A stretch of 64,000 nt of DNA from Metallumcola ferriviriculae (lineage in GTDB: Bacteria; Bacillota; JADQBR01): contig NZ_CP121694.1 in the NCBI RefSeq assembly GCF_035573695.1, positions 3,542,001 through 3,606,000 on the forward strand. The letters run 5' to 3'. Under the pieces are notes generated by a model. The model was given only the letters and a program-made list of their open reading frames with translations. It had not been told where the DNA came from and searched no databases. Position numbers and translations under genes: made by a program. This document shows positions 1-64,000 of the stretch, one piece after another (the stretch's first letter is position 1; each line of letters begins with the position of its first letter).

Positions 1-1040
1 ACTGGTTCACTCTCATGGGCATTTCCGTACCGGTCGTAAGCAAATGCTCTGACAATGGTTTTTCCGTTATCCGTAAGTTGGGGCGTCCAGCTGTATGCTC
101 CCTGAGGGTCTGCCTCACCGGTAGTAATTACGTTACCGGTCACCTGATTAGTTATCTCGTATCTTACATATTCGGCTACAAAATTCAAATCAGCTTTAAA
201 AGATACACTATCAACTATATCCTGCCCTGACTGTAACCCTGTCAGCGCTACCCAAGGCGATACCGCTACCTGCACAGGTACCACGCTCCCGGCTAAAAAC
301 CGGCCGTTTTTATCGTTAATTACAGCGGCCAGCACTCTAGAACCGCTGTGCAGTTGGTCCGGAAGCCATTGATAAGCGGCGTTTATATCATCCCCTCGAG
401 CTATCACCGGGCCGCGACCTGTTTCCGGGTCAAGGAGCAAATACTTAACTTCGGCTGCACCGCTCGGATCATCATTCTTGAAAATTACCGCCAGTTGGGT
501 GATACCAGGTATTGTTTGCCCCGGCTGCACCGTTTGGATATCCATCTCAAAAAACGGAGTAATTGCTGCAACACCGTCCGAATCAACGAATACAGTACGA
601 CTATCGTTATCCCACTCCACCGCTACTCCTAAAGCATTGCTTACCAACCTAAGCGGTACAAAGGTGCGGCCGTTAAAAATTTCCGGTGACACATCAGTTA
701 CACCAAACTCGTTACCTCTGTCATAGTCCACTAGACGGTTATCAATACGCAGCTTCACATCCTTATCAGCCTTAACAATTGTGACAGTCTTATCCTCTTT
801 ATGCCAATCCACCTGGGCACCTAATGTCTCGGAAACCAGACGAACAGGCACCAGGGTGCGACCTTTTTGAATAAATGGAGCAGGTGATGAATTAATTGGT
901 TGGCCATCCACCACTATTCTTATCGTATCAGCTCCTGCTGCCGCTTGCGCTGCTCCCACCAACATTACCGTTGTTAGAATAAGTACAGTTAACACTCTGC
1001 CGAAGTAATTAAAAGCCAAAAATCCGTTCCCCTCTCTCAT
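1..1040 (-). CDS. Copper amine oxidase-like (stalk) domain protein, partial
   Basis: The gene runs off the left edge; 346 residues are visible. ATG at 1040 is preceded by an AGGTG ribosome-binding site six bases upstream. Residues about 14-36 form a hydrophobic signal peptide ending in an Ala-rich stretch (AAQAAAGA). Two copies of the copper amine oxidase N-terminal (stalk) motif follow, seen as GRTLVPVRLVSETLGAQVDW and later GRTFVPLRLVSNALGVAVEW. The remainder has Ig-like, beta-rich composition. Such domains are common in exported surface proteins of clostridia and do not imply oxidase activity. The substrate is unknown. It lies downstream of a receptor gene and its terminator, so it is probably a separate unit. 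Confidence 0.75.
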   Translation of the reverse strand, partial: MREGNGFLAFNYFGRVLTVLILTTVMLVGAAQAAAGADTIRIVVDGQPINSSPAPFIQKGRTLVPVRLVSETLGAQVDWHKEDKTVTIVKADKDVKLRIDNRLVDYDRGNEFGVTDVSPEIFNGRTFVPLRLVSNALGVAVEWDNDSRTVFVDSDGVAAITPFFEMDIQTVQPGQTIPGITQLAVIFKNDDPSGAAEVKYLLLDPETGRGPVIARGDDINAAYQWLPDQLHSGSRVLAAVINDKNGRFLAGSVVPVQVAVSPWVALTGLQSGQDIVDSVSFKADLNFVAEYVRYEITNQVTGNVITTGEADPQGAYSWTPQLTDNGKTIVRAFAYDRYGNAHESEP

Positions 1041-1053
1041 GCAATTCACCTAT

Positions 1054-1137
1054 TTCCTTACTCCTTACTCCTTACTCCTTACTCCTTACTCCTTACTCCT
1101 TACTCCTTACTCCTTACTCCTTACTCCTTACTCCTTA
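1054..1137 (-). repeat. Tandem heptamer array (TAAGGAG)11
   Basis: Eleven perfect copies of CTCCTTA on the plus strand occupy 1061-1137, and a twelfth copy with one mismatch sits at 1054-1060. On the minus strand, which is the coding direction of the gene starting at 1040, the unit reads TAAGGAG, a near-ideal Shine-Dalgarno sequence. The array ends about 14 bases before the start codon. As a perfect 7-bp microsatellite it should vary in copy number by slippage; any effect on translation is inference. Confidence 0.95.
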
Positions 1138-1195
1138 GACGGTTAGTGGCCCTAATAAGTTCCCTGGGCCGCCGTATTAAATCGGTTTATTTTAA

Positions 1196-1225
1196 ACAAA
1201 AAACCCACCTTTGTTGAAAAAGGTG
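1196..1225 (-). terminator. Rho-independent terminator after receptor gene 1317-2939
   Basis: On the minus strand a 7-bp stem (CACCTTT at 1225-1219 with AAAGGTG at 1212-1206, loop of 6) is followed by GG and six T residues at 1203-1198. It lies 91 bases after the receptor stop codon and ends the receptor transcription unit. Confidence 0.75.
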
Positions 1226-1316
1226 AGTAGCTGCATCTATCATTAAACTATCAATTTGAGTGTGTTGTGTTTTAGATTCGTTCTATTCGTACAATATTAA
1301 ATTTATTTTAACGTTA

Positions 1317-2939
1317 TCACTTCTTTTCCACTTTAAAGCGTTTGACAATCTTGTCCATTTCTGTCGTTGTGTTAAACAGTTCTGCCGCGTTGGAATTTAT
1401 CTCCTCGCCCATTGCGGCTTGTTCCTCTAATAAACTGGCTATGGATTGGGTGGATGATGCGGTATTCTGTGAAACAGTCAATGCGTCGGTTATTTTTCCC
1501 ATTAGCTGCTGCGTACCATTATTGAGCTCTTCCGCCAATTTGGAATTAGCGTTTATTTGTTTTGCTGCTTGACCCACCGTTCCCTTAATCACGTCAATTA
1601 CTTCTCCGGCTTTTTTGATAACCTCTGTGCCGAGAGTCACCTGCTTCTCACCATCATCCATGGCTACCACAGCTTCCTTTGTTTTAGTCTGTGTGTGTTT
1701 TATTATCTCCATTATTTCATTAGCGGATTTTGATGATTCCTCAGCTAACTTACGCACCTCCTCTGCCACTACAGCAAATCCGCGGCCATTTTCCCCGGCC
1801 CGCGCAGCTTCAATGGCAGCATTTAATGCTAATAAATTCGTTTGATTGGCAATGTCAGTAATAGCATTGCTAATATTACCTATTTGCTGCGAATTCACTT
1901 CTAATTCCGAAATTATTTCGCCAGATACACTTACGGCTTGGTTAATTTGCGACATTTGTTCAATGGATTTTTGAATTGTTTCTGTTCCCTGCTGTACTGC
2001 TTTAAGTATATCCTCACCTAACTCAACCGTTTGTCTGCTATTTATTGCCATATTCTCCATGGTAGCCGTGATTTCCTGTGAAATACTTACTGCACCATGC
2101 ATATCATCGGACTGAGCCTGGGCCCCGCTTGCTACCTGATTCATAGTTTCCGCGATTTGTTCACTGGCTTTACTCACTTGCTCGGTAGCCCTTAATTGGT
2201 CTTGGCCGGCCATATATACCTGGGAGCTCATTTTTGCCAATTCCCGCACCAGTTTATCTAAACCAAGACGTACTTTATTCATTTCGTAAGCAACCGCGCC
2301 TAATCTATCGCGAGAAGTGGGCCGAGAAGCTCTGGTAAGATCACCAATGGCCAAGGCCTCGGACGACAATTTGATCTCTTTTAAAGTTCGACTGATTAAA
2401 TTGTTTAACCACCATATTCCAAGCATCCCCAGCGCAGTAGCCGAGATGGGCCACCAGATCAACTCCCCATCTGTATTACCCATTAAATATACCAATATGC
2501 TGGGTAAGATAACAGGTGTAATAACAGCTGCGACTATTTTGGGTAAAACGGAGGACTGTCCAATTATAAGGCCAACCCGTACAGTAGCCGCTCTATTTCC
2601 ATTAACAATAATTGGCTCGGCCGCATCCAACAAAGTTTCTCCAGTATTACGGTGATATACTTGAACTAATGTCTCTTTGGTTTGAGCCGCTTTAAGACCC
2701 ACTTCATCATTAAACAAAACCCCTTCACGTAAGCGGTTAGTATGTACCAAAGCCAAACCAGTTTCGTCCACCAATACTAAGTACTCAAAATTACCTAGTT
2801 GATTGTCGAAGACATCTCTAATGTGACTCATGACCTCGTCATTTTTGTCAAATCTGCCGAATAAACTTGCGCATTGTTGAGCAATGTCTACAATCTTGGA
2901 ACTGACCTTCCGGGATTGGCGTTTATTGACCTTAGACAT
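1317..2939 (-). CDS. Methyl-accepting chemotaxis protein with N-terminal sensor before the membrane segments
   Basis: This 540-residue chemoreceptor signals to CheA/CheW. The conserved tip is at about 364-400 ([14 protein letters not shown] then [17 protein letters not shown]). A HAMP-like segment spans about 180-232, and two hydrophobic segments lie at about 135-153 and 161-182. Unusually there is no N-terminal membrane segment: a roughly 130-residue Cache/PAS-like domain ([18 protein letters not shown] at 51-68) comes first, so by simple topology it would be cytoplasmic. The ATG at 2939 has a GGGAGGG ribosome-binding site. It follows a dCache receptor gene by 125 bp and ends at a terminator. 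The ligand is not evident. Confidence 0.9.
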
Positions 2940-3008
2940 TTCGAATAGACCCTCCCTTATTAAATAAATAATTCAAAAGCACAACTTACAGAATTTTCTT
3001 TGTTTTTT

Positions 3009-3048
3009 TGGCAGTAGCCCTTCCGGGCGCGGTCTTAAAACCTAGCCA
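3009..3048 (-). other. Possible structured RNA element upstream of receptor gene
   Basis: In the 125-bp gap between two receptor genes the minus strand can fold as an outer TGGC/GCCA stem (3048-3045 with 3012-3009). It encloses a small GGT/ACC hairpin and a GCCC-GGAA-GGGC hairpin, and is followed by an A-rich run. It has no U-tract, so it is not a usual terminator. I could not match it to a known riboswitch class. Confidence 0.3.
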
Positions 3049-3064
3049 TTGTTATACATTCTTT

Positions 3065-5050
3065 TTAAACAGTAAACTTATTTACTATTGAAGTCAATTG
3101 TTGCGAAAGCGTATTTAAGCTTTGTACCGATGCAGCAATTTCTTCCATAGATGCATTTTGTTGTTGGGCAGCACCTGATACTTCTTCAGAACCTTTAGCC
3201 GTTTGCTCAGCAATTATATTTATATCTTCGATATTAGTGACCAATACATTGCTTTGGTTATTCATTTGTTGAGTAGCACCGAACACTTCTTTTATTTGGT
3301 CGCTTATCTTATTAACCGCAGTGGCAATCTCGCTTAACGCTTCGTCAGCATGTTCGACCGCCCCCATACCTTCGTCCAGCAATACATTGTTTTCCGAAAC
3401 TAGTAATGAGGTATTTTCCATTTCCTGTTGAATTTGTTTAATCATCTGGGCAATTTGATCCGCCGATTGAGCAGATTGTTCAGCAAGCTTTCGCACTTCT
3501 TCAGCCACCACCGCAAAGCCCCTGCCATGTTCCCCGGCACGTGCAGCCTCTATCGCAGCATTTAACGCCAGCAAGTTTGTCTGATCGGCAATACTGGTGA
3601 TAACATCAACAATATTGCCAATTTCCTGGGCCCGCCCGCCCAAACTTCGAACTGTACTGACTGTCTTTTTAAAAGCAGCGCGAGTCGTATCCATTTTTCT
3701 AACCGAACTACTGGCGGCCTCTTTTCCTTTAATAGCAAAATCTGATGCTTCCAGCGCTGATTTCGTTACCACTTCAGACCTTTGCGCAATAACAGTCATT
3801 CTTTCTGCCATTGTTTGTACCATTCCGACGGTTTCCTTAACACTACTAGATTGGCTTTCTGCCCCGGCTGCCAATTCCTGCATTGTTGCGGCAACACTTT
3901 GGGTAGCACCAGTGTTTTCCTCAGTGACTTTGTTTAAGTCGTCACCCGCGTCTTTCAGCTGCTTTGCCGCATGACTTAACTGACCGATAATTTTCCGCCA
4001 GCTTTCAACCATTTCGTTATAGGCTACGGCTAAATCACCAAGCTCATCTTTGGTCTGCACCGTAATCTTCTTAGATAACTGTCCTGCCGCTAAGCTCTTG
4101 GTCCCCTCCACCAATGCTTTCACAGGAAGCAGAATTTTTCGCGAAACAAATAAAGCCGTTAGTCCTGCCAAAATAATTGCTAAAAAACCATATAATAAAA
4201 ACTTGCCAATTAGTTGCCGCTGAACATCTATTATGCCTTGACGCGACCTTGCGACCATAAGCATCCCTACACTGCCCCCACTGGGATTAACAATCGGGGA
4301 GAAACTCATTGCAAAAGGGCTATTGTTTAAATTAGTCACCCCGGTAAAAGTATCGCCATTTGTTAATACCGTGTCGCTAATTTCCCTATTATCTAACTGA
4401 TAATTTACCAGACGTTTACTATCTTCATCTTTTAAGGTAGACGCGATGGCTCTGGTTCCTTGAAAAAAGGTGATTTCAGCCCCGGTTGCTTCCTTAATTT
4501 GGTCCACGACCTCATTATCTATTATATACCCTGCAACAATTGCGCCCACAATATTTCCGAGGCTATCTCTAACAGGTCCGGAAGTTAGATGCAGCATTCC
4601 CTGTTTACCCATCCGAGTACCGCTTCCCGCCTCACCTGATAAAGCTTCCCTAATTATTGACCATTCTTTTATATCTTCACCGAATCGCCGCAGGTCGTGT
4701 CCCGCTACAAAAACTTTTCCATCACTATCGGTCAGCATTAAATAATCCAACCCGTCATCCTTTGCATGGCGAAAAAACCGGGCCACTGTTTGGACCGCTT
4801 GGCCGCGGTTGTTATCCACGAGACTACGCGATATCCGTTCATCAGTATCGATTAGGTTAGCATATGCCCCTGCCTGCTTAGCCAAATTGTTAAAGGTAAC
4901 CTTCACCGTATCCATGGTGTGGCTAATTTCGTCCTCCTGCTTATCGAGCAATACAGAATTGAGCTCATTGATAGCCAATGAAGTGCCTCCTATAAGTGAT
5001 GCAGCCACTATCAACAAAAAGGCCGTCAGAATTTTAGTCTGCAGCTTCAT
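3065..5050 (-). CDS. Methyl-accepting chemotaxis protein with double-Cache-type sensor
   Basis: A classic transmembrane chemoreceptor of 661 residues. An N-terminal membrane segment (about 7-27) is followed by a roughly 250-residue extracytoplasmic region that looks like dCache (motifs such as [20 protein letters not shown] and [14 protein letters not shown]). A second membrane segment lies near 280-303, then HAMP and the signalling domain with [20 protein letters not shown]. The ATG at 5050 overlaps the cytochrome stop codon by one base (TGATG), with a GGGGGAG site six bases upstream; the GTG three bases earlier is too close to the SD. The coupling suggests that the cytochrome and receptor are made together, perhaps as a redox-taxis pair (inference). 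Confidence 0.92.
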
Positions 5051-6120
5051 CACTTACTCCCCCCCTTGAAGAAAGATCTTTCACTGGCCGTTAATTTTTT
5101 GTCTGCCACCTGAAGCAGTTTTTGAGCGTACTCATAATTGTGAAAACCATTACTGCCATCAGCAGATACTATTTGAAAATTAAGCTTGGCCTCAAAGTAT
5201 AATCGTTCGCCCTCACTCCACTGCTCTTCAGTCGGCAGTTTATCACCGTACGTCTGCTCTAATTGCTCCGTTATAGCATTTATTCTCGCTTCTAATTCTG
5301 CGAGTTTTGTAGCAATACTACTTTGTCTTGATTCCACCTGCTCCTGAAAGTTCTTAATACTTTCGTTTGGATGACACGCTTTACACGAGTTACCTTCCTC
5401 TTCATCATACTGCACCGCAAAGTCATGACTGGCTAATCTAGTAACATCCTTGGCAAGATAATTTCCGTTTTCTAAAGTGACTGACCCTTTTTCTAAAAAG
5501 CGATTCAATAACTCCGGCCATTTCTCTTTGGCAATAGAAGCATTCACCTGAGCTTCCGGTTCAGAAGAAAGCAACGGCATATGACAATCCGAACAAGAAA
5601 TGCCAATCTGATATTTTTTGCTCGGACTTTCAACCAGACCAACTCCCCCATATCCCATAAACATCTCTTTTTGGGAATGATGAACGTCGCTCCCTAGCTT
5701 AGGCCCTTCAGCATTGTGACAGCTAATACACAACTCCTGCTTGGGAAGCCTCAAAAGAAATCCTTCTCTACCCTTATGCGGCAAATGACAAACCACACAG
5801 GTTATGCCATGCTTTACATTCTTTAAAGTAACTTCCTCCCCCGGAGAGGCCAGTACTCCTTTGGCTGTCATATGTTCCGTGCAGCGATCCTGAGCATAAG
5901 ATATTTTGGACAGAGTCTCCAGGCTTTTAGCATGAGCATTCTCCTGCCACTGTTTATATTGGTTCTCGTGACAATCGGAACAACGGTCAGCACCAAAACT
6001 AGTGGTAATTAGGGGATCTTCAACTACTGATACCGAGTTTTTATCAGCACCTATCAGCGAGCATCCAACTACAGTAAACATAAAAATAGTCAGTATAGCA
6101 AAAAATACTTTTTTGACCAT
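5050..6120 (-). CDS. Pentaheme c-type cytochrome lipoprotein (NrfA/c552-like)
   Basis: The 356-residue protein has a lipoprotein signal peptide ([20 protein letters not shown], Cys20). Five CXXCH heme-binding motifs start at about residues 47, 108, 131, 176 and 246. The fourth sits in [10 protein letters not shown], a context typical of nitrite reductase NrfA and relatives. A sixth site appears degenerate: CTEHM at 80-84. The C-terminal 110 residues are predicted helices with a coiled-coil feel and an [11 protein letters not shown] motif, again like NrfA-type cytochromes. ATG 6120 has a GGGGTGA site; the in-frame ATG at 6159 has none. It probably faces outward, anchored by lipid. It could be an electron carrier, a reductase or a sensor. 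It is translationally coupled to the chemoreceptor downstream. Confidence 0.85.
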
Positions 6121-6269
6121 GCTATCACCCCATTGATTAGCCCGATATTTGGAAATCATTTCTATAAACTTGGTGAAAAATCCTTTATTTTGTCAGAAAT
6201 CGCTATGACCCTCCTAAAATCGAGTAGCTAGAAAACAGGATAATTAGTCCTGTTTTCTTTGCTCTCACA

Positions 6270-6300
6270 GAACCGGACTTACGTTTGCCGTATCCGGCTC
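6270..6300 (-). ncRNA. Group II intron domain V
   Basis: On the minus strand the segment begins GAGCCGGA and ends TCCGGTTC, giving an 8-bp stem with the AGC catalytic triad near its 5' side. A short inner stem (TACG/CGTA) and a two-base AG bulge complete the fold. Length is 31 nt rather than the usual 34. It lies 18 bases after the maturase stop codon. Confidence 0.85.
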
Positions 6301-6318
6301 CTGAAATTTCTCACCGAA

Positions 6319-7584
6319 TTAATAATGATTCGACAACAACCCAACTTCGTATTGGTGCATATCGATAAGACCTAGATTCTCAAAGTATTGATTTGGCAGT
6401 ATCTGATGTATGATGTGAACATTAGAATTTTTCCATTTTGTCACAGCCATTTTTAATCCATTTCCTTTGATACCTAGCTTTCTCATCTCTTTATCCATTG
6501 CCTTGCAGGTTTTCCATTGCTTCATTTTCACCATTCTTAATCTTCTGCGTAGCCAACCCATAAAGTTTCGTGTAAATTCCTTAATGTTCGCTACTCGATA
6601 GTAATTCATCCATCCTCTTAACACTGGATTTAGCTCTTTGATTATGTTTTCAAGCTTTCTCCCTGAATTTCTCCTTGTAATTCTTCTCACTTTATCTTTG
6701 AAGCGTTTTATCCTTTTCGGATTGACTCCAAGTGTTTTCCTCCGAATTACAAATCCTAAAAATTCAACACCTTCATGCACGCTTGTAAGTTTGGTTTTCT
6801 CTTTGTTTATCTTTAGCTTCAGTTCTTCTTCTAAGACTTTTGTGGCATAGGCTCTATAGTCACCTGCTGTTTTCTTATCTTTTGCAAAGATAAGAATATC
6901 GTCAGCGTAACGTACTATCCTTATGCCCTTTTTCATCATCTTTTGGTCAAACTGATTGAGGTAGATATTACTAAGTAATGGTGAACAGACGCCGCCTTGC
7001 GGGCTTCCGACTTCTGTCTTTGAGAAGTTATCACTGTGCATTACGCCTGATTTTAGAAAGTTTCTAATCAGGTCTAATACTTGCCCGTCACTTATTTGTT
7101 CTGATACTGCTTTTATCATGATTTCATGGTCAAGGGTATCAAAACATTTACTTAGGTCCATATCTACCACATGCTCTAAACCATACTTATTCATAAAGCG
7201 TTCTGCTTTGGCTACTGCTTGGTGTTGTGAATGATTAGGTCGATATCCATAGCTTGATGGATGAAATGTTTTATCAAAGATTGGCTCTATAATATTTACA
7301 ATGGCCTGCTGCACCACCCTGTCCTTTACGGTAGGAATGCCTAGTAATCTTACGCCACCTTCTGGCTTCTCGATTTCTACTCTCCTAACTGGACTGGGTT
7401 CGAAGCTTTTGGTTTTCAGTCTTTCATGAAGAAACTCAATATTTAGCTCTAGTTTAGCCGCAAAATCAGAAACGGTTTCCCCATCTATCCCAGGGGCTCC
7501 TTTGTTTCTCTTTACGTGCTTAAAGGCTAGTTCTAAATTTTCTTTTCGATATATTTTATCGATAAGGCTGTACCATTTCTTCAT
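6319..7584 (-). CDS. ltrA: Group II intron reverse transcriptase/maturase
   Basis: The 421-residue protein has RT blocks in order: NKGAPGIDG (28-36), RRVEIEKPEGGVRLLGIP (67-84), SYGYRPNHSQHQAV, DMDLSKCFDTLDH (141-153), GSPQGGVCSPLLSNIYLNQ and the catalytic YADD at 226-229. A maturase X/GIIM domain follows (LNPVLRGWMNYYRVANI). There is no C-terminal HNH endonuclease, so retrohoming would rely on nicks or single-stranded target DNA. The ATG has a GGAGGAAAG site. All catalytic blocks look intact, so the intron may still be active. It assists splicing of its own intron RNA. Confidence 0.95.
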   Translation of the reverse strand: MKKWYSLIDKIYRKENLELAFKHVKRNKGAPGIDGETVSDFAAKLELNIEFLHERLKTKSFEPSPVRRVEIEKPEGGVRLLGIPTVKDRVVQQAIVNIIEPIFDKTFHPSSYGYRPNHSQHQAVAKAERFMNKYGLEHVVDMDLSKCFDTLDHEIMIKAVSEQISDGQVLDLIRNFLKSGVMHSDNFSKTEVGSPQGGVCSPLLSNIYLNQFDQKMMKKGIRIVRYADDILIFAKDKKTAGDYRAYATKVLEEELKLKINKEKTKLTSVHEGVEFLGFVIRRKTLGVNPKRIKRFKDKVRRITRRNSGRKLENIIKELNPVLRGWMNYYRVANIKEFTRNFMGWLRRRLRMVKMKQWKTCKAMDKEMRKLGIKGNGLKMAVTKWKNSNVHIIHQILPNQYFENLGLIDMHQYEVGLLSNHY

Positions 7585-8339
7585 GACTTTCCTCCATTGT
7601 TGCTGTATCTTTCAGCATCTTTTGTTTGAGCTATATGTTCTTCATTAGGGTTACTTGACGTCTCTAGCTCTATGGCAATCTTATCTTCGTTCCCCTAATT
7701 ATTCATATCCGTGTGGTCGAGGTAGTTCGCAAGTTTTCTTATGCCAACTATTCGTACCTTCTAGCGTTTCAGCTTTCTTTTAACTCCTTCACTCTTACAA
7801 AAGACCTTTCGGATACACTTTGAAATCTCTTCTGCCCTTCGCATCTGTCATAGGCTTTTGACCTAAAACAGTCACATCAACTTTGTGATGTGTCACTTAA
7901 GTTTTCTCCTCCTTGCGATTACTCGCTTTCATTGGCTTAAGTTTAATCACTACTACGGCTTCATCTGCATACTGCACCCTAATTTCACTTCTTGCTTTCG
8001 CTTGAAGTAAAGCCTACAGCTACGAGTACAGTACTTCCAAGGTTAAGTTGCTCTGCCTGTCGTTAAAACGACCATCATAACACATGTAGCTAAGCTAATT
8101 TTTGGGACGTTCCCACTTAATGGAGGGTTATCCGCTACATATGCCAACGTTGGTTCACTGACGTTCCGTTCCAACCACCGCCATCAGCTTCCTTCAGACC
8201 CTTTCGTCGCCGAAAACGCCCTTGCTTACAGCTTGTCTTCCCTTTAGCTAGGTGACAGGTTTTCTTTCAAACCATTGGCTCGGCAACATGCCTCGCAAAC
8301 ATTAACATAAGGGGGCACACCCCCTTAATAACCCCCATG

Positions 8340-8374
8340 TATAGGAAATTATCCACAACCCATAATTTCCTATA
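8340..8374. repeat. Perfect 13-bp inverted repeat between receptor terminator and intron
   Basis: Arms TATAGGAAATTAT (8340-8352) and ATAATTTCCTATA (8362-8374) are perfectly complementary around a 9-base spacer. It lies just upstream (minus sense) of the inferred intron 5' end. It may be the stem-loop that class C introns recognise, or an additional transcription stop. Confidence 0.85.
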
Positions 8375-8377
8375 AAT

Positions 8378-8402
8378 TAAGAAAACAGGGGTACCCCGTG
8401 TT
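8378..8402 (-). terminator. Terminator after receptor gene 8405-9706
   Basis: Two bases after the receptor stop codon the minus strand has AACA-c-GGG-GTA-CCC-c-TGTT followed by TTCTTAA. The stem has one C/C mismatch; the U-tract is short. It ends the cheD-to-receptor unit. Confidence 0.65.
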
Positions 8403-8404
8403 AA

Positions 8405-9706
8405 CTAAACCTTGAAATTCTTAATAAGCTCCTTCAGGTCTTTTGCTACCACAGACAACCTTTGGGCAGCATTACCCAAATCCTCTATTATAGCCGCTTC
8501 TTGTTGGGTTGAAGCAGCTACTTGTTGGGCACTGGAAGTAGTTTCGAGGGCAATTGATGATACCTCTTCAACTGCAACCGCAGCACTTCCCGCAGCTTCG
8601 GCCATTTTCTTACTGGCTTGGGACACTCTTTGCACCTCATCACTGACACTATTAATAACATTGGAAATGTTTTCAAATGCTTCCCCTGCCTTATGAACCA
8701 AACCTATCCCGGTACTCACCTCGTTAGTACCATTTCTCATTGCCTCTACTGCATTCATTGTCTCCTGTTGAATATGCTTGATCAAATCATCAATTTGTTT
8801 AGTAGATACTGCTGATTGCTCTGCCAGTTTTCTAACTTCTTCTGCAACAACAGCAAACCCTCTGCCATGCTCTCCTGCCCGCGCCGCTTCAATTGCAGCA
8901 TTTAGCGCCAAAAGGTCCGTTTGCCCCGCAATGGCCGAGATGGCCTCTACTATTTGACCTATTTCTTTTGAACGTCGACCCAACAGTTCAACTGTCTCAG
9001 CAGAATCATTTACAGTACCGTTTATTATATCCATCTGCCTAACGGCCTCCGTTATAGCTTTGGTTCCTCCCTTGATAACCTTATTTGCTTGTCCCGCCTG
9101 CTGCTCCACAGTGGCGACACTACCGACAACGTCTTGCACAGTTGTTGACATGTCTTCTAAATTAGACGAGGTCATTTTCAAATTTGCTGCTTGGTGATCA
9201 GTACCACGAGCAACTTGCTGAATGGTCGTGGCAATTTGCTGTGTCGCATCTACAACTTCTCTGCTATTATCATCCAATGTAGATACCGCATCAAAAACCT
9301 GTTCAGCAGCTAAAGCCACCTTGTTAATCAGTTTGGCCATTTGTTTCATCATACTGTTATAACTGCTGGCCAACGATTCAACTTGATCACCGGTTGTGAC
9401 TATTATTTTGCCGGTTAAATCCCCTCTAGCAGCCCTTTCCATCCCTTTCACCATCTTCTCTAGCGGCTTGATCAAACGCCCGGCGAAGAACCACGCAACT
9501 ATCAAGGATACTATTGTGCCGCTTATACCGGCAAATAATATATTCCTTTGAAATTCCCAAAAAAGTGCTTCATACGCCTGCCCTTGAGCGGCAAGACTTA
9601 GTCTAGCTTCCACCGCAGGGAAAGTGTATGTTATCGTTGCTGTCCAAAGCGCCACGCTAATCACGGAAAATGCAATCATAAATTTGCCCCTCAAGCCAAA
9701 GCGCAT
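8405..9706 (-). CDS. Methyl-accepting chemotaxis protein with minimal extracytoplasmic loop
   Basis: A short receptor of 433 residues. Membrane segments are at about 8-27 and 54-76, leaving only about 25 residues outside, too small for a ligand-binding domain. HAMP (about 72-125) and the signalling domain with [34 protein letters not shown] follow. Such receptors often sense membrane state or energy, or rely on partner proteins (inference). The ATG has an AGGGGGGA site. It lies 24 bp downstream of fliY, so it is probably co-transcribed with the switch genes, and it ends at a terminator next to the intron. Confidence 0.9.
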
Positions 9707-9730
9707 AATTTATCCCCCCTAAACTTTTTC

Positions 9731-10810
9731 TTAAGCTTCCATCAGATTGTTTAATCTCTCCCGAGTACTGATAATGTGGGTCAGCCTCACACCAAAATTT
9801 TCATTGATTACCACCACTTCGCCATGAGCAATTAAAGTTCCGTTTACCAGAATGTCCACCGGTTCATTGGAAATCTTTTCCAGTTCAACCACTGACCCTG
9901 GGGTAAGATTAAGTACTTCTTTAATCGGTTTTTTGGTTTTACCCAATACAACCGAAATTCTTAATGGTACATCTAAGATTAAATCTAAGTTTCTCGGTTG
10001 CTCATCATCCTGCTCCGCTGCAGGCATCCCTTTCGGCGGCGCGGAAATCTCCTCGTCATTACCCTTAGGGACCTCCTCAATTAACTGATATTCATCCGTT
10101 CCTTCATCTTCCGAACTAACATCAGTGTTTTCGTCTCCGCCCGTAGAAGTACCAAGTAAAAATTCTGCTTGCTCTCTGGCTACACCTATGGGTATTACTT
10201 GCATTATCTCACTATCCACCAATTCACCGATGGTTAAATTAAAGGAGATTACCACCAATTGAATGTCTTCAGGATATTGAAAAGGGTTTCCAACCTCTTC
10301 GGAAAAGTCTACAGGGGTTATCTCAGGAGGGGAAATGACTACTCTCTGATTGAACATTGTTGACATAGATGTTGCCGAAGAACCCATCATTTGATTCATA
10401 GCTTCCGCCACAGCACTAATCGAAAACTCCGACAACTCATCTGTAATTTCTTTGCCCTCTCCCCCCATCATCAGGTCAGCAATTACAGCGGAATCCCTTG
10501 ACTGCATCACTAAAATATTATCACCCTTAACCCCGTCGGTGAAATTAATTTTGATTAATAAATATGGTATATTGAATGTTTCCGATAATATCTTAGAATT
10601 TGTTAAAGAAATTTTGGGAGTTGTAATAGTTACCTTTTGATTAATCAACTGAGACAGAGCTGTGGCAGCGGACCCCATGGAAATATTTCCTATCTCACCC
10701 AGTGCGTCCTGTTCTTCAGCCATTAATTCTTGCTTAGCAGAAGCTTCACCCGCCTCTTCTTGACGCAGTAAGGCATCTATCTCTTCTTGGGACAAAAAAC
10801 TGTCACTCAT
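9731..10810 (-). CDS. fliY: FliY, flagellar switch protein with CheC-type phosphatase domain
   Basis: FliY is a C-ring component that also dephosphorylates CheY-P. The N-terminus has the CheY-binding-like peptide FLSQEEIDALL (5-15). Two CheC-type active-site helices follow: ALGEIGNISMGSAATAL with E39/N42, and AVAEAMNQMMGSSATSM with E136/N139. An acidic linker (about 215-275) leads to a C-terminal FliN/SpoA domain (about 280-359: LDLILDVPLRISVVLGKTKK). At 359 residues it has normal length. It overlaps fliM by 8 bp. A stand-alone fliN is also present at 25985-26356, so this C-ring has two FliN-type subunits available. Confidence 0.97.
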   Translation of the reverse strand: MSDSFLSQEEIDALLRQEEAGEASAKQELMAEEQDALGEIGNISMGSAATALSQLINQKVTITTPKISLTNSKILSETFNIPYLLIKINFTDGVKGDNILVMQSRDSAVIADLMMGGEGKEITDELSEFSISAVAEAMNQMMGSSATSMSTMFNQRVVISPPEITPVDFSEEVGNPFQYPEDIQLVVISFNLTIGELVDSEIMQVIPIGVAREQAEFLLGTSTGGDENTDVSSEDEGTDEYQLIEEVPKGNDEEISAPPKGMPAAEQDDEQPRNLDLILDVPLRISVVLGKTKKPIKEVLNLTPGSVVELEKISNEPVDILVNGTLIAHGEVVVINENFGVRLTHIISTRERLNNLMEA

Positions 10811-11798
10811 CTACAACATCTCCCTCATTCACAATTGTGGTAATCTGAGCAGCCAGGGTATTGCCTTTCACACCAGGTTGGAATTTTAGTTTGGTGTGTC
10901 CTTCAACCAACATATCCATATCCGAATCCACCGAGCGGTCTAAAATTAAACAATCTCCCGTTTCCAGTTGCAAAAATTCTCTTACCGTCAGTTGGGTTTC
11001 ACCACATAGAGCTGTTAATGTCACGGGCGCCTTACCCAAAAACTTACTCATTGCTTTATAATAAGTATCCCGGTCTTTCTGGTCAGAACCCGAGAACCAG
11101 TAATGGGCAGAAAGTTTAGAGATTACTGTTTCCAGTGTTATATAAGGTAAACATAAGTTGATATAACCCTGAGTATTTCCAATTTGGCTGCTAAGTGTGA
11201 CCAACGCAATGGTCTCATTCGGTGAAATAACTTGGTTATATTGCGGGTTAGTCTCCATAGACTCAATTTGTGGTGAAATGTCGAATAAATCCGCCCACGC
11301 CGTGACCAAGTTATCCAACATCCGAGCGTTAATTTTACGTAGGACACTCATTTCAATCTCGGTTAACTCCCGCACTTCTTCTGTCATCTTCCCAGTGCCG
11401 CCAAATAGCAAATCAATCATGGGAAAAACAAAAGCCGAGTTTGTCTCTAATACACCCGTTCCTTTCAACGGCGGTAGTGAAAAAACAGTCATTAATGTTG
11501 GAGTGGGTACTGAGTTGATAAAATCTTCATACGTCAGCTGATCTACAGACATTATTTTAATCTGAGCACTAGTTCGTAAATAGGCAGATAAAAAGTTAGA
11601 TAATAGCCGCGCAAAATTATCATGTATCATGTGCAGCGTACGCAGCTGGTCCTTAGAAAATTTGTTTGGCCTGCGAAAATCATAACTACGTACCTTTTCC
11701 TGTGTATTTTCCTCTTTTAATTGTTTCGTGTCTAACTCGCCTGTGGAAATAGCATTTAGCAATAAGTCAATTTCTGATTGTGATAAGACTTCTTCCAT
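10803..11798 (-). CDS. fliM: FliM, flagellar motor switch protein
   Basis: The 331-residue FliM begins with the CheY-P binding peptide VLSQSEIDLLL (4-14). The middle CheC-like domain includes the segment with MSVDQLTYEDFINSVPTPT and the conserved FxFPMIDLLFGGTG-type motif (AFVFPMIDLLFGGTGK). The C-terminal SpoA domain starts near 250 (VTLTALCGETQLTVREFLQL). The ATG has an AGGAAGGTG site. It sits between cheY and fliY with an 8-bp overlap into fliY. It transmits CheY-P binding to rotation. Confidence 0.97.
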   Translation of the reverse strand: MEEVLSQSEIDLLLNAISTGELDTKQLKEENTQEKVRSYDFRRPNKFSKDQLRTLHMIHDNFARLLSNFLSAYLRTSAQIKIMSVDQLTYEDFINSVPTPTLMTVFSLPPLKGTGVLETNSAFVFPMIDLLFGGTGKMTEEVRELTEIEMSVLRKINARMLDNLVTAWADLFDISPQIESMETNPQYNQVISPNETIALVTLSSQIGNTQGYINLCLPYITLETVISKLSAHYWFSGSDQKDRDTYYKAMSKFLGKAPVTLTALCGETQLTVREFLQLETGDCLILDRSVDSDMDMLVEGHTKLKFQPGVKGNTLAAQITTIVNEGDVVDE

Positions 11799-11826
11799 AG
11801 CACCACCTTCCTTCTTAAGGCTGCTC

Positions 11827-12189
11827 TTAACCCAAGGCCTTTTGCAGTGCCTGCAGTACTCTATCCTGTTGGAACGGCTTCACAATGAAATCCTTGGCCC
11901 CTGCCTGAATTGCTTCCATCACCATCATCTGCTGTCCCATGGCACTACACATAATGATTCTTGCAGATGAATCGATATCTAAAATTTGCTTTACTGCAGC
12001 TATGCCATCCATTTCAGGCATGGTTATATCCATAGTGACCACGTCTGGTTCCATTTCTTTGTATAATTCTACTGCTACAGCACCATTAGTTGCCTCGCCA
12101 ACAACCTCATAACCATTTTTGAGAAGAATGTCCTTAATCATCATACGCATAAACGCTGCATCATCAACAATCAATACTTTTTTTCCCAT
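11827..12189 (-). CDS. cheY: CheY, chemotaxis response regulator
   Basis: A single-domain receiver of 120 residues. The acidic pair is D9/D10, the phospho-acceptor is D54 (VVTMDITMPEMDG), the switch residue is S82 (IIMCSAMG) and the conserved lysine is K104 (DFIVKPF). ATG 12189 is preferred because the GGGGGAG site is six bases upstream; the in-frame GTG at 12195 would abut it. Phosphorylated by CheA, it binds FliM/FliY. It sits between cheC and fliM. Confidence 0.96.
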   Translation of the reverse strand: MGKKVLIVDDAAFMRMMIKDILLKNGYEVVGEATNGAVAVELYKEMEPDVVTMDITMPEMDGIAAVKQILDIDSSARIIMCSAMGQQMMVMEAIQAGAKDFIVKPFQQDRVLQALQKALG

Positions 12190-12217
12190 GTTCACTCCCC
12201 CTAATATTTTAATATTA

Positions 12218-12805
12218 TTAAAGCCCTAATGCTGTCAAAATCCTCTTTAAAGACTCCTCCGTAGGAATTAAAAAGAAGTGCCCTCTGAGAATGCTGTCTT
12301 CAATAAAAAATTGGGTTTCAATAATTAAAATTTCTTCCGACAAATGCCCGCCTTCTAAAAAAGCAGCGTTAAGAACCGCACCCAGCATATCAAAAGACAG
12401 CGCTGGAACAGAACGGGAAATATTTAACCTCGTAAACTGACTTAGGGCAGTAAGAAAATTTCCTGTAAGAATATTACCGATCTCATGGAGAGTGGATTCC
12501 ACCAAACTCTCATCCCGTACGTTTCCAAGAAGCATGCTTAACAACCTATTGGCACTGGACTCATTTAATAAAAAGAAAATGTTTCCTGCCACATCTCCAC
12601 TCATTATAAAATTCACGCAAGAGACAATGTCTTCCTCTTTTCCCACCAGCTTAAATGTTTCCTCTAAGGGAACTATCCCAGATCTGGGCACTGTCATTTG
12701 AACTTTACGGTTTAACATCTTTCCCAGGGCAGTAGCGGCATTTCCCGCGCCAATATTGCCAATTTCCTGTAAAGCGCTTAAATGTATTTCCAGCAGCTCG
12801 TCCAT
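12218..12805 (-). CDS. cheC: CheC, CheY-P phosphatase
   Basis: 195 residues with both CheC active-site helices intact: ALQEIGNIGAGNAATAL (E14, N17) and TLHEIGNILTGNFLTAL (E108, N111). CheC hydrolyses CheY-P and binds CheD, completing the CheC/CheD/CheY-P adaptation loop known from Bacillus. The ATG has a GGAGAAGG site. It is followed by cheY and preceded by cheR. Together with FliY it gives two phosphatases; no cheZ is seen. Confidence 0.95.
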   Translation of the reverse strand: MDELLEIHLSALQEIGNIGAGNAATALGKMLNRKVQMTVPRSGIVPLEETFKLVGKEEDIVSCVNFIMSGDVAGNIFFLLNESSANRLLSMLLGNVRDESLVESTLHEIGNILTGNFLTALSQFTRLNISRSVPALSFDMLGAVLNAAFLEGGHLSEEILIIETQFFIEDSILRGHFFLIPTEESLKRILTALGL

Positions 12806-12873
12806 AATTACCTTCTCCTTCCCCTAATAGATCTGTTTTAAATAAAGGCTTATAATTTACCTAGAATAGTTAG

Positions 12874-13638
12874 TTAAGCCTCTTTGCGGTAAAACCAAGA
12901 CGAACTTTTTACTAGCCCTAATTCTCGATAATTGAGAATGCTTTCCGTAGCACCAATAAAGAGAATGCCTCCCTCCACCAATGCGTCAACGAACTTTTGG
13001 TATAATTCCCACTGTGCTTCTTTGGTAAAATAAATAGTAACATTGCGACAAACAATCAAATGGTATCCTTTACCATATCTATCCTTCAGCAAGTCATGGC
13101 GCCGAAATGTCACGTGATCCTTTATCGTGCTGCTTAGATGATATATACCAGCCGACTCTGTGAAATATTGTCTTAATCTATTTTCAGAAACATTTTTAAC
13201 TAAGTTTGCCGCATACTTACCGCCTTTGGCAGTTAAGAGCACCTTTTCATCCATATCAGTAGCATCAATTGTATGTCTCCCGCCAAACTCATGCAGTATC
13301 ATTGCCAGTGAATATGGTTCAGCTCCATTAGAACAAGCTGCGCTCCAAACCTTAAGCGTTTTAAACTGTCTATATAACGCAGGGAGAATTTCTCTTTCAG
13401 CATGAGCAAAAATGTCCGGATTACGAAAAAATTCTGACACGTTTATGGTTAATTTATCCATAAATTCAGCCCAAAGACCTTTGTTCCGCTTCAAGGCTTC
13501 GAAGTAAGTAGCGTAATCACTAAAGCCCTTTTGCCGCATGAGGCTTTCTATTCTTCTTTTTAACTGTTTTTCTTTATAACCATTAAGATTTACGTTGAAG
13601 TGTTGGTCTATCGTACCCTTGAATTGGCTAAAGTCCAT
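12874..13638 (-). CDS. cheR: CheR, chemoreceptor glutamate methyltransferase
   Basis: 254 residues. The N-terminal helical domain (about 1-70) has the RRIESLMRQKGFSDYATYFEAL segment, then the SAM-binding domain with LKVWSAACSNGAEPYSLAMIL, an IDATDMDEKVL motif and LIVCRNVTIYF. It methylates receptor glutamates, using SAM. The ATG at 13638 has a GGGAGGA site within the end of cheD, with a 31-bp overlap. Its antagonist CheB is encoded separately at 57675-58718. Confidence 0.96.
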   Translation of the reverse strand: MDFSQFKGTIDQHFNVNLNGYKEKQLKRRIESLMRQKGFSDYATYFEALKRNKGLWAEFMDKLTINVSEFFRNPDIFAHAEREILPALYRQFKTLKVWSAACSNGAEPYSLAMILHEFGGRHTIDATDMDEKVLLTAKGGKYAANLVKNVSENRLRQYFTESAGIYHLSSTIKDHVTFRRHDLLKDRYGKGYHLIVCRNVTIYFTKEAQWELYQKFVDALVEGGILFIGATESILNYRELGLVKSSSWFYRKEA

Positions 13639-14147
13639 GGTTCCTCCCGAAGTTCCCTTGGTGTTTTTCCTGCTGAACGAATAAATACTTTCCCGGTTTC
13701 TGAATGAAAAATCATTGTACGACCAATGTTCCCGCCTACTTCTGCAGCGGTTAAAGCAATCTGCATATCCTTTAACACCTCTTTTACTTTAGCTATGTTT
13801 CTTTCTCCAATGTTCAAAGTAGTACTGTCCGCAAAGGAAAACATTTGCGCACCGCCGGCGATTTTAGCCCGAAACCTTGATTTCCCTCCACCCATTGAAA
13901 TAAGTTTTTCCAAGAGTTGGGGAATAGCCAAATCAGCAAACTTTAACGGGTTGGTGACTCTATTAAATTGCCTACTGTCCGGCAGCATAATATGAGACAT
14001 CCCCCCTATTTTAAGCTTATAGTCATATATAACGATACCCACGCAAGAACCTAACCCCAGCGTAATTAATGTATCGGGACTATATGCGACTTTGTAATCG
14101 GCGATGCCAACCCTAATTTCCTGGTTAACTAAACTTGAATTTTTCAC
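13608..14147 (-). CDS. cheD: CheD, receptor glutamine deamidase
   Basis: 179 residues of normal CheD length. The catalytic Cys35 lies in TLGLGSCVGIVIYD and His52 in GGMSHIMLP. It deamidates receptor glutamines and is regulated by CheC. The start is GTG at 14147, with GGAGG eight bases upstream (GGAGGAAAAAT-GTG); an ATG two bases earlier is out of frame and runs straight into a stop. It is the first gene of the cheD-R-C-Y-fliM-fliY-receptor unit, divergent from the plus-strand TPR gene 90 bases away. I saw no convincing sigma-28 promoter there. Confidence 0.95.
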   Translation of the reverse strand: MKNSSLVNQEIRVGIADYKVAYSPDTLITLGLGSCVGIVIYDYKLKIGGMSHIMLPDSRQFNRVTNPLKFADLAIPQLLEKLISMGGGKSRFRAKIAGGAQMFSFADSTTLNIGERNIAKVKEVLKDMQIALTAAEVGGNIGRTMIFHSETGKVFIRSAGKTPRELREEPWTLANSRVR

Positions 14148-14236
14148 ATTTTTCCTCCAGAACCCTTAGTAGGAATAATTTTCCACTACAAGGGAATATA
14201 CTATATTAGCCCTTTATTACAGCGAGGTGTATGGAT

Positions 14237-14713
14237 ATGTTATGTCCCAATTGTCTCGAGTTTGCCCATGACAGTCTCCGCTTCTGTCCGCAGTGCGGTA
14301 CAGTGATAAGTATTAAAGAGGAGCTGCTGTTAATGTCCTGGCATGAGTTGTATAATCATGGCTGCAGCTCTTACAGGCATAATAACTACATAGAAGCGGA
14401 ACAATGTTTCGTGGAATCCATCCAGCTTAACCCCGCCCATTCGTTATCCTGGTACAACTTGGGAACACTCAAATTAAAGATGAAGCAGCCACAAGAAGCA
14501 TCAAAATGTCTCTTAGTTGCCAAACAATACAATCCTCAACATATCAATACACGAATGAACCTAGCTTCCGCCTACTGTCTAATAGGAAAATCCAAACTGG
14601 CGATAAAGGAGCTTCAGCTAATCCTTGGCATTTATCCCAATTGCCATCAGGCGAAAGAATTATTAATCAAATTAGAAAGCGTTAAAAACCCCGAAAAAAG
14701 GCACCAAGATTAG
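14237..14713 (+). CDS. Zinc-ribbon and TPR protein
   Basis: The only plus-strand gene. The 158-residue protein has a zinc ribbon (CPNC at 3-6, CPQC at 17-20) and then about three TPR units (HELYNHGCSSYRHNNYIEAEQCF, SLSWYNLGTLKLKMKQPQEASKCL, HINTRMNLASAYCLIGKSKLAIKEL). There is no signal or membrane segment, so it is probably cytosolic. The second ATG (14237) is seven bases after AGGTG and is preferred over 14231, which is one base away. Its stop codon overlaps the flgG stop codon tail to tail (TTAG). Its function is not recognised; position suggests a role in flagellar or chemotaxis regulation or assembly. Confidence 0.75.
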   Translation: MLCPNCLEFAHDSLRFCPQCGTVISIKEELLLMSWHELYNHGCSSYRHNNYIEAEQCFVESIQLNPAHSLSWYNLGTLKLKMKQPQEASKCLLVAKQYNPQHINTRMNLASAYCLIGKSKLAIKELQLILGIYPNCHQAKELLIKLESVKNPEKRHQD

Positions 14714-15483
14714 CGCCTGATGTTATTGGCGATCCCCCACATTTCGTCAGCGGTTTTAACTGTGCGTGAGCTTATCTCATAGGCCCGTTGGGCGGAAATC
14801 ATGTTAACCATTTCTTCCGCCAAATCCACATTGGAGCTTTCTAGGAAACCTTGCCTTAAATAACCTACTTCCTCTCCGGGACTCGCTTCTTCGGCTGCAC
14901 CGCTAGCTTCAGTAGTCTGGTAAAGGTTACGTCCTACCGCCTTCAATCCGGCGAGGTTTTTCACTTTATATAAGTTCATATTGCCTATTTCCTCTTCATT
15001 ACCTTGATTATCAATAGCAGAAACAATTCCTTGGGGTGTTATTCGTAGCTTTGCAGCATCTTCAGGAACTTCGATGTCATCATTAAGGTAAAGCCCAAAA
15101 TTATTAACCAATCTTCCATCACTGTCTACATTAAACGAGCCATCACGAGTATAGCCCATCTCACCGCCGGGAAGTTTAACCGCAAAGAAACCTTTTCCTT
15201 CTATGGCTAAGTCCAAACTCCTGCCGGTTTCATTAAGGTTACCCTGTAAAAAAACCTTGGTGACGGAACTAACCTTTACTCCCGATCCATAGCTGGGCAC
15301 CAGACGGGCATAACTAACAGGCATATTGGTTTCGTCTTTCTGCTGGTATACCAAATCGGCAAAAGAAACATTGCCCTTTTTATATCCGTTGGTATTTACA
15401 TTGGCTAGGTTATCAGCGATGTTATCCATCTTATGCATTTGTGCATTCATCCCACTGGCACCGGTCCATAAACTCTTCAACAT
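14710..15483 (-). CDS. flgG: FlgG-type flagellar rod protein
   Basis: 257 residues with the rod/hook signatures at both ends: N-terminal LWTGASGMNAQMHKMDNIADNLANVNTNGYKK and C-terminal SSNVDLAEEMVNMISAQRAYEISSRTVKTADEM. The central D1 part includes GRSLDLAIEGKGFFAV. It forms the distal rod. The ATG has a GGGGGGC-type site in the 15-bp gap after the upstream rod gene. It is the last gene of the long early run and its stop codon overlaps that of the convergent TPR gene. Confidence 0.95.
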   Translation of the reverse strand: MLKSLWTGASGMNAQMHKMDNIADNLANVNTNGYKKGNVSFADLVYQQKDETNMPVSYARLVPSYGSGVKVSSVTKVFLQGNLNETGRSLDLAIEGKGFFAVKLPGGEMGYTRDGSFNVDSDGRLVNNFGLYLNDDIEVPEDAAKLRITPQGIVSAIDNQGNEEEIGNMNLYKVKNLAGLKAVGRNLYQTTEASGAAEEASPGEEVGYLRQGFLESSNVDLAEEMVNMISAQRAYEISSRTVKTADEMWGIANNIRR

Positions 15484-15498
15484 CTAATCGCCCCCCGT

Positions 15499-16245
15499 TT
15501 AATCAATCCTACCAATTTCAGAAGCACTTTTACCCAGCATCTGGTCATACGCCTGAATTATTCGCTGGTTTGATTCGAAAGCACGGATCCCTGACATCAG
15601 GTTTACCATTTCTTTGACCAAATTAACATTTGATTTTTCCAACATCTTTTGCCTAACCAAATAACGCACATCATCATCAATAATGGTAGCCTCAGTGGGT
15701 CTAAACAAGACATCCTTCTCTTTTAGAAGGCTGTTGGGGTTGTGAAATGTTGTTACCCTTAAGCGTGCCTCCTGATTGCCGTCAATCATCAAATTACCTT
15801 GATCGTCTACAGCGAACTCTTTAGAATCCAACTTAATTCTGCCGTCTTCCCCCAACACATCATAGCCTTCTTCCGTTACCAAGTATCCGTCATTATTCAG
15901 CTGGAAATGCCCGTTCTTGGTGTATCTTAAACCGGACGGAGTGTCAACTGTAAAATACCCGTTCCCCACTATGGCCAAATCCAAATTACGGCCGGTCTCC
16001 TCCAACGCACCCGGTTGCTGAATGGTAACCCTTTCGTCAACTAAAGCACCCTGGGTAATGGTACCAATTTTGTCTGCATGCCCTTTGCCAACCTCGGCCA
16101 ACATTACCTCAGGAAAGGCTTTTAAGACCGTATCATCCCGTTTGTATCCGGGGGTATTGGCATTAACCAAATTATTTGAGATGCCTTCCTGCTTAATTTG
16201 CTGAGTAACCATCCCGGTAGTGGCGGCATAAAGTCCTCTGAACAA
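15499..16245 (-). CDS. flgF: FlgF/FlhO-type flagellar rod protein
   Basis: 248 residues with MFRGLYAATTGMVTQQIKQ at the start, ISNNLVNANTPGYKRD, GRNLDLAIVGNGYFTV and C-terminal SNVNLVKEMVNLMSGIRAFESNQRIIQAYDQM. It is the partner of FlgG in the rod. The start codon is TTG at 16245, six bases after GGAGGG; no in-frame ATG gives the conserved MFRGLY N-terminus. It resembles Bacillus FlhO as much as FlgF, so the symbol is by family only. Confidence 0.9.
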   Translation of the reverse strand: MFRGLYAATTGMVTQQIKQEGISNNLVNANTPGYKRDDTVLKAFPEVMLAEVGKGHADKIGTITQGALVDERVTIQQPGALEETGRNLDLAIVGNGYFTVDTPSGLRYTKNGHFQLNNDGYLVTEEGYDVLGEDGRIKLDSKEFAVDDQGNLMIDGNQEARLRVTTFHNPNSLLKEKDVLFRPTEATIIDDDVRYLVRQKMLEKSNVNLVKEMVNLMSGIRAFESNQRIIQAYDQMLGKSASEIGRID

Positions 16246-16257
16246 CAGAATCCCTCC

Positions 16258-16788
16258 TTATTGTGTGGTTAACAAGTCAATTATTGTATCAACATCACTG
16301 CCTTTAACCAAATTATAAGTACCGGCAATTATTTTTTGACTGACTTTCCTTTTGTCTGCCCGCTCAAGAAACTTTGCTGATGTAATTGCGCCTGCATCTT
16401 CTAAAATATCTGCAACTTCTGTCAAATTACTGCCGCGTGGAATGGTTACCCTCACAACATCTTCCGCCTTCGTTACCTTCTCAGACTGCTTTTCACTACT
16501 CTGATCACTTTCATTTTCAGGTAAAATAGCACCGTCATTTTTGCTTCCTTCATTTTTTGCTGATTTCATTTGGCTGGTGCCCTTTTCATCTACTGTCAAA
16601 ACTTCTGACTTATTTGGTTCTTTATAGATCACTACTTCGTCCTTAAATACCATTCCTAGGTTCCTTGCAGCAGCGATTACCTCCATTTCTGTAGGCTCAG
16701 AGCCCGGAAATAGCATCACTAATGTGCCGCTTAAAACTAACCCAATACCTATACCGAATAAAATTTGAATATTTTGTTTCAGAGCCAT
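16258..16788 (-). CDS. Membrane-anchored MltG (YceG) LysM-like domain protein without catalytic domain
   Basis: 176 residues. A membrane segment lies at about 9-28, followed by a polar linker (about 60-105) and a C-terminal domain (about 110-176) with VTIPRGSNLTEVADILEDAGAI and IAGTYNLVKGSDVDTIIDLL. This matches the N-terminal LysM-like domain of endolytic transglycosylase MltG, but the transglycosylase domain itself is missing. There is no good ribosome-binding site; the start lies 2 bases after the swrB-like stop codon, so coupling is likely. Its place between sigD and rod genes suggests a cell-wall-related role in rod passage (inference). Confidence 0.7.
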   Translation of the reverse strand: MALKQNIQILFGIGIGLVLSGTLVMLFPGSEPTEMEVIAAARNLGMVFKDEVVIYKEPNKSEVLTVDEKGTSQMKSAKNEGSKNDGAILPENESDQSSEKQSEKVTKAEDVVRVTIPRGSNLTEVADILEDAGAITSAKFLERADKRKVSQKIIAGTYNLVKGSDVDTIIDLLTTQ

Positions 16789-16790
16789 TT

Positions 16791-17234
16791 TTATTTTCTT
16801 AGAGAGAGAATTAATTCTATCTCCCCCTTTCCCCGCTTATATTCCCTTGCAATTTCAGTAATACTTTTGCCCTGGTCATAATCTATATAGATATCGTCAA
16901 ACAAAGTCAATTGGTTCATATCATTCATGACTTGCTCAAATGATAACTCTTTGCTGTTTGCTAGTTTTTTAATGGTCTCATCGAATTGGTCGAACCTTTG
17001 CTGCATGAGATTTAAATTATGGGTCAACAAAGCTAAACTATTATGTATTTCATCGTAGTCGCTATCCTGTCGCAATCGGTATTCTAAGCTTTCTTTTTCC
17101 TGTAGCGCCAGCTGAAATTTATCCTGTAATTCAACAACATCGGTATTTTGGTTGGTTTGGTGGTCCTTAACTATTTCCGGTATCGAAAAAGCTATAATTA
17201 CGCCGCCAAGTAAAATAAAAAGCCATCCCATCAT
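16791..17234 (-). CDS. SwrB-like (YlxL/DUF6115) membrane coiled-coil protein
   Basis: 147 residues with one N-terminal membrane helix (about 3-20), a coiled coil (about 35-95) and a C-terminal helix-turn-helix-like motif (GKSITEIAREYKRGKGEIELILSLRK). Position directly after sigD with a 4-bp ATGA overlap matches Bacillus swrB, which promotes basal body maturation. Sequence identity looks low, so the assignment rests on topology, the C-terminal motif and synteny. Confidence 0.7.
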   Translation of the reverse strand: MMGWLFILLGGVIIAFSIPEIVKDHQTNQNTDVVELQDKFQLALQEKESLEYRLRQDSDYDEIHNSLALLTHNLNLMQQRFDQFDETIKKLANSKELSFEQVMNDMNQLTLFDDIYIDYDQGKSITEIAREYKRGKGEIELILSLRK

Positions 17235-17977
17235 AAACCATCCTCCACAATCACTGAACGAAGCTTCGAAATTGCCCGGGAATGAAGCTGAGATATCCTG
17301 GATTCACTTACCTCCAACACTAGCCCTATCTCTTTCAAAGTCAGTTCCTCGTAATAATACAGCGATAGCACCAATTTTTCCCGCTCTGGTAATTTCCTTA
17401 ATGCCTCGCTTAACATCTCTAATTGTATTTTATTTTCTATTAACTGCTCCGGTGCTGAAGCAGGATCAGGAATTATATCCTTCAACTCTTGATTCCCTTC
17501 GTCAAAAAGCATTTCTTCCAAATGGGTTAACGAAAGATAATTTATTTGTGCAGTAATTCGGTAGATTTCACCAGCGGACATGCCCAATTCCAATGCTACT
17601 TCTTCTTCGCTGACTTCTCTTTTGAGTTTCTGCTCCAATACTGCTGCGGTCTTTTGGATCTTATCAATTTTTTCCATTACCGAACGAGGCACCCAGTAGT
17701 TTTTTCTTATTTCATCAATAATCGATCCGCGGATTCTATGAGCTGCATAAGCTTCAAAGTTTATGCCACGGGAAGGATCAAACTTGTCCATGGCATCCAT
17801 TAGACCCAAAACACCAAAGCCAGTTAAATCTTGTTCATCCATAATTTTAGGGATGGCTACTTGCAGACGTCCAACCACCTTTTTAACCAAAGGTAAGTAA
17901 GTCTCAATCAATTTTCCGCGTAAATCTTTTTCACCCTGAAAATACGCATCCCACAGCTTGGCATGAGGGTATCCCAT
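17231..17977 (-). CDS. sigD: Sigma-28 (SigD/FliA), flagellar sigma factor
   Basis: 248 residues. Region 2 contains DLTGFGVLGLMDAMDKFDPSRGINFEAYAAHRIRGSIIDEIRK, then WVPRSVMEK; region 3 follows, and region 4 ends with LTLKEIGLVLEVSESRISQLHSRAISKLR. It directs RNA polymerase to TAAA-N15-GCCGATAT promoters; two such promoters are seen here, before flgM and the flagellin gene. The ATG has a GGAGGAAAT site. It overlaps the swrB-like gene by 4 bp and is inhibited by FlgM from the late operon. Confidence 0.96.
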   Translation of the reverse strand: MGYPHAKLWDAYFQGEKDLRGKLIETYLPLVKKVVGRLQVAIPKIMDEQDLTGFGVLGLMDAMDKFDPSRGINFEAYAAHRIRGSIIDEIRKNYWVPRSVMEKIDKIQKTAAVLEQKLKREVSEEEVALELGMSAGEIYRITAQINYLSLTHLEEMLFDEGNQELKDIIPDPASAPEQLIENKIQLEMLSEALRKLPEREKLVLSLYYYEELTLKEIGLVLEVSESRISQLHSRAISKLRSVIVEDGL

Positions 17978-17979
17978 CT

Positions 17980-18666
17980 CTATTTCCTCCGATCAGGTAC
18001 GAGTTGGCGCCTTTTTAAATCCTTCCTAAAAATATAGCTGATAAGCATATCCCTGTCCCGCTCGTTTATTTGTTCAAAAGAAGCACCCACTATCCATTCC
18101 CCGCGTTGAATTTCGGATTGCGCCACTCGTAAAACTTTGGCCAGCGCCTTGATGCATTTCTCTTTTTTACTCCAATCAGATACCTTTATCTCTATTGACA
18201 CTAAGCTATGTTTCTGCAATTTTTCCTTGCTAATAAACTTAATTCCACCACCACTCAAGTCAAGGGTAGAAGCCCGTCGTACAGGGCCATCCTCTATAAT
18301 ATCACCGCCATTTTTTTCAGCCACCAGCTTTTGGTATTTTATTTCCGTGATTATGTCCACCCGCACGAAATTTCTTTTTTGCACCCGCTGCATTTGATCG
18401 GGTATTTGCAGGCGGTATAAGGGAACGTTATCTTCACGGGATCGGCCAACAATTACACTGTCGAAAAAGTAACGGCCTTCTTGGTCAAAGTAAGATACTT
18501 TGACATTATCGCCCCGGCGAAGAAACAAAGTTCTACCCATCTTAGTAGGAGTTTGGATACTAAAAGTTCTATCCCCTACCCCCTGAACAAGGCTTTTATA
18601 TATATTACCTTCTTCATTATATATACTTATCTCAATCTGCTGGTTTACTTTAATAATGAGGCTCAC
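17980..18666 (-). CDS. PilZ-domain flagellar brake protein (YcgR/YpfA-like)
   Basis: 228 residues: an N-terminal YcgR-type beta domain (about 1-90) and a C-terminal PilZ domain with the c-di-GMP motifs RNFVR (98-102) and DLSGGG (136-141). It should slow or stop the motor when c-di-GMP is high. The start is uncertain: GTG 18666 lies at once after AAGGGG, with no upstream alternative because of an in-frame stop; an ATT start 12 bases downstream would have better SD spacing but is rare. It lies between flhG and sigD in the early operon. Confidence 0.88.
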   Translation of the reverse strand: MSLIIKVNQQIEISIYNEEGNIYKSLVQGVGDRTFSIQTPTKMGRTLFLRRGDNVKVSYFDQEGRYFFDSVIVGRSREDNVPLYRLQIPDQMQRVQKRNFVRVDIITEIKYQKLVAEKNGGDIIEDGPVRRASTLDLSGGGIKFISKEKLQKHSLVSIEIKVSDWSKKEKCIKALAKVLRVAQSEIQRGEWIVGASFEQINERDRDMLISYIFRKDLKRRQLVPDRRK

Positions 18667-18695
18667 CCCCTTCTACTGAACAGGTGTCACATGCC

Positions 18696-19580
18696 CTAAC
18701 CAAATAAACGCCTTAACTTATTAATAAACCCATCTACACCCTTAGCTTGAACATAGTTTCTCCCAAGCAGCCTTTGACTGATTGCTTCGATATTAATCGA
18801 AGCCTTAGCATGAGGGTACAGTGTAATAAACGGTTGTTGTTTTCTTACTGCTTTTCCCACAGCCGGGTCTTCTGCTATGTAGCCCAGTTGTTTTACTTTG
18901 ATTTTTAAGAATTCTGATGCAACTTTTTTAATTCTTTCTGTTGTGAAGTCAGCTTCACTTGCTCCAGATGCACGATTGATAATCAGCTCGACTTCCTGGT
19001 GCAGACCGTATTTGGAAAGGATCTTGATTACACCATACGCATCAGTGATAGCCGTCGGTTCCGGATTCAGAACAACAAGCACTTTATCCGCGGCACTAAC
19101 GAAACTTAGTACATTCCGGGAGATGCCTGCTCCCGTATCAATAATTAAGTAATCTGTATCAACCGCAAATGAACGCAGGCCGGTTATAAGCCTTTCGCGT
19201 TGATAGTAATCCAGATCAGCCAGTTCCTGGATACCCGAGCCACCCGGAATTATCCTGATATCATGAGGTCCCGTCAAAACGACCTCTTCCAATTCTTTCT
19301 CACCCCGGACAACTTCATATAAAGTATGTTTCGGAATTAACCCCATAAGGACATCTATATTAGCCAGTCCTAAATCAGCATCGAAAATAACTACTTTCTT
19401 ACCAGTTTTAGCTAGGCTAATGGCCGTATTTACTACAACATTGGTTTTACCCACTCCGCCTTTGCCGCTGGTAACAGCGATAACCCGAAAACCACTGTTG
19501 GTTACATTTGTTTTTTCTGCCCGTTTCTTGATGATCTTGCTGCTGGCTAATTTCCTGAGATTATATGCTTGGTCACGCAT
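18696..19580 (-). CDS. flhG: FlhG (YlxH), MinD-like ATPase
   Basis: 294 residues with the deviant Walker A motif SGKGGVGKTN at 38-47, Walker B-like VVIFDADLGLANIDVLMGL and the DTGAGIS segment. The N-terminal DQAYNLRKLA motif is the FlhF GTPase-activating DQAxxLR element of FlhG. It controls flagellar number and position together with FlhF. It overlaps flhF by 8 bp. Confidence 0.95.
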   Translation of the reverse strand: MRDQAYNLRKLASSKIIKKRAEKTNVTNSGFRVIAVTSGKGGVGKTNVVVNTAISLAKTGKKVVIFDADLGLANIDVLMGLIPKHTLYEVVRGEKELEEVVLTGPHDIRIIPGGSGIQELADLDYYQRERLITGLRSFAVDTDYLIIDTGAGISRNVLSFVSAADKVLVVLNPEPTAITDAYGVIKILSKYGLHQEVELIINRASGASEADFTTERIKKVASEFLKIKVKQLGYIAEDPAVGKAVRKQQPFITLYPHAKASINIEAISQRLLGRNYVQAKGVDGFINKLRRLFG

Positions 19581-20640
19581 CTTTTACAGCCTCCAAAATT
19601 AATCTTGCCAACCTTTGCGGTTCTACCGCTTCAATATCATCAGGAACATTTTGACCATTAGCTATGTATCTTACGGGTAGGTCGGTGTGCTGGACAATAT
19701 TTAAAATTGAACCCAGGGTTTCGGTTTCATCCACTTTAGTAAATATTAAGCTTGTATAATCAACCTGTCTAAAATCCTCCACAATTCGTAATAAATCCTT
19801 AGCCCTGGTTGTACAGCTTAATACCAGACAAACTTCCGCAGGTTTTATCTGTTCAAGAAAGTTGCGTAATTCCATAACCTGCATAGTATTTTTAGAAGAG
19901 CGCCCGGCAGTATCCACCAGGATAACGTCTTTATCACTATGATTGGTAATTATTTTCTTGAGTTCGTGAGGAGTCATCGCTACTTCAATGGGTATCCCAA
20001 TTATCTCACTATAAGTTTTAAGCTGCTCGACAGCGCCAATGCGATATGTGTCAATAGTTGCCAAGGCCACCTTCTGGCCATGGTGGAGGACATATTGGGC
20101 CGCCAATTTTGCAATGGTAGTGGTCTTCCCTACTCCGGTAGGCCCCACAAATGCAATTATCTTATTGTTAATTTCTTTCTTCTTATCCAGCATCGGCGTA
20201 ATTTGCGCCAGAAGCTGCTCGATCATATCGTCGGCAGTTTCCCCATTGGCCTGTTTTAGTTTTTCTGCCAACTGCGCCGCTAAGTGCGGCTCTATCTCCA
20301 AGGATAATAAGATTTCTTCCCATTTATCCTGGCGTACTGAAACGCTGCTATTAGTGGCAGCCAAGTTGACAAGCATTTGTTTCATTTCCGCCAGTTCCGT
20401 CTCCAATCTATCTTGTTTCTGTGACATGACACGCTCTTCTTTTTCTTGGCTCTGCTCAACCTGCTCAGTTTGTTTAGTAATCGCTGCTGTTACTTCCAAC
20501 TTCTTTGGTCTAAATAGCCCTAATAGACCCTCATCTCTAACCTTTTTGCTGCTAATTATAATTGCATCAGGCCCTAAATCCTGGCGAATCACTGAAAACC
20601 CTTCATGCATATTACGCACGATATATCGTTTAATTTTCAT
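19573..20640 (-). CDS. flhF: FlhF, SRP-type GTPase
   Basis: 355 residues: a variable N-terminal basic domain (MKIKRYIVRNMHEGFSVIRQ onward), a glutamate-rich linker (about 58-95), and the N-G GTPase core with P-loop GPTGVGKTTT (166-175), DTYRIGAVEQL, DTAGRS and TKVDE. It sets flagellar placement. The ATG at 20640, within the flhA end (11-bp overlap), follows a GGGGGTGA site and gives the conserved MKIKRYI start, so the TTG nine bases upstream is not used. Confidence 0.95.
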   Translation of the reverse strand: MKIKRYIVRNMHEGFSVIRQDLGPDAIIISSKKVRDEGLLGLFRPKKLEVTAAITKQTEQVEQSQEKEERVMSQKQDRLETELAEMKQMLVNLAATNSSVSVRQDKWEEILLSLEIEPHLAAQLAEKLKQANGETADDMIEQLLAQITPMLDKKKEINNKIIAFVGPTGVGKTTTIAKLAAQYVLHHGQKVALATIDTYRIGAVEQLKTYSEIIGIPIEVAMTPHELKKIITNHSDKDVILVDTAGRSSKNTMQVMELRNFLEQIKPAEVCLVLSCTTRAKDLLRIVEDFRQVDYTSLIFTKVDETETLGSILNIVQHTDLPVRYIANGQNVPDDIEAVEPQRLARLILEAVKDA

Positions 20641-22714
20641 TAAGCTCAATCACCCCCACCGCTATTACGTCCAAGTTTGGCGTGAGTTCGTTAAGAGAAA
20701 GCACCACCAAGTTTGGCATATATCTTTCTATCAAACGGCGAAAAGCCAGTCGGCTGCGAGCCGAACATAATACAATCGGTGGATTATCGCCAAAGTTTAC
20801 CTGTTGGAATTTTGTTGATAAGTTATCAAAAATACGTTGTGTCGTCTGTGGGTCTACTATCGGATACATTCCTTCTTGGGTCTGCTGGATTGAATTCACT
20901 AGCAATTCCTCCAAAGAATGGTCTAAAGTTAATACATTTAGTTTACCGTTATGGGTATATAACTGGGAAATTACCCTGCTCAAGGATTGGCGAACTACTT
21001 CTGTCAAATAATCAATATCCTTGCTGCGTCCCGCATGATCAGCTATACATTCGAGAATTCCCACCATATCACGCACAGGTATTTGTTCTTTTAATAAATT
21101 TTGCAGTACTTTCTGTATTTCTCCATGATTTATCAAATCAGGTACCAAATCTTCTATCAACGCCGGGGTACTTTCTTTAACCATATCCAGAAGTTCCTTA
21201 ACTTCCTGCCTCCCCATCAGTTCGTGCGCATGAGATTTAATAAATTCCGTCAAGTGGGTGATCAATACGGTATCGGCATCAACCACGGTATACCCTTTTA
21301 TTTCTGCTTCCTCCTTCTTTTGCTCTGTTATCCACCATGCAGCAAGTCCAAATGTTGGTTCTGTAGTCTCAATTCCCTCTATCTTAACGTCATCATTCCC
21401 TGGATTCATTGCTAAGTGGTAGCCAGGCATTACATCCCCTTGGGCTACCTCCACACCCCTGATTTTAAGGACATATTGATTTGGGGTTAGTTGCAAGTTG
21501 TCTCGAATGCGAATAGGCCGAACCAGAATTCCTAGTTCCATAGCACACTGCCGTCTCACTGCTGCCAGGCGGTCCAAAAGGTCCCCACCTTGTTTTTCAT
21601 CAGTAAGTGGTATCAATTGATAACCAATCTCCACCTCTAACGGGTCAACCTGCAGTAGGGAAACTACATTCTCTGGCTGGCGAGCAATTTTTTTGGCGTC
21701 AATCATTTCCTTTTCCTTTCCTATTTCCTCCAGCTGCCTTTCCTCTGAAAATAATAGGTAAGCTGCATAACCCGCCCCAACAGCAAGGATAACGAAAGGC
21801 ATCGTAGGCAGTCCGGGAATTAAACCAAGCACTAAAAGCAGTGCCGCAACCAATGCAATAACCTTAGGAAAGCCCGTCAACTGGGAGGCTAAATCACTGC
21901 CAAAACTTTGGTCGCTTCCCGCCCTAGTAACTAAAATACCGGTGCCGGTGGAAATCAAAAGTGCAGGAATTTGAGAAACTAAGCCATCACCTACTGTCAA
22001 AATTGTGTATGTTTGTAATGCTTCAATCAATGTTAAATTCAACTGCCACGCACCAATAACAAAACCACCTAGAATATTGACTAAGGCAATTACAATACCT
22101 GCAATTGCATCCCCTTTCACGAATTTACTGGCACCATCCATGGCGCCGAAAAAGTCCGCTTCTCGCTGTAATCTTTTACGCTGGTCTTTTGCCTCTTGCT
22201 CAGTAATCAGTCCAGCATTTAAATCTGCATCTATACTCATCTGCTTACCGGGCATAGCATCTAATGTAAAGCGCGCTGCCACTTCAGCTACACGCCCTGC
22301 ACCATTAGTAATAACAACGAATTGAATAACTGTGATAATAATGAATACAATAAACCCTACCACATAATTCCCGCCTACTACGAAGTCACCGAAAGCCTTA
22401 ATAACGTCTCCGGCCCGAGCATAGTTCAATATCAATTTGGTAGAACTTATATTCAATGACAGCCTGAATAGGGTCATTACCAGTAACAGTGACGGGAAAA
22501 CCGAAAACTGCAGTGGTTGAGTTGTGAACATAGTAGTTAACATAATTACCAAACTAATGGTCAGATTAATCACCAGTAGGATGTCTAATAAAGCAGGCGG
22601 AATGGGCAACACAATAATAATCACTATCGCGATTACCATGGCGGCAATGAGGACATCGTTATTCGCAGCTATTTGCTTGAAAACCATATTCGAACGGCTA
22701 TGAGGTGTTGCCAT
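20630..22714 (-). CDS. flhA: FlhA, flagellar export gate protein
   Basis: 694 residues of normal length. About eight membrane segments lie in the first 330 residues, with the FHIPEP-family loop (ARFTLDAMPGKQMSIDADLNAGLI). The C-terminal cytoplasmic domain (about 360-690) binds chaperone-substrate complexes. The ATG at 22714 is preceded by AAAGGAGAA. It is followed by flhF with an 11-bp overlap and lies 26 bp after flhB. Confidence 0.97.
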   Translation of the reverse strand: MATPHSRSNMVFKQIAANNDVLIAAMVIAIVIIIVLPIPPALLDILLVINLTISLVIMLTTMFTTQPLQFSVFPSLLLVMTLFRLSLNISSTKLILNYARAGDVIKAFGDFVVGGNYVVGFIVFIIITVIQFVVITNGAGRVAEVAARFTLDAMPGKQMSIDADLNAGLITEQEAKDQRKRLQREADFFGAMDGASKFVKGDAIAGIVIALVNILGGFVIGAWQLNLTLIEALQTYTILTVGDGLVSQIPALLISTGTGILVTRAGSDQSFGSDLASQLTGFPKVIALVAALLLVLGLIPGLPTMPFVILAVGAGYAAYLLFSEERQLEEIGKEKEMIDAKKIARQPENVVSLLQVDPLEVEIGYQLIPLTDEKQGGDLLDRLAAVRRQCAMELGILVRPIRIRDNLQLTPNQYVLKIRGVEVAQGDVMPGYHLAMNPGNDDVKIEGIETTEPTFGLAAWWITEQKKEEAEIKGYTVVDADTVLITHLTEFIKSHAHELMGRQEVKELLDMVKESTPALIEDLVPDLINHGEIQKVLQNLLKEQIPVRDMVGILECIADHAGRSKDIDYLTEVVRQSLSRVISQLYTHNGKLNVLTLDHSLEELLVNSIQQTQEGMYPIVDPQTTQRIFDNLSTKFQQVNFGDNPPIVLCSARSRLAFRRLIERYMPNLVVLSLNELTPNLDVIAVGVIELNEN

Positions 22715-22740
22715 TAAAATTCTCCTTTATACTAAAATGA

Positions 22741-23844
22741 TTAGAGTTTACCTTTTTCTTTTAGACGGTATAGCATTACCAGAATTTCGGCTACTGCTTG
22801 ATACAAATCCGCAGGTACCTCACCGCCGATCTCCACATTCTCATATAACATCCAGGCGACCTCTTTATTCTCAATTATGGGAATATCGTGCTCTGCAGCC
22901 ACCTCGCGAATTTTTTGAGCAATTAGGTCCGCTCCTTTGGCTACCACTCTGGGTGCATCCATTTGCTCGACCTCGTACTTTAATGCTATTGCCAAGTGAG
23001 TAGGGTTAGTAATAATCACCGTACTATCGGGAATATCCTGCATCATACGCTTGGTCGCCAACTCCCGCTGTTTTTCTTTGATCTTGGACTTTAATTGAGG
23101 ATCACCTTCAGTTTGTTTGAATTCTTCTTTGACGTCTTGCTTTGACATACGTAATTGTTTATTGAATTCGTGTCTTTGGAAAATATAATCCAAGACCGCT
23201 ATCACTGAAAAAATTACCACAGCTGTAATAGCCACTTTAAAAATGATTGAAAGGACGATAAAGTAAACTCCCCGGGCATTTGCTTCAATAGTAAGCAGCA
23301 GCTCCGTAAAATTACCTCTTACCATGTAGTAGGAGGTAAATCCTACAATCGAAACTTTAAGCAAAGACTTAACCAATTCAACCAAAGATTTAATTGAGAA
23401 AATCTTTTTAAATCCTTTTAGTGGACTTATGTTCTCCAGCTTTGGTTTGATTGCCTCAGGGGCCACCAGAAAACCCACTTGACTGAAATTACTGATACTT
23501 GCTGCTACGACAGCAACTACTAGAATTGGTCCGAGAAGTTTGGCAATAGCAAAAATGCTTTCCTGCACAATAACTTTGAAATTTTCCTCAGATAAGTTCC
23601 AACCAACTCCACCGTCAATAAAAAAGACTATTAACCTGCTAAACTCATCCAGATAAAAATTCTTTAACCAATATAATGTTACTATAATTACCAGCATGAT
23701 AACTGCTGCGTTGACGTCAGCGCTTTTAGCCACCTGGCCCTTTTCTCTGGCTTCCCTCTTACGTTTTGGTGTTGCATCTTCTGTTTTTTCCTGATTGAAA
23801 AGCTGTAAATCAAATTCCCTCTTCAAACCGGCTAGTTCACTCAC
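22741..23844 (-). CDS. flhB: FlhB, export specificity switch protein
   Basis: 367 residues with four membrane segments (about 45-60, 95-118, 160-180, 195-220). The self-cleavage motif NPTH is at 280-283, and the C-terminal domain contains ALKYEVEQMDAPRVVAKGADLIAQKIREVA. It switches export from rod/hook to filament substrates with FliK. The start is GTG at 23844, six bases after GGAGAG, overlapping the fliR stop (GTGA). Confidence 0.97.
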   Translation of the reverse strand: MSELAGLKREFDLQLFNQEKTEDATPKRKREAREKGQVAKSADVNAAVIMLVIIVTLYWLKNFYLDEFSRLIVFFIDGGVGWNLSEENFKVIVQESIFAIAKLLGPILVVAVVAASISNFSQVGFLVAPEAIKPKLENISPLKGFKKIFSIKSLVELVKSLLKVSIVGFTSYYMVRGNFTELLLTIEANARGVYFIVLSIIFKVAITAVVIFSVIAVLDYIFQRHEFNKQLRMSKQDVKEEFKQTEGDPQLKSKIKEKQRELATKRMMQDIPDSTVIITNPTHLAIALKYEVEQMDAPRVVAKGADLIAQKIREVAAEHDIPIIENKEVAWMLYENVEIGGEVPADLYQAVAEILVMLYRLKEKGKL

Positions 23845-24602
23845 GAGAGACTCTCCATTACTATAAGCAAATCCTTTTCAATTTGAGTCATTAAGTCCGT
23901 CACTATCCCGGCAAGCAGCGGCAGCAGCAATGCCACCACCAGCATACCTAATGCCGCTTTAATAGGGAAACCTAACATAAACACATTCAGTTGGGGCACA
24001 GTTCTCGCCACCAGTCCCAGCGATATGTCACTTATTATTAACACTGCAATAACCGGTGCCGCAATTTTAAAAGCTACTGCAAACATCCCAAGAAAAATAC
24101 TTATGAAATGCTGGGCCAATATGCCCGAGAGCATTGCTGACCCGAGCGGGACAAGTTGGAAACTCCTGACTATGGCCAAAATCAAGCTATGATGTCCATT
24201 CAAGACCAAGTAGAGTAATATGGCATAATAGTACTGAAACTGACCGATCAAGGTGACCCTTGTATTGCTGATTGGATCAAATAAACTGGCCATTGCAAAA
24301 CCCATCTGTATGTCTATTAACTCACCACCAATCTTTATTGCTTGGAAAATCAAACCAGCAGTAAAGCCAAGTAGTAAGCCAACAACTACTTCCTTAGCAA
24401 TCAGAAATACCAAACCGAGCATACTTACAGGTATAATATCCATCGGGACGAAAGGGCCGATAATAACCGTCAATAAAACTGCTAAACCAATTTTAACCAG
24501 AGAAGGTATGCCCTTAATAGAGAAAAATGGGGCAGTAACGACAAAAGCACTTAGTCGCGTGAAAACCAACAGCCAGCCAATCAATTCTTGGAAGTCAACC
24601 AT
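23841..24602 (-). CDS. fliR: FliR, export apparatus protein
   Basis: 253 residues, very hydrophobic, with about six membrane segments and FliR-family blocks (FTRLSAFVVTAPFFSIKGIP, QMGFAMASLFDP, FPIKAALGMLVVALLLPLL). It forms the export gate with FliP and FliQ. The ATG has a GGGGAGC site. It lies 11 bp downstream of fliQ and overlaps flhB by 4 bp. Confidence 0.96.
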   Translation of the reverse strand: MVDFQELIGWLLVFTRLSAFVVTAPFFSIKGIPSLVKIGLAVLLTVIIGPFVPMDIIPVSMLGLVFLIAKEVVVGLLLGFTAGLIFQAIKIGGELIDIQMGFAMASLFDPISNTRVTLIGQFQYYYAILLYLVLNGHHSLILAIVRSFQLVPLGSAMLSGILAQHFISIFLGMFAVAFKIAAPVIAVLIISDISLGLVARTVPQLNVFMLGFPIKAALGMLVVALLLPLLAGIVTDLMTQIEKDLLIVMESLS

Positions 24603-24613
24603 ATGCTCCCCCT

Positions 24614-24883
24614 CTATCGAACAAGCGTGCTCAAATCATTGAAAATATTCTGGGTAAATACGACAAGTATATTTAACATCCAAGACCCAAAGACCAATAT
24701 TGTAAGCATTACCACAACGATTTTCGGCACAAAGGTAAGGGTTTGTTCCTGAATTTGCGTAGTGGCCTGTAGAACGCTGATTATTAAACCTACCAGCATA
24801 CCAAATAACAAGGCCGGTGCTGCCAATAATAATGTGGTGGTCAATGTTTCTCTCGCCAGATGTATCACAAATTCTTGGCTCAA
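24614..24883 (-). CDS. fliQ: FliQ, export apparatus protein
   Basis: 89 residues with two membrane segments (about 17-40 and 53-75) and the typical ARETLTTTLLLAAPALLFGMLVGLIISVLQATTQIQEQTLTFVPK pattern. The start is TTG at 24883 with GGAGGG seven bases upstream; no ATG fits the conserved N-terminus. It lies 16 bp after fliP. Confidence 0.95.
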   Translation of the reverse strand: MSQEFVIHLARETLTTTLLLAAPALLFGMLVGLIISVLQATTQIQEQTLTFVPKIVVVMLTILVFGSWMLNILVVFTQNIFNDLSTLVR

Positions 24884-24899
24884 AAAGTTTCCCTCCCCG

Positions 24900-25655
24900 T
24901 CAAAAACTGTTCAATAACGCTTTTACTACTAAATACCATCCGTCCACCATCACAAACAACAACAACTTAAAAGGCAGCGAGATCATTACCGGTGGCAGCA
25001 TAAACATCCCCATGGACATTAAAATGCTGGCAACCACCATATCAATAACTAAGAACGGTATAAAAATCATAAATCCCATTTGGAAAGCGGTTTTTAATTC
25101 ACTAATCACGAATGCCGGTATCAGGGCAGATAACTGCACCCCATCTTTGTTCAACGGCCTTTCCTGCTTAGAAACACTTAAAAATAACGCTAAGTCCTTC
25201 TCCCTGGTTTGTTTTAACATAAACTCCCTAAGAGGTTTACCTGCAGCCTCCAAAGCCTGTTCCTGCGGTATTTCCTCAGCCAAATACGGTTCAATCGCAT
25301 TTGCGTTAATATCCTGGTAAACCGGCATCATGGTAAAAAATGTTAGAAACAGGGCTAACCCGACCAACACTTGATTTGGCGGTGTTTGCTGGGTAGCAAG
25401 AGCATTTCGAACAAAAGATAATACTATTACAATGCGCGTAAAGGAAGTCATCATAACCAAGATGGCGGGGACCAGGGCTAGAACTGTTAATAAAACTAAA
25501 ATACGAAGGCTGTCTACTACCTGCTGCGGGTCAGTGCTTTGGCCAATGTTAAGGTTGATATCAGGTATTGGCACCGGTGCTGCAAACGCGGGATTTTGTG
25601 AAAAAAGCAACAGCAGCATTGTCATCAGAGAGAATGAAAACGCCTTAACTTTCAT
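24900..25655 (-). CDS. fliP: FliP, export apparatus protein
   Basis: 251 residues. A cleavable signal peptide (about 1-25, ending PAFAAP) is typical of FliP. Then come membrane segments and the signatures SFTRIVIVLSFVRNALATQQTPPNQVLVGLALFLTFF and FLVIDMVVASILMSMGMFMLPPVMISLPFKLLLFVMVDGW. It forms the core of the export gate. It overlaps fliO by 11 bp. Confidence 0.97.
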   Translation of the reverse strand: MKVKAFSFSLMTMLLLLFSQNPAFAAPVPIPDINLNIGQSTDPQQVVDSLRILVLLTVLALVPAILVMMTSFTRIVIVLSFVRNALATQQTPPNQVLVGLALFLTFFTMMPVYQDINANAIEPYLAEEIPQEQALEAAGKPLREFMLKQTREKDLALFLSVSKQERPLNKDGVQLSALIPAFVISELKTAFQMGFMIFIPFLVIDMVVASILMSMGMFMLPPVMISLPFKLLLFVMVDGWYLVVKALLNSF

Positions 25656-25992
25656 CCCTATCCCCTCCCTGCCACTGACGATATTTATTCAAGATCTTAT
25701 CTAAATAAGCAGGGTGTTGACCAGCAACTGGCTCTACCACAGGATACTCGGAAAATTCTTTTAAAACTTTAATATCACTCTCGCTTACTGCCAGGAGCAT
25801 AAAACTTTCTTTGGCTCTAACTACCACTAAACGTGATTTTGCGCCGACTAATATTTGGTCCACAACCTGCAGAGAACCTGACGCAGACCTATTCCTTTTA
25901 CCCATGCCAAATTTTAAAAAAAGATAGATTAAACCTAAAACCAACGGTAATGCGACAATTAGACGGACCAGTGCTACCCAAAAATCAATCAT
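25645..25992 (-). CDS. fliO: FliO, export gate assembly protein
   Basis: 115 residues with one N-terminal membrane segment (about 7-27) and a cytoplasmic domain with LQVVDQILVGAKSRLVVVRAKESFMLLAVSESDIKVL, which is FliO/FliZ-like. It helps the FliP complex to assemble. It starts with ATG, overlapping the fliN end by 8 bp. Confidence 0.88.
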   Translation of the reverse strand: MIDFWVALVRLIVALPLVLGLIYLFLKFGMGKRNRSASGSLQVVDQILVGAKSRLVVVRAKESFMLLAVSESDIKVLKEFSEYPVVEPVAGQHPAYLDKILNKYRQWQGGDRDES

Positions 25993-26356
25993 GGTCAGGC
26001 TCCGAATTCTTTAGCGAATTTATGCGTACTGCCAATACATCATTTATAACCACCACTTCACCGCGGGCAAAACTAATACCGCCGAGGCTAATTTCTACAT
26101 GTTCTCCAGCTAAGCGGTTCAGTGATAAGATTGAGCCGCTTTGCATATTTAAGATATCCCGAACAGTTTTAGTGACTTCTCCCAGTTCCACTGACATTTC
26201 CATGTTTATGTCCCAAAGAAAACCGATATCCAATGGGCGTTGTCGCGGTGGAGTTTCTTTTAGCGGAAGAAACTTAGCTTTTTTAACTGCCAAGCCCCCT
26301 CCACCGCTGTCCTCTAATATTACCCGGATGTCGTCTTCAGTAATGTTTCTTGACAT
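25985..26356 (-). CDS. fliN: FliN, stand-alone C-ring protein
   Basis: 123 residues. The first 45 are polar; the rest is a SpoA/FliN domain (FLWDINMEMSVELGEVTKTVRDILNMQSGSILSLNRLAGEHVEISLGGISFARGEVVVINDVLAVRI). It is distinct from fliY at 9731-10810, which carries its own FliN domain. In Bacillus FliY replaces FliN; having both suggests a mixed C-ring or a division of labour between export docking and switching (inference). It lies between fliL and fliO. Confidence 0.9.
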   Translation of the reverse strand: MSRNITEDDIRVILEDSGGGGLAVKKAKFLPLKETPPRQRPLDIGFLWDINMEMSVELGEVTKTVRDILNMQSGSILSLNRLAGEHVEISLGGISFARGEVVVINDVLAVRINSLKNSEPDHD

Positions 26357-26389
26357 GATTTATCACCCCTAAATTTAGCGCCCAGGAAT

Positions 26390-26866
26390 CTACTGGATGA
26401 TGAAATCCTGAAAATAGATGCCTTTAATGTCATTATTCAACAAGCTGTTTATAGCAGAGGTTAATTCTTCTCGTAAAGTAGCAACCTTATCTGAATTATT
26501 TAGGGATGCTATATCTTTACTTTGAAGAATGGTAATAATTTGGTCCCGAATACGGTGGCCCTTTTCTTCGAGTTCTTTCCCGGTATCCTTGGATGTGTAT
26601 TCCACCGTTATGGTGGCTCTAAGAAAGCGGCGGAAATTTAAATCATGTAAGTTAACCGTAAATGGTTCTAATTCGTATTTCATAAGCTCTTCGGTCACTT
26701 TACTAGGCTTTCCGTCTGAATTCGAATTCTGACGCGAAGTAATATAGTAAGTTTGGGCAGCCATAGCAGCAAAAATAAATGCCAACAACAATACTCCCAG
26801 CACAATTCGTTTCAATGTAAATATCTTACCGTTAGCTTCAGTTTCTTCCTTGCCTTTTTGACTCAC
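26390..26866 (-). CDS. fliL: FliL, basal body/stator-associated protein
   Basis: 158 residues: a cytoplasmic N-terminus, one membrane helix (about 18-38) and a FliL periplasmic-type domain (YELEPFTVNLHDLNFRRFLRATITVEY, ending with INSLLNNDIKGIYFQDFIIQ). It stabilises stators. The start is GTG at 26866, seven bases after a G-run, overlapping the motB stop by 4 bp. Confidence 0.93.
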   Translation of the reverse strand: MSQKGKEETEANGKIFTLKRIVLGVLLLAFIFAAMAAQTYYITSRQNSNSDGKPSKVTEELMKYELEPFTVNLHDLNFRRFLRATITVEYTSKDTGKELEEKGHRIRDQIITILQSKDIASLNNSDKVATLREELTSAINSLLNNDIKGIYFQDFIIQ

Positions 26867-27600
26867 TTTTCAGCCCCCCCACTGGCATAAATATCTTGGG
26901 AATTGATAACAATTAGTACCCTTCTATTTTTGGCTCGGCCTTCCTCATTCTTGTTTGAAGCTATGGGATTAAACTGACCGAAGCCAACTACCACAAATTT
27001 ATGTGCATCCATACCGTGTCTCTCGACAAAAAAGCGTACAACTCGTGCTGAGCGTGCCGCAGATAACTCCCAGTTAGATGGAAACTGCAGTGTAGTAATA
27101 GGACGGTTATCTGTATGCCCTTCCACGGTAATTTGATTGGGCAGGTCGTCAAGAAGTGTGGCAAGTTGCGCCAAAATAACCTCCGCTCCAGGCTTCAAAT
27201 CAGCTTTACCTGAGTCAAAAAGAACCTTTTCCTTGATATCAAGGGTTACTCCCTGCTCCTCATAACTGGCCGCTATAAACTCTTCCAAACCATTTTCCGT
27301 AAGAAAAGTTTCGATAACCGAATATACTTCCAGGAGCTTCGCTCCTTTACTGATATCACCTATTTCATGTTCTATTTCCATACTTTCATTCTGATTTGGA
27401 CTATTATTATCCAACGGCTGTGCCCCTGTATCTAGGATGCCGACACCCTGAAAGGAAGCCATAAAAGCCTTGAATTTCTGAACATCGACGATGGAAAAAG
27501 AATAGATTAGTACGAAAAACACCAACAGCAATGTCATCAAGTCGGAATAAGTAACCATCCATGCGGGCGCACCTTCATCCTTTTTTTTATCCCGCGGCAT
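26863..27600 (-). CDS. motB: MotB, stator peptidoglycan-binding protein
   Basis: 245 residues. The ion-carrying Asp20 lies in the membrane helix start (MVTYSDLMTLLLVFFVLIYSFS), followed by the plug and an OmpA-like domain (about 125-240: VLFDSGKADLKPGAEVIL, ITVEGHTDNRPI, NWELSAARSARVVRFF, AKNRRVLIVI). The ATG has a GGAGGG site about 10 bases upstream. It overlaps motA by 14 bp. Whether the motor uses protons or sodium cannot be read with certainty. Confidence 0.96.
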   Translation of the reverse strand: MPRDKKKDEGAPAWMVTYSDLMTLLLVFFVLIYSFSIVDVQKFKAFMASFQGVGILDTGAQPLDNNSPNQNESMEIEHEIGDISKGAKLLEVYSVIETFLTENGLEEFIAASYEEQGVTLDIKEKVLFDSGKADLKPGAEVILAQLATLLDDLPNQITVEGHTDNRPITTLQFPSNWELSAARSARVVRFFVERHGMDAHKFVVVGFGQFNPIASNKNEEGRAKNRRVLIVINSQDIYASGGAEK

Positions 27601-28390
27601 TTATGGCCGGCCCTCCTTCCTGAGTTCCTTCAGCATTCCGCGCATCCGGCGGCAGAAACGCCTTCAACTTCTCATCTAATATCCTAGGATTCATTCCCGA
27701 CTGAATTCCTATTATTCCTTCAATGATTATTTTTTTGCCCAACAGTTCCTCGTCACTCTTAAGTCCTAACTTGCCGACGATAGGGATGAAAATAAGGTTG
27801 GCCAAAAGCGCACCATAAAAAGTTGTCAACAAGGCAACTGCCATGCTGGGCCCCAATGCACTGGGATCGTCTAATTTTGACAGCATCTGGATAAGTCCAA
27901 TCAATGTACCAATCATGCCGAAAGCAGGTGCTAGCAGCGCCCAGGTATTAAATACATCCTGCCCCAATTCATGCCTTCTTTGGGTTTGGCTGATATCTGT
28001 TTCAAGTATTTCTCTGATCAGTTCGGGCTCCATGGCGTCCACCATCATTTGCATTCCCTTAGCAAAAAACAGATCTTCTTCCTCATTAATCTCATCCTCC
28101 AAAGCCAGCAAACCTTCTCTTCTTGCCTTTTTTGCCAGCCAAGAAAACCGCTCTACAAGCTCAGTGCGTTCTGTTGGAGACGTGGTAAATGCCATTTTCG
28201 TTGTGACAAGAACCTTTTTGATTTGATCAAAATTAAACTTTATCAGCAGAGCCGTAAAAGAACCGCATACAGTAATTAAGACAGATGGAAGGTTCCAAAA
28301 CAACATCAAGCTGCCGCTGGTGGCAATACCCGCAATAACCACAGCCATTCCCGCCAAAATCCCTACTACTGTCATTAAATCCAATCGCAT
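27587..28390 (-). CDS. motA: MotA, stator channel protein
   Basis: 267 residues with four membrane segments (about 5-23, 30-48, 150-170, 180-200). Typical features are the GTLIGLIQML segment and the cytoplasmic charged loop. It forms the stator with MotB. The ATG at 28390 is about 10 bases after AGGAGGT; the in-frame TTG at 28423 lies upstream of that site and is not needed. A tandem hairpin precedes it, separating it from flgE. Confidence 0.95.
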   Translation of the reverse strand: MRLDLMTVVGILAGMAVVIAGIATSGSLMLFWNLPSVLITVCGSFTALLIKFNFDQIKKVLVTTKMAFTTSPTERTELVERFSWLAKKARREGLLALEDEINEEEDLFFAKGMQMMVDAMEPELIREILETDISQTQRRHELGQDVFNTWALLAPAFGMIGTLIGLIQMLSKLDDPSALGPSMAVALLTTFYGALLANLIFIPIVGKLGLKSDEELLGKKIIIEGIIGIQSGMNPRILDEKLKAFLPPDARNAEGTQEGGPAINAAG

Positions 28391-28427
28391 CCGTTCCCCA
28401 ACCTCCTGTCTTCTGTGACACAATCGA

Positions 28428-28475
28428 GAAAAACTCTCCCCATGGGGGAGAAGAAGCCGTATAGCGGCTCCTTCT
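28428..28475 (-). terminator. Tandem hairpins between flgE and motA (partial terminator)
   Basis: On the minus strand after flgE a 9-bp stem (28473-28465 with 28459-28451) is followed by a second hairpin, CTCCCC-cat-GGGGAG (28450-28436), and then AGTTTTT (to 28429). The second hairpin has the form of a Rho-independent terminator. As motA onward seems to lack another promoter, it probably attenuates rather than ends the operon. Confidence 0.7.
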
Positions 28476-28503
28476 TACCAGTTCTTACTATAATGCTTCA
28501 TCT

Positions 28504-30831
28504 CTACCGCTTGAGATTAACCAATTCCTGAAGCAATTCATCAGATGTTGTAATGGTTCTGGAATTAGCCTGAAAACCTCTCTGAGTGGTAATCATATTA
28601 GTGAATTCTTCTGCTAGGTCCACGTTGGACATTTCTAAAGCATTGGACATTACTGATCCTCTACCTAATGTCTGAGCCCCGCCTACATCCGGGTCACCAG
28701 AGTTGCCGCTGGCAGCGTACAGCCCTCCACCAATACTGTCTAAGCCAGCCGGGTTTGTAAAACCCGCCATGGCAACTTTACCTAAAACTTTACGGTATCC
28801 GCCGACAAAATCACCAATGATAGTCCCATCCTTTTCTACCGTGAGGTCATTAATCGTGCTGGCAGGGTTACCATCCTGTCCCCGTGCCACTACAGTAAAT
28901 TCGGAAGAAAACTGAGTCAATGCCGAAAAATCCGGGGTAATAGTTACCGGTCCGGCATCGGGATTGATGGGATCAAAGCTAAAACTTTTTGCTAAGTTAT
29001 CACTTCCGGCTAAATTTGCCCGGCTGGTAGCCGCCTCGTCTATCTGACCAGCAGTATCAAAAATCAAGCTTCCTGTTCTGGGACTATTTATTGAATTAGT
29101 TCCGCCCACTAAATTAGTAGCGCCCACAGTAGAAGCCGGGTTACCGCTTACCGCAGGGTCTACATAAGCATCAACCAAAATCGCTGTATCAGGGTTGCTG
29201 TTTAACGCGTTGACCACATCGGCTAACGTATTATTCGCAGTACCTAGAGTAACCATGATTTCTTTACCATTTGTCGTGGCAGTAGTATCAGCGGTTGTAC
29301 CCGGAACGATCTCAATCGAAATATCGTTACCGCCAACGCCAGGAAAGTCTGCCTTAATTTCCAACCCCTGAGGGAAACCTCCCTGCAGCTGGGTTTCCCC
29401 TACCTTCCCTGCCAAGTATTGATTGTAACTTTGGTCAATACTTGTTTCCACCATCGTTGAAGCAGTAGGGTCACCATTGATGGCAGAAACGACCTCCTGC
29501 AAAGTACTTATGGTTCTGCCATTCCCATCTGTCTCTAAACTAACCATTATTTGATCACCAGTAACCGTAACAGTTAATGGCTGGCTGGGAGTGGTAACTT
29601 CTTTCATTATTACTGAGTAATTATTGGCCGGCAGACCGGCGTCTACGGCAGTTACGTTTAGAGGTACAGATTCTGCCCCGCCTTTAAGATATGTGGGTGC
29701 CACAATAGAAGGAGCAGTCCCACCCGCTCCGGCAGCGGCCTGAGCAGAAATCAATGCCGATGCTGGACTAAGCGCAATTCTGTTAACTATTTCATCGATG
29801 GTGATGCTGGGATCAAGCGCGCCGCTGGCATCAGTCCCTAAGTGCACTACCACATTATTTCCCTTTACCTCAACGGAGGTATTTGCATCATTTCCATCAG
29901 CTTTAACGAACTCCATCGAAATATCATCGCCTAGAGGACCTCCGTCAACCGCAGTAACAATCAGATCCCCTCCCATGATTTTTTCTGATGCCTGCGCCGG
30001 TGGAACATCAAGGGTGGCTCTGGCCTTACCGATATACGCAGTGGTGGCATCTGGCTCAAAGGTATTCACCTGTGCTGCCTCAATGGCAATCTGCTGCGCC
30101 TCGGTAGAAAGAGTATCGAAGTTAGGATAATACTGACCAAGATACTTTTGCACTAAGGGGTCATCTTTTGCTAAGCCCACGGTATAGCGCCACTCGTTGT
30201 CGGCCACCTTTGTATAGGTCATGTCTATTTTATGGGCCTGTCCTTCAGAATCATATACCGCTTTTGTAACTGTCCTCGACGTACCAACAGCTGCTGAACT
30301 GTCTAGATTATTCACATAGTTTAGTTCTGTTGTGGACTTGGGGTCTAGATAAAGGTCCCTGGGAATTACAATATCCCCCAAAGTCTTACTGATGGTACCC
30401 GTAGCAGGATCCGCCACATATCCCTGTACCTTTAACCCATCTGAATTGACAAATGTACCAGTGGCATCAAAGTCAAATGCCCCCAGCCGCGAGAAAACTT
30501 CGTCACCATTAGCATTGGTCAGGACGAAAAAACCTTCACCATCTATGGCTAAGTCCGTTGACTTTCCAGTGGGCTGCAAATTACCCTGTTCCATGATTTT
30601 ATCGATGCTGCCGACGCTTGTTCCCAACCCTACCTGTAAAGGATTAGAGCCGCCCTGGTCATCATTGGGGCGAGATGCACCACGTAAAGTCTGGCTAAAT
30701 AAGTCCTGAAATGTCACCCTGCTTTTTTTAAAACCTAATGTATTAACATTGGCAATATTGTTACCAATCACGTCCATACGCACCTGATGCGCCTTTAGAC
30801 CGGAGATTCCTGAATACAAAGACCTTAACAT
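28504..30831 (-). CDS. flgE: FlgE, flagellar hook protein with enlarged central region
   Basis: 775 residues, far longer than the usual 400-450. The ends are canonical: MLRSLYSGISGLKAHQVRMD and NNIANVNTLGFKKS at the start, GKSTDLAIDGEGFFVL near 90, and SNVDLAEEFTNMITTQRGFQANSRTITTSDELLQELVNLK at the end. The centre (about 284-577) holds three diverged repeats of about 95 residues, each ending in a LxGG motif. The repeats probably form extra surface domains on the hook. The ATG has a GGAGGTTAA site. It follows the flg_new gene after a leader with two hairpins. Confidence 0.95.
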   Translation of the reverse strand: MLRSLYSGISGLKAHQVRMDVIGNNIANVNTLGFKKSRVTFQDLFSQTLRGASRPNDDQGGSNPLQVGLGTSVGSIDKIMEQGNLQPTGKSTDLAIDGEGFFVLTNANGDEVFSRLGAFDFDATGTFVNSDGLKVQGYVADPATGTISKTLGDIVIPRDLYLDPKSTTELNYVNNLDSSAAVGTSRTVTKAVYDSEGQAHKIDMTYTKVADNEWRYTVGLAKDDPLVQKYLGQYYPNFDTLSTEAQQIAIEAAQVNTFEPDATTAYIGKARATLDVPPAQASEKIMGGDLIVTAVDGGPLGDDISMEFVKADGNDANTSVEVKGNNVVVHLGTDASGALDPSITIDEIVNRIALSPASALISAQAAAGAGGTAPSIVAPTYLKGGAESVPLNVTAVDAGLPANNYSVIMKEVTTPSQPLTVTVTGDQIMVSLETDGNGRTISTLQEVVSAINGDPTASTMVETSIDQSYNQYLAGKVGETQLQGGFPQGLEIKADFPGVGGNDISIEIVPGTTADTTATTNGKEIMVTLGTANNTLADVVNALNSNPDTAILVDAYVDPAVSGNPASTVGATNLVGGTNSINSPRTGSLIFDTAGQIDEAATSRANLAGSDNLAKSFSFDPINPDAGPVTITPDFSALTQFSSEFTVVARGQDGNPASTINDLTVEKDGTIIGDFVGGYRKVLGKVAMAGFTNPAGLDSIGGGLYAASGNSGDPDVGGAQTLGRGSVMSNALEMSNVDLAEEFTNMITTQRGFQANSRTITTSDELLQELVNLKR
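29101..29982 (-). repeat. Three internal protein repeats in the hook protein
   Basis: Residues about 284-385, 386-484 and 485-577 share a pattern: a GxDISxE or NNYSV strand, an IMVxLxT strand (NNVVVHLGT, DQIMVSLET, KEIMVTLGT), a helix (TIDEIVNRI, TLQEVVSAI, TLADVVNAL), NPxTxxLV/ISA, and a terminal LKGG, LQGG or LVGG. They are diverged in sequence, so this is an old duplication rather than a recent one. Confidence 0.75.
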
Positions 30832-30876
30832 AAAAATTAACCTCCTTTTGCACCCATAAGTATTTTTACTGCTCTT

Positions 30877-30926
30877 GGCTGTATCTATCGGTCAACAGCC
30901 GGGGCTTCCTCTCAGAGGTCCAGCCC
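30877..30926 (-). other. Two-hairpin leader upstream of flgE
   Basis: Starting at the flg_new stop codon, the minus strand folds as GGGCT-gga-CCTC-tga-GAGG-a-AGCCC (30926-30902), then GGCTGT...ACAGCC (30900-30877, 12-base loop). No U-tract follows at once, so it is not a usual terminator. It may protect or regulate the hook mRNA; no known RNA family is recognised. Confidence 0.4.
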
Positions 30927-30927
30927 A

Positions 30928-31335
30928 TTAAATTATCACCGCACTATCAATATTGGTGAAAACATTCTCTTTTACGTTGTGTCCATCCACCGCCGTCACT
31001 ACGGTACGATTCTTTACACTGACGATAAACGCTACATCATTCATCAAGACCAGTGATTCTTTGGCTCCTTTTTGTGCCGCTTTTTCCACCGCCTGGTTTA
31101 ACTGTGCTAATTGCTGCGGACTGAGATCAATACTTCTCCGTGTTAAACGTTGCTGTGCATGCTGCGAAAACTGCACTCCGCCCGTATCAATATTACGCTG
31201 CAGTACTTCCGAAAACGAAGGGCCGTTAGGTTGCTGTTGGGCCTTGCTACTTTGTGCTGTCTGCTTGCCCGGTTGTATCGGAGTTGTCAGCGGCTGCTGC
31301 AGATTGACCTTGCCCGTCAACGGTTTCACCTCCAT
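30928..31335 (-). CDS. Flagellar operon protein of the flg_new (TIGR02530) family
   Basis: 135 residues. The conserved core FSQHAQQRLTRRSIDLSPQQLAQLNQAVEKAAQKGAKESLVLMNDVAFIVSVKNRTVVTAVD and the ending ENVFTNIDSAVII are diagnostic of this small family, found between flgD and flgE in Firmicutes. Function is not established; it is thought to act in hook assembly. The ATG at 31335 fits the family length; an upstream in-frame GTG/ATG extension would overlap flgD even more. Even so it overlaps the flgD 3' end by 89 bp in another frame, so the start is uncertain. Confidence 0.85.
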   Translation of the reverse strand: MEVKPLTGKVNLQQPLTTPIQPGKQTAQSSKAQQQPNGPSFSEVLQRNIDTGGVQFSQHAQQRLTRRSIDLSPQQLAQLNQAVEKAAQKGAKESLVLMNDVAFIVSVKNRTVVTAVDGHNVKENVFTNIDSAVII

Positions 31336-31822
31336 TACCCTGATCCGGCTCAATTGCATCCTCGTCCGGCGGGAGCATGATTTCAAAGATATTTTGCCAG
31401 TGCATGCTTGCATCACCAACGTATACTTTAGGTTCGCCATTATTTATGGACACGCCCGTGACGATACCGGTCAGCAATTCCCCCGAATTATCAATCCCGG
31501 TTACTTCCTTACCCAACAAGTTAACTGCATTGGCATATGCACTGCTTTGGTCACTGCTTTCCCTTTGCACAAATTGGGTCAAGACACTATTCAATTGTTC
31601 AAAACCCTGGCCAATATTTTTCATTTGCTCAAGAGAGCTAAACTGTGCCATCTGCGCGATAAATTCCTTATCCTTCATCGGTTCCATCGGGTCCTGCGCC
31701 TTGAGCTGCGCCACCAGTAGTTGTAGAAATTCATCTTTTCCCATGTTGTTATCTTGTTTGTTAGCGCTGCTGCTTTGGCTATTCGTGTTCGATGCATCCG
31801 TTACTGTATTTCTCACTTCCAT
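31247..31822 (-). CDS. flgD: FlgD, hook cap scaffold protein
   Basis: 191 residues. The N-terminal FlgD motif (MGKDEFLQLLVAQLKAQDPMEPMKDKEFIAQMAQFSSLEQM) is intact, followed by VNLLGKEVTGID. The canonical C-terminal FlgD Ig/Tudor part is short, and the tail after about 155 is an acidic, low-complexity extension (EPDQGNGGETVDGQGQSA and on). This tail lies in the region shared with the flg_new gene. The ATG has an AAGGTGG site. It follows fliK by 15 bp. Confidence 0.93.
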   Translation of the reverse strand: MEVRNTVTDASNTNSQSSSANKQDNNMGKDEFLQLLVAQLKAQDPMEPMKDKEFIAQMAQFSSLEQMKNIGQGFEQLNSVLTQFVQRESSDQSSAYANAVNLLGKEVTGIDNSGELLTGIVTGVSINNGEPKVYVGDASMHWQNIFEIMLPPDEDAIEPDQGNGGETVDGQGQSAAAADNSDTTGQADSTK

Positions 31823-31837
31823 GCTTTACACCACCTT

Positions 31838-33325
31838 TCAAGCCAGATAATCAACCCTACTGGTAACCAAGTTAGACGCTAGAGTTTCTTGTCCCTCTGT
31901 TTCGTCCTTTAGGTAGGACGCGTCAGGGTAACTGGATTGCCCAGCATAGCGAAATTGCTGTCTTCCCCCATTAAACTGAAACTGAGCTCCTTGACCACTG
32001 CCGCCGAGGTATACCTCCGCTTGGTCCACCTTGATACCCTGCTGTTGCATGGCATCCTTTAATTGGGGCAAATTCTGCTGGATGATATGCTTCACTGCTT
32101 GATTTTCCACCATAATTTTGGCTGATATCCCGTTATTCGTCAGCTCCACCTTTAGTGACACCTTCCCTAAAAGTTCAGGCTTTAACTGCACTTTCACTTC
32201 AGACTTTCCGGCAGTTCCATCTGCCTTAAGCTTCTGTACCAACTGCTGAATTACATCGGCACCGTTCTTACTGCCGGCAACCTCCAACGATGCCCCGGTG
32301 CTAAGACCTGCTGCCGCGTTCACATCCACCCGGCTATTAATCTGTGCAGTTGCCGCCCTGTCGGAGAAATTGCCGCCTTTGCCCTCATCATTATGATTAG
32401 TACTCTCACCTTGTCGGCCACGGGCATCTAGCTGGATATCTCTCTGCCCTAACCAGTCCCTAGGAGTAGTGACATCCCGGGCCTGCGTAGCTGCTTCTTC
32501 ATTGTGCCGGGCCATGCTAGTTTGCTGTGAATTCGCACCAGTTTCGTTAGCGTGCTCAGCAACTGCGCTAAATTCGTTAACTTGCTTGGGAACGACGTTA
32601 GTTTCCTCAAGGCGTTGTTGGACTTTATCAATTAAAACCTGTAACCCCTGGTGTTTAGCCTGACTTCCTGCCTTTGACTGCTGTAGCGAAATTAAAAATT
32701 CGTTTATTTCTTGGGTAGTAAAACCCAGTGTGTCAAATGCTTGATTAACTTTTGCCATAAGCTGTTCTTGCTTGCCATTCGACTTAGTGTTGGAGAATAA
32801 CCCCTGAAACTTTGCTTCATTTCCATCAAGCTCGGATGTTAGACGCAGATACTGTTGTTCCGTAAACCCGCGAGGATATCCGGCATTATTTATTTCAGGC
32901 TTGACATCCCTTTGTTTTATTTCGCCCACCTGGGTAGCAGCTAAATTAATTAGTACCAAGACTGCGGCCAACATTTCTCCATCAACACCTTTTTTGCTAA
33001 GTTCAGAGGGCACTTCTGTTTTGGCAGTCAGCATGCGTAAAAATTGTTGTTGGTCGGTTGTTAACAGTTGCTGCAGTTGCTGATTACCCCCAGTTAAAAG
33101 TTCCTGTAGCTGCTGTTTAATTGCTGCGGTATCCATACCTAGCTGCCCTATTTCTGGGGAAACCCCGGAACCACCCGATGCCAAGCGCATCGCCAGCAGA
33201 GCCAAAATCCCTTCAAAGTTAGCCGTCTGGCCATTTCCCGGCCCGCCATTTCCGGTCAAGCCAAAGCCTTGCGGAGATACACCCTGAAACTGGTTTGTCT
33301 GCCCCATCAAGAGGCCAATATTCAT
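31838..33325 (-). CDS. fliK: FliK, hook-length control protein
   Basis: 495 residues. The first 370 are Gln/Ala/Gly-rich and poorly conserved, as in other FliK rulers. The C-terminal Flg_hook domain (about 375-450) is clear: VQLKPELLGKVSLKVELTNNGISAKIMVENQAVKHIIQQNLPQLKDAMQQQGI. It measures hook length and triggers the FlhB switch. The longer-than-usual hook protein makes the ruler length of interest. The ATG has a GGGGGTGAG site. Confidence 0.93.
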   Translation of the reverse strand: MNIGLLMGQTNQFQGVSPQGFGLTGNGGPGNGQTANFEGILALLAMRLASGGSGVSPEIGQLGMDTAAIKQQLQELLTGGNQQLQQLLTTDQQQFLRMLTAKTEVPSELSKKGVDGEMLAAVLVLINLAATQVGEIKQRDVKPEINNAGYPRGFTEQQYLRLTSELDGNEAKFQGLFSNTKSNGKQEQLMAKVNQAFDTLGFTTQEINEFLISLQQSKAGSQAKHQGLQVLIDKVQQRLEETNVVPKQVNEFSAVAEHANETGANSQQTSMARHNEEAATQARDVTTPRDWLGQRDIQLDARGRQGESTNHNDEGKGGNFSDRAATAQINSRVDVNAAAGLSTGASLEVAGSKNGADVIQQLVQKLKADGTAGKSEVKVQLKPELLGKVSLKVELTNNGISAKIMVENQAVKHIIQQNLPQLKDAMQQQGIKVDQAEVYLGGSGQGAQFQFNGGRQQFRYAGQSSYPDASYLKDETEGQETLASNLVTSRVDYLA

Positions 33326-33354
33326 TATCTCACCCCCTTTCCATGATATTTATA

Positions 33355-33783
33355 TCAACCCTTCCTTCTCACGAAAGAAGCCGTTGCTACCTCATCCATA
33401 AGCTTTAATTCCCTGAGGTTCTGCTCGTACTCGTACTGTTCCCGTCGACGTTCCTTGATTTTATCAAATACTTTTCTTTCTCTAACCGCATCCGCTAATT
33501 CAGTCTGTTTCTGCCTGATCGCATCTTCAGCCTGCAGCAAATTCTGGTATTGATGCTTAATTCGCTCATCCATCACAGCCAAAAACCGATGCCGTTGGCT
33601 TAAAGCTGCTATATCAATGCTCCCATGAGTGTTTATCTGATTTGACCTTTTTTCCTGTTTAAAGCCTTCGAGTTTCTCTTCTTCCTGTAGGCGCATCTGG
33701 TTCGCCTCACCTAATCGCAGTTTTTTTTCGTCTTCTACGAAACTCTTATAATCTAACACCTTCTGCAACCTAAAATGAAACAT
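33355..33783 (-). CDS. fliJ: FliJ, export chaperone escort and ATPase stalk
   Basis: 142 residues, nearly all predicted coiled coil, with the FliJ N-terminus FRLQKVLDYKSFVEDEKKLRL and many Gln/Glu/Arg. It links the FliI hexamer to FlhA. It lies 13 bp after fliI. Confidence 0.9.
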   Translation of the reverse strand: MFHFRLQKVLDYKSFVEDEKKLRLGEANQMRLQEEEKLEGFKQEKRSNQINTHGSIDIAALSQRHRFLAVMDERIKHQYQNLLQAEDAIRQKQTELADAVRERKVFDKIKERRREQYEYEQNLRELKLMDEVATASFVRRKG

Positions 33784-33796
33784 AAAATTTCACCAC

Positions 33797-35116
33797 CTAA
33801 ACCACTGCTTCCTGTAGGATTTTTAATGTCTCCTCCGCAGAATAACTTTGATTCATCTCCTGCCTGAGAAAATCATTAATGCGGTCATAGTATTTTATTG
33901 ATTCATCCACATTAGGATTAGAGCCTTTTTGGTAAGCACCCACGCTGATTAAGTCCTCGGACTGTTTATAAGTGGCCAACAAGTTCTTCAGTCTACCAGC
34001 TAACCTTTTATGTTCTTCATCGCAAATGTCATTCATCAACCTGCTGACACTTTCCAAGATATCTATCGCCGGGAAATGGTTTTTTGCCGCTATACTACGT
34101 GACAAGACAATATGTCCATCCAGTATCCCCCGGGTCGCATCGGCAATAGGCTCGTTCATATCATCAGCGTCCACCAGTACGGTGTACAGGCCTGTAATTG
34201 ACCCTACAGCCGAATTTCCTGACCGCTCCAACAATTTAGGTAATAAGGCAAAAACCGAAGGAGTATAGCCCCTGCTAGCCGGTGGTTCCCCAATAGCCAG
34301 ACCGACTTCCCGCTGGGCCATAGCAAAACGGGTAACCGAATCCATCATTAACATTACCTGTTTTCCCTGATCCCGAAAATATTCAGCTATAGCCGTGGCA
34401 ACCATTGCCCCTTTTATTCTAATCAGCGCCGGTTGATCCGAAGTGGCCACAACTACCACCGAACGTTTTAATCCTTCTTCACCCAGATCCTTTTCCAGAA
34501 AGTCAAGAACCTCTCTCCCCCGCTCGCCAATTAAGCCAATAACATTAATGTCGGCACTACTTTCACGGGCAATCATTCCCAACAGCGTACTCTTTCCCAC
34601 ACCGCTTCCGGAGAAAATACCAATTCTTTGGCCGGAGCCGCAGGTAAGCAGCCCGTCTATTGCTTTCACACCAGTTTCCAGCTTTCGGTCAATTCGCCGT
34701 CTAGTCAGAGGATTTGGCGGGTTATTATCTACAGGGTAAAGAGAACCGCCCTGTCCACCTTGCAATGCCTTGCCCTCCAAGGGTTGACCCAACCCATCTA
34801 CGACTTGGCCTAATAAATGCGGGCCTACATCGATTGTTAGTGGTTGCCCGGTTGGTATCACCAGACATCCGGGTGCTACCCCTCCTAACTGACCTAAGGG
34901 CATCATCAAGGTGGCATTCTCCTTGAAACCAACCACTTCAGCCCTTACCGCGCCATTACCCGGCGGATACATATTACAAATCTCCCCAATGCAGGCCTTC
35001 AGGCCTTTTGCCTCCACTGTAAGACCTACCACCTTGGAAACTTTTCCTCTTATTTCCCCCAGTACCGCTGTTTCCACTTGTCGAATTAAACGTTCCCATG
35101 CTATTTCAACTGCCAT
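33797..35116 (-). CDS. fliI: FliI, flagellum-specific export ATPase
   Basis: 439 residues of the F1-beta-like family. The P-loop is FSGSGVGKST (168-177), with LIGERGREVLDF, the Walker B region VMLMMDSVTRFAMAQREVGLA, and the Glu-rich GLYTVLVDADDMNEPIAD. It drives export with FliH and FliJ. The ATG at 35116 lies six bases after GGAG; the in-frame GTG at 35128 lies upstream of that site. It overlaps fliH by 11 bp. Confidence 0.97.
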   Translation of the reverse strand: MAVEIAWERLIRQVETAVLGEIRGKVSKVVGLTVEAKGLKACIGEICNMYPPGNGAVRAEVVGFKENATLMMPLGQLGGVAPGCLVIPTGQPLTIDVGPHLLGQVVDGLGQPLEGKALQGGQGGSLYPVDNNPPNPLTRRRIDRKLETGVKAIDGLLTCGSGQRIGIFSGSGVGKSTLLGMIARESSADINVIGLIGERGREVLDFLEKDLGEEGLKRSVVVVATSDQPALIRIKGAMVATAIAEYFRDQGKQVMLMMDSVTRFAMAQREVGLAIGEPPASRGYTPSVFALLPKLLERSGNSAVGSITGLYTVLVDADDMNEPIADATRGILDGHIVLSRSIAAKNHFPAIDILESVSRLMNDICDEEHKRLAGRLKNLLATYKQSEDLISVGAYQKGSNPNVDESIKYYDRINDFLRQEMNQSYSAEETLKILQEAVV

Positions 35117-35822
35117 AGTGCTCTCCACTTAACATCCTGCTTAATCTATCCAACTGCCCTTCAATGGTAACCTCCACTTGGCCTTTATCAGTATCAAGCA
35201 GACACCCACCAGGGGTGATGGATTGATCCGCCAATATACGAAGCGAGACATTTTCCGGAAGCTCTTGCATGAGAGAATCCTTCTTGGATCTTAACATTTC
35301 CGTATCTTGAGGGTTTGCAAATATCAGATAGGTACTGCTCTCTTTAATACTGCTTATCGCTTCCTGCGCAACAGATACTATGTGTTCCGGAAAGGTCTGC
35401 ATTTCCCCTCGCACTAGCTTAGACGCAATGCCTGTAGCAAGCTCAATAATCTTGGTCTCACTTTCCTGGATTAATTCAGCATACCAATTCCTGGCTTGTG
35501 CTAATAATTCTTCTGCCTCGGACCTCAGTCTCTGCCCTTCGGCGCGCCCGGCAGATACACCCTTCTGAAACCCTTCTTCATAACCCTGCTGCTGCGCCTC
35601 ACGGCATATCTCTTCCCGCTTTGCATCAGCATCACTAATAATCTGCTGCGCCTGGGCTTTTGCTTCCTTTATCAATACTTCCATTTCGGCCATTGAATTG
35701 GCCTTTTGCTGCTCCGCACTGTCTTCTAAATCCTCTATGGTTTCCGCTTGTTCAAAGTCACGGCGCAGATTGATTTCCTGCCTTTGCTTGTCCAAAGGCA
35801 TTTTTCTCAGCACTTTAGACAA
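35106..35822 (-). CDS. fliH: FliH, export ATPase regulator
   Basis: 238 residues with a central coiled coil and GxxxG-like glycine-spaced motif (QQGYEEGFQKGVSAGRAEGQRLRSEAEELL at about 79-108) typical of FliH, and a C-terminal domain (about 140-230). It binds FliI. The start is TTG at 35822, eight bases after GGAGGA, overlapping the fliG stop by 8 bp. Confidence 0.93.
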   Translation of the reverse strand: MSKVLRKMPLDKQRQEINLRRDFEQAETIEDLEDSAEQQKANSMAEMEVLIKEAKAQAQQIISDADAKREEICREAQQQGYEEGFQKGVSAGRAEGQRLRSEAEELLAQARNWYAELIQESETKIIELATGIASKLVRGEMQTFPEHIVSVAQEAISSIKESSTYLIFANPQDTEMLRSKKDSLMQELPENVSLRILADQSITPGGCLLDTDKGQVEVTIEGQLDRLSRMLSGEHYGS

Positions 35823-36825
35823 CTACAGCATCCTCCCCGCCTCTTGATATAATAATTTCCCCTGCTTCATCCAACTGCCGGATGCTTTTAACAACTCGCT
35901 GCTGAGCTTCCTCAACATCTCTTAAACGCACCGGTCCCATGAAGTCAAGGTCTTCCTTCAGCATTTCACCGGCACGTTTGGAAAGATTGCGGAAAATCCT
36001 GTCAGCGACTTCGTCACTGGAACCCTTCAATGCCAAGGTAAGATCCTTGACATCAATTTCCCGCAAAACTCGCCTGATGGATACATCATCCAAATTAATG
36101 ATGTCTTCAAAGACAAACATCCGCTTACGGATTTCATCTGCCAGTTCGTGATCCTGAGCTTCAAGATCCTCTAAAATCACCTTTTCGGTCCCTCTATCTA
36201 CACGGTTTAAAATTTCCACCAGTGTGGCTATGCCGCCGGCAACAGTGAAATCCTGCTGTACCAACGACGCTAATTTCTTTTCCAATACTCCTTCAATTTC
36301 CTTAATAACTTCCGGCGAGGTCCTTTCCATCACCGCAACCCGCCTGGCAATCTCCGTCTGGCTTTCTTCAGGCAATCCCCCAAGGACCACCGATGCTTGG
36401 TCCGGTTCTAAATGCGATAGAATAAGCGCAATAGTTTGGGGGTGCTCATTTCTGATAAAACTAACCAATTGCTTAGGATCGGTTTTACGGATCATGGAAA
36501 ATGGTCTTATTTTCGAATTAGCCATGAGTTTTTTTATGATATCACTGGCCTTTTGCGGGCCTAGCGCCTTTTCCAGCATTTCTCGGGCATACTTGATGCC
36601 CCCATTCATGATATATTCCTTTGCCTCATATAATTGAAAAAACTCCTCCAAAACCTTCTGCTGGGAATTAACGTCAACCCTGCCAATGTTGGTGATTTCA
36701 TAAGTAACTTCTTCAATCATAGGTTCAGGTAAGTTTTTTAAGATTTTCGAGGACAACTCCGGACCAAGGGTAATCATTAAAACTGCTGCCTTTTGTAATC
36801 CGGTATATTCTTTAGGCTGCCGCAC
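35815..36825 (-). CDS. fliG: FliG, motor switch rotor protein
   Basis: 336 residues: N-terminal TGLQKAAVLMITLGPELSSKILKNL, middle domain with ANSKIRPFSMIRKTDPKQLVSFIRNEHPQTIALILSHLEPDQASVVLGGLPEE (EHPQ motif), and C-terminal torque domain with charged helix LADEIRKRMFVFEDIINLDD. It couples stators to rotation. The start is GTG at 36825, ten bases after AGGAG; the GTG at 36834 is one base from the SD. Confidence 0.96.
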   Translation of the reverse strand: MRQPKEYTGLQKAAVLMITLGPELSSKILKNLPEPMIEEVTYEITNIGRVDVNSQQKVLEEFFQLYEAKEYIMNGGIKYAREMLEKALGPQKASDIIKKLMANSKIRPFSMIRKTDPKQLVSFIRNEHPQTIALILSHLEPDQASVVLGGLPEESQTEIARRVAVMERTSPEVIKEIEGVLEKKLASLVQQDFTVAGGIATLVEILNRVDRGTEKVILEDLEAQDHELADEIRKRMFVFEDIINLDDVSIRRVLREIDVKDLTLALKGSSDEVADRIFRNLSKRAGEMLKEDLDFMGPVRLRDVEEAQQRVVKSIRQLDEAGEIIISRGGEDAVVV

Positions 36826-36839
36826 ACTACCCACACTCC

Positions 36840-38390
36840 TTAATTATCTTCAAGCCATGCCTTGACTAAATCCACTGCTTCGTCTGGTTTCTCTTCAACA
36901 ATACGACGAAGTTTTTGCTTCTGGTCTTTACCCTCCGTCTGCTGCTGCTCAACCCGATCTGTGCTCAAATCCTGAATAGGCACTATTTCCTCTATTGTTG
37001 CATCCAGTTCATCCCCTGCACGCCGCCGACGAAGTATAACTATGATAATAATAAATGCTAAAATCAACGCCAGTGCCGCCAAACCGATGGTAGTGTACTG
37101 CTTGATCTGGTTCTGCTGCGCTTCTTTTGCGGCTTGCTCTGCCATTTCCTGTTGGGCTGCTTCCGCTAGGCTGTTATCGAAGGCCATACTGGTCACGGTA
37201 ATCTGGTCACCCCTATCCGGATAGTAACCGATGGCAGTGGTTACCAGCTCTTTTATTTGCGCCTCCTGCTGTGCAGTCAAAGGCCCGTCCACCGTCACTG
37301 CCGTGGACAATCTCTGCAACGCCCCAGGTGCATTTACTACTGTTTCCTGCTCTTGGTCAATCTCATATTGACGGGTAACATCCGATTTAATAGACTCGGT
37401 CGTATTGCTTTGATTATTTTCAATAGCTGGATAGGTACTGACATTAGAGTCACTTCCAGGTACACCACCGGCAGAAGTGTTGGTAGATGTCGTCTCTTCG
37501 TCTACTAGATGCTCATTTCTCACGGTACCATCGTCGCCATAGCTGATTCTGGTAACCTGGCGCTGATCAAAATCCAAATCCGCGCTGATCATGGCCACCG
37601 CTTTCCCTGGACCGAAAATACGCTCCAGCATCTTTTCAACGCGGTCTTCCAGGTCATCTTCAAATTGCCGCTTCAGTTCTTGCTGTTCCATTCGACCGGG
37701 AACACTTGACTGATCATCGCCCAGGGCAATCTCGTCTGACAAAATTCGGCCAGTCATATCGATAACATGGACATCTTCCGGTTTAAGATTTTCAACACTA
37801 TAGGCTACCAGCATGACGATTCCCTTAATCTGCCCTGGTGTCATCTTAGCCAATGGCTGCAATTTAATGACTACTGAAGCAGAAGCATTCTCCTGGTCTT
37901 CTACAAAAACACTCTGTTCCGGGAGCACCAAATGCACCCTTGCCTGCTCCACTTCCTCCATAGCTGTGATGGTGCGGCGCAATTCTTCCTGAAGTGCTCT
38001 CTGGAAATTCAGTTGACGTTCAAAATCCGTCATACCCAATTTATTTTGGTCAAATAATTCAAAGCCGACTCCTTCGGTAGGCAATATTCCTTCACTGGCC
38101 ATTTGTAAACGGAGTTCATATACTCGGGGCTCAGGAACAAGAATAGTGCCGCCTTGGTCGGCCAATTGATAGTTAACTCCTGCTTCCTTTAACTTTTCTA
38201 CTACTGCCGAAGCATCTTGGGGGTTAAGCTGGGTAAATAAAGGTGTGTATTGGGTTTGCCCCACACCACGGAAAAGAAATATAAGAGCCAAAACAACGGC
38301 CACCCCAATGACTGCTGCTGCCGATTTCTTCGCTGCTGTTAAAGATGACCATTTTTCTAATGCTTGCGAACTTGCACCATTTAAGTTCAT
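36840..38390 (-). CDS. fliF: FliF, MS-ring protein
   Basis: 516 residues with membrane segments at about 23-42 and 428-450. The ring-building motifs (FTQLNPQDASAVVEKLKEAGVNYQL, FELFDQNKLGMTDFERQLNFQRALQEELRRTI, EQARVHLVLPEQSVFVEDQE) and the C-terminal FliG-binding tail (LRRIVEEKPDEAVDLVKAWLEDN) are all present. The ATG has a GGGGGAAT-type site. Confidence 0.97.
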   Translation of the reverse strand: MNLNGASSQALEKWSSLTAAKKSAAAVIGVAVVLALIFLFRGVGQTQYTPLFTQLNPQDASAVVEKLKEAGVNYQLADQGGTILVPEPRVYELRLQMASEGILPTEGVGFELFDQNKLGMTDFERQLNFQRALQEELRRTITAMEEVEQARVHLVLPEQSVFVEDQENASASVVIKLQPLAKMTPGQIKGIVMLVAYSVENLKPEDVHVIDMTGRILSDEIALGDDQSSVPGRMEQQELKRQFEDDLEDRVEKMLERIFGPGKAVAMISADLDFDQRQVTRISYGDDGTVRNEHLVDEETTSTNTSAGGVPGSDSNVSTYPAIENNQSNTTESIKSDVTRQYEIDQEQETVVNAPGALQRLSTAVTVDGPLTAQQEAQIKELVTTAIGYYPDRGDQITVTSMAFDNSLAEAAQQEMAEQAAKEAQQNQIKQYTTIGLAALALILAFIIIIVILRRRRAGDELDATIEEIVPIQDLSTDRVEQQQTEGKDQKQKLRRIVEEKPDEAVDLVKAWLEDN

Positions 38391-38412
38391 GTGCCAATTC
38401 CCCCCGAAAGAC

Positions 38413-38718
38413 CTATACCTGCATACGGGCTATTTCCTGGTATGCTTCAACGATTTTATTTCGAACTTGTACTGTTAGTTGTAATGCGAGGTTGGCCTGT
38501 TCAGTCGCTACGGTAACTTGGTGGATATCTTCCACCTTTCCGGCAACGAACTGCTCGGTTATTTTGTCAGCCCTTACTTGCATATCGTTAACCTCATAGA
38601 AAGCTTTCTTTAACTGGTCAGCAAAAGAAGGGCCCTCATTGGTCTCACCAATTTTGGAATTACCTGCCGCCTTAAAGGCGGTCTGTAAGGGATTTACTGT
38701 TTGCAAATCGACTTTCAT
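38413..38718 (-). CDS. fliE: FliE, MS-ring/rod junction protein
   Basis: 101 residues with the FliE C-terminal pattern DIHQVTVATEQANLALQLTVQVRNKIVEAYQEIARMQV. It is the first export substrate and joins rod to MS-ring. ATG 38718 follows GGGG by six bases; the in-frame TTG at 38721 is not needed. Confidence 0.95.
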   Translation of the reverse strand: MKVDLQTVNPLQTAFKAAGNSKIGETNEGPSFADQLKKAFYEVNDMQVRADKITEQFVAGKVEDIHQVTVATEQANLALQLTVQVRNKIVEAYQEIARMQV

Positions 38719-38730
38719 CAATTACCCCTC

Positions 38731-39147
38731 CTACCTGCCTATGGTTAACGCTTTAGTCGCTATAGTTTTAGCTGCGTTTAATACAGTTACATTAGCCTCA
38801 TAAGTTCTAGTGGCAGTAACCAGATCCACCATTTCTTTAACAACATTAATATTGGGCATAGCCACATAACCCTCATCATTAGCATCAGGATGCTCCGGAT
38901 CAAAAATCATTTTCGGCGGAGAGCCATCTTCCCTTATTGCAGACACCTTTACTCCTTGACCAACCGTCTCCCCCTCCATGTTCTGCTGCAGTACTTCCGC
39001 AAATATCGGCACCTTACGGCGATAAGGGCCGCCCTCAGCGGTACGAGTGGTATTAATATTGGCAATATTACTGGAAATAAGGTCCATCCGCAGTCGTTCG
39101 GCTGTCAGCGCGCTAACACTGGTCGCCATGGATTGAAATAACTTCAT
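38731..39147 (-). CDS. flgC: FlgC, proximal rod protein
   Basis: 138 residues with both terminal rod motifs: MATSVSALTAERLRMDLISSNIANINTTRTAEGGPYRRK and PNINVVKEMVDLVTATRTYEANVTVLNAAKTIATKAL. It polymerises on FlgB/FliE. It lies 4 bp after flgB. Confidence 0.97.
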   Translation of the reverse strand: MKLFQSMATSVSALTAERLRMDLISSNIANINTTRTAEGGPYRRKVPIFAEVLQQNMEGETVGQGVKVSAIREDGSPPKMIFDPEHPDANDEGYVAMPNINVVKEMVDLVTATRTYEANVTVLNAAKTIATKALTIGR

Positions 39148-39151
39148 AATT

Positions 39152-39529
39152 CTATCCCCTTCCCTCAGTAATCACATAACGCAGCATGGCAAATTTCTTA
39201 TTAAGCTGCCGCGCCGCCGTGCTGTAGTTAATGGAGTTCATGGCCAAATTGGCCATCTCTTTATCCATGTCTACATTATTTCCGTCCTGGCGCATGGAGC
39301 TGCTTTCGTCCTGAATTATCTCCGGTTTGACCCCTACCTGCTTGTTTGCAAAACCTTCAGTTCGAGCTAGTGCTTCCTGCAGTTGGTCTTCAAAGGTAAC
39401 AAAGGAGCGTTTGAATCCGGGCGTGTTGATATTAGCAATGTTATTACTGATAACACGCTGCCTGATAGCACCCACATTCAAAGCCTTGGTCAACAGTTGA
39501 GAAGTCACATCATTTAGTAGACCGTTCAT
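39152..39529 (-). CDS. flgB: FlgB, proximal rod protein; first gene of the early operon
   Basis: 125 residues with AIRQRVISNNIANINTPGFKRSFVTFEDQL and the C-terminal NNVDMDKEMANLAMNSINYSTAARQLNKKFAMLRYVI. The ATG has a GGGGGAG site. It opens a run of some 28 flagellar genes reaching 14710. Confidence 0.97.
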   Translation of the reverse strand: MNGLLNDVTSQLLTKALNVGAIRQRVISNNIANINTPGFKRSFVTFEDQLQEALARTEGFANKQVGVKPEIIQDESSSMRQDGNNVDMDKEMANLAMNSINYSTAARQLNKKFAMLRYVITEGRG

Positions 39530-39735
39530 CTAACTCCCCCTATATAGATAGGTTTGTGACTGTAATTACAAGCCTTTTCCTCAATATGGCATTTTTTCTT
39601 GTTAAGGAAGATATTTCAACAAAAAGCCTTTAATTCCTTCAAATTACAACCTTTTTTTAATATGTCCTTGGATGTTTTTTCTAAGTAATGTATTTACAGA
39701 GTTGAGAATACACCTATATTGTTGAAAAATTAGCT
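39530..39735 (-). promoter_or_regulatory. Upstream region of the early flagellar operon
   Basis: About 205 AT-rich bases between the glycosylation-island terminator and flgB, with no ORF. The early operon must be transcribed from here or by read-through. I see several TTGTAA and TTGAGG hexamers (minus strand) but no clean -35/-10 pair at 17 bp, and no sigma-28 or sigma-54 consensus. Together with the terminator and leader, the gene-free stretch is 326 bases (39530-39855). Confidence 0.4.
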
Positions 39736-39765
39736 AAAAAAACAATAACCCCGGCACGGTTATTG
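39736..39765 (-). terminator. Strong terminator after the glycosylation island
   Basis: On the minus strand CAATAACC (39765-39758) pairs with GGTTATTG (39750-39743) around a 7-base loop, followed directly by seven T residues. It lies 90 bases after the TPR-methyltransferase stop and insulates the island from the flgB operon. Confidence 0.92.
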
Positions 39766-39855
39766 TGGAATATAACTAATATTGTTTTTTGTTGGTTAAG
39801 CAAGATTGTAAACCTGGGTATAAGAAATATCGTATTGTGTACACCCCTGAAGTCG

Positions 39856-40944
39856 TTATTTTTGCACTAATATCAGATCTTCTTTTTCATTAAATCCATA
39901 ATGAAAAGCATCTTCTTTTGTAAATAAGCTACTATTTTGGATAATAGCCACTTCAAAACCCGCGGCCTTAAGTCTTTCAAAAAAATCTAAGCCATATATT
40001 CTCACGTGGTCTGCTTGTCCGAATTTTTCCAATCTATTTTGCTCAGCAACAATTGTTTCATCTTCATACGAAACTTTGATCTTGGCTGAGTATGGCGTTT
40101 GTAGCACCGCCTTCCCTCCAGGTTTTAGCACCCGGTAAAGCTCCTTTATTGCCTTTTGGTCGTCTACAATATGTTCCAAAACATGATTACAAATAATAAA
40201 ATCAAAGTGATTATTTTCATAGTTAATGTTAGTAATATTAATTCTTTTGACATCATTACTAGTTGGGTACAAATCACCACGGACATACTCAACTGTACCT
40301 AAAAGGTCGATTATTTTTTTAATATGCTTTTCTGGTGCCATATGCAGAACGCGCCTACCAATTATGTTCTCTTGCCAAAAATCAAGCGTATCAAAGAAAA
40401 GCACCATATGCCTTTCCCTATCGTGAGCCCGACAACGAGGGCAAGAAAAATTTTCTATATCGCTGCCTATTATTTGATATTCACTCACCGCTGGAGATAT
40501 GTAGCCTCCCCAAGGCAAAAACCTATTTACTTCAGAGGAACAAATATTACATCTATGGTTTGCTCTTTTTACACTAGGGTCACTTGAATCTATTTTGCTA
40601 ATTAAATCCCTCACCTCAGTAATTAAGTTTTCATCATTTGACAGTGTTTGGATTTTCTCGCAAAGGTATCCGGCATATATGATGTCACCACGTAAAAATT
40701 GCAGAAATGCTAAATTGAACAATAAATCTAGGTTTATAGCATTAATTCGAAGGCCTTGCTCCAATATCACTTGGGCTGATGGATATTGGCCGCCGTGAAT
40801 ATGTATTACCGCCATGGTACTGCAGTATGCCTCATCCATACCATACTGAGTGTAATAATGCGATAGTAATTCTTTGGCACGGCGCAAATTTCCCTTGTTA
40901 ATATTACATTCAATTGCTATTAAAATGTTTTGCTTTATTGCCAT
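39856..40944 (-). CDS. TPR-zinc-class I methyltransferase
   Basis: 362 residues. N-terminal TPR-like helices (about 18-118) are followed by a zinc-binding pair CNIC (132-135) and CPRC (168-171), then a class I SAM-dependent methyltransferase fold (about 195-350) with RRVLHMAPEKHI instead of the usual glycine-rich motif I, and FDFIICNHVLEHI and LYRVLKPGGKAVL. It probably methylates a sugar or the glycan on flagellin (inference from position). The TPR part resembles that of the giant glycosyltransferase two genes upstream. It is the last gene of the island. Confidence 0.8.
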   Translation of the reverse strand: MAIKQNILIAIECNINKGNLRRAKELLSHYYTQYGMDEAYCSTMAVIHIHGGQYPSAQVILEQGLRINAINLDLLFNLAFLQFLRGDIIYAGYLCEKIQTLSNDENLITEVRDLISKIDSSDPSVKRANHRCNICSSEVNRFLPWGGYISPAVSEYQIIGSDIENFSCPRCRAHDRERHMVLFFDTLDFWQENIIGRRVLHMAPEKHIKKIIDLLGTVEYVRGDLYPTSNDVKRINITNINYENNHFDFIICNHVLEHIVDDQKAIKELYRVLKPGGKAVLQTPYSAKIKVSYEDETIVAEQNRLEKFGQADHVRIYGLDFFERLKAAGFEVAIIQNSSLFTKEDAFHYGFNEKEDLILVQK

Positions 40945-40969
40945 CTTTAAAATTCAGTCCCTTTCTCCT

Positions 40970-41509
40970 CTACTTTTTCCCCTGCAATCTTGACAAATAA
41001 TCCTTTTCTAATCTTTTAAATTGTTTTTCATCTTTATGGCGGATCTTTTTTATTGGATTTCCAACGTACAGGCAATATGGCTCAGTCAAACCCTTTACCA
41101 GACTGTTAGCACCAATGCTAACACCTTCTTCTATAATACTTCCTGGCAAAATTACCGAATTAGCACCAACAAGGGAATACTTCTTTATAACAACGGGTGC
41201 GGAAAACACATTCTTATATTTATCTGGTACTGTGGGGTTAGACAGGTAGGCTCCAGAATAATCATCAGTACTTGTGAAGATGCGGCATCCAGATGAAATC
41301 GCACTGAAATCCTCAGCGATAAATTCTTCGTTCCCCGTGATACTAGTGAAGCTGGCAATATGAACATTGTTGCCAATAACTATTCTTTTTTTGGCAACTA
41401 TCAAAACAAAGTCATCGATAATCACGTTGCTTCCCAGTTCTATATTCTCAGGATAAACAATTTTTGCTCTGTCAAAAATATTTATGTTTTTACCTTGACA
41501 TTTAAACAT
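40970..41509 (-). CDS. Left-handed beta-helix acyltransferase (WbbJ/FdtC-like)
   Basis: 179 residues of hexapeptide repeats (IELGSNVIIDDFVLIVAKKRIVIGNNVHIASFTSITG, YSLVGANSVILPGSIIEEGVSIGANSLV). No membrane segment. It likely O- or N-acetylates a sugar; the neighbouring aminotransferase makes an FdtB-FdtC-like pairing (acylated amino sugar) plausible. ATG 41509 is six bases after GAGGTG; the in-frame GTG at 41518 overlaps that site. Confidence 0.85.
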   Translation of the reverse strand: MFKCQGKNINIFDRAKIVYPENIELGSNVIIDDFVLIVAKKRIVIGNNVHIASFTSITGNEEFIAEDFSAISSGCRIFTSTDDYSGAYLSNPTVPDKYKNVFSAPVVIKKYSLVGANSVILPGSIIEEGVSIGANSLVKGLTEPYCLYVGNPIKKIRHKDEKQFKRLEKDYLSRLQGKK

Positions 41510-41579
41510 TCCCCACACCTCATTTTATTGCATTTGCATACATATCGTAAAAGTGGTAGCTTTTCAAGACCTTCTGTCA

Positions 41580-42674
41580 CTAGAAAGCATCCGTGGATAG
41601 ATTCCCTACTAAAATGCTGATAATCTTATCTTGCTCTGGCCGTGTTAATGTGGCAAATAAAGGCAGGCATAATATCCGCCGCGATATGTCATCGGCAATA
41701 GGTACATTACCTGAACCTTTAATATATGGCAATTTTTCTAATGACGGATAGAAATACCTTCGAGGATAAATATTATCCTGTTCAAACAGCATTTTAATTT
41801 TTAATAACTCTCGCTCGCTGCTAAAAATTATCGGGAAGTAATTGTAGTTAGAGGTAAATAATTTATTTGGTTGAGGAATCTGTAAAGAATGTATTTCTGA
41901 AAGTGCTTCTAAATAATATTTATAGACACTTTTACGTTTTTTCGTGATTTCATCAATATCGTCCAAGACGCAGAGGCCCATGGCAGCTTGAAATTCATTC
42001 ATCTTTGCATTTATGCCAAGTTCGGTGATCATGTCCGGCCCATCAATACCAAAGTTTATCATTAGTTTAGCTTTTTCATATAACTTGTTATCATTAAAAA
42101 TCAATGCGCCCCCCTCTATGGAGTGAAAGGCTTTGGTTGCATGAAAGCTAAGCACAGATATGTCTCCAAAGTCAAAGATACTCTTATCCTTAAATTTAAC
42201 CCCAAAAGCATGTGCAGCATCATAAATAACTTTTAAACCATACTTGCTTGCTATATTGTGTATCTTTTTAACATGGCACCCGTTGCCGAAAACATGAACG
42301 GGCAAAATACAAGAGGTTTCTTCAGTAATTGCATCCTCTAATTTGGTCCAGTCCAAATTCAGCGTTTGTGGATGTATATCCACAAATATAGGGTTTAGAC
42401 CTTCCCATACCAAACTGCTCGTGGTAGCCACAAAGGAAAATGGGGTGGTTATAACGTCTCCCGTAATACCTAGCAATTTATATGCAACCTGAAGTGCTAA
42501 TGTTCCGTTGCTAACCAACACTAAATTCTCTACCTGTAAATAGTCTTTTAACCTTTGTTCCAGTTCCTGCATGACCTGCCCATTATTAGTAACCCAGCCG
42601 GACGCAAATATTCTGTCAACATAGTGTTTATATTTTTCAACATTAGGTAAATATGTTTTGGTTACATTTATCAT
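41580..42674 (-). CDS. DegT/DnrJ/EryC1/StrS-family sugar aminotransferase
   Basis: 364 residues of PLP-dependent sugar aminotransferase. The catalytic lysine is K181 (SFHATKAFHSIEGGA), with the D152 cofactor contact (YDAAHAFGVK) and the N-terminal RIFASGWVTNNG. It aminates a nucleotide-linked keto sugar; the nearest type seems FdtB-like, but the exact sugar cannot be told. No dehydratase or ketoisomerase for the pathway lies in the window. ATG 42674 follows AGGTGGG, two bases after the stop of the giant glycosyltransferase. Confidence 0.88.
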   Translation of the reverse strand: MINVTKTYLPNVEKYKHYVDRIFASGWVTNNGQVMQELEQRLKDYLQVENLVLVSNGTLALQVAYKLLGITGDVITTPFSFVATTSSLVWEGLNPIFVDIHPQTLNLDWTKLEDAITEETSCILPVHVFGNGCHVKKIHNIASKYGLKVIYDAAHAFGVKFKDKSIFDFGDISVLSFHATKAFHSIEGGALIFNDNKLYEKAKLMINFGIDGPDMITELGINAKMNEFQAAMGLCVLDDIDEITKKRKSVYKYYLEALSEIHSLQIPQPNKLFTSNYNYFPIIFSSERELLKIKMLFEQDNIYPRRYFYPSLEKLPYIKGSGNVPIADDISRRILCLPLFATLTRPEQDKIISILVGNLSTDAF

Positions 42675-42676
42675 AG

Positions 42677-45600
42677 TCAACCCACCTGATTTTCTTCAAA
42701 CAATGTTAAACCTAATGCTTCGTTAAATATATTATATAATTCTGCTTTGGTTTCCTGGCTAAGAGTATGATCTACTTCCTTTAATACGCTAGCATGGCTA
42801 ACAAACCAGTGTTTAATTGTTTGAAGGTACTCTGTTCTGTCTAACAGCCCGACTTTAAACGAGTCCTGGACCAGTCTATACCATTCGATAATTCCCATAA
42901 CATGGAGAGATGTATTCTTCTGGTTTTGGTCTTCATGTTGGCGAAAGTAACTTAATCCTTCCGATATATATACTGCATCTCCTTTATTCAATAACGTTAG
43001 CCATGAAGCTACGTCTATCAGGTTACAATACTCCTTGCCCGTATAAAGTCCAAAGTCTTCCCCCAAGTATTCTTTTTTTATTAACACCGTCGTCGGTTCG
43101 CCGATAACATTTATCAAATTTTTGATGATAAACCTTCCAAGATCTTTTCCTTTCACTACTGTTGTTTCATTAAATAATTTTTTTGTTGCAGGTAAAGGAG
43201 AAAGTATTTCCCCTTTCTCGTCGATAAGGTGTCGGTAGGAAGTTACTAAAGTAACATTATTATTAGCTTGATAGTGACTAATCATCTTTTCTATCTTTTG
43301 GGGGTGAAACATGTCATCATGCATCAAGAAATTGATATACTCACCACAACTTTTCTCCAAACATCTTTTTACATTTGTCAGCCCAAAATCCTTAACGGGT
43401 GGCAAATTCCTAAAGTATTTGATATTGTCATACTTCTTTAAATAAGAACTAACCCTTTTTTCAACCTTATTATTGGTGCTATCGTCGCCGATGATAATTT
43501 CAATATTGGGATAAGTTTGATTTAATGAACTATTTAAAGCAGCTTCCAAATAGTCAGGTTTGTTATAAGCTGGGATTAATATACTAACTAAAGGGGCCGC
43601 CGCAGTTATTTCAATATCTCTAGATTCCATATATGTCTTCTGCTTCAAGTTGAGCAACTTTTGCTGGAAATTTTGGAGTTCGCTTACATCTGTTTGATTA
43701 TAATTTTTTTCCTTTAAGTCATTCAACACATAGGTTATATAATTCTGACAGTTTAAAATTGTTTCATTAAAATCTTTCTCTTTTACTAAGAAACCTTTCT
43801 CCCGTGCGGTTAAGACTTCGTGTGCATAGTCCATAGCCCCCAATAACTTCATCTTAAGGGAACTCAATTGTTGTTCATCATGAATTCTAAAATAACTTAA
43901 CGTTTCAGCAATGTAAACCGCCTTGCCTTGGCTTAATAAGTTTAACCAAGTTGCAATATCAACATTACACCCATACTTTCGCCCGTTGAAACAGCCAAAG
44001 GGTTCAATTAAATCTTTTTTTCGAAATAGAACTGTCGTAGGTTCTCCAATACAGTTGAAATTTTGCCTTAACATTAAGTCTCCGAATTCTATACCTTTCA
44101 ACACCGTATCTTCCTTAAACAACTGTTGCGTTACACCTTTTTTAGGCAGCTTCATACCTTTTTTGTTAATCATCTGTCTGTGTGATGTTACTAATTTTAT
44201 CTCTTCATTCATGTCCTGAAGGTAATATCGCATCATCTTTTCTATTTTTTCAACTTCAAAAACATCATCATCCATTAGAAAGTTGATATATTCGCCTTCT
44301 GCTAATCCCAATAGCCTTAAATCATTATCAAACTGCCCCAGGTTTGTTTCGTTACGATAGTAGCGAATATTACTATGCCCGGTCAAGTACTTTTGAATCA
44401 TATTTCCCACATCGTCAGTAGTGCTGTCATCACAAATTACTATCTCAATTTTCTCATAGGTCTGTGCCAAGACACTGTTAAGCGCTATTTCCAAATAATC
44501 AGGCCGGTTGAAGGCAGGAATGAGAATGCTCACTAATGGTAATTTAGCCTGCATATGTCCAATTTTCAGACAAGCTAATAGACCCCTTTCGGTGTTAATT
44601 GTTTTTAATGAATAGTTCTGGAAAAGTTTCTTTAGTTGTCTGCCAAATTGTTTATTTTCCACGTCCAATTCCGATGGTATAGACGCAATAACGATTACCG
44701 CTTCTTCTAAGTATTCTGCAAGCGTTGCCAAAGTGTCCCTAAAATGCTTAAGGTTTCTTACCTGCGAGGTAATAATAATACAGTCGAAACGTTGGCCGTC
44801 AAAGCTTTTCAGGTTTGATCTAATAGTAGCAAACTTACAGACATCCGGTAGGGCAACATTTATATCCTCAACCCCAAAAAGCTCTGCTTGGGGAAACTCT
44901 CTGCCGATATCTAGCAAAGTCCCTCCACCGGTACAACCTACTTGAAGAATATTTTTGCAACCCCCAACGTTCTCTTTAATGACGTCGGTTATATCTTTCC
45001 TAATTTCAATAAAATGGTAGGGGTCTACCCCCCACTTTGCCTGAAATTTTTTACTATTAGTACGCAATAACTGGTTATAGGCTTCAGACCTCTTGCCAAA
45101 GGATGCACTACCAAAGTGATGAATAAAAGTATCCTTACATAGTAGCAATCGGTAGCCTGCTTGCCTTACCCGCAAAGAGTAATCATCGTCCTCAAAGTTC
45201 CCTGGTGTAAATTGTTCATCAAGTAATCCTACCTTATCCACTACTTCTTTCCTAATTAACATGCAAAAACCAACTAGCCTAAGACGTTCTTCCCATTTGT
45301 TAGCATCACTGACATTGTACTTATTTGCAAACCGAAACATTTCTTCAAGATTTGTGTACTGTGCAGGAACAACTTGATAGTTTGAGCAAGAATTAGTAAC
45401 AGCACCCACAGCCCCAATATCTTTACTGCTATCTAAGGCTGCCTTCAGATTATCCAACCAGTTAGGGGTAACAACAGTATCATTATTTAACAAGAGAATA
45501 CTGTCTCCTGCAGCAATCTGTATTCCTTGATTGCACCCTTTAGGAAAACCGTAGTTTTCTTTATTAAAAATACACCTAATGTCTCTTTGCTCTTTTAGCC

Positions 45601-46732
45601 ATTGAACAGTGCCATCCGCGGAGTGGTTGTCCACCACAATCAGTTCATAAGAATCTATTGCCGTATATTTTCTAATGCTGTCAATACAAAGTTTGCTATA
45701 TTCCAAATTGTTATAAGTCAAAATTACAATGCTGGTTAGGGGAGTTCCAGAACTACCCTTCCCTTGGCCTATTTGGTTGATAAATCCTGTTATCTCATCC
45801 TTTAGTTCTTTTGAAGGCACATAAGGCAGTGCCCGTTGGTATGTATTACTGGCTTGTTTTTTCAGCCCTTTCACTGTATAAAGGTATCCTAAGTTATATA
45901 GCAAGTCGAAGTTATTGGGCTCTAAGTCTAAGCCCTTTTTAAGATAAATTTCCGCCTCGTTTAAGCTTTTTTTCATAATAGCGATAATTGCTTTCATAGA
46001 ATATAGATCTATATCATTAGAAACGACCGCTTCGTATTCTGTTAATATTTCTTTGGCGTCCTCGAAATAGCCTTCAGTAATCAACGCTTCTACTTTCGAT
46101 TTGACTTGCTGCTGGTGTTGTCTTAATTCTTCCTCTACGTCATTGGTTTGATCAAACTTGCAATCCTGAAATATTTCCTCAATTTTCGTAACTACTTCTT
46201 TAAATCCGTCCTCCAAATCAGCCACTTTATTTATAATAACTCCTGCTGTTAATTGGTCAATATCTATCAATAATTCTTTTAATTTAAGTTTACTAAAATA
46301 ATCTGAAATCTCGTCATTGTAGTTTAATTGCAAGACGGGTTGCAGTAATGCTAGTGATAGCGTATTGACTACTGGTGCCAAATTAATACTAAAATAACAT
46401 TGGTTTAATACCGTCAACGCCCCTTGGTGATTAATAGTGTAGTCTAACGAACGGACATCTTGGTGCTGATATCTGCAAGCAAATTTTTCACACATCTCTA
46501 TATCCATGTCTTCGAAAGGACAGATGCTTATTTTATATCCCTTGTTAACAAGTATTTGCAGTGCTATTTCCAGATGGTCTTCCAACCGCTGAGCCATCTT
46601 AGTATAAACAACAAATACTTCCTTAGACTGCAAACGACCCCTAGTATCCTCAATGACTAAACTATCTTCATTAGAAAAATTGAGCCCTTCAATTATGGTG
46701 TTTAGATAGGAAAGTCGCTTTTTAAAAGTCAT
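42677..46732 (-). CDS. Giant glycosyltransferase: TPR, GT2, methyltransferase-like, GT2, GT2
   Basis: 1351 residues. The order is: an N-terminal region (1-200) of unknown fold that resembles a degenerate glycosyltransferase-like region; TPR (about 205-320); GT2-1 (333-560, TSIVILTYNNLEYSKLCIDS, VVDNHSADGT, LLLNNDT); a methyltransferase-like domain (590-725, ILQVGCTGGGTLLDIG); GT2-2 (733-960, LVSILIPAFNRPDYLEIALN, DDD at 821-823); GT2-3 (1048-1290, LVSILIPAYNKPDYLEAALN, HDD at 1138-1140). GT2-2 and GT2-3 are clear tandem duplicates. ATG 46732 follows TAAGGAG by nine bases. It probably builds a flagellin glycan of several sugars. Confidence 0.88.
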   Translation of the reverse strand: MTFKKRLSYLNTIIEGLNFSNEDSLVIEDTRGRLQSKEVFVVYTKMAQRLEDHLEIALQILVNKGYKISICPFEDMDIEMCEKFACRYQHQDVRSLDYTINHQGALTVLNQCYFSINLAPVVNTLSLALLQPVLQLNYNDEISDYFSKLKLKELLIDIDQLTAGVIINKVADLEDGFKEVVTKIEEIFQDCKFDQTNDVEEELRQHQQQVKSKVEALITEGYFEDAKEILTEYEAVVSNDIDLYSMKAIIAIMKKSLNEAEIYLKKGLDLEPNNFDLLYNLGYLYTVKGLKKQASNTYQRALPYVPSKELKDEITGFINQIGQGKGSSGTPLTSIVILTYNNLEYSKLCIDSIRKYTAIDSYELIVVDNHSADGTVQWLKEQRDIRCIFNKENYGFPKGCNQGIQIAAGDSILLLNNDTVVTPNWLDNLKAALDSSKDIGAVGAVTNSCSNYQVVPAQYTNLEEMFRFANKYNVSDANKWEERLRLVGFCMLIRKEVVDKVGLLDEQFTPGNFEDDDYSLRVRQAGYRLLLCKDTFIHHFGSASFGKRSEAYNQLLRTNSKKFQAKWGVDPYHFIEIRKDITDVIKENVGGCKNILQVGCTGGGTLLDIGREFPQAELFGVEDINVALPDVCKFATIRSNLKSFDGQRFDCIIITSQVRNLKHFRDTLATLAEYLEEAVIVIASIPSELDVENKQFGRQLKKLFQNYSLKTINTERGLLACLKIGHMQAKLPLVSILIPAFNRPDYLEIALNSVLAQTYEKIEIVICDDSTTDDVGNMIQKYLTGHSNIRYYRNETNLGQFDNDLRLLGLAEGEYINFLMDDDVFEVEKIEKMMRYYLQDMNEEIKLVTSHRQMINKKGMKLPKKGVTQQLFKEDTVLKGIEFGDLMLRQNFNCIGEPTTVLFRKKDLIEPFGCFNGRKYGCNVDIATWLNLLSQGKAVYIAETLSYFRIHDEQQLSSLKMKLLGAMDYAHEVLTAREKGFLVKEKDFNETILNCQNYITYVLNDLKEKNYNQTDVSELQNFQQKLLNLKQKTYMESRDIEITAAAPLVSILIPAYNKPDYLEAALNSSLNQTYPNIEIIIGDDSTNNKVEKRVSSYLKKYDNIKYFRNLPPVKDFGLTNVKRCLEKSCGEYINFLMHDDMFHPQKIEKMISHYQANNNVTLVTSYRHLIDEKGEILSPLPATKKLFNETTVVKGKDLGRFIIKNLINVIGEPTTVLIKKEYLGEDFGLYTGKEYCNLIDVASWLTLLNKGDAVYISEGLSYFRQHEDQNQKNTSLHVMGIIEWYRLVQDSFKVGLLDRTEYLQTIKHWFVSHASVLKEVDHTLSQETKAELYNIFNEALGLTLFEENQVG

Positions 46733-46763
46733 ATAGTTATGCTCCTTACTTATCAAAGTTTTT

Positions 46764-48710
46764 TCACTGCAGCTTACTTTTTAAGTAATTAGAATCGGGG
46801 AAGTATTCTATCCCTGTTTTTACCCACTGATTTAGCTTACCATAATCACTTAGCAACTCGGAAAAAAGTATTCCTACGCGATATACTCTGTAATCTTTTG
46901 GGGACAACTGTAAGGCTTTTTCCAATTTCACCGAAGCTTCCTTTGCTCCATCTACTCCGTAAATTCTGTACAAGCATTCTGCTTGTTTAATCAGAATATC
47001 TGAATAAATACTATCTAAAAAAGTTTCCCCACTCATTTCAGTTGCGAAAAACTCCTCATAACACATTAATGCCACTGCATATTCTTCATAAAGATATAAA
47101 GTTTCTGCAACTTCCCATAGCAAATTATTATTCCTAAGTAAGCTGATCCGGTCTTTTACAAAATGAAATTCTTGTACTTTAATAGCAACTTCAAACACTT
47201 GGGCAATATCCATTCTATCTTCAGGTAAAAATAAAATATCTTGATTCAATTCCCGATCGGCCAACCTTTTCAGCGAAGGCTTTACCAGTTGTGAAACATC
47301 TCTGATAAGCTGTTCTTCTCTGCTTAAAATGGCTGAAGATATCATCTTAACTGCTAAAACATTATCAAACTTCTCTAAATAAAGCTTCTGAAAATCCTTG
47401 GCGGCACTGGGAAAATCCCGGCGTAATAGTTTTAGTTGGGCTGCTTCTTGCTCTAGATTAACCTTTTCGCCTGCCAGTTTATCTAAACAAAACTCCACAA
47501 TATTAGGTTCTCCGGCAGCCGAAGCCGCTTTAAGCAGCATCAGCACATCTTTGGGTGCCTGGTAGTCATATATCTTTGCAAATAAGCCAATAATGTCTTT
47601 TGTTTGCTCGAATTTGATAAGCACTCGCATCAAACTGTCTAATGCTTTATAATAATATCGATCGGCTTTCAAAACTTCAATTAGGAGTTTTACCGCCTCA
47701 TGATAATTTTCCACTTTAATGTTAAGATTTCCTACGGCAAAAAGCACTTCCTTAAAATCATGAAGTATTCCTGACTGAGAACCTAATCCCTGTTCCATCA
47801 AATTTAACCCTTTATCATAAGCCAATATGGCATCGGTTATCCGGTACCGCTGTTCTAATAGCGCCCCATGGTAAAAATAAAAATCAGGAAAATCAGGATA
47901 CTCATCAATTGCCTGTTGAATAATTTGGTTAATATTCTCTGCAGGATGCTTTTCATGAATTAAACATTTAAGCATATTTAAGTAATTCTTTTTATAGATG
48001 TCTAATTTGCTGTTCTGCCTATAATCCAGCGATTTCTCGGCATATTCCAAGGCCTCTTTGCTATGCCCTTTAGCCAAAAACGCTTCCGAGAGATAAAAGC
48101 AAAGCAGGCTGTCTTGGGGTTTATTCTCTAATTCTTTCAATAGTATTTCTATATTCCTGTCCGCTTTGTTTTTTCTTTCCATCTCAGAACGGGAATATCC
48201 TGTATGCATAATCGTTAGGAATTTGGTAGCGTCTAGCTTTTTGGAATGCTGTTTCTTAGAAACCAGTTTTTCATGGATAGCACCCTCATATCTAATGAAA
48301 GGAGAATTTCGGAAAATTCGGGTTTGGTTAAAAGAATTTATCATAGATTTAGTACCCGTATCATAGTTAGCTAACAGCGCATCAATGAAATCTGCTTTTT
48401 CTTTCTCAGCTAGTTTTAGCACCATGGACAACTTTTCAGCAGTTTGCTCGGTAAGGTATTCATCTGCGTCTAAAAATATTATCCAATCACCGGTTGCTTT
48501 GGCTATAGCCGCGTTTTTAGCATTGGAGAAGTTATTATCCCACTGATAATAAGAGACCTTTGCGCCCAATTCCTTGGCCACGTTAACAGTATTATCCGAC
48601 GAGCCTGTATCCACCACGATCATTTCTGAAACAACTGATGCAATACTCCCTAAACAAGCAGGCAGATTTTCTTGCTCATTTTTTGTTATTACACACGCAG
48701 ATATTTTCAT
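46764..48710 (-). CDS. GT2 glycosyltransferase with C-terminal TPR array
   Basis: 648 residues. An N-terminal GT2 domain (1-230) has MKISACVITKNEQENLPACL, MIVVDTGSSDNT and the catalytic DAD at 81-83 (WIIFLDADEYL). The rest is helical repeats of TPR type. The fold order matches peptide/protein glycosyltransferases of the SunS and flagellin-modifying kind. It stands first in the island, directly after the flagellin gene, and is the best candidate for the enzyme adding the first sugar. ATG 48710 is eight bases after AAAGGA; the upstream TTG at 48752 lies inside the flagellin terminator and is not used. Confidence 0.87.
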   Translation of the reverse strand: MKISACVITKNEQENLPACLGSIASVVSEMIVVDTGSSDNTVNVAKELGAKVSYYQWDNNFSNAKNAAIAKATGDWIIFLDADEYLTEQTAEKLSMVLKLAEKEKADFIDALLANYDTGTKSMINSFNQTRIFRNSPFIRYEGAIHEKLVSKKQHSKKLDATKFLTIMHTGYSRSEMERKNKADRNIEILLKELENKPQDSLLCFYLSEAFLAKGHSKEALEYAEKSLDYRQNSKLDIYKKNYLNMLKCLIHEKHPAENINQIIQQAIDEYPDFPDFYFYHGALLEQRYRITDAILAYDKGLNLMEQGLGSQSGILHDFKEVLFAVGNLNIKVENYHEAVKLLIEVLKADRYYYKALDSLMRVLIKFEQTKDIIGLFAKIYDYQAPKDVLMLLKAASAAGEPNIVEFCLDKLAGEKVNLEQEAAQLKLLRRDFPSAAKDFQKLYLEKFDNVLAVKMISSAILSREEQLIRDVSQLVKPSLKRLADRELNQDILFLPEDRMDIAQVFEVAIKVQEFHFVKDRISLLRNNNLLWEVAETLYLYEEYAVALMCYEEFFATEMSGETFLDSIYSDILIKQAECLYRIYGVDGAKEASVKLEKALQLSPKDYRVYRVGILFSELLSDYGKLNQWVKTGIEYFPDSNYLKSKLQ

Positions 48711-48734
48711 TTCCATAATCCTTTCGGATGAGAG

Positions 48735-48769
48735 TTTAAAAAGAGAGAGCAAGGTAAGCTTGCTCTCTC
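48735..48769 (-). terminator. Flagellin gene terminator
   Basis: An 11-bp perfect stem on the minus strand (GAGAGAGCAAG 48769-48759 with CTTGCTCTCTC 48753-48743, loop of 5) is followed by TTTTT. It lies 24 bases after the flagellin stop and separates flagellin mRNA from the glycosylation island. Confidence 0.95.
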
Positions 48770-48793
48770 TCTCTTTTAACTTGGGAATTTAAC

Positions 48794-50395
48794 CTAACGT
48801 AATAACTGCAGCACCTGCTGCGGTAGTTGGTTCGCCTGAGCCAACATGGAAGTGGCAGCCTGGCTGAGAATATTACTCTTTGTAAACTTCATCATTTCGG
48901 TAGCCATATCCACGTCGCGGATACGGGATTCTGCAGCATTCATGTTCTGGGTGGAAGTGTTCAGGTTGTTAATGGTATGTTCCAACCGGTTTTGAACGGC
49001 ACCCATTTTACTGCGCTGCAGTGAAACGTTCTTAATGGCACCATCAATGGAATCTAATGCTTGAGATGCGCCCGCCGCTGTTGAAACATCCAAATTACCA
49101 ATACCCAGTGCGATAGTACGCATATCTTGAATTCCAAACGAAATAGTTTGGCCGCGGTTCGCCCCTATTTGGAAAGTCATGCCGCCATTGCTGGTCGCTT
49201 CTGTCTGAGCTTGACTGAGACCAAGGTCTGATACCGCAGTTTGACCGGCGCGGTCCTGTAATTGTACGGAACCGCTTTCACTGTTAACGCTAAACGCGCC
49301 GTTGTCACCTACAGTTACTGTTACATGCTCAATAAAGCCCTCTTCACCTGCTAGTTTGCCGCTAACAGTATTATAGTTATCTATCGAGGTATTAACAGCA
49401 GTTTCGATGGTAGTGGCGGAGTTGCTCATCGAGTCGCCATTGGTTATGTCAGAACCAAAGGTTACTTCCATTAGAACGCCATTTATTTCAAGATCCGCGG
49501 ATGCAACACTGCTGACAGTAGCACCATTATAAACACTCGTCCCGGCGTCAGTAGCTGAAGCACCGAATACATCTGCTAACACACCACTAGCCCCGGCGGT
49601 CAAGTTAGAATCAGTGCCTGTGCTGCCGCTTTCCATAGTCAAATCACCGGTGCCAGCATCAACGTAGCCGCTCACGTGGTCAATGTTCTTACCAGAGGCA
49701 TCTATGGCATTGTTAATGGTACTAATAATTAGATCCTTAGCTGCTGTCTTAGCGGTGTAGCTGGAACCAGTCGCCATACCGCCGTCAATCACGGCTTGTT
49801 GTTCGCTGGTAAGGTTCTGCCAGTCAACAGTGATGTCGGTACCGTCAACATTGATAGTTTCTGCTGTATAAGTACCAGGGCTACCAGTAGACATATTCGC
49901 ACTTAGAGAAGCGGAATCAAGCTTGGCTACAACTGCCCCGTTTGTGCTGCTGGAACCGGTAATGGCTCCCCCCTGCAGGTTACCGTTTAACAACTTTTGA
50001 GTGTTAAATTCAGTTGTGTTACCAATGCGGTCAATCTCATCTTTTAATGCTTGAACCTCATCCTGGATAGCCTTACGGTCTTCAGCAGTGTTAGTGCCGT
50101 TGGCAGACTGGTCGGATAGTTCTCTCATTCTCTGCAAGATGGAGTGGACCTCGTTTAGGCCACCCTCAGCAGTTTGAATTAAGGAAATACCATTTTGCGC
50201 GTTCCTGGATGCCTGCTCTAAACCGCGAATCTGACCACGCATCTTTTCTGAAATTGCTAGACCTGCTGCGTCATCACCGGCACGGTTGATGCGTAGACCG
50301 GACGACAGCTTTTCCAAAGACTTGGACGTGTTGATGTTGGCGTTACTTAATTGACGATAAGCATTTAAAGCCGCAATGTTAGTGTTAATTCTCAT
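48794..50395 (-). CDS. hag: Flagellin
   Basis: 533 residues. N-terminal D0/D1: MRINTNIAALNAYRQLSNAN, LEKLSSGLRINRAGDDAAGLAISEKMR, QTAEGGLNEVHSILQRMREL (to about 140). The C-terminal D1/D0 (about 440-533) ends in SQAATSMLAQANQLPQQVLQLLR. Between them is a roughly 300-residue variable region rich in Ser, Thr, Gly and Ala, probably surface-exposed and a target for glycosylation. The ATG has an AGGGAGG site about 10 bases upstream. It is transcribed from a sigma-28 promoter at 50538-50512, with two CsrA-type sites in the leader, and ends at a strong terminator. Confidence 0.98.
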   Translation of the reverse strand: MRINTNIAALNAYRQLSNANINTSKSLEKLSSGLRINRAGDDAAGLAISEKMRGQIRGLEQASRNAQNGISLIQTAEGGLNEVHSILQRMRELSDQSANGTNTAEDRKAIQDEVQALKDEIDRIGNTTEFNTQKLLNGNLQGGAITGSSSTNGAVVAKLDSASLSANMSTGSPGTYTAETINVDGTDITVDWQNLTSEQQAVIDGGMATGSSYTAKTAAKDLIISTINNAIDASGKNIDHVSGYVDAGTGDLTMESGSTGTDSNLTAGASGVLADVFGASATDAGTSVYNGATVSSVASADLEINGVLMEVTFGSDITNGDSMSNSATTIETAVNTSIDNYNTVSGKLAGEEGFIEHVTVTVGDNGAFSVNSESGSVQLQDRAGQTAVSDLGLSQAQTEATSNGGMTFQIGANRGQTISFGIQDMRTIALGIGNLDVSTAAGASQALDSIDGAIKNVSLQRSKMGAVQNRLEHTINNLNTSTQNMNAAESRIRDVDMATEMMKFTKSNILSQAATSMLAQANQLPQQVLQLLR

Positions 50396-50405
50396 GTTGT
50401 TTTAA

Positions 50406-50415
50406 ACCTCCCTGT
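50406..50415 (-). promoter_or_regulatory. CsrA site 2, over the flagellin Shine-Dalgarno sequence
   Basis: The minus strand reads ACAGGGAGGT, an exact match to the CsrA consensus ACANGGANGT, and it covers the SD of the flagellin gene. CsrA bound here would block ribosomes; FliW, encoded next to CsrA, would relieve it. This matches the known Bacillus hag leader. Confidence 0.8.
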
Positions 50416-50427
50416 TTTTGTTTAGAA

Positions 50428-50443
50428 GCGACCTCCATGTCGC
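50428..50443 (-). promoter_or_regulatory. CsrA site 1, hairpin in the flagellin leader
   Basis: A hairpin GCGAC-ATGGAG-GTCGC presents GGA in a six-base loop, and 50440-50431 reads ACATGGAGGT, again an exact ACANGGANGT. It lies 16 bases upstream of site 2, suitable for bridging by a CsrA dimer. Confidence 0.8.
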
Positions 50444-50459
50444 CTGATTTTATGACAAC

Positions 50460-50481
50460 TTCCCCGGGGCCCCTTGGGGAA
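50460..50481 (-). other. GC-rich multi-stable hairpin in the flagellin leader
   Basis: The minus strand has runs of C and G that can pair as TTCCCC...GGGGAA (ten-base loop) or as shorter alternatives within CCCC-AA-GGGG-CCCC-GGGG. It lies at about 30-50 bases after the promoter and upstream of both CsrA sites. It may stabilise the transcript. Confidence 0.5.
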
Positions 50482-50511
50482 AAGTTATCCATTGAAACCC
50501 CTACAATACAT

Positions 50512-50538
50512 ATATCGACTTATTTTTAGAAAACTTTA
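50512..50538 (-). promoter_or_regulatory. Sigma-28 promoter of the flagellin gene
   Basis: On the minus strand TAAA (50538-50535), 15 bases, then GTCGATAT (50519-50512). The consensus is TAAA-N15-GCCGATAT; one mismatch. The 5' leader would be about 110 bases. Confidence 0.9.
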
Positions 50539-50558
50539 GTCTTAAATTAAAAAACTTT

Positions 50559-50975
50559 TTAGCCGCTGATACTTAAATTTCTTTTCTGAGTGCTATAATC
50601 CTTAGTTCCCTGAGCTTCACCCAGCATTTGTGACCAAACATCCCTCAACTCTCGTGCCATCCCACAGACTTCCACCGCAATCTGCTTATCTTTTTTAATA
50701 TTTGCCTGCATTAAAGAATGGTGCATATACTCATATATCGTATAAAAGCTTTGGGCCAACTCTCCTGTTTCCCAGTTAATGCCGGACATCAACTCCAGAA
50801 TAATGTCTTGGCAGCGAATAAAGTTTTCATTTGCCCTGCTAATATCTTTATCATCCAAGGCTTCAATGGCATTTAAAGTAAATTTAACTGCCCCATCGTA
50901 AAGCATCAGCACCAGTTTTTCCTGGGAAATTGTCTGCACCTGGTTCTTTTTATAAGCATTTAAAGCCGAATTCAT
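50559..50975 (-). CDS. fliS: FliS, flagellin export chaperone
   Basis: 138 residues with the FliS pattern NAYKKNQVQTISQEKLVLMLYDGAVKFTLNAIEALDD and IYEYMHHSLMQANIKKD. It binds the flagellin C-terminus and FliW competition is known in Bacillus. The ATG at 50975 follows GGAGGGGAG; the upstream in-frame start at 51002 lies before that site. It is the last gene of the late operon, just before the flagellin promoter. Confidence 0.96.
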   Translation of the reverse strand: MNSALNAYKKNQVQTISQEKLVLMLYDGAVKFTLNAIEALDDKDISRANENFIRCQDIILELMSGINWETGELAQSFYTIYEYMHHSLMQANIKKDKQIAVEVCGMARELRDVWSQMLGEAQGTKDYSTQKRNLSISG

Positions 50976-50998
50976 AATCTCCCCTCCAAACCTTTCTT

Positions 50999-51382
50999 TC
51001 ACACGGTTTCATCTATCACTGCCCCGGTTGATTTTTCAACTGCCGTCAGCATTTCCATTACCTTTTCTGGAGACACATTAACATGTAATACCTTCTGCTT
51101 CGAAGTATCGATTATCCTTATATGCCAACGGCTCTTTTCTTCAACCATTTCAAAGGCCAGCGGCGTGTTCTTTTCTGCCAGTAATTCATTAAGGTCGCGT
51201 ATCGCCTTCTCCATGTCTTCCTTATTGTAGTGCCGCTTTTTCCTTTGCTTATTTTGTTTATTTTCCTGGGATTTATCTTCGGCTATCTTCGTTTTCTCCG
51301 ACTGAAAGACAACCTGTTTGCTGGTTCTTTCTTTAATACGGTTGACGACCAGGTTATCAATCCCTGGTATCTTAAAAAACAT
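50999..51382 (-). CDS. Second FlaG-like protein
   Basis: 127 residues. A basic, Gln/Lys-rich N-terminal half (about 15-52) is followed by a FlaG-like C-terminal domain (LAFEMVEEKSRWHIRIIDTSKQKVLHVNVSPEKVMEML) comparable to RFEFSIHEATKEIMVKVVNTETDEVIREIPPEKIL of the flaG at 53371-53745. Its function is unclear; FlaG affects filament length in other bacteria. ATG 51382 has AAGGAG eight bases upstream. Confidence 0.65.
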   Translation of the reverse strand: MFFKIPGIDNLVVNRIKERTSKQVVFQSEKTKIAEDKSQENKQNKQRKKRHYNKEDMEKAIRDLNELLAEKNTPLAFEMVEEKSRWHIRIIDTSKQKVLHVNVSPEKVMEMLTAVEKSTGAVIDETV

Positions 51383-51403
51383 CCCACTCACTCCTTGAAA
51401 AGG

Positions 51404-51814
51404 TTAGCCTTTTCTGTCCAGCAGTGTTCCCTCAATGGAAAGATGGTCCCCTCTGTACAAGGAGTGCATTCTTCTTCTGATTTTGGTATGTTTAATCTTT
51501 TCTAAGGTGTCACGCTTCATCGTTTCCAGTAATTTATTATTATCCCTGTCAATAGATAATGTCTCAGCAATTATTTCCTGAATTTCCTTGTTTATTTCCT
51601 GATTTGTGTGGGTAAAACTAATGCGCTCTCGGTTGCTAAGTCTCTTGTCAATAGCATCTATCTGCTCTATTAAATCCTGTTTTATATTACTTAACTCCCC
51701 GAGTTGAGCGTAGGCCTCATCTGACATACATTCCGACTGTTCCCGGGTTAGACGCAGAAAGCGACTAAGAAGTTCTTTTTTATCTGCCAGCAGCTTATCT
51801 TTACCTTTCAGCAC
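51404..51814 (-). CDS. FliT-like flagellar chaperone
   Basis: 136 residues, all predicted helix, with LSRFLRLTREQSECMSDEAYAQLGELSNIKQDLIEQIDAIDKRL. Size, composition and position directly after fliD fit FliT, the FliD chaperone, although sequence alone is weak. The start is GTG at 51814, nine to ten bases after AAGGA. Confidence 0.6.
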   Translation of the reverse strand: MLKGKDKLLADKKELLSRFLRLTREQSECMSDEAYAQLGELSNIKQDLIEQIDAIDKRLSNRERISFTHTNQEINKEIQEIIAETLSIDRDNNKLLETMKRDTLEKIKHTKIRRRMHSLYRGDHLSIEGTLLDRKG

Positions 51815-51828
51815 CCTATCATCATCCT

Positions 51829-53358
51829 TTAAGCACCACCGCTGTTAAACTGCTGGGCCAGCCACGCGCTCTGGGCGTTCATTTGCTGAATAGCCTGTTC
51901 CATCCTGGAGAAATCCTTCCAATACCGGTCCTCTACATCCAGCAGCCTATCCTCCCATTTATCAATTCTATCATCTAAGCTGCTTAGTTTTTTACCGATA
52001 TAGCTGTTATCTACGGTAGTAAACCCGGTTTGGCTGCCGGCCTTATCGATCAGACGCTTAGTGGCATTAATAATCGCATCATAAAGCTTGATACCAATAC
52101 CTTGTTCATTATCTACCGCACTATCGTTGGTAAATAAATCCTTAACACCTTGCACATCATCGTTAAGTGCTTTTTGCAGCTTACCTTCATCAAGGTGAAG
52201 CTTCCCCAACTCATACCAAGACCCGGTAGTAATGCCTATTTCAGTCATGTTGGTGTAACTGCCACCGATGTTTTCTACAATATCAGATATCCCTTTACGT
52301 AAGTCCGACACAACTTTATTGAGAATAGGGTCATTTTGTAACAGACCGCTCTTGGCTTTTTCCTCCCAGAGCTCTATCTCTTTGTCGGACATTCCTTCCT
52401 TTTGACTTTCAGTAAGTGGTGGGAAGTCCCTGTACCTTTTTTCTTGTAATTCAGTATTAATGTCTTCCATAGTTTCGTTATAAAGCTCTACAAAGTCTTT
52501 AATGCTGTTAAAAACAGCCTCGGTATCTGCACTGACCATAACAGTAGATGGAACTGGATTTCCGCCTGCATCCTGATTGCTGATACCTTTTAAGTTAAAG
52601 GTAACTGCATTAATGGTAAATTGGTTAGAAGACTTAGAGAGCGCTGTCCCGTTTAAGGTAAATTGAGCATCTTCGCCTACAGCTATCTGGGATTTGTCGA
52701 TGTGCAGTGCAAATCCCATTAAAGTGTTTCCATTAACAGCAACCGTATCTTTCACATCTATTTGCTGACCGGCGCCGGTGTTATCGCTCATCAAGAAAAA
52801 TCTTTTCAAGTCGGCATCATAGGAAGCCGTCACTCCCAAACCATTCCCGGTAGCATCCTTATACTCATTTATCGTCTTTACAACCGTGTAAACACTGTCT
52901 TGAGTCGCATCAAAAGAAAACTCCGTGCCATTAATGGTGAAAGCCAGCGTCTTATCAGCAGCGGTGGCGCCGAAACCAAATTGCTGCTCTAATGTTGCCC
53001 CAGTAGTATAAGCAGCAGTCTCAACGGTGCTGGTCTTATAAGCCGCCTTCGCAAGGTTGGATACGGAAATCTCGTAAGTACCTGCTACTGCTGCAGCATT
53101 GGCGGAAACCTCCGCAACACTCGAATTACCCGATGTGGCAGTCTTAGCATCGAAAGTGGAAGGCAGTCTAAGAGAAAACACCTCGTCTCTCAAAGCATAT
53201 AATGATTTGTTGATATCACGATATTCGTCCTGCTTCCATTGCAGTGTTTGCTGCTCTTGTTTCAACCTATCTAGAGGGATTCGCTCAGCCTTCATCAAGT
53301 CCTTCACGATGCTGTCAATATCCATACCGCTTGCCAACCCGCCTATTCTTAAAGGCAT
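51829..53358 (-). CDS. fliD: FliD, filament cap protein
   Basis: 509 residues: FliD N-terminus MPLRIGGLASGMDIDSIVKDLMKAERIPLDRLKQEQQTLQWKQDEYRDI, central FliD_C part with IGITTGSWYELGKLHLDEGKLQKAL, and a C-terminal coiled coil ending WLAQQFNSGGA. It caps the filament and folds flagellin. The ATG has an AAGGGGTGA site. It lies 12 bp after flaG. Confidence 0.97.
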   Translation of the reverse strand: MPLRIGGLASGMDIDSIVKDLMKAERIPLDRLKQEQQTLQWKQDEYRDINKSLYALRDEVFSLRLPSTFDAKTATSGNSSVAEVSANAAAVAGTYEISVSNLAKAAYKTSTVETAAYTTGATLEQQFGFGATAADKTLAFTINGTEFSFDATQDSVYTVVKTINEYKDATGNGLGVTASYDADLKRFFLMSDNTGAGQQIDVKDTVAVNGNTLMGFALHIDKSQIAVGEDAQFTLNGTALSKSSNQFTINAVTFNLKGISNQDAGGNPVPSTVMVSADTEAVFNSIKDFVELYNETMEDINTELQEKRYRDFPPLTESQKEGMSDKEIELWEEKAKSGLLQNDPILNKVVSDLRKGISDIVENIGGSYTNMTEIGITTGSWYELGKLHLDEGKLQKALNDDVQGVKDLFTNDSAVDNEQGIGIKLYDAIINATKRLIDKAGSQTGFTTVDNSYIGKKLSSLDDRIDKWEDRLLDVEDRYWKDFSRMEQAIQQMNAQSAWLAQQFNSGGA

Positions 53359-53370
53359 CTAACTCACCCC

Positions 53371-53745
53371 TTAAACTTTTTCATCTACCATAATTCCAGC
53401 AAGCTCCCACATTTTAGCAACCATATCTAAAATTTTCTCCGGCGGGATCTCACGGATGACCTCGTCTGTCTCAGTATTAACAACCTTTACCATAATTTCC
53501 TTTGTAGCTTCATGAATGGAAAACTCAAACCTAGTCTTATAAGATTTTAAAGACTTATTGGCGGTTTCAATAGCCGCAATAAACTCATTGTCCTTAATAC
53601 CAGGTTGTCTCGCTTGTCTTGGTTGCCCTTCTTTATTTTGGGTTTCCGATTTTTTATGCTTATCCTTTTGAACTTCCTGGGTCCCCTGAATTTTTCTTTT
53701 TTCAGGCAATCTTGGTTGACCAACAGCAGCACTGCTGATGTCCAT
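53371..53745 (-). CDS. flaG: FlaG family protein
   Basis: 124 residues with a charged N-terminal half and the FlaG domain (TRFEFSIHEATKEIMVKVVNTETDEVIREIPPEKILDMVAKMWELAGIMVDEKV). The ATG has two close AAGGAG sites. It lies between csrA and fliD in the late operon. Confidence 0.92.
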   Translation of the reverse strand: MDISSAAVGQPRLPEKRKIQGTQEVQKDKHKKSETQNKEGQPRQARQPGIKDNEFIAAIETANKSLKSYKTRFEFSIHEATKEIMVKVVNTETDEVIREIPPEKILDMVAKMWELAGIMVDEKV

Positions 53746-53759
53746 ACTCCTTTACCTCC

Positions 53760-53990
53760 TTAATCCTGTTGGGGTTTGAAAGCTGAAAAATCTATTTCAA
53801 CGGCACCAATATCGTTGGCCGCTTTATTTTCACCTTTAACCGCTTCCATCAGTTCGCTTCTAATAATAGATACTTCCTTGGGCGCTTTAATCCCTAGCTT
53901 AACCTTGTTTCCCTCTATGGCTGCGACAAACACTTCAATTCCGCCGTTAATAACAACTCCTTGGTCTTTCTTTCTGGTTAAAATAAGCAT
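53760..53990 (-). CDS. csrA: CsrA, RNA-binding translation regulator
   Basis: 76 residues: MLILTRKKDQGVVINGGIEVFVAAIEGNKVKLGIKAPKEVSIIRSEL, with the RNA-contacting ends and the conserved Arg/Glu. It represses flagellin translation by binding GGA motifs in the leader; both sites are in this window. The ATG has a GGAGGTTAA site, 3 bp after the fliW stop. The C-terminal tail (about 55-76) is a little longer than the minimum. Confidence 0.98.
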   Translation of the reverse strand: MLILTRKKDQGVVINGGIEVFVAAIEGNKVKLGIKAPKEVSIIRSELMEAVKGENKAANDIGAVEIDFSAFKPQQD

Positions 53991-53993
53991 AAT

Positions 53994-54464
53994 TTAACCT
54001 CCACATTGGGCTGCCTGAGAAGTGGCGGGCTTATTTCTTGGGTTAAACAGCGGTTGTCTCACATGAAGATTCTCGTCTTCAAGCACTATTTGTTTCCCTT
54101 GTTTTCGCTGCCAGTTAATAAGCAACGGCCCTATCAGATTAGTGGTGGCATTTATAAAGCCCCCTGCAGGTATGGTGACAATGGTGTATATCAATACCTG
54201 CTCTTTGTTTTCAATTTCCAGTTCCTTAAGAAAAGTATCGTCAAGTTTTACCGAATAGTCCTTTTTAATCACGAAAGGATCCACCAATAAAAATGTTACC
54301 TCAGCACTATCCACCGATTGCAGCCATTTAAACAACGGATTTTCGGGAACATCCAGCAGCACGAACTGCTTTGCAGAATTAAACCCCAGCAGTCCTTCCT
54401 CGAAATTAATTACTGCGTTCTGATCGACTTCTAATTCTCCAAAACGTTTCGAAATCACTTTCAT
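53994..54464 (-). CDS. fliW: FliW, CsrA antagonist and flagellin-binding protein
   Basis: 156 residues with the FliW pattern FGELEVDQNAVINFEEGLLGFNSAKQFVLLD and LKWLQSVDSAEVTFLLVDPFVI-like core. It binds flagellin or CsrA in alternation. The start ATG 54464 is about ten bases after AGGTG; the GTG at 54473 abuts the SD. It is adjacent to csrA, as in Bacillus. Confidence 0.97.
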   Translation of the reverse strand: MKVISKRFGELEVDQNAVINFEEGLLGFNSAKQFVLLDVPENPLFKWLQSVDSAEVTFLLVDPFVIKKDYSVKLDDTFLKELEIENKEQVLIYTIVTIPAGGFINATTNLIGPLLINWQRKQGKQIVLEDENLHVRQPLFNPRNKPATSQAAQCGG

Positions 54465-54498
54465 AATCGCCACACACCTTTGGAAGGTATTTAAAAGT

Positions 54499-55386
54499 TT
54501 ATCTTAAGAAGTTAATCAAACTGGGCTGAATGGTTTTAGCCATTGCCGACAAAGCCGTTTGATAGATGTTTTGCTGCATTTGCAATTCAACAGCAATTTC
54601 CGCCACATCAATATCCTGAAACTGAGAAAGCAAGTTCTTGAAATTTATTTCATCCCTTGATATTCTTTCCTTAGCTAATTCCATCCGCCGAGATTTTGCG
54701 CCCATTTCAGACCTGCCCGTTAAAACCTTATCCAGCGAATCCTCAAGTTGTCCAATTACATCGGATGTAATCTTATCGGTGTCGGCATTATTTAAAGCAT
54801 CCTTTAGTTCCGTTAATGTATCAAAAATACCGCTGTCCATAAATACTTCTTTACCGGTAACATTAACGGCCATTTCCACACCGGGAGAAATCTCTCTTCT
54901 TATCTTGCCGCTATCACCATTGTAACTAACAGTATCGCCAGTTCTTTGGAATGGGTTGTCCCCTTTGGTTTTAAAACCGGCAAATATGTATCTACCACCT
55001 AAGGATGAATTGCCTATTGAAACCAGCTGCTCAATTAATTGGTCTACTTCCGCCGCAATCGCATCCCGTGAACCTTCTGCCAGTGCATCACTGGCACCTT
55101 CAACAGCTAATTCCTTAGATCTATGGATAATATTTGTTACATCATTTAAAGAAGAATCCGTAAAATCAAGCCAAGAAATGTTATCATCCACATTTTTTGT
55201 GTATTGAGTGATCTCCGCTAAAGTCCCGTTTAAATCCATCGCCCGGGTGGCCAGAATAGGATCATCAGACGGCCTGGAGATATTTTTACCCGAACCAAGT
55301 TGGTCCTGCAACCTGCTAAGCTTGTTGAGGTTTTGCTGAAGACTGTCCAAGGAATTCATCTTAATCATCTTATTCGTAACACGCAT
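54499..55386 (-). CDS. flgL: FlgL, hook-filament junction protein
   Basis: 295 residues: MRVTNKMIKMNSLDSLQQNLNKLSRLQDQLGSGKNISRPSDDPILATRAMDL and C-terminal DVAEIAVELQMQQNIYQTALSAMAKTIQPSLINFLR, flagellin-like ends. It joins FlgK to the filament. It lies 15 bp after flgK. Confidence 0.97.
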   Translation of the reverse strand: MRVTNKMIKMNSLDSLQQNLNKLSRLQDQLGSGKNISRPSDDPILATRAMDLNGTLAEITQYTKNVDDNISWLDFTDSSLNDVTNIIHRSKELAVEGASDALAEGSRDAIAAEVDQLIEQLVSIGNSSLGGRYIFAGFKTKGDNPFQRTGDTVSYNGDSGKIRREISPGVEMAVNVTGKEVFMDSGIFDTLTELKDALNNADTDKITSDVIGQLEDSLDKVLTGRSEMGAKSRRMELAKERISRDEINFKNLLSQFQDIDVAEIAVELQMQQNIYQTALSAMAKTIQPSLINFLR

Positions 55387-55401
55387 ATTTACCTCTCCTT
55401 A

Positions 55402-56808
55402 CTAACCCATCCGGTTAATGAGTACGTTAAGCATCTCATCAATGGCAGATACCACCTTGGCCGCTGCAGAAAAAGCATGCTGATACTGCATTAAGTTAGT
55501 CATTTCTTCATCTAAGGAGACCCCGGCCACCGCCTCCTGTCGCACCTGCAGCTGCTGCTTCATTGCATCAATATTTTCCACCATACGATTGGCCTCTTGA
55601 GCATTGACGCCTAAACGTGAAATATCATCCGTATAGAATTCATCAAATGTTGCAGTATCGCCATTCAATACTGCTGCCTGCTTAAGTTGGGCAATTTCTA
55701 AGGCAATACTGCCATCTCCGGCACTGTCAGCTAAAGATGCCGCAGCTAATTTCCCAGGGTCATTTAATATCTGATCACTCACCTTAATATTGGCAGCCGC
55801 CGAATAATTATCAGGTGTCGGTGAAGGCAATGACTCGAAGAAATTATTGCCCGTATTGTCAACATCATCGGTTAAGTCAAACCCGGAACGATGCAGCGTG
55901 TTAACTTTATCAATTAGGACAGCCGCCAAAGTATCAAGATTATTCAAATAGGTATCTTTAATTTCCTGGCGTACATCCAGCAGACCCTTAAGCTTCCCAC
56001 CGCTGATAGTAAGATCTTCAGTTGGGGCACCTGCCCATTTCACCTCTATGCCGGCATCATTTCTGTCTAATGTCAGTCCCTGAAAGTCGGTCCCGGATAC
56101 TAATGGCCGCCCGCCCACATAGATGTCCACCATGCCACTTTCTGTGGGCTGTACCTGGATTCCCACCAATTGGGAAAGCTGATCTATCAGCAATGTCCGC
56201 TTATCCAGCAGGTCATTAGGCGCCTGATTACCCGTCTGGCTGCTGCGGATTTGTCCGTTCAATTGGGCAATTTGATCTAGTTTAGTATTTATGTCCTGCA
56301 CAGTTTTTCCTGCCGAATCTTCAATGCTCTCAACAATATTTGTTAAGTCGGAATGTACTTTATTGATTCCGCTTGCCAAAGCATTGGCATTTTGAACCAA
56401 ACTGACCCTCACTGCGGAATTCTCTGGGTTTTTGCTCAGCTCCTGCCATCCATCCCAGAATTGCGTCATCATATTGGCAAGACCATTGTCAGATGGTTCC
56501 ATATATGTTAGCTCCACCTGACCCAGCATATCTTGTTTAGCTTCCCAAAAGCCCAACTGAGTATTATTCGATTGGCTCTGAGCATCCAAAAAATCATCCC
56601 GCATGCGTCTTACGGTCGCCACATCCACTCCGGTGCCGAGACGCAAATCCCCGATCTCAATGGAACGGTCCTGAACCAGAACTGCCTGCTGTCGAGAATA
56701 GCCCTCCGTATTGGCGTTGGCAATGTTATGACCGGTCACTTCCATTCCTTTTTGCTGGGCTTGCAGCCCTTTAAGTGCGATATTCAAACCAAAAAAAGAA
56801 GAACTCAT
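55402..56808 (-). CDS. flgK: FlgK, hook-filament junction protein
   Basis: 468 residues: SSSFFGLNIALKGLQAQQKGMEVTGHNIANANTEGYSRQQAVL and C-terminal GVSLDEEMTNLMQYQHAFSAAAKVVSAIDEMLNVLI. Two adjacent ATGs exist (56811 and 56808); the second has the better spacing from GGCGGTG. It lies 11 bp after flgN. Confidence 0.97.
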   Translation of the reverse strand: MSSSFFGLNIALKGLQAQQKGMEVTGHNIANANTEGYSRQQAVLVQDRSIEIGDLRLGTGVDVATVRRMRDDFLDAQSQSNNTQLGFWEAKQDMLGQVELTYMEPSDNGLANMMTQFWDGWQELSKNPENSAVRVSLVQNANALASGINKVHSDLTNIVESIEDSAGKTVQDINTKLDQIAQLNGQIRSSQTGNQAPNDLLDKRTLLIDQLSQLVGIQVQPTESGMVDIYVGGRPLVSGTDFQGLTLDRNDAGIEVKWAGAPTEDLTISGGKLKGLLDVRQEIKDTYLNNLDTLAAVLIDKVNTLHRSGFDLTDDVDNTGNNFFESLPSPTPDNYSAAANIKVSDQILNDPGKLAAASLADSAGDGSIALEIAQLKQAAVLNGDTATFDEFYTDDISRLGVNAQEANRMVENIDAMKQQLQVRQEAVAGVSLDEEMTNLMQYQHAFSAAAKVVSAIDEMLNVLINRMG

Positions 56809-56819
56809 CATTTCACCGC

Positions 56820-57311
56820 CTAAACAGTTTGGTCAAGTCTAGATGCATTGTTAGCTAACTTAACGGCACCACTTTCCTGATAAGTAGTTTTCCGTTGGGG
56901 TAATATCACTGATAACATCTTATTGGCATAGCCAAGAGACTGCTTAATAAGTAATTTATTAGTTTCATTTAAGGCACCCAGTTGGTAATAACGCTTTTTC
57001 ATGCCTTCCGCCAAAAACTGAAGTCCCGCAGGTACGCTTACACCGGCTGCTTTAATCAGTTCAGTTAAGCGAACATTTTCGTCTTCAAAAGAAAGTTCCC
57101 CCGCCAATCTCTTTTCCAAAACCAGCCGTTCCTTTTCTAAATTTGCCAATTTATTACCTGCCTGCTGCTGTGTATTTACCAGCTGCATCAATCCTTGAAC
57201 ATCAGAGTTAATAAGCAATTGGGTTTCAGTTTCTGCCAACTCAACCAGCTCGTCAATAATTTCTCGTTCCTTTTTTAATGCTCCCATTAATTCTTCAAAG
57301 GTCTGCTCCAT
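56820..57311 (-). CDS. flgN: FlgN, FlgK/FlgL export chaperone
   Basis: 163 residues, all helical: TFEELMGALKKEREIIDELVELAETETQLLINSDVQGLMQLVNTQQQ, as in FlgN. It escorts FlgK and FlgL. Its ATG overlaps the flgM stop by one base (TGATG). Confidence 0.9.
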   Translation of the reverse strand: MEQTFEELMGALKKEREIIDELVELAETETQLLINSDVQGLMQLVNTQQQAGNKLANLEKERLVLEKRLAGELSFEDENVRLTELIKAAGVSVPAGLQFLAEGMKKRYYQLGALNETNKLLIKQSLGYANKMLSVILPQRKTTYQESGAVKLANNASRLDQTV

Positions 57312-57604
57312 CAGGAATCACCCTTCTTTGCGTTAATATTCTGCAGCATCTTGGCCGCTAGAGCTTCCACCGGAACCTGGTAAACACCCTTCTGCACACT
57401 ATCTTTTAAACTTGCAACTTTCTCCTGCCGCACTTCCGGAAGTTCCATCACTTTTTTTGTCAAACCCAGTAATTCCTTGGCGGCTTGTGATATTTCCACC
57501 CTATCTGCCTCTTCGTGCATTGTTTTTTGTGGGTTATGCCGTTCTTGCGCCTTTTGTTGATAAATTTTTGCCAGCTTCAAATGTGACTGATCATAAATTT
57601 TCAT
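57311..57604 (-). CDS. flgM: FlgM, anti-sigma-28 factor
   Basis: 97 residues. The C-terminal half has the sigma-binding pattern ADRVEISQAAKELL and VASLKDSVQKGVYQVPVEALAAKML, typical of FlgM. It inhibits SigD until it is removed. It is the first gene of the late operon, itself transcribed by sigma-28, so it forms a negative feedback loop. ATG 57604 follows GGGGTGA; the upstream in-frame start at 57649 overlaps the promoter. Confidence 0.95.
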   Translation of the reverse strand: MKIYDQSHLKLAKIYQQKAQERHNPQKTMHEEADRVEISQAAKELLGLTKKVMELPEVRQEKVASLKDSVQKGVYQVPVEALAAKMLQNINAKKGDS

Positions 57605-57639
57605 GCTTATCACCCCGCCTAAAACGTCCTCTAATAAAA

Positions 57640-57666
57640 TAATCGGCATAGTTTAGAAAAACTTTA
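57640..57666 (-). promoter_or_regulatory. Sigma-28 promoter of the flgM late operon
   Basis: On the minus strand TAAA (57666-57663), 15 bases, then GCCGATTA (57647-57640), a near-perfect match to TAAA-N15-GCCGATAT. It starts nine bases after the cheB stop codon and about 36 bases upstream of the flgM start. Confidence 0.95.
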
Positions 57667-57674
57667 GCCGATTT

Positions 57675-58718
57675 TTACACTAACCTAATAACTTCTTGAG
57701 AAATTTTTACTAAGGGAAATACGGCATTTGTCTGGCCTGCTTCAAAAACAGCTCTAGGCATCCCGTATACCACGCAGCTTTCTTCGTCTTGGGCAATCAC
57801 TGTACCGCCTTTTTCCTTAATCAATGTGGCACCCTGCGTTCCGTCATTCCCCATTCCAGTTAAAATGACACCCAAAGTTCGTGATTGAAAAGTATTGGCT
57901 GCAGATGTCATTGTTACATCCACTGACGGCTTAAATAAAGTTTGATAGTTAACGTTATCCTTCAATAAAATTTTGACAGTGCCAGCATTTTTTTCAAGCA
58001 AAAGCTGTTTTCCCGCTGGGGCGACCAAAACAGTGCCGCGCATTACCTCATCCCCGTTGGCTGCCTCTTTAACCTTTAATTCACTGCTCTTATCAAGTCT
58101 TTCTGCTAAAGGACCCGTGAATCCCGGCGGCATATGCTGCACCACTATGATAGGCACAGAGAACGTTCGCGGGAATTTAGGTATGACCTGTTGCAGCGCT
58201 GAAGGCCCGCCTGTAGAGGTACCTATGATCACAACCGAAAAAAGGCCTGTCTGGGAGTATGAGCGTACAGGTATCACATCCTGTCTACCACCTGATGTAC
58301 ATTTCTGTACGGCGGCGGATGCTGCTCCTTTTACCTTAGTAGTTAAGGTACTCGCTAAATCTTCCACACCGGCCCCTGGTGCCGGTTTAGTGATAAAGTC
58401 TACTGCACCAGCTTCCAAAGCTTCTATCGTTTCCCGTGTCCCTCTTGCTGTTAGTCCGCTCAACATAATAACAGGCACGGGATTAACGGCCATTATTTTT
58501 TTTACCGCAGTTAATCCATCCATTACCGGCATTTCTACATCCATTGTGACTACGTCTGGACTTAACCGGCTCAACTTTTGCAGCGCATCTTGGCCGTTGC
58601 GAGCAATACCCACTACCCTAATGGCCGCATCGTCATTTAAAATCTGTGTTAGAATGTTTCTCATTACCGCAGAGTCGTCCACTACCAAAACCTTGATTGG
58701 TTCAGTTCGCTTTACCAT
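57675..58718 (-). CDS. cheB: CheB, receptor methylesterase
   Basis: 347 residues. Receiver domain with D15/D14 and phospho-acceptor D60 (VVTMDVEMPVMDG), then the methylesterase with the catalytic Ser in GTSTGGPSAL, His in VVQHMPPGFT and Asp in GMGNDGTQGA. It removes methyl groups from receptors when phosphorylated by CheA. The ATG at 58718 is ten bases after GGGAG; the TTG at 58745 lies upstream of that site. It overlaps cheA by 17 bp. Confidence 0.97.
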   Translation of the reverse strand: MVKRTEPIKVLVVDDSAVMRNILTQILNDDAAIRVVGIARNGQDALQKLSRLSPDVVTMDVEMPVMDGLTAVKKIMAVNPVPVIMLSGLTARGTRETIEALEAGAVDFITKPAPGAGVEDLASTLTTKVKGAASAAVQKCTSGGRQDVIPVRSYSQTGLFSVVIIGTSTGGPSALQQVIPKFPRTFSVPIIVVQHMPPGFTGPLAERLDKSSELKVKEAANGDEVMRGTVLVAPAGKQLLLEKNAGTVKILLKDNVNYQTLFKPSVDVTMTSAANTFQSRTLGVILTGMGNDGTQGATLIKEKGGTVIAQDEESCVVYGMPRAVFEAGQTNAVFPLVKISQEVIRLV

Positions 58719-60780
58719 AGTTGTTAATCGCTCCCGTTTGCTCAACCAAACCCCGTATGTCGAGAATTAATGCCACCTTACCGTCTCCCATAATAGTAGT
58801 TCCTGCCAACCCCGGTACCTGTCCGATATATTCACCTAGAGACTTAATTACTATTTCCTGTTCTCCCAACAAACCATCTACTACAAAACCAACCTTTTTC
58901 TCCGAAATTCCCGCTACTACCACCTGGAGTTTAGAACTTTCCTTAGCTTTGCTTTTCGTTTCCCAGCCAAGCACCTTTGCGAGACTAAATAACGGCAAAA
59001 CATGCCCCCGTACCAAAGTAACTTGGCGTTTTTGCATTGAATATATTTTTTCCTGTTCTACATTTATAATTTCTACCACATTGACCAAGGGAAATGCCAA
59101 AACGCTATCACAAACCTGAACCAATAGCGAACGGTTGATGGCTAATGTTAAGGGTAAGGTAATATTAAAAGTAGTACCCTTACCAACACTAGTATCAATG
59201 GAAATACGTCCGTTAATTCTCTCTATATGCGCCCTAACGATATCCATACCCACACCCCGCCCGGAAACATCACTAACCTCACTGGCCGTGGAAAAACCGG
59301 GATAAAAAATCAAATTTATCACTTCCTGATCCGGCATGCGTGCGGCGACATCTACATCAATTATCCCTATGGCTATGGCTTTTTGACGCACCTTTTCGGG
59401 ATCAATCCCTCCACCGTCATCACTAACGGTAATAACTATCTGATTCTCCTCATGAAACGCATTCAGCTTGACAATCCCCTGCGCCGGCTTACCAGTTTTT
59501 ATTCTTTTTTCATGATTCTCGATACCATGGTCGACACAGTTCCTCAAGAGATGAATTAACGGGTCAGTAATTTCTTCTATCACCGTTCGGTCAAGTTCCG
59601 TCTCCTGACCTTCAACCACGAAATTTATCTCCTTACCTGCCTTCTTAGCCAAATCCCGAACCATTCGGGGAAAACGATTGAACACTCGCTCTATAGGCAG
59701 CATCCGCGCTTTCATAATCTCTTCCTGCAGGTCGGTAGTAATCCTGCCAATATGGGTAGATATCTCTTCCATGTTTTCAGCCAAATGCCCACCAAGATGT
59801 TCTTTAATACTGATACCTACATCCGCCAGTCTAGTGCGGTCAATTACCAATTCACCAACCAGGTTCATAAGACTTTCCAACCGCTTTACATCTACCCGCA
59901 CCGTTTGACTAACCTTACGGTTTGCTGCAGCTGCAGCAGCAGCTTTAGTTTGCTGTGCCTTTGATTCGTTCTCAATCCCACTCTTTTCCTTTAGGCCTTT
60001 TGCCTCATTTTCGCTTACGTCGTAGTTATCCAAATGAATTGGTTGAACCGTGACATTTTCAATTTCCGAAATGGAGTTAATCATATCTCGAATTTGAGCA
60101 GCGTTAGCCTGAGAAATAAAGACCAGCTCAAAAGAGTAGTCAAATTTTTCGTCTTCAATCTCTTCAGTGGACGGAATTGTTTTTATGACCTCTCCTAACT
60201 CCTCCAGATTATTGAATACTAGGTACGCTCTAACGGATTTCATCTGACAATCGCTAGCTAGTTCCACCTTAATGTTAAAAGTGTTAAAGTCGCTTTTTCT
60301 TGCGGAATTGAGGAGGTTTCGCTCAACTTCATCATAGTCATTTGTGAAATTTGAGTCATCTGAAGATGGGGTAGAGTTTGCACCCGCAATCTCACCATCA
60401 AACCTTTGCAGCTTAGCCACCAAGTCATCAATCTCTATCTGGCGGTCGTCACCATCACTAATTTCTGATTTTAGCAGTTCCAAAGTATCCAAGCATTCCA
60501 ACAAGGTATCTACCAGTTCCCGATTAAAATCCATTTCTCCACTGCGCACTCTATCCAGCAGGTTCTCCATTTCATGGGTTAGGTGCGCCATCTTATCAAA
60601 ACCCATGGATGCCGAGGCCCCTTTTATCGTATGAGCAGCCCGAAAAACCTGGTTTAACAGTGTCTGGTCCGAACCACTTTGTTCAAGTTTAACAAGTCCT
60701 TCGCTCATCATTTGCAGCTGTTCTTCCGCCTCATCCAAAAAAACACCTAGGTATTGAGACATATCATCAAAAGAACTCAT
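58702..60780 (-). CDS. cheA: CheA, chemotaxis histidine kinase
   Basis: 692 residues: HPt domain with phospho-acceptor His50 (FRAAHTIKGASASMGF), a P2-like CheY/CheB-binding region (about 155-240), dimerisation domain (about 290-350), ATPase core (HLLRNCVDHGIENHEKRIKTGKP, VSDDGGGIDP, GRGVGMDIV) and C-terminal CheW-like domain (about 535-685). It phosphorylates CheY and CheB. The ATG is preceded by GGGGAGGAT. It lies 45 bp after cheW. Confidence 0.97.
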   Translation of the reverse strand: MSSFDDMSQYLGVFLDEAEEQLQMMSEGLVKLEQSGSDQTLLNQVFRAAHTIKGASASMGFDKMAHLTHEMENLLDRVRSGEMDFNRELVDTLLECLDTLELLKSEISDGDDRQIEIDDLVAKLQRFDGEIAGANSTPSSDDSNFTNDYDEVERNLLNSARKSDFNTFNIKVELASDCQMKSVRAYLVFNNLEELGEVIKTIPSTEEIEDEKFDYSFELVFISQANAAQIRDMINSISEIENVTVQPIHLDNYDVSENEAKGLKEKSGIENESKAQQTKAAAAAAANRKVSQTVRVDVKRLESLMNLVGELVIDRTRLADVGISIKEHLGGHLAENMEEISTHIGRITTDLQEEIMKARMLPIERVFNRFPRMVRDLAKKAGKEINFVVEGQETELDRTVIEEITDPLIHLLRNCVDHGIENHEKRIKTGKPAQGIVKLNAFHEENQIVITVSDDGGGIDPEKVRQKAIAIGIIDVDVAARMPDQEVINLIFYPGFSTASEVSDVSGRGVGMDIVRAHIERINGRISIDTSVGKGTTFNITLPLTLAINRSLLVQVCDSVLAFPLVNVVEIINVEQEKIYSMQKRQVTLVRGHVLPLFSLAKVLGWETKSKAKESSKLQVVVAGISEKKVGFVVDGLLGEQEIVIKSLGEYIGQVPGLAGTTIMGDGKVALILDIRGLVEQTGAINNYGKAN

Positions 60781-60825
60781 ATTCCTATCCTCCCCGTGTT
60801 TCCAGGTTGTCCATCCGGGCCTAGC

Positions 60826-61323
60826 TTACTCCTGGGCAGCAGCCACTTCCTGGAAACTTTCTTCACTTATTTGTGCCTTCTCCTCCTGCCTTAATACCCT
60901 GTTCAAGTCAAGAAGGATAATAATTTGGTCGTCTAATTTTCCTACCCCTTGCAGATACTCAAGGTCTACGCTGGAAATCACAGCCGGTGGCGGCTCAATG
61001 CTATCTACCGGTAAACGCAGCACTTCAGACACTGAATCTACTATCATCCCTACCGTCATGTCGTCCACTTCCACAACGATAATGCGGGTGTTATTTGTTT
61101 TTTCAACCAAATCTAAGCCAAAACGTTTTCTCAAATCTATTACAGGAACAATTCTACCCCGAAGGTTAATGACCCCTTCCACAAATTCTGGCGTTCTGGG
61201 AACTTCCGTGATGCCCTGAATACGAATAATTTCATGAACAGCAGAAATATCAATACCATATGTTTCGGTACTTAAATTAAATACGACTAATTGTCTTTCC
61301 ACAATCGAATTACCTTTTGTCAT
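60826..61323 (-). CDS. cheW: CheW, receptor-kinase coupling protein
   Basis: 165 residues, a single CheW domain (QLVVFNLSTETYGIDISAVHEIIRIQGITEVPRTPEFVEGVINLRGRIVPVIDLRKRFGL). It couples receptors to CheA. The ATG has a GGAGGTTC site. It opens the cheW-cheA-cheB unit. Confidence 0.97.
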   Translation of the reverse strand: MTKGNSIVERQLVVFNLSTETYGIDISAVHEIIRIQGITEVPRTPEFVEGVINLRGRIVPVIDLRKRFGLDLVEKTNNTRIIVVEVDDMTVGMIVDSVSEVLRLPVDSIEPPPAVISSVDLEYLQGVGKLDDQIIILLDLNRVLRQEEKAQISEESFQEVAAAQE

Positions 61324-61355
61324 TGAAAGAACCTCCTACCATGCTTTTTTATAGT

Positions 61356-61379
61356 TTTGATAGAATTAATTCCATCAAA
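61356..61379. promoter_or_regulatory. 24-bp palindrome upstream of cheW
   Basis: TTTGAT-n-GAATTAATTC-n-ATCAAA is symmetrical except for one base pair (position 7/18). It lies 33 bases upstream of the cheW start, within or beside where a promoter must be. It has the form of a dimeric repressor or activator site, or it forms a short RNA hairpin. Confidence 0.5.
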
Positions 61380-61437
61380 CCTGATAAAATCCCTCTTTTT
61401 TGGCATCTTTTGTTAATAATACGACAAAGTATTTTTC

Positions 61438-61468
61438 AAAAAAAACGAGACTGCTTTAAATAGCCCCG
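61438..61468 (-). terminator. Terminator after the M1-type peptidase gene
   Basis: On the minus strand CGGGGCT (61468-61462) pairs with AGTCTCG (61452-61446), with two G-U pairs and a 9-base loop, followed by eight T residues. It lies 14 bases after the peptidase stop. Confidence 0.8.
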
Positions 61469-61482
61469 CGGTTCAAAATATA

Positions 61483-62868
61483 TTAAAAATCATAATCGAT
61501 TTCCTGCTCTTTAAATTTTGGTTTTATTTCGCCAAATAAAGCCTCTGTACTAATGCGTCGAAAATGATACTTATCTTGAATGCTCTTTAAAAGAGATACT
61601 ACCCTTTCTTTCCCGCCATAGTTTCTAAGTTCATCCCAGAGCATAATAGGTTTCTCATAAACCGCTTCACGATATGCAAATTTGGAAGGGTATTCCTGCA
61701 ACGAGAGTAAGCTGGATGATCCAATGTTCTTACGTTTAATCTTATTTATTTCTTCTTGATAGGTTTTGAACCCATACTTATTTTCCAAAAATAGAATTGC
61801 TGAATAGTTAGCTAAGCTTTCATCAATCCATGCCTCATTTATTTGATCTGAACCAACCAGGCCATACCAGTATTGGTGTGCAACCTCGTGAGCTAAAGTT
61901 TTCTCCCCGATATTCCTATATCGGGTGCTTAAGAAAAACATCCCCGAAAATTCCATGCCCATTAATCTCTGCAACGGAACATCGGCAACGACCAGTCTTT
62001 CGTAGGGATAACGGCCGTAAATCTCGTTATAAAACTGCAAAGATTCGGCGGCTGCATCCAAAAAATTGCGCTTTTTATGATAAAAGTATTGTACGATTGT
62101 ATCATCAACTTTCTTTTGCATCATACTAAAGTTTTCGCCATAAACGAGGGTTAGATCTCTAATCGGCAGCTTGCTGTCAAACCAAATAGTTCTCTCAGCA
62201 CTCTCTGTTGCTGGGAAAAAAGGAGATATGACCTGAAGATTATTAGAAGAACGAATATGACCTTTGAAAAAAGCGCTGTCAAAAAAATAAGGGTCCCCGA
62301 AATCACTGGGGTGGAATTCCATCCATTCTTTTTCCTTGATATCATAAGGTGCAATAACCGGATACCAGTTAGACAGCATTCCCACACCTAGATAATAGCC
62401 GAATCTTTCCCCTTGAATAGGGACCTCGGTATTGAAATCCATAGTAATGCTGATTTTTTCACCCGGAGCTAGCCTTTCGGGCAGTTTTACCATGGCATGC
62501 CCCGTATCTAGCTTGTACACAGCTGGCTTATTTTGAATTTTTATTTCGTTAACGCGTATATATGGTTCATTGTATAAAATGTTGGCGGGAAGCAGTAACT
62601 TAACCACTTCCAGGCCATAATTAAGATTATTGGTATAGTCTATCGCCATCTTCGCTGTGACTCTGTTTTCTTTCGAAATAAACGCTTCTATTATATATGT
62701 AGGAAAGACCTCTTCTTCAATCAAAGGGGCAATCTCATCTACCGTATTTTTCTCAACACTATCTTTCTTGCTGCTGATCTGCTCGTTGCCGGCGCTATAA
62801 TTTAGATTAGCCGCGTATAAAAGTAACATTATAATTAAAATTGTAATACCCATGATTTTTCTCAACAT
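61483..62868 (-). CDS. Membrane-anchored M1-family metallopeptidase
   Basis: 461 residues. An N-terminal signal anchor (about 5-21) is followed by a beta-rich region (about 55-245) and a gluzincin core with HEVAH at 327-331 and the third zinc ligand E350 in NEAWIDE. The usual M1 exopeptidase motif GxMEN is replaced by GMEFSG (304-309), so N-terminal amine recognition may be altered. The C-terminal ERAP-like superhelical domain is absent; the protein ends soon after about 450. Its link with motility is unknown. ATG 62868 has AAGGTG about 11 bases upstream. Confidence 0.82.
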   Translation of the reverse strand: MLRKIMGITILIIMLLLYAANLNYSAGNEQISSKKDSVEKNTVDEIAPLIEEEVFPTYIIEAFISKENRVTAKMAIDYTNNLNYGLEVVKLLLPANILYNEPYIRVNEIKIQNKPAVYKLDTGHAMVKLPERLAPGEKISITMDFNTEVPIQGERFGYYLGVGMLSNWYPVIAPYDIKEKEWMEFHPSDFGDPYFFDSAFFKGHIRSSNNLQVISPFFPATESAERTIWFDSKLPIRDLTLVYGENFSMMQKKVDDTIVQYFYHKKRNFLDAAAESLQFYNEIYGRYPYERLVVADVPLQRLMGMEFSGMFFLSTRYRNIGEKTLAHEVAHQYWYGLVGSDQINEAWIDESLANYSAILFLENKYGFKTYQEEINKIKRKNIGSSSLLSLQEYPSKFAYREAVYEKPIMLWDELRNYGGKERVVSLLKSIQDKYHFRRISTEALFGEIKPKFKEQEIDYDF

Positions 62869-63040
62869 ATTCTGCCACGCACCTTAATCTAGTAGTTCTT
62901 TACATTTTTTCAATTTCACCTTCACAGGAGGTTTCTATTAATGTTACATTTTATTTCGGCATATTTCCTGCTAAAAAGCAAAAAAACCGCTAAATTAATT
63001 TACCGGATTCAAGCTGCTTCTAACTGTCCCTTTACATTAG

Positions 63041-63069
63041 AAAAAAATTATAGGGAGGTTTCCCTCCCT
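63041..63069 (-). terminator. Terminator after the receptor-like gene
   Basis: AGGGAGG-gaaa-CCTCCCT on the minus strand (63069-63052), a 7-bp stem with a GNRA-type tetraloop, followed by ATAA and seven T residues. It begins three bases after the stop codon. Confidence 0.9.
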
Positions 63070-63072
63070 TGG

Positions 63073-64000
63073 TCAATTTGCTAAACCACTATTTCTTTGC
63101 TGATAGATATTTTCTAAGTTCCCAACCGCATGAAACAGACGGTCAGCATCACCACGCAGCGAAATACCCTCCAATGGCTCAACACATTCATAAGCTCTGG
63201 ATGTAAAGCGCATCATATCCTCCAAATCCTGCTTTAGCTTCGCCACCGTCTCGTTGGTTTGCCGTATGGCTAGTAAATAACTATTGCATATATCCCTGCC
63301 AATCCCGTAATGTTCTCGATCTTCCGTCAATACTGTCATCAAACCCCTCATGGGTGCAAAATCAGACCTATTATATTGCTTTAGCTGATTTGCCATTTCT
63401 TCATTTTTGCCCATTTCTAACAATCGCGTAAGGGCCTGGCAGCAATCAGCAATGGTTTCTTCCGACTCTGATACATTGACGTATTTTGCTTCCCAATTAT
63501 TGATATCCGTTGTGATAGACTGAAGTTTTTTATTTATATCCTGAATGCTGTCATTGATTTCAGACAAACCTTGGTCGGCTTTGCCGGCACTATTCATCAA
63601 ATTTAACACTGCACTTTTAAAATAAGCCGTTCGCTCCTGCATCAGTCTAAAAGTATTATCTAAATAATTTAACAGAACGCCTACCTGTTCTCCTGCGAGG
63701 GCTACTTCATCCTGCCCATTGATAACATCGTCTTTGTCTAAATTCAGTTCGCCTCCGACACAGGCATCCAAGTAGTTGAGCAGCGACTGAATTCTTCTTC
63801 CCAATACCTTGGTATAAAAAAACCTAAACATCAGAGCAAAAACTAACCCCTGAATTATGAGGCCTGGCATTATCTCCCGAAAGTAAATCTGTTCCGCTTC
63901 GGCACTTAAAGGAATAATCCGCATTTTAAAGTAAATTGCCCAGAGAATTATAAAAAAGGTAATGCTTCCTACTGAAAGTAAGAATATTTTATTTACCAAA
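63073..64000 (-). CDS. Membrane HAMP/coiled-coil receptor-like protein without signalling tip, 5' end not certain
   Basis: At least 308 residues; an in-frame TTG at 63999 could start it, but the frame is open to the window edge. Two membrane segments (about 4-24 and 44-63) with only about 20 residues between them are followed by a HAMP-like segment and long helices (about 110-300). The chemoreceptor tip (EAARAG motif) is absent, so it cannot contact CheA/CheW in the normal way. It may be a receptor relic, a dimerising partner, or a regulator of unknown type. Confidence 0.6.
   Translation of the reverse strand, partial: LVNKIFLLSVGSITFFIILWAIYFKMRIIPLSAEAEQIYFREIMPGLIIQGLVFALMFRFFYTKVLGRRIQSLLNYLDACVGGELNLDKDDVINGQDEVALAGEQVGVLLNYLDNTFRLMQERTAYFKSAVLNLMNSAGKADQGLSEINDSIQDINKKLQSITTDINNWEAKYVNVSESEETIADCCQALTRLLEMGKNEEMANQLKQYNRSDFAPMRGLMTVLTEDREHYGIGRDICNSYLLAIRQTNETVAKLKQDLEDMMRFTSRAYECVEPLEGISLRGDADRLFHAVGNLENIYQQRNSGLAN

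Follow-up and report, generated by a model that had tools for sequence, protein, structure and literature searches.

The cytochrome and receptor genes

The window, that is the whole 64,000-nucleotide stretch of Metallumcola ferriviriculae DNA that was analysed (NZ_CP121694.1, positions 3,542,001 to 3,606,000), carries on its reverse strand a gene for a pentaheme c-type cytochrome lipoprotein, followed by the gene of a methyl-accepting chemotaxis protein (MCP) (Table 1). The TGA of the cytochrome gene and the ATG of the receptor gene, at 5050, have one A in common (TGATG), and the Shine-Dalgarno sequence of the receptor, GGGGGGAG, is located inside the end of the cytochrome gene. The open reading frame of the cytochrome spans 5050-6159(-), and the start at 6120 is preferred because a Shine-Dalgarno-like GGGGTGA lies 4 nt upstream of it. 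The pair sits in a run of three MCP genes, beside fliY/fliM/cheY/cheC/cheR/cheD-like genes. The MCP directly downstream has no Pfam sensor or HAMP match and carries ~130 N-terminal residues ahead of the transmembrane segments, while a group II intron with a reverse transcriptase/maturase (IEP) lies between the cytochrome gene and the upstream MCP. The window genome holds 8 MCPs and at least 13 multiheme genes, and at none of its other checked loci does an MCP adjoin a multiheme gene; about 0.03 same-strand adjacencies are expected per genome, an estimate that assumes ~3,600 genes.

Table 1. Features at the cytochrome-receptor locus, in window coordinates
Feature	Position	Strand	Basis
Second MCP, directly downstream	1317..2939	-	Pfam, sequence
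MCP: TM, dCache sensor, TM, HAMP, MCPsignal, 661 aa	3065..5050	-	sequence, Pfam, model
TGATG stop/start overlap of cytochrome and receptor	5048..5052	-	sequence
Pentaheme cytochrome lipoprotein (NrfA/OcwA-C-terminal-like), 356 aa	5050..6120	-	sequence, Pfam, structure search, fold model
Heme motif CKACH	5371..5385	-	sequence, alignment
Heme motif CSDCH	5581..5595	-	sequence, alignment
Heme motif CISCH	5716..5730	-	sequence, alignment
Heme motif CVVCH	5785..5799	-	sequence, alignment
Degenerate site CTEHM, NrfA heme-1 / OcwA heme-5 position	5869..5883	-	alignment; OcwA heme assignment PMC6703420
Extra N-terminal heme motif CSDCH	5968..5982	-	sequence, alignment
Lipobox Cys20 (VVGC)	6061..6063	-	sequence
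Group II intron	6219..8216	-	
Reverse transcriptase/maturase IEP of the intron	6319..7584		
Third MCP, upstream beyond the group II intron	8405..9706	-	Pfam, sequence
FliY/FliM/CheY/CheC/CheR/CheD-like genes	9731..14147	-	named by reading translations, without family search

The cytochrome has a signal helix and a lipobox Cys, as expected of a lipoprotein, and this lipid anchor would place it on the same face as the receptor sensor. Pfam matches are Cytochrom_C552 (PF02335, partial match), Cytochrome_C554 and Paired_CXXCH, and among solved structures OcwA of Thermincola potens (PDB 6i5b, E 5e-44) gives the best match, the matching region being the NrfA-like C-terminal half of OcwA. A model of the cytochrome (pLDDT 78) likewise matches OcwA first and NrfA further down the list, so that Pfam, structure search and model all give an NrfA-like pentaheme core fold with C-terminal helices. 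The alignment shows the HH distal motif and the remaining heme motifs to be kept, while a sixth site, CTEHM, which has neither the second Cys nor the His, aligns with the active-site heme motif of NrfA and OcwA; the total is still five CXXCH motifs because of the extra CSDCH near the N-terminus. As judged from the sequence, the equivalent of OcwA heme 5 is degenerate under a retained HH motif. With five CXXCH and 356 aa, the protein does not have the nine hemes and N-terminal c554-like half of an OcwA-type surface reductase. No close ortholog of the window cytochrome was found, including in three genomes of the window's class. The window genome encodes a second ~350-aa pentaheme cytochrome (G000:C1 3200814-3201824, L214), which is 38% identical to the L189 protein of genome G303 (see below) and has no adjoining MCP.

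In the receptor, Pfam identifies MCPsignal, HAMP and sCache_3_3, with dCache_1 under the cut-off; a Cache sensor joined to HAMP and MCPsignal within a single membrane protein is the make-up of Cache chemoreceptors. In the AlphaFold model of the outer part (pLDDT 90), a long helix carries two alpha/beta modules, and dCache receptors such as Tlp3, PctA, DctB and LuxQ rank among the top PDB matches; the two modules and these matches therefore make the description as dCache-type correct. The receptor has no CXXCH and is not a c-heme chemoreceptor of the DcrA / sCache_heme kind. The first-pass annotation had described a TGATG overlap, a lipid-anchored pentaheme cytochrome and a dCache-type receptor, and the sequence, the VVGC lipobox with its five CXXCH, and the receptor model bear out all three. 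Its term 'NrfA-like' holds for the fold and the lineage of the cytochrome, but the protein is not the NrfA nitrite reductase itself because the CXXCK catalytic heme is absent, CTEHM being found where it is expected; the MCP-linked relatives have CxxCH or CxxCM there.

Recurrence of the pairing

Homologs were drawn from 398 genomes of the phylum (Bacillota), from the order holding Thermincola-like genomes and from named genome contigs, the last of which were the sample of phyla beyond Bacillota; a single-protein scan of named genome contigs gave no find. One script scored all gene neighbourhoods, with flanks that were often 1.5 kb. The paired protein served as query, which introduces a mild bias, and the OcwA-like homologs, which score equally high, were the control. 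A same-strand MCP neighbour at a gap of -1 to 31 nt accompanies 11 of 20 short homologs (200-370 aa) but 0 of 19 long OcwA-like ones (Fisher p ~1e-4, which overstates the significance because the homolog rows are related and not independent). One further short homolog of the 20 (L038) has a convergent MCP, and a twelfth same-strand pair occurs in genome G303 (L189). In G043 (L190 3586-5525), a pentaheme lipoprotein gene is convergent to that of a small, soluble MCP that carries a sugar-diacid recognition domain. The check for conserved adjacency that the first-pass annotation had proposed was thus positive, as short pentaheme lipoproteins adjoin MCPs in about ten Bacillota genomes from at least four lineages, and the adjacency is wider than that annotation knew. 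The lipobox is standard in 10 of the 12 same-strand paired cytochromes and looser in L032 (AAGC) and L042 (STGC).

In the tree, the MCP-linked cytochromes of the neighbourhood survey fall into three separate lineages, with G303 as a fourth, although the three tree changes could also be fewer gains plus losses. Four sensor types are found among the pairs, namely the four-helix bundle (4HB), sCache_3_3, dCache and the c-heme sCache (Tll0287/sCache_heme). Clade I comprises seven genomes with a four-helix-bundle MCP partner (4HB_MCP_1 is above the Pfam cut-off only in L060, and the other clade I sensors were assigned by homology to L060), clade II comprises three genomes with a sCache_3_3 MCP partner, and the window pair has a dCache partner and the opposite gene order. 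In G303, the cytochrome gene precedes the MCP gene by a 4-nt gap, and the receptor has a Tll0287-like sensor that itself contains a CXXCH, of the same type as the c-heme sensor of Geobacter GSU0582/GSU0935; this MCP occupies L189 4303-6048, straight after the pentaheme lipoprotein gene. Since both gene orders and different sensor types occur, the pairing is not inherited synteny, which argues that it was assembled repeatedly.

Within clade I, conservation of the receptor sensor comes close to that of the signalling domain, at ~64-74% and ~70-85% identity, respectively (the closest pair and the distant L060 left out). In L060, a Bacillota MAG, the pair stands first in a run of genes that includes cheR (Pfam) and encodes CheA/CheW/CheB/CheY/CheC/CheD-like products (translations read). 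In Thermincola-like MAGs, the two genes of the clade I pair form an island of their own with housekeeping genes (dxs/FtsJ-like and NAD-kinase) on either side, and the pair is therefore not merely part of a respiratory cluster. On the same strand, one clade II pair (G210, L195 2373-4717) is followed by genes for a DctP-type solute-binding protein and for a second MCP. In the family of L189-type cytochromes, only 1 of ~26 loci has a same-strand pair, so that pairing is occasional in some branches, and homologs of the dCache sensor of the window had no heme neighbour at any of 24 loci. As the window cytochrome has no close ortholog, conservation holds for the arrangement and not for this exact pair. 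A scan for sigma-D (flagellar/motility) promoters upstream of the pairs gave nothing beyond shuffles.

The active-site heme and the bis-His chain

The heme alignment took in 39 homologs, and the convergent L038 was left out of the counts of linked and unlinked proteins. The bis-His chain (hemes 2-5), with its four hemes and distal His, is nearly always complete across the 39. Loss or change of heme 1 is confined to MCP-linked homologs (4 of 11) and is seen in 0 of 27 unlinked ones, in which the site reads CxxCH or, once, NrfA-type CxxCK. The altered sites are CYQCM or CYSCM in three clade I genomes (L032, L035 and L037) and CTEHM in the window, and they probably represent two events, not four. 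CxxCM at the NrfA active-site position in these three clade I proteins may indicate a Met-ligated or missing heme. In OcwA, the corresponding heme 5 is an open active site under the HH motif (PMC6703420). The mitochondrial heme lyase is described as attaching no heme where the His is missing (PMC4158909); heme 1 may therefore be absent at the altered sites, with the proviso that bacterial systems may differ. Judged from these motifs, the loss of the catalytic heme together with retention of the chain favours a sensor or relay over a reductase.

A candidate redox co-receptor

The reading that we prefer, to which we give about an even chance, is that the gene pair encodes a two-part redox (energy-taxis) chemosensor in which the cytochrome acts as a redox co-receptor toward electron acceptors. 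Its basis is the gene structure, the TGATG overlap, homology and fold, the lipid-anchor signal, the recurrence, and the conserved heme chain with a degenerate catalytic site, and the involvement of four receptor types points to a sensor in two parts by which electron flow would steer the cells. The bis-His chain of the cytochrome would accept or donate electrons depending on the local acceptor outside the cell or on the respiratory chain, the redox state of the cytochrome would alter docking on the outer domain of the receptor, and docking would set CheA activity and thereby steer swimming; in G303, the heme within the receptor could receive the electrons. For the pairs, we infer that the two proteins touch, that signalling depends on the redox state and that electron acceptors are the stimulus. 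Of the earlier proposal of a two-part redox sensor, the functional unit is thus supported by the recurring adjacency, while the redox-reporting mechanism is what we infer.

Several other accounts of the pair have to be weighed. If a cytochrome gene had been randomly inserted into a chemotaxis cluster, this would fit a window cytochrome that is without a close ortholog, is one among the many multiheme genes of its genome (at least 13) and adjoins a group II intron indicative of local rearrangement. The overlap with its Shine-Dalgarno sequence and the recurrence in at least four lineages, set against the small number of adjacencies estimated above, speak against such chance neighbours, a reading that is disfavoured by the neighbourhood survey and the tree and that we hold to be very improbable. 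Less easily dismissed, though still unlikely, is a division of labour in which the cytochrome simply transfers electrons at the surface or serves as a minor terminal reductase, and the receptor uses its Cache or helix-bundle domain to sense a small ligand, e.g., a carboxylate, both being co-expressed because both are useful when acceptor is scarce. OcwA and its relatives are indeed extracellular reductases (PMC6703420), Cache domains usually bind small ligands, the fold matches include the ligand-bound Tlp3, PctA and a formate sensor, and the window genome has its 13 or more multiheme genes; however, the long reductase-like homologs never adjoin MCPs (0/19), the active-site heme is degraded in MCP-linked members only, and pairs are found again and again with several kinds of sensor, 4HB among them, and also standing alone as two-gene islands.

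The cytochrome could also be a heme-based sensor of a ligand (NO, nitrite, sulfite or similar), serving as a binding-protein co-receptor that takes up the ligand on its open heme and docks on the MCP in the liganded form. Small ligands bind at heme 5 of OcwA and heme 1 of NrfA, the HH distal motif is retained, NO-sensor properties are reported for the sCache_heme MCP type (PMC12889525), and partner architectures of the LuxPQ type exist. Yet the window protein (CTEHM) and three clade I proteins (CxxCM) lack the very heme that would be open or have it in altered form, and we regard this account as improbable.

The redox co-receptor can be set against several known systems. With OcwA, the window cytochrome shares the C-terminal pentaheme NrfA-like core, the HH distal motif and the three-helix C-terminus, but OcwA is a nonaheme outer-wall reductase, whereas in the window protein, which has an MCP as partner, the N-terminal four-heme half is missing and the active-site heme is degenerate. 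NrfA belongs to the same pentaheme fold family (partial PF02335 match, fold matches), and the window cytochrome differs from it in having no CXXCK catalytic heme and in being a lipoprotein. A precedent for heme redox input to MCPs is given by the c-heme receptors of Geobacter and Desulfovibrio (PMC8396549), and redox and NO roles are attributed to the sCache_heme/c-heme domain type in the literature (PMC8396549, PMC12889525). DcrA and GSU0582/GSU0935 resemble the pair in their heme-linked extracytoplasmic MCP input, for which redox sensing is proposed (PMC8396549, PMC12889525); in these, however, the heme is within the receptor and not in a separate multiheme lipoprotein, while G303 has both. 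LuxP-LuxQ and binding-protein-dependent MCPs likewise have a two-component extracytoplasmic input, and the LuxQ sensor is among the fold matches, but the partner here is a redox multiheme cytochrome and not a sugar-type binding protein. In Shewanella, accumulation at and taxis to insoluble acceptors need multiheme cytochromes and a Cache MCP, and for this congregation and energy taxis both CymA, MtrBC/OmcA and the MCP SO_2240 are genetically required; in the part of that source used here, no dedicated receptor-cytochrome gene pair is described and indirect proton-motive-force sensing is proposed (PMC5789149). Geobacter senses electrodes through the esn chemosensory genes, the MCP of which lacks a periplasmic domain (PMC5585712).

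The first-pass annotation named no known case of a separate multiheme lipoprotein paired with a receptor in this way, and literature searches for MCP/multiheme-lipoprotein pairs found no description in the papers searched. It is plausible, and partly supported, that the pair is a new form of receptor-plus-partner sensing. Proposals for the sensing of solid or distant electron acceptors have so far invoked the proton-motive force or hemes inside receptors. A dedicated receptor and multiheme lipoprotein pair, recurring with unrelated sensor domains, is a concrete candidate, open to genetic tests, for the sensing of electron flow by Gram-positive bacteria, and the pair-bearing genomes include several iron-breather-like Gram-positive bacteria. 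More tentatively, in a reading that we hold to be less likely than not, Gram-positive metal-respirers may repeatedly have built 'electrical' chemoreceptors, in which a catalytically retired NrfA/OcwA-type pentaheme lipoprotein would be an electron-sensing antenna that docks on an MCP, or passes electrons into a c-heme receptor, so that cells steer by electron flow to outside acceptors. If true, the core of a respiratory enzyme would have been turned into a sensor.
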